Below are positions 1 through 23,396 of a stretch of DNA of 23,396 nt, piece after piece. Below the pieces are notes generated by a model, which searched no databases, had not been told where the DNA came from, and saw only the letters and a program-made list of their open reading frames with translations. A program made the translations under genes and the position numbers. Positions within the stretch are counted from its first letter, which is position 1. Each line of letters starts with the position of its first letter. Where the stretch lies: positions 1 to 23,396 of IMG/VR virus record IMGVR_UViG_3300033153_007612. The stretch is one strand, 5' to 3'. This stretch comes from a virus.

Positions 1-3000
1 CTGATGTCGTCATCGACGATTCGGTCACGCCGCCCATCGAAGATCGCACGAAGTTCACGTTGCCGGCTCAGCCCACCACGGGTAACGGTCGTGACACACC
101 GCTTGGCACCGAAACTTTCCTGTCGATCAGCAACAATCGTCGGGACCTTCCCACGAACAACCCCAATCTCGTCAAGGCGTACTGGGGCTTCGGGATCCAA
201 GACGCTCTCCAGCGTGGTCAAGTCAACGTCACTGAGGTGAACGGGGTCGAGATCACCCTCGAGAACTCGGTGCCCGTGGGTGCTGAGGTCTTCGCGACCT
301 TCTGGTACAACATCCTGGTCGATCAGGAGTACACGGTCGAAGTCCAGGTCAGCGGTCCTTCCGGTATTGGGTCCTACTTCCTGTTCGACAGCAACGGGAA
401 TCCGATCTACACGCCGAAGTTCGGTTCCAAGGGACCGGCGCTCACTGGCGTCACGATCCAGTTCCCCTCGGGCTCCGAGATCACCCCTGATGTCCACTTC
501 GAGGGCTCGACGGATGGTCCGGTCGAGGAGACCGTCACCGTTCAGTTCGCGGATAAGGACGCCACGATCGCCAAGTTCACGGTGGCCGGCTCCGGCCCCT
601 ACGCTTTCGTGGAAAGCGAGTCCGATCGGGCTCGGTTCACCATCGACAGCACTTTGCTGGCGGGTGGCACGGCAGGTATCGATCTGTCGGCCCCACACGG
701 CATCTCCGGTCTCGGTTTCAACGCGTCTCTTTTGAGCAATGAGATCGAGTACACCGACGATTCGGGCAAGACCACGTACGACATCCTGGCCGGGATCAAC
801 GACAACGTGTCGTTCACGGTGGACAACGTCGTCGTCACGGTCAACGTGCCTGGTCAAACGGGTGTCGATGCGGATGCGTACGTCGAGGCGATCAACGCCG
901 AGGCGAAACTCACCGGCAACGAAGCCTACTACGATGGTGTGACTCGGTTCCTTGGAACCACGATCATCACGGCCGGCGAGTACGACCAGCTCGTGTTCAA
1001 CTACACGGGCATCACGAACGGTTCGACCGGTCCTGTCACGGCGACCATCGCACCGGGAACGTATGTTTCGCCGAACTTCTTGGCGGCTGCCATTGACACC
1101 GCCATCGACACCGCCATCGCGGCCCTCCCGGCTGCGTACGACGGCATCGATGTGACTGCCACGGCAAACGCTGATGGTGGCATTCGCTTCACCTTCCAAG
1201 GTGCAGACACCGACCTCGGTACGTTCGCCACGGGCACCGTCACGAACGTCGGGTCCCTCCTGAACGACACCATTGCGATCGGCGGCATCACGCTCACCGG
1301 TTCGCTGGGCGTCACTCCGGGTGGCCTGAACTACGACACCGGACAGGCTCGAGGCACCGTCATTGCGACGGGTGTCCAGTCGGGTGACACGATCACCATC
1401 GACACGACTGCTGTTGGTGGCGGACCTGTGGTCCTGACCGCGGCTGGCGCTCAGACCCCTGGTGGTTTGAACTTCAACGAGGGCACCGCTGCAACGGGCA
1501 GCCTCACGGTGGTTGGTCCGGTTCCGGGCGACACCATCGTGGTGGACGGCGTCACTTTGACCGCACTGGGAGCTCAGACTCCTGGTGGTTTCAATTTCGA
1601 CGAAGGAACGCGAGCCACTGGCACCGCTACCCTGGCTTCGGTCGAGTACGGTGACACGATCACCGTCGATACCTCCGCAGTGGGCGGTGGTCCCGTCATC
1701 CTGACGGCCAGCAACGTGCTGACCCCAGGCGGTCTCGATTTCAACGTCGGTACATCGGCCCTCGCCGACTTCATGACGATGGGTGTTCGTCCCGAAACCA
1801 TCGCTCCGTTCCCGGTAACTCCGGCGGACACGGTGACCATCGATGGCGCACCGCTGACTCCGGTCGAAGGTGCTCGTACCCCCGGTTCGGATGATTTCGA
1901 TGCGGGTACGCGTTCGCTCGGTGCCATGGTCGTCGTGGTTGATTCGTTGGCTCCCAGCACGGGTGTCCTCTACGGTGACACGATCACCATCGGAGGCATC
2001 GCACTCACGGCTGACGATGTGACCACTCCTGGTGGTCTCAACTTCGACGCTGGTACTCAGGCTACTGACACCTTGGTCGTGACGGCAGCTCCCTCGAGCG
2101 CAACCGTCACCATCGACACCGGTTCGGCCAACGGTGGGCCATTCCCGCTGACTCCGGCGGGCGGTCCTCGTATCTCTGGTGCGAATGACTACGACGAGAC
2201 GCTCGGTACCACGGCAGCCATCGCGGCTGAGATTGCTTCGGCAATCAACGATCCGGCCAATGCCTTCGCGACGTTCATGAGCGCCGCGGTGGGCCCCGGT
2301 CCTTCGGATGTGACGTTGACCTGGACGGTTCCGGGCGCGTTTGCCAACGTCATCACCAACATGAGCTCTGACGGAACCGTGACCACCGCTGGTGGTTTCG
2401 GAGCCACGATCGCTGGCGTGGGAACCGAGATCACCACGGCCACGGCCATCGTGGCCGCGATCTCGGATGTCCTCAACGGACTCACGGGTCTCGTTCAGGC
2501 ACACAACACGGCCGGTGCTTCGGCCACAGTTGATATTCAGGCCCTTACGCCTGGGCTTGCAGGCGACTCGATCAGCACGGTTTCGACCGCGCCGGCTCGA
2601 ATCACCTGGGGTGCCGCAACATTGGCGGGTGGTATCGGTGACGATCTCACTGCGGCAACGGACGCCACGGCTGCCATCAACGATGTTGCCAATGCCTTCG
2701 ACACGATTACCACCGCAGTTGCGGTTGGCAACACCGTGAATCTCACGGCGGTCATTCCCGGAGCGGCCGGCAATTTGCTCACCCTGAGCACCACGGCAGC
2801 GGGTCGGTTCGTCCTTTCGGGCGCGTCCTTCACCGGTGGTGTGGGCGACGACATCTCCGCAGCCACGAGTTTGGTGGCGGCGATCTTGGATGCCGCCAAC
2901 GGTCTCGGTGGTGTCCTCGCTGATAACACGGGTGGCACCTCGGCTACGGTCGATATCGATGCGTTCACACCAGGTACGGTGGGCAACGGCATCACGATGG

Positions 3001-6000
3001 CAGAGTCCACCGGTGGTGTTCGCATCGCACTTTCCGCGGCCACCCTGTTGGGTGGTATCGGAGACAACACGACCGTGGCGCTCTCCGTCGCGGCTGCGAT
3101 CAACGATGCTGGTAACGGCATCGTCGTCACCGTGACTGCGCTGGCAGCGATCAACGTGGTGACGATGACCGCGGTGACGCCAGGGAACTCCGGCAACATC
3201 ATCGATACGACGAGTTCGACCTCGATCCGTCTGATCATGGCTGGCCTCACCCTCGCGGGTGGTGTGGGCACAGACTTCTCGGTGGCCAGTTCGATCGCTG
3301 CGGCGGTCAACGATTTGGGCAACGGGTTGGCAGCCGACATCTCGGCGAACAACGCAGGTGGGACCTCCACCATCGTGACCATCTGGGCTGACGTGCCTGG
3401 TGTTCTGGGCAACGGCATCACGATGGCCAGCTCCAATCCCGTCCGTCTCCCGCTTTCGGGTGCGACGTTCGGCGGCGGTTTGACCGACGTGGGTGTGGGT
3501 ACAACCATCGTGACGGCGATCACCGATCCCCTCAACGGGCTCGATGTTCTGGTCACGGCGGACAACAGCTCGGGCACTTCGTCCACGGTGGACATCACCG
3601 CGGCCGATCCTGGGCCCCAGGGGAACTTCATCACGCTGATCTCCAGCGATGGGGTCCGTCTCCCGGTCTCCGCAGCTACCCTCACGGGTGGTTCCGGTCT
3701 CGGCGGCGGTATCTTCGAGTTCCTCGATGCTGCCAGTTTGGGAGCGGATTTCGCGGTTCTCGCGGGGATCTCCACGGATGCGCTTCCGAGTCAGGAGCAG
3801 ACGAAGATCACCGATGGTGATGTGGCTCGTCGGTTCTCGGTATCGGGTACCAGCGGTCGTCTGATTTACGACCGTATCATCCTGCGCAACCGCATCACTC
3901 CCGGAACCGGTTCCATGCGGCCCGAGAGTCAGGTGGCTCAGACCAACTTGATCGTCCAGGGTACGAACGCACAGACCGAGACGGGTCTGACTTCTCTGGC
4001 CTTTGGTCAGGCGGGTATCGGAGCGGTCCTGCAGCCGGCGTCACTTGTTGGCGAGACTGGCTTCGCGGACGGTCAGGTGCCTTCGGGAACGTACACGGAT
4101 GACCGTGATGGTCAGCCGCAGGTTCAGTTCTACGGCGCCAACGGGTTGAACCCACAGAACAACGTGTTCAAGTTCAACATCGATGGGACTCCCATCACCG
4201 TGGTGTTCACGGACGCATTCGGTGCCGCGATTCCTGCTGCGGGCTCGGCAACGGTTCCGCTCGGGCCCATCGGGGTTCCCAACACGATCATGGAGCAGAT
4301 CCAGACCGCCATCGTCGGTTCGGGTCTGGCAGCTTCGGCCATCGCGCCCGAGGGTGCAGGCTTCCGTCTCGTGTCGCAGGTGGTGGACACCACTTCGGCG
4401 GTCACGATCGATGGCGGAAACGCTAACGATTCTCTCGGGTTCTCCGAGGACGCCACGGCGAATCGGGAGACCGTAGAGGTCGAGAAGGTGGCATCGGCTC
4501 TGATGATGCACCACAGCTCGAGCATCAACGGTGTCCTCCTCGACTACCAGAGCCCCGACGCGACCTGGTTCGCGGATCAGGCTCTGGCCGCCAAGGTGGT
4601 GGACTCGAGCAACGCGGAGTTCCTGTTCATCGAGTCACAGGCCAACAACATCGTCGGTCTGGGCGCCTCCTCGAACATCGTGTTCTTGGACGCCACTTCG
4701 GACTCATGGCTCCGTACGGGCACCGGGTTGCTCGAACAAGCGGGTGCAGGCGCGTCCGGTGAGACGGGCTTCCAGGGGTTCTACGTCACAAGCTCGGATC
4801 CCATCGACGGGTCCGGTTCGGCCAACACCTCCTGCCTCAACAACGGCGTGGGTCAGGACGGCGTCCTCGGTCAGAGCTACCGCGATGTGGTTACCGGTCT
4901 GATTTTCACCATCCTCGAGCGTGATGGTGGGGCTGATTACCCGACGGGTGCAGGCGCTTACTTCACTTTCGAGGTGCGCAAACTGGTGACGACGGATGCC
5001 AACGTGCCGATCAACTCGATCCCCGGCGTGGAGGTCACCGTGGCCAACACTGAGGGGTCCACGATCCCGACGGGCGACACGGCCATCATCGAGACCTTCG
5101 ATCGTGGCGGTCAGGAGCCGGCGGTGGGTGATTCGTACTTCATCACCTACAACTACTCCAAGACGGAAGCTGATTTCCAGACGCTGCTTTTCACCAGCCA
5201 ACGGGTGGTGGAGCGGAACTACGGTCAGATCAACCCGGACAACCCGGTTTCTCTGGCAGCGTTCCTGGCGTTCTTGAACGGCGCGGTGGTCATCGCCATC
5301 AATCAGGTGCCCAAGATTCCTGGTAGCAACCAGGCAAGCACCGCTTCGTACATCGATGCGCTCAACGACCTTCGTGGGCCGCTGCCTGGCGGTTCGGTGC
5401 TCGATACCATCACCCCGCTCAAGGGTGATGACATCGACCTGTTCTTTGCCCTGTCGAACCACTGCGACGTTCAGTCCAGTATTCGCTTCCGGGCCGAGCG
5501 TACGGGCATCATCGGAGTCTCGTCGGGCACTCAGCCGACGGACGTTGGTGGGATTGCGCAGCAGATCCAGAACACCCGCATCCGGCTGGTGTACCCGGAT
5601 ATCGTGACGCTCACGATCCAGGATGCTCTCGGCAACGACAAGCAGTTCCTGGTGGACGGCACGTTCCTGGCTGCGGCCATGGCTGCCAACCGGGCGAGCC
5701 CGAACATCGATGTGGCAACCCCGTGGACACGGGCACGCATTGTTGGGTTCGATGCTCTGGCACGCACGTTGGATGCGGTGGAACAGAACCAGATCGCTGT
5801 CCAGGGTGTCACCATCCTTGACCAGCGGGGCACCGTGATTCGGGTCCGTCAGGGCCTCACCACGGACCCGTCGAACATTCTGACGAAGCTGCCGACCGTG
5901 ATCACCATCGCGGACGAGGTGCAGCGTGCGTCTCGACGGGACCTCGATCGCTTCGTTGGCATCAAGTTCCTGCCGGGCGTTCTGTCCCAAATCGAGGGTC

Positions 6001-6179
6001 AGCTTTCGACAACGATGAAGGCGCTCAAGAACCAGGAAATCATCACGGCGTTCACCGGGATCCAGGCTCGTACGACCAACGATCCCACCATCGTCGAGGT
6101 GGAAGCATTCTACCAGCCTGTATTTCCCCTTTTATACATCGTTATAACTTTCAATCTTCGCAGTAATCTGGGCGCCTAG
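1..6179 (+). CDS. Contractile tail sheath protein, very large, 5' end outside window
   Basis: Polymerises around the tail tube and contracts to drive it into the host. The frame is open from base 3 with no stop upstream, so the gene begins before the window; a TTG at 60 is only an internal codon. About 2,058 residues are visible, against roughly 400-900 for common sheaths. The C-terminal part (about 5160-6179) looks like a sheath: a helical segment with RVVERNYGQI, a late region ending IKFLPGVLSQIEGQL, and the final strand-like segment VEVEAFYQPVFPLLYIVI, which in known sheaths joins neighbouring subunits. The middle is a huge insertion of two tandem repeat families (1254-2200 and 2208-3713), followed by beta-rich segments, one with NDSLGFS at about 4428-4448. 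The tube gene downstream supports the call. The last 20 sense codons (6117-6176) use A/T-ending codons unlike the rest, suggesting replacement of the 3' end. Sheath identity is family recognition; the insert's function is unknown. Confidence 0.9.
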   Translation, partial: DVVIDDSVTPPIEDRTKFTLPAQPTTGNGRDTPLGTETFLSISNNRRDLPTNNPNLVKAYWGFGIQDALQRGQVNVTEVNGVEITLENSVPVGAEVFATFWYNILVDQEYTVEVQVSGPSGIGSYFLFDSNGNPIYTPKFGSKGPALTGVTIQFPSGSEITPDVHFEGSTDGPVEETVTVQFADKDATIAKFTVAGSGPYAFVESESDRARFTIDSTLLAGGTAGIDLSAPHGISGLGFNASLLSNEIEYTDDSGKTTYDILAGINDNVSFTVDNVVVTVNVPGQTGVDADAYVEAINAEAKLTGNEAYYDGVTRFLGTTIITAGEYDQLVFNYTGITNGSTGPVTATIAPGTYVSPNFLAAAIDTAIDTAIAALPAAYDGIDVTATANADGGIRFTFQGADTDLGTFATGTVTNVGSLLNDTIAIGGITLTGSLGVTPGGLNYDTGQARGTVIATGVQSGDTITIDTTAVGGGPVVLTAAGAQTPGGLNFNEGTAATGSLTVVGPVPGDTIVVDGVTLTALGAQTPGGFNFDEGTRATGTATLASVEYGDTITVDTSAVGGGPVILTASNVLTPGGLDFNVGTSALADFMTMGVRPETIAPFPVTPADTVTIDGAPLTPVEGARTPGSDDFDAGTRSLGAMVVVVDSLAPSTGVLYGDTITIGGIALTADDVTTPGGLNFDAGTQATDTLVVTAAPSSATVTIDTGSANGGPFPLTPAGGPRISGANDYDETLGTTAAIAAEIASAINDPANAFATFMSAAVGPGPSDVTLTWTVPGAFANVITNMSSDGTVTTAGGFGATIAGVGTEITTATAIVAAISDVLNGLTGLVQAHNTAGASATVDIQALTPGLAGDSISTVSTAPARITWGAATLAGGIGDDLTAATDATAAINDVANAFDTITTAVAVGNTVNLTAVIPGAAGNLLTLSTTAAGRFVLSGASFTGGVGDDISAATSLVAAILDAANGLGGVLADNTGGTSATVDIDAFTPGTVGNGITMAESTGGVRIALSAATLLGGIGDNTTVALSVAAAINDAGNGIVVTVTALAAINVVTMTAVTPGNSGNIIDTTSSTSIRLIMAGLTLAGGVGTDFSVASSIAAAVNDLGNGLAADISANNAGGTSTIVTIWADVPGVLGNGITMASSNPVRLPLSGATFGGGLTDVGVGTTIVTAITDPLNGLDVLVTADNSSGTSSTVDITAADPGPQGNFITLISSDGVRLPVSAATLTGGSGLGGGIFEFLDAASLGADFAVLAGISTDALPSQEQTKITDGDVARRFSVSGTSGRLIYDRIILRNRITPGTGSMRPESQVAQTNLIVQGTNAQTETGLTSLAFGQAGIGAVLQPASLVGETGFADGQVPSGTYTDDRDGQPQVQFYGANGLNPQNNVFKFNIDGTPITVVFTDAFGAAIPAAGSATVPLGPIGVPNTIMEQIQTAIVGSGLAASAIAPEGAGFRLVSQVVDTTSAVTIDGGNANDSLGFSEDATANRETVEVEKVASALMMHHSSSINGVLLDYQSPDATWFADQALAAKVVDSSNAEFLFIESQANNIVGLGASSNIVFLDATSDSWLRTGTGLLEQAGAGASGETGFQGFYVTSSDPIDGSGSANTSCLNNGVGQDGVLGQSYRDVVTGLIFTILERDGGADYPTGAGAYFTFEVRKLVTTDANVPINSIPGVEVTVANTEGSTIPTGDTAIIETFDRGGQEPAVGDSYFITYNYSKTEADFQTLLFTSQRVVERNYGQINPDNPVSLAAFLAFLNGAVVIAINQVPKIPGSNQASTASYIDALNDLRGPLPGGSVLDTITPLKGDDIDLFFALSNHCDVQSSIRFRAERTGIIGVSSGTQPTDVGGIAQQIQNTRIRLVYPDIVTLTIQDALGNDKQFLVDGTFLAAAMAANRASPNIDVATPWTRARIVGFDALARTLDAVEQNQIAVQGVTILDQRGTVIRVRQGLTTDPSNILTKLPTVITIADEVQRASRRDLDRFVGIKFLPGVLSQIEGQLSTTMKALKNQEIITAFTGIQARTTNDPTIVEVEAFYQPVFPLLYIVITFNLRSNLGA
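1254..2200 (+). repeat. Tandem TPGG-type repeats within the sheath gene
   Basis: About seven degenerate in-frame copies, each combining a GDTITIDG-like strand, LTAxG, and a TPGGLNFDxGT motif followed by ATGT. The TPGG-like motifs start near 1314, 1455, 1575, 1722, 1878 and 2025, with a decayed copy (RISGANDYDE) near 2169. Copies are about 120-155 bases apart, some with a GGGP insertion after the DT strand. They are diverged at DNA level, so this is an old protein-domain expansion and not recent slippage. They probably form small beta units on the sheath surface; that is inference. Confidence 0.75.
2208..3713 (+). repeat. Seven tandem ~70-residue repeats in the sheath, arranged partly as dimers
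   Basis: Copies start near 2208, 2433, 2649, 2856, 3072, 3279 and 3492, and the last ends near 3713. Each runs: an alanine-rich helix-like start (AAINDxxNG type), a beta region, a PGxxGNxI turn, then LSGATLxGGxGDD. Copies 2, 4, 6 and 7 carry an SATVDI-type core. Copies 3 and 5 carry a shorter NVVTMTAV-type core. The distances 2433-2856 and 2856-3279 are both exactly 423 bases, so the expansion went partly by two-copy units of 141 residues. Confidence 0.8.
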
Positions 6180-6193
6180 GCGACCAGAGGTTG

Positions 6194-6224
6194 CACGGGT
6201 CCTACTGATAGGGTAGGACCCGTG
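6194..6224 (+). promoter_or_regulatory. 12-bp hairpin sequestering the RBS of the nuclease-methyltransferase gene
   Basis: Bases 6194-6205 (CACGGGTCCTAC) are perfectly complementary to 6213-6224, leaving a 7-base loop. The AGGA at 6215-6218, the only Shine-Dalgarno-like sequence for the GTG start at 6226, lies inside the 3' arm. In mRNA reading through from the sheath gene the ribosome site would be paired. T4 intron-borne homing endonuclease genes are known to be silenced by such hairpins. No run of T follows, so a terminator is less likely. Confidence 0.6.
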
Positions 6225-6225
6225 G

Positions 6226-8823
6226 GTGTCCCCGGAGCTTCGTCAAAAGATTCTTGACGCGTTCAACACCGATGATGCTGTGGCTGTAGCGGCCAAGCAC
6301 ATCGGTGTTGGTCGTGATCGGGTTACTCGAACATGGAAAGAGGTGTTTGGGAAAGACAGCGTTCGAGAGCGCGCAAATCGTCTCCGTGGATTAGCTAAAT
6401 CCAAGACGGGGAACGCAGCAGATCCTAAAGTTCGAGCTAAGGCGTTGAGTGCGTTTTCGACGGAAGAACCCATGAAGAAAATGGCGCTTCGGCTAGGGGT
6501 GCACTATGCGAAAATTCGAGAATGGTGGGGAGCGGAACACGGGGACCAAAACGTGCGGGCACGAGGATCCCGGTTACAAAAAATCCGGTCGGCTGAAAAC
6601 GCTAAGAAGCATAAAGGACAGAAACATCAAGTCCGAAAGGTCGAGGTTCCTTGTGAGACTTGCGGCACTGACTTGGAGGTGTCTGCGATTTCCGCGGCCA
6701 AACGTCACCACTTCTTCTGTGCTCCTTGTGATCAAAAGCGTCGGGGAGCGGATACCGCGTGTCCTATTTGTGGTTTGATGTGCGTTGGTTCTCGAGGGCT
6801 AACCGCCCATCTCCACTCTGCTCAAGATGAAGAACATCAAGCATGGAGGAGTGAGAGAGCAGAAGAGAAGCTGGGAGACCTTGGTACGGATCACGTGTCT
6901 TGTCGAGAGTGTGGGCATCGTGCGAAGAACTTGTGGAAACATCTTGAAACTGCCCACGACATGACCCCTTCTTCTTATGTTCGCAAATGGCCTGGGGCTT
7001 GCTGGCGCATTGAACGTGTCGAACAGAAGCGGTTAAGCGCCTCCTTAGAGGGCCGTGCGAAAAATGACTTTTGGAAAGGAGCGCAGAAAGAGGTGAACTG
7101 TCCAACTTGTGGTCAGCAGCTTGAGGTCTCTTTATTTGCGGGGTCCCTTCATGACTTGCGTTGTGATGACTGCAAAGCAGAAGACGAACTCATCTTGTGG
7201 AAAGGGAAAAAGGAGCCTGCTGACTATGTGTCTTGTCGAGAGTGTGGGCACCGTGCTGAGAACTTGACTTCGCATCTACGATCTGCCCATGATTTTGAGC
7301 GCTACTGCAAAGAACACCCAGAAGCGCCTTTTACAGCTTTGCGAGCAGGACAAAGGTTTATCCCTGCAAACAAGCTGGTATTGACGGAACTCCAGCTTCG
7401 CCCTTTTCGGGATAAAGAGGGACGCGTGATCGCAGCGGCAGCCGCTAAGGCATTGAATTGTGCGCAGTGGCAAATTCGCCGTAACTGTGCGGACCTAGGT
7501 CTGAAAACACGTAGTAGGTTGGGTTGGCAGAAATTAGTTTTGGATAACGCTGCCTCGGCCCTAGGAACCCAGTATGAGTCGGAGTGGACAGACCCTCGAA
7601 TTTTCAATGAGATGACCGGGCGCCTATTTCATTTTGATGGGTATTTTTCTGCGAAGTCTCTCATTCTTGAGGCCCATGGGGAACAGCACTTCTACTTCAT
7701 CGAGTCTTGGCATAAAACCCATGAGGAGTTTGAGCGTCTTCAAGAACTTGACCGGTTCAAAATTGCCCGAGCTCGGAAGTTAGGTTACGAGGTCAAGGTG
7801 GTCCGATATCAGGACCCTGTTCATGACGTGCGTTTCTGGAAAAAGCTTTTTGGGGGAGACGCTTCTTTGTGGGCCAACAAAAACCCGGAGTTACGCGCGC
7901 AGGACATTGACCACGTGTTTCAACGATTGAGGGAGGAGGGGTTCCCTAAGCTTGAGCCTTCCAAAAAAACCAAAGCGGAATTCACCAAGTTAAGCTCACA
8001 GACGATGCACGTAGACCCCGAGGGGTTTGTTCGACCGTACACGTATCGCGGAACTACGGTGTGTGCTTCGTTTTTCCCGAACCGTGCGGATGCCCGGTAC
8101 CGGGGAGCGCTTAGCCTACGAGAAGCTTGGCAAGACGATACCAAGCTGAAATCTGCAATCAAGGTTCAGCTCAATGCGGGGCACCCAACAACCGGTCCAA
8201 GGGTTTTGAAGGCTCTGATGATGCTTTGCCGTACTCCTTCCGTGTTCCGTCCTGGGGTCACCAAGTTCGTATGTGATCGTTATGGCGTTCCTGGAGGCGT
8301 GATGTGGGACCCGTGTGCCGGATACGGGGGTCGTCTTTTTGGTGTGATGGCCTCGGGTATGGGCCTTTACATCGGAACGGATGTGGAGCCTGCTACTATC
8401 GAAGGCAACCGTGCGCTGGCGGAAGCACTGAGTTGTTCAGAGAAGTGCAAATTGGTGCATGCCCGCGCGGAGACTTTTGACCCAAAGGTGCCTTTGGATT
8501 TGGTGTTTACGTCCCCTCCGTATTTCGATTTGGAGGTGTATGGAGAGAGTTCAAAAAAAGCGCTCTCTTACTCGAACATTAACGACTGGGTGGGCGCTTT
8601 TCTGGCGCCTCTAATCAAGACGGCTTTTTCACGGTTGCGTTCAGGGGGGCATTTGGTTTTGAATCTTCCAGCCAAGCCTTTGGATGGCCTTGTTTTGGCG
8701 GATGAGGCCGTAAGGCTTGCCGCGGCGATTGGGTTTTCGATCCAACCACCTGTGTACATGCCTGTGCGTAGGTTGAGATCGAAAGCTCTTCGGGCAGACC
8801 CTCTTTTGGTGTTTCGTCGGTGA
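6226..8823 (+). CDS. Zinc-finger / Vsr-like endonuclease / DNA methyltransferase fusion
   Basis: Predicted to bind, cut and methylate DNA in one 865-residue chain. Residues 1-125 hold two similar helix-turn-helix units (PELRQKILDAF and PKVRAKALSAF). Residues 143-355 hold zinc-type clusters: C143/C146/C165/C168, C179/C182/H195, C226/C229/H239/H244, C292/C295/C313/C316 and C337/C340/H350/H355; the third and fifth resemble Ros/MucR fingers. Residues 450-515 look like a Vsr-like/EDxHD endonuclease core: E451/E453, FDGYF (D471), LEAHGEQHF (E482, H484, E486, H488) and D509xxK512. Residues 690-800 are a methyltransferase: motif I DPCAGYGGR at 695-703 and TSPPYFD at 762-768, typical of N4-cytosine or N6-adenine enzymes, with motif I first. 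GTG 6226 is the only start after an in-frame TAG at 6214, and the first repeat begins at once. Lower GC than its neighbours suggests transfer. Target and modified base cannot be read from sequence. Confidence 0.8.
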   Translation: MSPELRQKILDAFNTDDAVAVAAKHIGVGRDRVTRTWKEVFGKDSVRERANRLRGLAKSKTGNAADPKVRAKALSAFSTEEPMKKMALRLGVHYAKIREWWGAEHGDQNVRARGSRLQKIRSAENAKKHKGQKHQVRKVEVPCETCGTDLEVSAISAAKRHHFFCAPCDQKRRGADTACPICGLMCVGSRGLTAHLHSAQDEEHQAWRSERAEEKLGDLGTDHVSCRECGHRAKNLWKHLETAHDMTPSSYVRKWPGACWRIERVEQKRLSASLEGRAKNDFWKGAQKEVNCPTCGQQLEVSLFAGSLHDLRCDDCKAEDELILWKGKKEPADYVSCRECGHRAENLTSHLRSAHDFERYCKEHPEAPFTALRAGQRFIPANKLVLTELQLRPFRDKEGRVIAAAAAKALNCAQWQIRRNCADLGLKTRSRLGWQKLVLDNAASALGTQYESEWTDPRIFNEMTGRLFHFDGYFSAKSLILEAHGEQHFYFIESWHKTHEEFERLQELDRFKIARARKLGYEVKVVRYQDPVHDVRFWKKLFGGDASLWANKNPELRAQDIDHVFQRLREEGFPKLEPSKKTKAEFTKLSSQTMHVDPEGFVRPYTYRGTTVCASFFPNRADARYRGALSLREAWQDDTKLKSAIKVQLNAGHPTTGPRVLKALMMLCRTPSVFRPGVTKFVCDRYGVPGGVMWDPCAGYGGRLFGVMASGMGLYIGTDVEPATIEGNRALAEALSCSEKCKLVHARAETFDPKVPLDLVFTSPPYFDLEVYGESSKKALSYSNINDWVGAFLAPLIKTAFSRLRSGGHLVLNLPAKPLDGLVLADEAVRLAAAIGFSIQPPVYMPVRRLRSKALRADPLLVFRR
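6895..7250 (+). repeat. Duplicated zinc-finger module with 23-base identical core
   Basis: Bases 6895-6917 and 7228-7250 are identical over 23 bases, 333 bases (111 codons) apart and in frame. Both encode VSCRECGH, the start of a Ros/MucR-like finger. Each is preceded by a CxTCGxxLEVS plus CxxC cluster, so the whole finger set seems to have been duplicated as a module fairly recently. Confidence 0.7.
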
Positions 8824-9002
8824 AGTTGCGAGGTCTCTTTTTCACGAATTCCTTTCGGTAGGGTCCGCGCATTGCGCGCTTGTGATTGGCTTCGTTTGTC
8901 TCCCTATAGCCAGCGCAATTAGTAGAGGGACCAAATTAGTCCCATTTTGCGCGGTTCTGGATCCCCGAGTTGGGGCCAGCCGTTTTACCGAAAGGAAAGC
9001 AC
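8824..9002 (+). other. Leader between nuclease-methyltransferase and tube genes
   Basis: No gene seen. It holds a short CGCGC/GCGCG hairpin (8866-8870 with 8874-8878) and a nested structure: GCGCAA (8913-8918) pairs with TTGCGC (8947-8952) around an inner GGGAC/GTCCC stem (8927-8931 with 8939-8943). It ends in a purine-rich ribosome site, GAAAGGAAA, just before the tube ATG at 9003. The right edge of the inserted element should lie here. I could not identify a promoter with confidence. Confidence 0.45.
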
Positions 9003-9794
9003 ATGGCCAATACAGACAATGCGCCTGCCAATGGCGTCCAGGGTTCCAGTTACATCTACGATTTCGGCACGTCGCCCCAGACGCGTACTGCCGTTTCTCA
9101 GAAGGTCCGCCTTCTGACCCCCGCGTACGGCACCGACGCCAAACTCCTGTTCCAGATGGGCGTTCTGAGTTCGTTCACGCCGAACGAGACTCGTACGATC
9201 GACACTCTTCGTGGAATTGGCTTCGGCGACATGATCGCCGAGCTCGTACCGTCCGTGACCGAGGCCATGACGGCCGGGTTCGAGCGCGCGCTCCTCTACC
9301 TCTCGAACCTGTGGCAGGCCACTGGTTACGCTGGTGGTGCGAGTGGACCGGTTCGATCCCTTCGACATCACCGTTGGCCCTTCGACATCGAGCAGCAGCT
9401 CGTGTTTTCGACGGTGGCTGATCTGGACCTCACGGGTCAACCGGGTGAGGGCTTCAACGGCGGCGGCGGCACTTTTGACGGTGGCGTCAAGTCGATCAAA
9501 TACCCCACGGTCACCAACGACCCCCAGGGCGTCCCTGGAGACGCACGTAGCCACACGGCGATCATCACGCTCTACGAGACCTGCTGGTTCAACTCCTGGT
9601 CTCTGACGAACCTGAGCCGCGACACGGGCATGCTGATGGAGACCGGCGATGTGACGATCTCTGACGTGCACGATTTCTCCTCCGAGTACGGCGAATTCCT
9701 GGCGACAGGCAACGATCCGTCGATCAACCAGCTTGGCTCTGTGCGCTTCAACAATGGCTCTGGCCGTGGCGGTTCTGACTTCATCACTTCCTAG
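9003..9794 (+). CDS. Tail tube protein
   Basis: Builds the inner tube through which DNA leaves the virion, inside the sheath. The 263-residue product is slightly larger than the common tube size (about 150-200 residues). The ATG at 9003 follows a purine-rich ribosome site and a plausible long leader; an upstream in-frame start at 8970 has no such site. Features seen: an early beta segment, a helix near residues 65-100 (FGDMIAELVPSVTEAMTAGF), and the segment SLRHHRWPFDIEQQLVFS at about residues 118-135, which recalls the LRHH..PFDI region of known myovirus tube proteins. A glycine-rich stretch (GFNGGGGTFDGG) follows, then a long strand-rich C-terminus. Position directly after the sheath is the standard arrangement; the inserted element has separated them by about 2.8 kb. 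Codon use matches the structural genes. Confidence 0.85.
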   Translation: MANTDNAPANGVQGSSYIYDFGTSPQTRTAVSQKVRLLTPAYGTDAKLLFQMGVLSSFTPNETRTIDTLRGIGFGDMIAELVPSVTEAMTAGFERALLYLSNLWQATGYAGGASGPVRSLRHHRWPFDIEQQLVFSTVADLDLTGQPGEGFNGGGGTFDGGVKSIKYPTVTNDPQGVPGDARSHTAIITLYETCWFNSWSLTNLSRDTGMLMETGDVTISDVHDFSSEYGEFLATGNDPSINQLGSVRFNNGSGRGGSDFITS

Positions 9795-9844
9795 GTGAGT
9801 TTTCCTGGGTAGGGTGAGGATGAATTTCCCACCCACCCTGAGTG

Positions 9845-9871
9845 CCACCCCTCGCAAGGGGAGTGGTTTTT
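9845..9871 (+). terminator. Rho-independent terminator-like hairpin after the tube gene
   Basis: CCCCT (9848-9852) pairs with AGGGG (9857-9861) around a CGCA loop. After a two-base bulge, CCA (9845-9847) pairs with TGG (9864-9866), and five T follow at 9867-9871. A second inverted repeat (AGGGTG 9811-9816 with CACCCT 9834-9839) lies just upstream. Position after a high-copy structural gene fits a terminator or partial attenuator. Confidence 0.6.
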
Positions 9872-9918
9872 GTGCAACCCGAGCAATCGGTGGAACGCGT
9901 CTCTGACGCAGACTAAAT

Positions 9919-10032
9919 GTGAAAAAGATGGGCACGAACGGACCTTTCGAGCTGTTCCCCCTTCCTCCCTTCGGGGACGGTCAAATGAAGATGAAAATGG
10001 GATCGAACACACATATCAAGTTTGCGCTGTGA
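9919..10032 (+). CDS. Possible small protein, 34-37 residues
   Basis: The frame reads from GTG 9919 or ATG 9928 to TGA 10030-10032. The ATG form gives MGTNGPFELFPLPPF followed by GDGQMKMKMGSN and THIKFAL. Codons (ACG AAC, TTC GAG CTG) resemble those of the structural genes, and the ORF fills the gap between tube and chaperone genes. Against it: no clear Shine-Dalgarno sequence and very short length. It could be a small virion or assembly protein, or chance. No family recognised. Confidence 0.35.
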   Translation: MKKMGTNGPFELFPLPPFGDGQMKMKMGSNTHIKFAL

Positions 10033-10050
10033 CCCCGACCCACCGACATG

Positions 10051-10066
10051 CTCCACACCAGTGGAG
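10051..10066 (+). promoter_or_regulatory. Hairpin covering the RBS of the first chaperone-position gene
   Basis: CTCCAC (10051-10056) pairs perfectly with GTGGAG (10061-10066) around ACCA. The 3' arm contains the GGAG that serves ATG 10073, six bases downstream. A paired ribosome site would lower expression of this assembly protein relative to the tube gene upstream. A stem of only 6 bp may open easily. Confidence 0.5.
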
Positions 10067-10072
10067 ACAGTC

Positions 10073-11428
10073 ATGGTCAATCTCAAGGCTCTAGAAGCCG
10101 CCATCAATCGAGTCGAAAACGTCCGCCAGCACGAACTTACGTTCGAGGTGGATGGTCAGAAAATTACGCTTCGTATCCTTCGTCCTGAAGAAGAGGCCGA
10201 GGTTCAGAAGTACGCGCAAGTCGCGTTGGAAACAGTCGGTCCAACAGAGACCCCAGATCAGGGGGCGTACATGGATCTCATGAACCGGATGCGCCAAGCC
10301 ACGCTTGGGTTCTCGATCATGCGTATCGGGGATCTTGAGTTACGCAAAGTTGAGTTCATCGAGACCGAGGAGCGGGACAACGCCGGCAACCCTATTTCGC
10401 TCCCCAAGTGGGAAGCGATCACCGGCCTCGTGAAAGAGTGGGGGCAGCACATGCTCAGCGAAGTGTCGCAGCGGTACGGCGACCTTGTGGACCTGGCTGA
10501 AATTCATGCCGCCAAGGTGGTGAAGTACGACGCTGTGGACTTCGATGCGGAGATCGATCGGGTCGAGGCGCGACTCAAGGACCTCCGTAGTGCCAGGACC
10601 AAGCGGGACGGCAAAGTTGCTGGAGGTCCAGTGCCGCAGCAGCAGCCGCCACAGCAGCAGCAGCAGCAGCAGCAGCAGCCTCCACAGCAGGCCGCTCCTC
10701 CGCAGCCCCCGCAGCCACAGGCGCAGGCTCCTCAGAACCCACAGGCTCCTCAGAACCCACAGGCTCCTCAGAACCCACAGGGGCGCTCCTCTTCGATTCC
10801 ACAAGCCGCCGCGCCTCGGGAGCGGGAGCCTCAGCAAACGGCTCCTGAGAACCCCCAGGAGCAGCGGGCACCCCAGTACCACGATGAGGCCGGCATCATG
10901 CTTCCGAACGAGGGCGACTCGTTCTTTGACCCGTCGGATCCTGGTCAGGCGATGGAGATCGAGGCTCGTCGGCAGGCGATGTTGCATCAACAGCACGTCG
11001 CTCGACAGCGGGCTCAGGAGGAGCAGGAACGGCTGCGTCGTGAGGCTGGGATCCCCTCGGAGCAGGAGATCGCCGCCCAGGTCGCAGAAGGGCAGCGTGA
11101 AGCCAACCGTCCCAAGGCTGTGGATTTGTCCGGGCCTTCGCCTGGGGGTGCTGTAGGCAGTTTGCGTCAAGCTGCCAACCTCCAAAATGCGGTTCCGGAT
11201 ACTCGGGGCGGCGCAGTGCGACCTGGCCGTCCACAACGTGCACAGCCCCAAGCTGCTGGAGGAGGACAGCCGGCCCAGCTTCATGGAAAGCCTGTCTACA
11301 AGATGCCGACTCAGACGTTGGAGCGGCCGGAGGATGCACGCCAGCACGGGCAACCCGCAGCGGGGCCTGTGAAGATGAACCCCACCTCTGGGGCACGTAA
11401 CCCGAACTATCGCCCCAAGGGGTCCTAG
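10073..11428 (+). CDS. Tail assembly chaperone-position protein with Pro/Gln-rich tail
   Basis: Probably a non-virion chaperone that binds the tape measure during tail assembly; inferred from its place between tube and tape measure genes and its make-up, as no conserved motif proves it. The product has 451 residues. ATG 10073 is preceded by GGAG at 10063-10066; the longer in-frame start at 10022 lacks a ribosome site. Residues 1-180 look folded: a short strand domain (LTFEVDGQKITLRILRPEEE) then helices with IGDLELRKVEFI and WEAITGLVKEWGQHML. Residues about 185-400 are disordered and rich in Pro, Gln and Ala, including nine Gln at 194-202 and three QAPQNP repeats at 218-235. A charged helical stretch near residues 300-345 (RQAMLHQQHVARQRAQEEQE) may be a coiled coil. 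It ends TAG, and the next gene is in the same frame three bases later, which allows readthrough. Confidence 0.55.
   Translation: MVNLKALEAAINRVENVRQHELTFEVDGQKITLRILRPEEEAEVQKYAQVALETVGPTETPDQGAYMDLMNRMRQATLGFSIMRIGDLELRKVEFIETEERDNAGNPISLPKWEAITGLVKEWGQHMLSEVSQRYGDLVDLAEIHAAKVVKYDAVDFDAEIDRVEARLKDLRSARTKRDGKVAGGPVPQQQPPQQQQQQQQQPPQQAAPPQPPQPQAQAPQNPQAPQNPQAPQNPQGRSSSIPQAAAPREREPQQTAPENPQEQRAPQYHDEAGIMLPNEGDSFFDPSDPGQAMEIEARRQAMLHQQHVARQRAQEEQERLRREAGIPSEQEIAAQVAEGQREANRPKAVDLSGPSPGGAVGSLRQAANLQNAVPDTRGGAVRPGRPQRAQPQAAGGGQPAQLHGKPVYKMPTQTLERPEDARQHGQPAAGPVKMNPTSGARNPNYRPKGS
10652..10678 (+). repeat. (CAG)9 trinucleotide tract
   Basis: Nine perfect CAG units encode Gln 194-202 of the chaperone-position protein. 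Flanking Gln codons are also CAG, which suggests slippage growth. Confidence 0.9.
10724..10777 (+). repeat. Three perfect 18-base tandem repeats
   Basis: The unit CAGGCTCCTCAGAACCCA occurs three times without mismatch and encodes QAPQNP. Perfect identity indicates recent expansion in a disordered region. Confidence 0.9.
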
Positions 11429-11431
11429 CGG

Positions 11432-12688
11432 GTGCCACTAGTCACGACCACACCGGAGCAGCGATCCGTCGTCTACAACGACGTGCGTGCGCTCGTGACT
11501 CCGGGCTTCCTCGTCCATCACGTATCGGTTAACGGTTCGCGATTCGTCTTGCGCTCTTTGGGCGACGACGATTGGTTCGTTCTGCGTACACGAACGTGGG
11601 GTGCTGAGGCGAGGGAGTGGAAGGCGTGGCTGGTGAGTTCTGCGATTTGGATGGTGGATGGTCAGATCCTTCTCGGGGAGGATGAGGTTTCGTACCGGAT
11701 TTTCGAGATGTGCATGACGATGCCGATGAGCATCCTCGAGGATTTCGAGATGCTCGTTAGTGCTTTGATGAAACGCGTATCAGAGGCGGCTCATGTCGTC
11801 GAGGCGTTCATGTACGAAGACGAATCTCGATTGATGTGGAAGTCGCAAGGAGGGGCCAAACTCGACTCGTATTTTTACGGTCGGCAGGTGGGCGCCAACC
11901 CGGTTCGTCGAATTTGGTCGTACTTCAACGATATTCAAGATCAGCGAGACCACAACGACTACCTCTGGTCGTTGGCCAAGTTCCAGGCAAGTCCGCACGC
12001 CCCCAAGGGGGTGAAGAAGCTGCAGTCCCAGGATCAGAAGGCCAAGGGTGACGAGTCTCGTCATCGTCAGCAAATCCAAGACCGCATTTTTTACGAAGCC
12101 ACGGGAGTCATTGCGAAACTTTCCTCCGATGAGCAGCGGCAGGGTCGTCGAGGTCCTTGGCAAGACGTGCACATGGCGGAGACCGAAGAGGAGCTCCAGG
12201 AAGTCATGCGTCGTTGGGTGGAGGGGATCAAGGACGACCACGACAGCGTCGTTGACGGCGCCAAGGCACGGATCAAGCACGACCACCAACAACGCGATCT
12301 CAAGCAGGCAGCGCAACGCAAGGCTCTCAGCGCCGCGATGGAAGAAGAGGGGATCGTCGGAACCCAACTTGTGCCGATCGCTGGGCAAGCCGGGCAAGCC
12401 TTCCTGGATCGTGTGCAGGCCCGGATGCCGGGAACTTCCCAGGTCATCCAGGACAGCGGTCACAACAGCGCCTACGACAAGTACATCGCGAAGAATCCCG
12501 AGGTCGGGAACCTGATCGTGGACGACGAAGGTCGCATCATGTCCACGGAGCCCGTGGACCCCGACATGGTGAACATGATGCTTCGCCCAGACGAGGATTC
12601 AGAAGAGGGGAAAACACTACAAGAGAAAATTGCCGCTCGGCGACCTACCGCCCATTTTCACGACGACGACGGGAAGGGGGGTAGCTAG
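11432..12688 (+). CDS. Second chaperone-position protein, function unassigned
   Basis: A 418-residue product starting at GTG 11432, with AAGGGG (11417-11422) as ribosome site, and ending TAG two bases before the tape measure ATG. Residues 1-150 look folded: strands with FLVHHVSVNGSRFVLRSLGD, an aromatic-rich stretch with WFVLRTRTWGAEAREWKAWL, and an amphipathic helical region with methionines (MCMTMPMSILEDFEMLVSAL). Residues 150-330 are charged and helical (EELQEVMRRWVEGIKDDHD), possibly coiled coil. The C-terminus is acidic, ending HFHDDDGKGGS. Lying directly before the tape measure, it occupies the place of the second tail assembly chaperone, which in many phages is made by frameshifting from the first. 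Here it has its own start but shares the upstream gene's frame. It could instead be a minor tail component. Confidence 0.5.
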   Translation: MPLVTTTPEQRSVVYNDVRALVTPGFLVHHVSVNGSRFVLRSLGDDDWFVLRTRTWGAEAREWKAWLVSSAIWMVDGQILLGEDEVSYRIFEMCMTMPMSILEDFEMLVSALMKRVSEAAHVVEAFMYEDESRLMWKSQGGAKLDSYFYGRQVGANPVRRIWSYFNDIQDQRDHNDYLWSLAKFQASPHAPKGVKKLQSQDQKAKGDESRHRQQIQDRIFYEATGVIAKLSSDEQRQGRRGPWQDVHMAETEEELQEVMRRWVEGIKDDHDSVVDGAKARIKHDHQQRDLKQAAQRKALSAAMEEEGIVGTQLVPIAGQAGQAFLDRVQARMPGTSQVIQDSGHNSAYDKYIAKNPEVGNLIVDDEGRIMSTEPVDPDMVNMMLRPDEDSEEGKTLQEKIAARRPTAHFHDDDGKGGS

Positions 12689-12690
12689 CC

Positions 12691-15600
12691 ATGGCTGATG
12701 ACATCAAACTTGGAATTGATATCCAGCTCAACAACCGGAGTGTTCGCGAGCTCAGCAATGCGATTGGCGGCGCGCTGAATGAGGTAACCGACAAATGGAA
12801 CGACCAGGTCAAAAATGACTTTGCTCGTGCCGTCGTTGCAGGGTTCACGCACGCAACTCGCTCAGGTCAAGGTGGCGCGGCCATCAGGGACTTCCTCAAG
12901 ACGAACATCACCAGCGTCTACTCCAAATTCACCAAGGAGCTGGCAGCGGGCAACTACGAAGCGGCGGCCAAACTCGACAAGTTGCTGGACAAGCGCACTC
13001 GTCGGATGGAGCGTGAGATCAAGGCCCAAGGGGATGCCTGGGAGTCGATGCAAGAGCGGTCGGCTCGAACGTGGGCCAAACAAGGGGACGATCTCAAGGA
13101 CACTTTCAGCGGCATCAGCCAAGCGATGCACATGAAGGACCCTTCGGGGTACCTCAACATCGGGCGTCAGATGGGAGGGCGCGTTCAGGAAGCAGGCCGA
13201 GCCAGGCAGGAGAGTGCTCAGCGCATGCGAGATCGAATAGATGCCGGGGAGGGCAAGGAAGGGGACAGTGCAGGGGCGGCCAGTAAAATGGCCGGGAGGG
13301 GCGCGATGATGGCAGGCATCGGAGCAACCGTGGCGACCCTCGCTGCCGTTGCGGGTGCGGTCCTCATGTTGATCAAGCTGTTCATGGATCTCAACGACCG
13401 CATCGTTGAGATGAACAACTCCATCCTCAAGACGGGCACCGTTTCGGACATGGGGATCGGTGGTCGGGCTTGGGAGGCCGGTGACAAATTCAGGGCTGAG
13501 TTGAAACAGATGCGCGGGGACATCCTGGAAGCCGCGAGTGCGGCTGGTGGTTTCCGTGTTAAGGCGGACGACATGTTCGCTGCGGTCGGTGCCTTGAACG
13601 AGTTCGGTCGCGGATTCGAAAAGGTGAAAGACGAAATCTCGCGCGGAGCAAAGCACCTTGAAAACTACGGGGACGCTGCCGAGAACGTGGTGGCGTACTC
13701 AAAGCTGATGGGGATGAGCATCGCTGAGATGGGCACGCTGCAAAGTCGGTGGGCCAACGACTTCGGGCAAGACCTCGAGCGCGTGTACGAGGGACTGTCC
13801 GCAGTGCGCCAGGAAGCGGTCCTGTCTGGGTTCTCGATGAAGCGTTTTGTCGGCACCATCATGGAGGCGACTTCTGGGATGGGGGCCTACGCGGTGCGAG
13901 TCGAAGAGGCTGCCAAGACACTCAAGTTCTTGGGCAACATCTTGGGCGAGACGGCTGGAGCCGAGCTGTTCAAGTCACTTACGAATGCGTTAACCGAAGC
14001 CTCGACCAGTGACCGTCTTAAAACGATTTTCACGACAGGTCAGGACGAGATGCAGAGGGTCTTCGCAGACCAGGCTCTGGCAAACGCGGATTCGATTTTT
14101 AAGGATCTCAAAAAATCCGGGTACGAGGGGAGCGCTACAAGCGGGGAGGATCTTGTCGCGAAACTTGCTGGGGCGACCGAAGAGGGACGGACTGCCATGC
14201 TCGCGAATTTCAAAGCCGGGGGCTACCCGCCGGAATTGATCCAACGTCTCGATAACCTTGTCGAAACCGCGAAAGCCGGAAACGGGGATCTCGGTGCCAT
14301 GGTGAACGCGATGAGCGACCTGGGGCCTGCGGGGACTTTGGCTGTGCAGACGCAAAGCAAAGTGTTCGGTGGCGAGATGCTTCATGAGTTTGCAGGCAAA
14401 GGGCCCGCCCAACGAGCTGCGGCAGAGCAGATTACCGGGAAGACGGGCAAAGCCTTCGAGGCGTTGGTGGACGCCTCTCGCGGCACTGCGGCGGATATGA
14501 ATGCTCTGACGCGCATCCAAAAAGAGGTGAAGGAGGACGGTCGCAAGCTGTCCAAGGCAGAGCAGATGTCGATGGCGGAGCTCTACGGAGCGACGGTAAC
14601 GGCGACGGGTGAGATCGTTGGTGCTACCGCGGACTTGGCCACTGGGGAGGTTGAGACGGGCGCCAAAATTCAGGATGAGGTTGGCCTGATGCTTGCGCAG
14701 AACGATCGCTACAAAAAAGCTGAGGAGGAGGCTGTTTCAGAAGACATCAAGCTCGCGCGACAGATTGCCCACTCCACCGAGAAGTTGGCCAACGTGATGG
14801 AGGCCAACATGCTCAAATGGCTCGAGAAGATCTACAACACCGTCTACGGCTTTTGGATGGATTTTTTGCGATCGAATCCGTTCTTTAAGGAGGACCCCGG
14901 AGTGCAGGCTCGTGTCGGGGCACAGAACCGGATGCTCGTGGAGGGCCAGGACATCCAGAAGCACCTGGATAAGAACGCGAAGTTCATGGAGGGGATTCGG
15001 GCGGCGATGGAGGAGACGGACGATCCTCTCATGAAGGCCAACTTTGAGGCCAAGATCAAGCTCCTCTCAGAGACCGACGCAACGCTTAGGGGGATGCAGG
15101 AGGTGAATGACATCGCCAAACAGACTCTGGCGAACATGGACACGGAAGGGATGACGCAGACCGAGGTCTTGCAAGAACTCCAAAAAACGCTGGGGGACCA
15201 GGGGTACGACCTTTCGGTTAACACCCTGGATGAAAACGCTGCCCGAGAGATGAACCTCAAAATGAAGGAGGAGATGGACAACTTCTGGCCAACTCTTGCT
15301 GACAACTATGAAGACGCTGCGGATGCTGGTGCCTTTGGAGAGACCGCCCACCAAGTGGGATTCAACGCCGCTCAAGCTGCCGGCATAGGGGGTTATCAGT
15401 CTCTGGGGATCGGCAAAGCGGCCGAACGCGCTGCCCTGTCGGCGAAGGAAGGTGGCCTGAACTGGGAAGAGGCATTCCCAGTCATCGAGCAAGCCATTAA
15501 CCGTGAGGTCGCTAAGCTGGCCAACGAGAGCGAGCTCGAAACCCTGATCGATGGGATGTGGGCGGACCTGAATGAGATCAACCGCAACACCCAAGCTACT

Positions 15601-15873
15601 GCAAAGGCTGCCGAAGGAACGGAAGAAACTCTGGATGGGGCTGGGCACGCAGGAGACTTCCTGCTCCGTCCTGGGATGGCGCCGATTATCACGGATCCAA
15701 ACGACACCATTATGGGGTTCAAGCCTGGGGGCGCCTTCGGGATGGGGGGAGCCGGAGGAGCCGGAGGAGCCGGAGGAGCCGGAGGCGTTGTGAACGTGAA
15801 CATCTACGGCGGCGATCTGAACAAGGTCTACACCGAAGTCATGCGCGTGATGAAGGTGCTCGGTCATGCCTGA
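12691..15873 (+). CDS. Tape measure protein
   Basis: Sets tail length by spanning the tube lumen during assembly, and in many phages enters the host envelope at infection. The product has 1,060 residues; at the usual rule of about 1.5 angstroms per residue this predicts a tail near 160 nm. It starts at ATG 12691 after GGAAGGGGGG. The N-terminal 190 residues are charged and helical. Residues about 198-232 form a glycine/alanine-rich hydrophobic segment (MMAGIGATVATLAAVAGAVL then MLIKLFM), a likely membrane helix. Long helical stretches follow, with few cysteines. Near residues 1020-1035 is a GGAGGAGGAGG linker, then a short domain, VNVNIYGGDLNKVYTEVMRV, which may anchor to the tail tip. Its last eight bases overlap the next gene's start, implying translational coupling. 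No lytic motif is obvious. Confidence 0.85.
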   Translation: MADDIKLGIDIQLNNRSVRELSNAIGGALNEVTDKWNDQVKNDFARAVVAGFTHATRSGQGGAAIRDFLKTNITSVYSKFTKELAAGNYEAAAKLDKLLDKRTRRMEREIKAQGDAWESMQERSARTWAKQGDDLKDTFSGISQAMHMKDPSGYLNIGRQMGGRVQEAGRARQESAQRMRDRIDAGEGKEGDSAGAASKMAGRGAMMAGIGATVATLAAVAGAVLMLIKLFMDLNDRIVEMNNSILKTGTVSDMGIGGRAWEAGDKFRAELKQMRGDILEAASAAGGFRVKADDMFAAVGALNEFGRGFEKVKDEISRGAKHLENYGDAAENVVAYSKLMGMSIAEMGTLQSRWANDFGQDLERVYEGLSAVRQEAVLSGFSMKRFVGTIMEATSGMGAYAVRVEEAAKTLKFLGNILGETAGAELFKSLTNALTEASTSDRLKTIFTTGQDEMQRVFADQALANADSIFKDLKKSGYEGSATSGEDLVAKLAGATEEGRTAMLANFKAGGYPPELIQRLDNLVETAKAGNGDLGAMVNAMSDLGPAGTLAVQTQSKVFGGEMLHEFAGKGPAQRAAAEQITGKTGKAFEALVDASRGTAADMNALTRIQKEVKEDGRKLSKAEQMSMAELYGATVTATGEIVGATADLATGEVETGAKIQDEVGLMLAQNDRYKKAEEEAVSEDIKLARQIAHSTEKLANVMEANMLKWLEKIYNTVYGFWMDFLRSNPFFKEDPGVQARVGAQNRMLVEGQDIQKHLDKNAKFMEGIRAAMEETDDPLMKANFEAKIKLLSETDATLRGMQEVNDIAKQTLANMDTEGMTQTEVLQELQKTLGDQGYDLSVNTLDENAAREMNLKMKEEMDNFWPTLADNYEDAADAGAFGETAHQVGFNAAQAAGIGGYQSLGIGKAAERAALSAKEGGLNWEEAFPVIEQAINREVAKLANESELETLIDGMWADLNEINRNTQATAKAAEGTEETLDGAGHAGDFLLRPGMAPIITDPNDTIMGFKPGGAFGMGGAGGAGGAGGAGGVVNVNIYGGDLNKVYTEVMRVMKVLGHA
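15751..15786 (+). repeat. Four 9-base repeats encoding a GGA linker
   Basis: The unit GCCGGAGGA is repeated three times exactly and once with one change (last base C). It encodes the AGG linker near the tape measure C-terminus. It is a flexible joint and likely prone to copy-number change. Confidence 0.85.
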
Positions 15874-16723
15874 ACAGACTCCGATTTTCCAGCCCCTCAT
15901 GGAGTTGGGGGACGATCCCGACTACGGCAACCTTCGTCGAGGGCACCGTCCCGTGATTTTCGATGTGGTGAAAGCGTCGGATCGGCAGACGAGTTTGTTG
16001 CCGGAAGGGTTGAAGCTCGTGATGCACGTTAACCCGCGCTCGATGCAGTTCTCGTACGCGAAACAGACGGAGCGCACCCAGACTCGAGGTGGCTTCGTTG
16101 AGTTCCACTGGGGGGACGCGGCCGAGGACATTTCGTTCACCGCAGCGACGGGAGGCTTCATGCGCCTTTACTCGGGGTTGTCGAACATCACAGGAGGTTC
16201 AGGAACTCAGGGAAGACGCCAGACGATCGCTTACGACAAGTACCTCGACCTGTTGTCGCTGTTCCACAACAACGGGGCCATCTACGACTCGCTGGGTAAC
16301 ATGGTAGTGCAGGGCAAGGTCAAAATGACTTTCGACGGTGGCGTGCACATCGGATGGTTCGATGGGCAGTTCACCGTCACCGAATCCGCCCAAAAGCCCT
16401 ACATGTTCGAGCTGAGCGGACGCTTCATCATCGACGAGGAAATCCTGCGTTGGCGTAGTTCGGACATCGCCACCCGCAACGACCGTTTCGATCGAGCACC
16501 AACGACGTTGTTTGATGCACAAGCGATTTCTCAGACGAGTGCGGAGGATCTGGCCGCTGCGGCCGGTCTTGCTACTGGGGTTTTGAACCCTGCATTGGTC
16601 CTTGTTCGCGACCCTATCGTCGATCCGTTTATGAGTGCCGAGCGCGTGTTCCAGCAACAACAACTTGCTGCCGCTCGTGTCCCAGACGCGTCCAGGCTTT
16701 TGGACCCTTTCGCGGGAGTGTGA
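15866..16723 (+). CDS. Tail-tip / tube-initiator-like protein A
   Basis: A 285-residue product whose ATG (15866) overlaps the tape measure TGA by eight bases, with AAGGTG upstream. Residues about 48-196 make a beta-rich domain: LKLVMHVNPRSMQFSYAKQT, then RTQTRGGFVEFHWGD, ISFTAATGGF, a helix YDKYLDLLSLFHNNGAIYD, and strands ending FELSGRFIIDEEI. The same order occurs in the next gene (residues 222-400), so the two are paralogues. In T4 the paralogous tube-like proteins gp48 and gp54 cap the tube at the baseplate, and other myoviruses have comparable tube-initiator and ripcord proteins between tape measure and hub. By position and pairing this gene is a candidate for such a role; I cannot tell which one. 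The C-terminal 70 residues look helical or disordered. No enzyme motif is seen. Confidence 0.55.
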   Translation: MPEQTPIFQPLMELGDDPDYGNLRRGHRPVIFDVVKASDRQTSLLPEGLKLVMHVNPRSMQFSYAKQTERTQTRGGFVEFHWGDAAEDISFTAATGGFMRLYSGLSNITGGSGTQGRRQTIAYDKYLDLLSLFHNNGAIYDSLGNMVVQGKVKMTFDGGVHIGWFDGQFTVTESAQKPYMFELSGRFIIDEEILRWRSSDIATRNDRFDRAPTTLFDAQAISQTSAEDLAAAAGLATGVLNPALVLVRDPIVDPFMSAERVFQQQQLAAARVPDASRLLDPFAGV

Positions 16724-16729
16724 TCTGAC

Positions 16730-18181
16730 ATGGCGGACCTTACCGAAGAAGACTACCCCGGCATCCAGCCGCTCTCGAACTATCGGGGGCTGCGGTATGG
16801 GCCCCATTTCAGACCTCAAAATCGTGGGTCGCAGTCTGCGGGTGTCGATGGGACGAACCAGAAACTTCGAGACCCCAACCTTGGGTCTCCTTTCACGTTT
16901 CGGGTGCGCCCTCCAGCGACGCTTGTGAATGCCCTGTTGGGACAGGGGGCCGCGGTGACGAAAGGGCCCTTCGACCCGCATCTTCGGAAGGTTTTTGACG
17001 ACGCCCTGAACCAGCTCGCGGTGGTCGAGCAACGGTTCGCAGAGACCCCGCCGTTGGCCACAGCGCAAGAGGTTGAAGATGCTCGAAATGCCCTTCTCGG
17101 TGGTCGTCCCGCGCCCAACCAGAACATCAACATCATCGAGACCGCGCAGGCGGCGAACAACAATTTCAGCCGACAGTTGAAGGCTCAAGCTTCGTTCGAT
17201 GCCCGGAGTTTCTCCCCGAGCAGCGACACACAAGGGTCCGGGGTTTCACGACCGGACGACCTGATTGCGGGCAACGGTGAGAAGTTCAACCCCGACAAGA
17301 TCGAGGGCAGTTCGGCGAATCAGCCCGCGTTTTCGGACCTGGCCCAAGCCCGTGATGTGCTCGTTCAGCTCAACAAGATGCTGGCCACTCCCCCGCTCAC
17401 CCTGTTGATCAATCCCGAGCAGCTCACGATCACGTACGGTAAGAAGCAGATTTACACGGATCGCAACCGGTTCAACTACATTTTCCAGAGCTGGGGCGAA
17501 GAGCAGGTGCGTCTCAACGTGACCGGGAAATCCGGTGGTTTCGTGGTCGGTGCTGTCGGAGGGGCCGGGGAAGTTCAGCGAACAAATGATGGTCTCCAGC
17601 CGACGGCTACTGACGAGCCTAGCGGCTATCAGTACGCGTCGAAGTGGGACTCCATCGCGTGGCAGAACCTGATGAGCCTGTTCGCGTTCTATCGCAACAA
17701 CGGCTACATCTACGACGGCGGTGGCGCTGGGGGCGGGCCGTCCGAAGCACACCTGTTCATCGGTAGCATCGAGATCACGTATGACCAGTGGGTCTACGTC
17801 GGCAACTTCGAGAACTTCTCGTACCAGTACACCGAAGACAAGCAGCAAGGCGGTGTCGAGTTCAGTTTCGATTTTGTCGTTTCGTTCATGTTTGACCGTG
17901 CGCAGGCGGGTGAGATCCAGAAGTGGAAATCCCCGACCCCCTCTCCCAGTGAGGAGTTCCAGACTCGGGTCAACGCGGAGTTCGAGTCGATCATTGGACA
18001 AGGCGCGAACGCCACTTACACCCAGACGATTCCGGACGGTGTTGGGGGCGCTTCTGCGACGTGCATCTTGGACCCTCAGTGTAATCCGTTCCAATCGAGA
18101 CGAAACCCGTCTCAGGGGGAGGAAGTCGCCCCGAACGTTTTCTTGGCGCCGGGGCGGACCTCAAGAGGAGGAAACCTCTAG
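16730..18181 (+). CDS. Tail-tip / baseplate protein B, paralogue of the preceding gene
   Basis: A 483-residue product starting at ATG 16730, six bases after the previous TGA, with GGGAG at 16714-16718 as ribosome site. Residues 1-215 are polar and probably extended (NQNINIIETAQAANNNFSRQ), a candidate for contacts with other baseplate parts. Residues about 222-400 repeat the fold of the preceding protein: LTLLINPEQLTITYGKKQIY, then FQSWGEEQVRLNVTGKSGGF, a helix WQNLMSLFAFYRNNGYIYD, a DQWVYVGNFENFSYQYTED strand pair, and FSFDFVVSFMF. The asparagine-proline turn, the TGKSGGF/TAATGGF turn and the FxxNNGxIYD helix are the clearest shared marks. It also fits the tube-initiator/ripcord or LysM-type baseplate class, judged by place and fold only. 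A strong Shine-Dalgarno for the next gene (GAGGAGG, 18165-18171) lies in its last codons. Confidence 0.55.
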   Translation: MADLTEEDYPGIQPLSNYRGLRYGPHFRPQNRGSQSAGVDGTNQKLRDPNLGSPFTFRVRPPATLVNALLGQGAAVTKGPFDPHLRKVFDDALNQLAVVEQRFAETPPLATAQEVEDARNALLGGRPAPNQNINIIETAQAANNNFSRQLKAQASFDARSFSPSSDTQGSGVSRPDDLIAGNGEKFNPDKIEGSSANQPAFSDLAQARDVLVQLNKMLATPPLTLLINPEQLTITYGKKQIYTDRNRFNYIFQSWGEEQVRLNVTGKSGGFVVGAVGGAGEVQRTNDGLQPTATDEPSGYQYASKWDSIAWQNLMSLFAFYRNNGYIYDGGGAGGGPSEAHLFIGSIEITYDQWVYVGNFENFSYQYTEDKQQGGVEFSFDFVVSFMFDRAQAGEIQKWKSPTPSPSEEFQTRVNAEFESIIGQGANATYTQTIPDGVGGASATCILDPQCNPFQSRRNPSQGEEVAPNVFLAPGRTSRGGNL

Positions 18182-18183
18182 CC

Positions 18184-21100
18184 ATGTCTAACATCGAGAA
18201 GCGTCCTTTCGTTGGGACTTGGAAACTCAACAACCGCACGGTGGTCAAGTACACGCCGGATGCGTTGATTTTCGTCAACGGGGACACTTCTTTGCCGGGG
18301 TGTTCTCGGTGCCGTGGTCGCGTCGAGGTGCAGAAGTTCGTGACCGGTCTTTCGGTGGAGGCCGGTACCGATCCCATGTCGCACTCCGCGACGATCACTT
18401 TGGCTATCCCTCGAGTTACTGGGCAACAGGTTTTCATCGACGGCTACAACATCTTGCGCCCTGGTCTCGAGATCCACGTTTTCATGCGTGGGTATTTCCC
18501 GATGCGCGGCATGTTCTCGCATCTTGCGAATACCCCGAGCGGTCCCAACGCGGAGGCTCCTCCCTCGGACTCTAGCCAGTTCGATATGACCAAGTACGCG
18601 ACCTACCCGTACTACCCGGTGTTTCACGGTCTCATCACCCAGGTGAGCTACGAGTATAGCGACGGGTTCTACTACGGCACCCTCAATTGCACGTCGCTTC
18701 TCCACTTCTGGCAGTTCGTGAACATCACGACGGCTGGTGCTTGGATGGCGATGGACAAGCGTCCCACCGACGATAAGGGACGCCCGACTCTCTACGGCCA
18801 CAACTTCAACAACACGCACCCTTTCGCGATCATCTACACCCTGTACCGAGACGTTACCGGATCGGCAGCGGGTGTGGATTTTGCCTTGTCGGAAGAGACC
18901 GACTTGGACGCTCCTGTGGAGGGGCATGGTAACGACGGGCGCCAGATTTTCAGCATGGTCTCCCTGTACTGGACGCAGCGTTTCAAGACGCGCATCCAGA
19001 CGTTGCGTATGTACGGGGTCAACGGCCAACTCTACAACGGAGTGCAGCAGGCGTGGCTTGGGACGAACCGTGACGTGGACGGCCTGCTGACAAGCTCGAC
19101 CGCCAACGATCCCACGACCACGAACTCCACTGTGGATCCTTTCGCAGCCCGGATTTCGGTTGCCAAGAGTTTGGGCCTTACGGGTGCGGGTGCTGATTTC
19201 ACGTATTCGCCGTTGATCCAGCAGGACAACGAGTTTTTCAACCTGTCCGTCTTGGACATGTTCGCGTTCAACCAGTCCATCGCTGAGTTGGGTCCGGGAA
19301 ACGTGTGGCAATCGACCTACCAAACCAAGATGGACATCGCCCAAAAGGTGATGGAGGTGACGGGTTACGAGTTCTACCAAGACGTAGACGGGGACCTCGT
19401 TTTCAAGCCGCCGTTTTGGAATTTGGACACGGCGCCGAACCGGTACTACCGTCTCGAGGACTCGGACATCCTCAACATCACGTTCACGGAGAAGGAGCCG
19501 AACGCGACGTACATCATCGTGCGCGGTGTCTGGGTCGGTGGTTTCACGGATGGGACGCCAACCGACGACGTGCTCGCCAAGCGTGGGCTCTATATCGATT
19601 ACAAGCTCGTGGCGCAGTTCGGTTGGCGCCCTGCGCCCACACTCGAGCTTACCTACGTCCTCGATCCCAAGGTCCTTTTCTGGATCGGGGTTGCGCGGCT
19701 GGACAGGCTGAATGTGGACACGTTCAGCGCGACGTGTACGATCCCTATCCGTGCGGAGCTTCGACCCGGTTTCCCCGTCTACATTCCTTTCGTTGACAGC
19801 TACTACTACATCAGCCAGCTCAGCCACTCGTTTGCGTTCGGAGGCCAGTGCACCACGAGTTTGGTGCTGACCTGTCGCCGCTCTAAGTGGCACGCACCGG
19901 GGAAGCTGGGTCCCATTCCTCCGACCAAGTCCGCCATCGATCAGATTCGGTTGGATCGCCCCGATCTTCCTCCGCGCCCTCTCGAAGAGTTCGTCAATGA
20001 CCTCTCGAAGCTCGTTGGGTTCCCCAACGTGGTGATGGCGCTCGACCCCCGGAAGTTCAATCCCAACTTCTCCGTTGTCGGGATCGGCATCGAGTATTTT
20101 GATGAAGTGGAGGCACCGGGAGATCTGCTGTTCAGTTGGTTGATTCGCGATGTCCACCTCATGGAGGCGTTCCAGATCAACACACCGACTCAGGGAGTTG
20201 ATGGCCTGAATGTCATCGAAGATCCGAGTCAGGTCACGAGCTTGAAACTCCAGACGGCGCCAGGCAAGTTCATCACATTTACCGTCGATGACCTTCGACG
20301 GGCTTTCTCTGATCTGCAATCGACCTCGGCGGCTCTTAAGGGTGCCCAGCGTGCGGTGGACTTCCAGAAGGACGTGGTGGCCGGAGCCGATCAACAGTTC
20401 AATGCTTTCAAGCTCGCGCAGAAAGCAGGCCAAAAGACCGGTGCCAATCCAAGTGGGAGGCGTGTGACCGAGACACAGCGTTTGGACGTTTTGCAGGGGG
20501 AACTGCAAGACGAGCTCATTCGTTTCCGCGAAACTACTAAAGCATCTCCCTCCATCAGTTCGCTCGTGCAGATTTTCGATGCGTTGCAGCCCAACAGCAA
20601 CAAGCCGATTCGTCGCAAGATTGATGGCATCCCAGGTTCGGACGTTAAACTTTCGTACTTCGAGACCTTGAGTCACCTCAAGGGGCAGTACATGGCCGGG
20701 ACGGTGCCTGGGAACTACCGCTACTTCTCATGCTCCCATCCAGATCCGTCCCAGCAAGGGATGCCCATCATCGAATGGAGTGACGGTGAACGGTCCAAAT
20801 CGACCCCGGGAAAATCGTCGCCGCGCAAGAGGGGCCGCAAGAAGAGCCGCAAACCGAGGGCGGACGGGCGCGCTCGTCAACCAGAACGTGCTAAGGCGCT
20901 CGTTGCGAAGATCCAGGAGGACACAGGGATCCCCGGTCTGGACCTTTATTTGGAACAGTGGATCGAGTCCGAAAGCCTGTACTACCTCGATGCCGCTGCT
21001 CCCTCGGGCAGTGCTGCTGGGTGGTTTCAACAAACCAGTGGGAGATCAAAGTCGGTATACCCTGATGGAAAAAGTAAATATGGAGGTCTAAACCACCAGA

Positions 21101-23396
21101 CGATCGCGTTCACACCGGGCACTGCGGCGGTAATTGCACTTCGGGGCTCCAAGGGACGCCTTGCGCGTTCGGATTTTAGAGCGCTCCCCACAAACCAACA
21201 AACGTACATGAATCTCCGCATCAAAGCAGGAGGTCGTTTACCCGGAGAGGGGGATGTGGGACGCCCGTCGGCGGCTTATGTCACGAGTGAGCTCGTCAGG
21301 TTTCCAAGCTGTACCGATGTCAACCCGGCGCTGAGGACGACGCGCACCTACAAAGGAGCCCAGGTTCGTTATTTCCGGTCGATGTGTCGTTTGGGAAAGA
21401 GCGTGGACGAGGCGGTGGCCTTCGGCAACACGCCAATCACCGGGGATTTGAGACGGGCCTTTTTCCGAAACATTCCGAACCAGAAGCCACAAGAACGCGT
21501 AGATGCTTTAGCGGAGAAGTACATGCAGTTCGACGGTGAATTCGTAAAGGCCAACGCTTTCTTGCTTCCCGACAAACCTGTCGCTTCGGTTGCGGTTCCC
21601 GAGCCCACGACCGAGCCCACGACCGAAGGCACGACCGCTGCGCTCCCTGATACTGGGGACGCGGCGCCAGTGGCAGCCACGGGAACGTTCACTCCCGGGA
21701 AACCACCCCGAATCGACGTGCGGGAGATTACCCTGGAGGTTGCTCGTACGGTTGTGCAGTTCAAGCCCGTCGTTACGGCGCCGGGCGCTGACCGACGAGC
21801 TCCGGAAGTGATCCTGAGCACCGGCAAGTGTAAGCACGGTCTTCAAATTGCGCTGGGCCCGAACCGTGCTCCGCAGGTGTTGACCACCGATCAGATCCAA
21901 CGCATCCATTTCATCCGTCACGGGGCCGGAAAATTCACCCAAATCGTGGGGACTTCTCAGAACTCGGGTTCGGCTCCGGTGGCCGTGCGAGGGCCGGCCC
22001 TGCATCGGCGGATCACCAACTATTTGATGAGAGTCGCCGGTTCGAAGTTTAGCCCGGAGCAGACGGTGAAGTCGGTGTTCCAGGATGTCTGGGATCAAAT
22101 TTCTAGGGACCTCCATGTGCCGCCATTTCCGGTTTACGAAGATGGGAACCTACTAGGACACACCGACATCATCAGTCTTCGGTTCGATGACGCTTTGCAG
22201 ATCGAGGCGGGGGAATTGGACCAAACGATTGTGGACCAACTTACCCAGCAGGGGATTCCATCGGATACCGACATTTACTTTTTGGGTGATTTCACGCTCG
22301 CGCAGCTCGCTCTGTTGCCGGGGTACACGAAGGGCGGCGACGTAACGGCGGTTGACCAAACTTGGCAACGTCCGACGAAAGCAGCAGCGAGTGGGTACGC
22401 CAATGTCATCGTGAGGACGATCGAGAGCGGCAACAACCAGGCCGACCAGAACCTGGAGGACCTGGACCTGGCGGAGCAGGAGGGCGTGGAGGCCGAGGGG
22501 TTCCGATGGGTGGGGCAACTGGCTTTGGTAAAGGCCGCATCGACTTCGCACCCGAAGAAGCAAGACCGTCTGAATGCTCTCTCGAAAGCGCTCAGTGATG
22601 CCCTGACGAAAGCCTTTGGAGCGGACGTGGTTGAAAACACCCAAACCTCGAGCGGTGTACAAGAGACTGCGGTCAAAGAGGCCATCAACGAAATTCCCAT
22701 CCATTCCCCGGTGTTTCCCGTGTCCGACGAGAAAGGGTACGAGCACTACGGTGCCTACCGGTACGGACGTGGACTTTCGGTGGAACCTGGAGGCACCTTC
22801 GAGTTCATCCATAGCGGGAAGGACCCGTTCCGGAATGTCACAGCGCAGTCGGCTGAAGAGTTCCTCCGTGTTTTGACGTTAGTGAAAACGGGCCCGATCG
22901 ACGAAGATACTTCCGTTTTTGCGGGGATCAAGCAGGCCGCATTGAGCTTTATTGAGGACCTGTTGTCTGAAAAACAAGACGTTCTCAGCACTGAGGGCTT
23001 GAGCGACAGCGTGGCGGCGCAGGGTGGTGAGGCCCCCACCACGGCCGAGGCAACGCTGAGCGGAGACGCGGTGAAGAGAACTGGTCTTAGCGAGTCTGAC
23101 CGACTTCAGGTGGAGGCATCAGCCTTGGCCCTGGCGGCGGCGGTCAACGGTTTGGGAGAGACGGCTCGAGGTCGAGACGTGCTTCGTGAACTTCTCGAAG
23201 CCAACGGCGATGACCCGAACATTTTGAAGGGCCAGACTTTTGACCTGTCCCAGACTCAGTTTTTTCGCAACTACCTCAACTTCGCTGCCAACTTCGGCAA
23301 AAGCCCCGTGTTCAAGACGACGGCATCGAACGCAGCGTACCGGCTTGCCGATCTTACGGCCCACTTGCTTAACCGAGCGGGCCAGGTCTGCATCTG
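18184..23396 (+). CDS. Baseplate hub protein with embedded lysozyme/transglycosylase-like domain, 3' end outside window
   Basis: One frame is open from ATG 18184 to the window end, at least 1,737 residues, with GAGGAGG 12 bases upstream. The N-terminal ~560 residues resemble a gp27/D-protein type hub: RVEVQKFVTGLSVEAGTDPM, a hydrophobic strand series, FHGLITQVSYEYSDGFYYG, then a second barrel-like part (ADFTYSPLI to LSHSFAFGG). Such hubs join tube to spike. A basic linker (residues 870-901, with PRKRGRKKSRKPR) precedes a soluble-lytic-transglycosylase-like motif: WIESESL (E928, E930; E930 the better catalytic candidate), then GSAAGWFQQ at 942-950. It would open peptidoglycan during penetration, as the gp5 lysozyme domain does in T4. 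A Pro/Thr linker (PEPTTEPTTEGTT, about 1138-1151) leads to a long C-terminal half that I do not recognise. Codon use shifts toward A/T around 21025-21240. The large reverse-strand ORFs here are shadows. Confidence 0.7.
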   Translation, partial: MSNIEKRPFVGTWKLNNRTVVKYTPDALIFVNGDTSLPGCSRCRGRVEVQKFVTGLSVEAGTDPMSHSATITLAIPRVTGQQVFIDGYNILRPGLEIHVFMRGYFPMRGMFSHLANTPSGPNAEAPPSDSSQFDMTKYATYPYYPVFHGLITQVSYEYSDGFYYGTLNCTSLLHFWQFVNITTAGAWMAMDKRPTDDKGRPTLYGHNFNNTHPFAIIYTLYRDVTGSAAGVDFALSEETDLDAPVEGHGNDGRQIFSMVSLYWTQRFKTRIQTLRMYGVNGQLYNGVQQAWLGTNRDVDGLLTSSTANDPTTTNSTVDPFAARISVAKSLGLTGAGADFTYSPLIQQDNEFFNLSVLDMFAFNQSIAELGPGNVWQSTYQTKMDIAQKVMEVTGYEFYQDVDGDLVFKPPFWNLDTAPNRYYRLEDSDILNITFTEKEPNATYIIVRGVWVGGFTDGTPTDDVLAKRGLYIDYKLVAQFGWRPAPTLELTYVLDPKVLFWIGVARLDRLNVDTFSATCTIPIRAELRPGFPVYIPFVDSYYYISQLSHSFAFGGQCTTSLVLTCRRSKWHAPGKLGPIPPTKSAIDQIRLDRPDLPPRPLEEFVNDLSKLVGFPNVVMALDPRKFNPNFSVVGIGIEYFDEVEAPGDLLFSWLIRDVHLMEAFQINTPTQGVDGLNVIEDPSQVTSLKLQTAPGKFITFTVDDLRRAFSDLQSTSAALKGAQRAVDFQKDVVAGADQQFNAFKLAQKAGQKTGANPSGRRVTETQRLDVLQGELQDELIRFRETTKASPSISSLVQIFDALQPNSNKPIRRKIDGIPGSDVKLSYFETLSHLKGQYMAGTVPGNYRYFSCSHPDPSQQGMPIIEWSDGERSKSTPGKSSPRKRGRKKSRKPRADGRARQPERAKALVAKIQEDTGIPGLDLYLEQWIESESLYYLDAAAPSGSAAGWFQQTSGRSKSVYPDGKSKYGGLNHQTIAFTPGTAAVIALRGSKGRLARSDFRALPTNQQTYMNLRIKAGGRLPGEGDVGRPSAAYVTSELVRFPSCTDVNPALRTTRTYKGAQVRYFRSMCRLGKSVDEAVAFGNTPITGDLRRAFFRNIPNQKPQERVDALAEKYMQFDGEFVKANAFLLPDKPVASVAVPEPTTEPTTEGTTAALPDTGDAAPVAATGTFTPGKPPRIDVREITLEVARTVVQFKPVVTAPGADRRAPEVILSTGKCKHGLQIALGPNRAPQVLTTDQIQRIHFIRHGAGKFTQIVGTSQNSGSAPVAVRGPALHRRITNYLMRVAGSKFSPEQTVKSVFQDVWDQISRDLHVPPFPVYEDGNLLGHTDIISLRFDDALQIEAGELDQTIVDQLTQQGIPSDTDIYFLGDFTLAQLALLPGYTKGGDVTAVDQTWQRPTKAAASGYANVIVRTIESGNNQADQNLEDLDLAEQEGVEAEGFRWVGQLALVKAASTSHPKKQDRLNALSKALSDALTKAFGADVVENTQTSSGVQETAVKEAINEIPIHSPVFPVSDEKGYEHYGAYRYGRGLSVEPGGTFEFIHSGKDPFRNVTAQSAEEFLRVLTLVKTGPIDEDTSVFAGIKQAALSFIEDLLSEKQDVLSTEGLSDSVAAQGGEAPTTAEATLSGDAVKRTGLSESDRLQVEASALALAAAVNGLGETARGRDVLRELLEANGDDPNILKGQTFDLSQTQFFRNYLNFAANFGKSPVFKTTASNAAYRLADLTAHLLNRAGQVCI
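20791..21240 (+). other. Basic linker and transglycosylase-like module inside the hub gene
   Basis: Encodes residues 870 to about 1019 of the hub. It starts with a Lys/Arg-rich linker, then the ESES...GSAAGWFQ motif that matches the E-S ... G-x-x-G-x-x-Q layout of SLT-type transglycosylases. Codons at about 21043-21096 (AGA, TCA, AAA, AGT, TAT, CTA) are rare in the rest of the gene, suggesting that this module was acquired separately. Domain edges are estimates. Confidence 0.5.

Follow-up and report, generated by a model that had tools for sequence, protein, structure and literature searches.

A silently recoded tail sheath gene end that moves with a putative homing nuclease in phages

In relatives of the phage analysed here, a nuclease gene and the recoded 3′ end of the adjoining tail sheath gene move as one unit, and the recoded tail is silent and sharply bounded. 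This was seen in relatives and not in the window itself, i.e. the whole stretch of 23,396 nucleotides under analysis (positions 1 to 23,396 of the IMG/VR virus record IMGVR_UViG_3300033153_007612). The unit is probably a free-standing homing-endonuclease cassette whose sheath end is recoded and resistant to cleavage, where cutting, target position and resistance are inferred. An initial annotation of the window, made from the sequence alone, had proposed that an incoming element brought a synonymous copy of the last sheath codons along with a nuclease, keeping the protein and removing the nuclease target. In its sequence-testable parts this interpretation is supported, with the demonstration coming from relatives.

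The sheath gene (3–6,179, + strand; its 5′ end lies outside the window) belongs to PHROG 2839 (phrog_2839, E 2.6e-29 over the C-terminal 549 aa). Among its last 20 sense codons (6,117–6,176), 12 end in A or T, compared with six of the preceding 29 codons and 25% across the remainder of the gene. When the other 20-codon windows of the gene are considered, 12 A/T-ending codons are reached in four of 2,018 and never exceeded. TTA (6,132) and ATA (6,144) occur once each in the 2,058 sheath codons seen, a count that excludes the 5′ end of the gene, and both lie inside the tail. The codon anomaly is thus genuine and beyond chance, and the counts given in the initial annotation (12/20 in the tail, 6/29 before it, TTA and ATA unique to the tail) held on recount. 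Its statement that the protein ends like a normal sheath held as well, as the end, PVFPLLYIVITFNLRSNLGA, matches that of the nuclease-free relative L004 except for the final residue. On the DNA level, five of the 19 same-residue codons among the last 20 are identical between the window and L004, versus 44–78% of codons in the fifteen 20-codon bins upstream. Identical A/T-rich codons in a relative without the insert would have refuted the proposal; since the end codons of L004 (CCG GTG TTC CCG CTG CTG TAC ATC GTC ATC ACG) are not A/T-rich, that refutation failed. As a side observation, the sheath protein of the window (3–6,179) exceeds 2,050 residues, reaches up to 2,488 residues in relatives, and has Gly/Thr-rich repeat-like stretches 5′ of the conserved sheath part.

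The recoded 3′ end, comprising the last 20 codons and the stop (6,117–6,179, + strand), is inferred to be the left part of the cassette, a boundary that was seen directly in relatives only. An inverted repeat with 12-bp arms and a 7-nt loop (6,194–6,224, + strand) sits just 5′ of the nuclease start; we infer that it could be an operator or a ribosome-site hairpin. It is followed by the nuclease-methyltransferase gene (6,226–8,823, + strand, GTG start, 865 aa) and the right end of the cassette (8,824–8,866, + strand), with backbone similarity to the nuclease-free L004 resuming at 8,866. The next backbone gene (8,970–9,794, + strand) is 89% identical in L004 and has no family match; by position alone, it is likely to encode the tail tube. 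The nuclease gene is a separate ORF that leaves the sheath frame unbroken and is flanked by conserved genes, with no intron or intein setting. An Rfam search over 5,500–9,500 gave nothing at gathering score, its single match being a chance one (E 0.75). Several features of the neighbourhood may be recorded in passing. L004 has an S-adenosylmethionine decarboxylase gene (7,745–8,143) at the spot matching 8,824–8,969 of the window, a gap that is too short for such a gene, and in L005 one is located 3′ of the nuclease (10,300–10,761). The window ORF at 10,022–11,428, which lies after the putative tube gene and before the following ORF, contains a Gln/Pro-rich low-complexity stretch.

The 865-residue protein combines several Cys/His modules, a nuclease domain and a methyltransferase domain in one chain. 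A ROS/MUCR-type zinc finger spans residues 209–255 (6,850–6,990, + strand; PF05443, E 1.4e-11; 2jsp), the predicted nuclease domain residues 432–554 (7,519–7,887, + strand), and the DNA methyltransferase match residues 666–805 (8,221–8,640, + strand), including DPCAGYGGR at 695–703 and TSPPY at 762–766. The nuclease domain model, folded from 24 sequences (mean pLDDT 85), resembles Vsr (1cw0; Z 10.1, rmsd 2.7, 109 aligned) and the homing endonuclease I-Bth0305I (3r3p; Z 8.6, rmsd 3.8, 92 aligned); two T. gondii mitoribosome entries rank between them (Z 9.4 and 8.9), and the top Foldseek match is 1vsr (E 1.1e-3). It is important to note that Z scores below 8 may reflect merely a common arrangement; 1cw0 and 3r3p both exceed that value. 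Accordingly, we are confident, on the basis of a predicted model, that the domain has the Vsr/I-Bth0305I (EDxHD) fold. D471, E482, H488 and K512 do not vary among the 24 aligned of 29 eligible sequences, without a residue-by-residue mapping onto known active sites. The union of nuclease and methyltransferase in one chain recalls type IIG restriction-modification enzymes; other family members lack the methyltransferase, and in many sheath-linked relatives without it the profile matches stop around position 512 of 829. In L018 the element is split: a gene that by eye resembles a C5-cytosine methyltransferase (7,332–8,408, i.e. 1,282–2,358 past the sheath stop) separates a zinc-finger ORF from a nuclease-methyltransferase ORF, as a nested or modular second methyltransferase.

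In 50,697 phage records, 26 match the window protein, and the 20 listed match only the C-terminal part from residue 564 onward; the nuclease region of L083 has no match in 50,697 phage records. No annotated nuclease adjoins the tail sheath genes of Tunturi_5 and phage G, a profile search found none next to the tail sheath of LR745208, and a search of genome contigs yielded no sheath relative. Weak nuclease matches (L120–L176) occur in a different setting, with the sheath motif in 0 of 57, and were set aside.

Atypical sheath tails are tied to the presence of the nuclease in two distant sheath groups. The analysis used 80 of 160 sheath loci and 80 of 188 nuclease loci, and 80 of 92 loci in a later collection. 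Clusters were classed as nuclease-bearing if a member of the nuclease family lies directly downstream of the sheath gene and as empty if none is there, and codons were scored by their surprisal under the codon use of their own gene. In the first group, 81 loci gave 61 clusters (97% at the nucleotide level), namely 23 nuclease-bearing, 29 empty, among which L066 was counted despite a weak nuclease match, and nine unknown with less than 1.5 kb of downstream sequence. The second group comprises 85 loci, three of them without a stop codon; the other 82 gave 66 clusters (29 nuclease-bearing, 32 empty, two with a remnant, three unknown). Between the two groups the sheath bodies are 44–46% identical in the pairs printed.

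In the first group, the best of 336 sliding 16-codon windows is the tail, with a surprisal of 0.64 in nuclease-bearing versus 0.07 in empty clusters (p = 5.8e-6). The window starting at the proline of PxFPLLY also separates the two classes (p = 4.3e-4), whereas windows in the body show a mean difference of −0.008 (sd 0.038), with no p below 0.012. The score of the last 18 codons falls within the top 5% of the gene's own windows, those overlapping the tail included, in 19 of 23 nuclease-bearing and six of 29 empty clusters. In the second group, the same applies to 24 of 29 nuclease-bearing clusters, five of 32 empty ones and both remnant loci. A held-out replication with 22 new nuclease-bearing clusters of this group (seven previously seen were dropped) against its 32 empties confirmed the difference (p = 8e-7). 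According to the per-codon view, the excess sets in at about the PxFPLLY proline and continues to the stop codon; this analysis omitted one of the 23 first-group nuclease clusters. As the cluster tests are not fully independent, we corrected for kinship with 35 phylogenetically independent pairs of nuclease-bearing and empty clusters, 29 of which point in the predicted direction (sign test p = 5.8e-5, Wilcoxon p = 2.5e-7). These pairs include the already known L231/L232, for which L231 was added by hand as empty because it had clustered with L232, and the remnant-bearing L055 and L066 were treated as empties. Approached from the nuclease side, all 23 loci of close nuclease relatives have the sheath-end motif, ten of these contigs not stemming from the sheath search, and in 14 of 14 loci inspected singly the motif lies upstream of the nuclease.

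The exceptions deserve a closer look. Nuclease-bearing clusters outside the top 5% number four of 23 in the first group (L020, L030, L089 and, narrowly, L025) and five of 29 in the second (L204, L180 and, narrowly, L105, L238, L250). Conversely, six of 29 first-group empties (L066, L055, L069, L042, L076, L075) and five of 32 second-group empties (L205, L251, L217, L198, L235) lie within it. The two highest-scoring of the 29 first-group empties, L066 and L055, likely hold nuclease remnants (E 2.9e-5 and, weakly, 0.011). For the remaining nine (L069, L042, L076, L075, L205, L251, L217, L198, L235) no clear nuclease remnant was found; older scars, other nucleases or noise may account for them. 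Apparent nuclease remnants 3′ of the sheath stop, with the recoded tail still in place, were noted in L055, L066, L182 and L228. Such loci could be scars that outlasted the element. Six of the 35 pairs are misfits (L056/L055, L234/L202, L089/L071, L082/L066, L080/L076, L078/L069), and two of these have a remnant locus as their empty member. L204 differs from its sister L203 at 13 sites in the last 75 nt versus two to eight per upstream bin. In the 92% pair L106/L179, the last 75-nt bin has 15 differences and the next one 16; because the second bin diverges as much as the last, the boundary of the recoding is not always sharp.

Near-natural experiments among the relatives reveal that the tail moves with the nuclease. 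The empty L231 and the nuclease-bearing L232 show no difference over 5,944 nt and then 14 in the last 79 nt of the sheath gene; 12 of these fall within sense codons and are all synonymous, and the stop changes from TAG to TGA. Thereafter, 2,381 nt in L232 face 59 nt in L231 until similarity returns at the start of the next gene. The pair, relatives in the same nuclease clade, therefore represents a presence/absence polymorphism in otherwise near-identical DNA. L232 shares its tail, nuclease and following genes with L103 (one difference in 3,369 nt), while the sheath bodies of the two differ at 325 of 2,325 nt (ungapped, about 14%; about 10% over the 1.1 kb adjoining the tail). L229 and L103, on the other hand, have nearly the same sheath (two differences in 2,174 nt), yet their nucleases are not the same and the last 75 nt differ at 17 sites. 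With one cassette on two sheaths and two cassettes on one sheath, it becomes clear that bodies and cassettes assort freely and that the tail follows the cassette. Thus, the proposed arrival of an element that carries a nuclease and a synonymous sheath end, and leaves the protein unchanged, held in these relatives (L231/L232, L103/L232, L229/L103), and it is backed by the tail signature across both sheath groups; for the window itself, no near-identical pair with and without the nuclease was found that would show the insertion.

Cassette sequence takes over between −72 and −67 from the gene end in L232 as well as in L103. This breakpoint assumes that the site at −79 is a private change of L231; otherwise the switch in L232 lies between −109 and −67. 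Flank co-conversion is evident from L103/L232 and L229/L103. L232 remains L103-like to its right end, beyond the cassette, and its right breakpoint is not visible; it is therefore a recombinant whose left breakpoint lies at the recoded tail, rather than the product of insertion alone. Conceivably, a break near the left edge that was repaired from a donor would yield a recombinant of this type. One could object that the pattern is an assembly or sampling artefact, as every nuclease locus is metagenomic and the key pairs depend on single contigs. However, L232 and L103 are contigs from different samples and have the −72/−67 switch in common, a stretch too short for a k-mer join (up to 28 nt if the −79 site is not read as a private change), and the statistics span 113 nuclease-bearing or empty clusters in two sheath groups. 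An artefact is therefore highly improbable.

A more serious rival is passive co-conversion, in which the tail is merely a donor flank of different codon usage that was copied along with the nuclease and has no protective role. Homing indeed brings co-conversion of flanks (PMC2988022), and nuclease genes of the window's clade have a lower GC3 than the sheath genes next to them. Yet, six tail codons, CTT TTA TAC ATC GTT ATA (6,129–6,146, + strand), a candidate footprint of the altered target, are identical in the window, L026 and L024, whereas their nuclease genes agree across all three at 14.6% of 437 same-residue codons, with no more than three identical codons in a row among 870. The corresponding share in the sheath bodies is 47% of 245 same-residue codons. 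As the nuclease codons have diverged and the tail has not, the comparison speaks against a passive flank, unless the tail was re-copied later. Donor-wide A/T richness as the whole cause is also disfavoured, because over 32 loci the GC3 of the nuclease tracks that of the sheath body (r = 0.81) and the tail does so less (r = 0.42). Overall, we regard passive co-conversion as unlikely.

The sharing of tail codons goes by nuclease clade and is not general across nuclease bearers. A CTT TTR tail is present in 10 of the 11 members of the window's nuclease clade (the exception is L030), compared with seven of 37 other nuclease-bearing clusters and five of 61 empties (p = 6e-8 for the clade versus empties), and seven of the 11 clade members have sheaths of the second, distant group. 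Other clades bear their own silent versions, such as CCT TTG CTN TAT ATT GTG ATC in L022 and L025 or TCA AGT TTG TAG in L067, L082 and L083. With the sheath controlled for, tail and nuclease correlate only weakly across 32 of 33 nucleases (L117 was omitted; partial Mantel r = 0.19, permutation p = 0.002). Over all 16 core positions, tail codon identity is not raised in nuclease-bearing pairs (0.38 versus 0.48 in the body); in nuclease-free pairs the values are 0.44 and 0.40. The palindrome GTTATAAC at 6,141–6,148 was considered as a methylation site, but the tails of more distant clade members lack it. Taken together, the tail is probably DNA kept under selection with its own nuclease. Cleavage resistance would be the simplest reason for its retention and is likely the right one; removal of the nuclease target, as initially claimed, is the best-supported reason, yet it is inferred, as there are no cutting data. 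Exact retention of six codons exceeds what mere target avoidance would demand, so that an added role, e.g. in binding or repair pairing, is possible.

Two further rivals assign the tail another role or none. It could be a hidden control element for the nuclease gene (a promoter, ribosome or hairpin signal), since an A/T-rich motif is kept in the window's clade just 5′ of that gene. But tails differ between nuclease clades, and by a simple consensus score a promoter-like value of at least 9 is reached in the tails of two of 57 nuclease loci versus two of 61 empties; we thus consider this idea very improbable. With the same kind of score, the intergenic stretch reaches at least 9 in 21 of 57 nuclease loci versus six of 61 empties. 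Inverted repeats, often near a TTGACA-like box, were observed 5′ of the nuclease start in many nuclease loci. Repeats with arms of at least 10 occur at a similar frequency behind empty sheaths (63% versus 57%), and only the promoter-like part is enriched. Overlapping frames were rejected as well: in 33 of 33 loci a stop past the sheath stop closes the nuclease frame; the frame is open in L200.

Alternatively, the fused methyltransferase could protect the DNA, as in type IIG-like restriction-modification, with the recoding being incidental. In favour of this scenario, nuclease and methyltransferase are joined in the window protein, and L020, L030 and L035 bear a methyltransferase and have weakly recoded tails. 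Against it, relatives without a methyltransferase are still recoded (e.g. L067, 1.49; L025, 1.06), and L017, L024 and L026 have a methyltransferase together with some of the most strongly recoded tails. Protection by methylation alone hence seems very unlikely.

We return to the reading that we prefer, the homing cassette with a resistant sheath end. In this proposal, the unit would consist of the recoded last 20 or so sheath codons, its own intergenic control region and the Vsr/EDxHD nuclease with zinc-finger modules, which in the window's clade is fused to a methyltransferase. The nuclease may be expressed from the intergenic promoter-like stretch. During mixed infection, it would cut the sheath 3′ end of a cassette-less phage in or near the conserved PVFPLLYI codons, and repair from the donor would copy the cassette into the cut phage. 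The recoded end would restore an identical protein and no longer match the target, so that donor and convert would both be resistant with the essential gene intact. For the window, the codon signature, the clade-specific tail codons and the predicted fold have been established, and enzymatic activity is inferred; the absence of cutting data and of a near-identical empty partner counts against the reading. A bolder version, towards which we lean by a narrow margin, is that these elements are natural home-and-rescue drives, a large and old family of phage cassettes competing for one essential gene end, and that the sheath 3′ end is a multi-allelic immunity locus among co-infecting phages. Each clade's silent rewriting of the sheath would then block the clade's own nuclease and perhaps those of rivals.

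How a free-standing homing nuclease escapes cutting itself while sparing the neighbouring gene is a standing question. A likely answer is found here in DNA, as a short and silent change, brought by the cassette, to the best-conserved codons of an essential gene in dozens of lineages. Pairs of target and resistant sequences, L231/L232 and L004/window, are available for a direct cutting comparison, and the codon-usage signature could help to seek the targets of other phage nucleases, including lost ones.

Among known systems, the nuclease fold is shared with Vsr (1cw0) and I-Bth0305I (3r3p), but in the phage cassette zinc fingers flank the nuclease, some clades have a methyltransferase, and there is no intron. 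The Seg and Mob nucleases of T-even phages are likewise encoded by intron-free genes amid conserved genes and moved by repair with flank co-conversion (PMC2988022). In contrast to the cassette, they are of the GIY-YIG or HNH type and cut hundreds to thousands of bp off the gene (PMC2988022), and the passages of PMC2988022 considered do not mention a rewritten gene end. Barth 2023 (PMC10448857) similarly describes nuclease genes that neighbour essential genes of phages, influence recombination and lie at boundaries of genetic exchange; these belong, however, to the T5orf172 and IPA-HNH families, and the terms 'Vsr', 'tail sheath' and 'synonymous' are absent from its main text.

The initial annotation knew of no described homing element with a recoded sheath end; a precedent for the idea is known outside phages, from fungal mitochondria (PMC3630166). 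Mobile ORFs in Glomus atp6, atp9, cox2 and nad3 and in Allomyces atp6 replace the C-terminal coding end (PMC3630166), and like the phage cassette they pair an endonuclease gene with an in-frame replacement end. They differ in being mitochondrial, in using LAGLIDADG or GIY-YIG nucleases and in their inserted ends of 51–238 nt (PMC3630166), whereas the cassette has a Vsr/EDxHD nuclease and about 20 codons that are silent in the pairs seen, and addresses one target gene in many lineages. The inserted fungal atp6 end shares 63.5% DNA and 91% protein identity with the native one and is therefore not wholly synonymous (PMC3630166). The fungal elements also keep the displaced native end downstream (PMC3630166), but none was found in the phage cassettes: a peptide pattern detected no second sheath end 3′ of the nuclease, and blastn-short returned just two 14-nt matches (E 0.048), which fall at a single position in L017. 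In the open-access literature searched (titles and abstract openings), no homing cassette of phages that brings a rewritten end of a gene was described; as subscription papers are largely missing, this is no proof. Homing elements with replacement ends are thus known from fungi, and the synonymous rescue end, the nuclease architecture, the host group and the target are likely new, as is the test of the tail-nuclease link across many lineages. In engineered home-and-rescue gene drives the rescue copy is recoded. Like the cassette, such drives home into an essential gene, but they are man-made and based on CRISPR/Cas9 in Drosophila (PMC7968924); the phage cassette may be seen as their natural counterpart.
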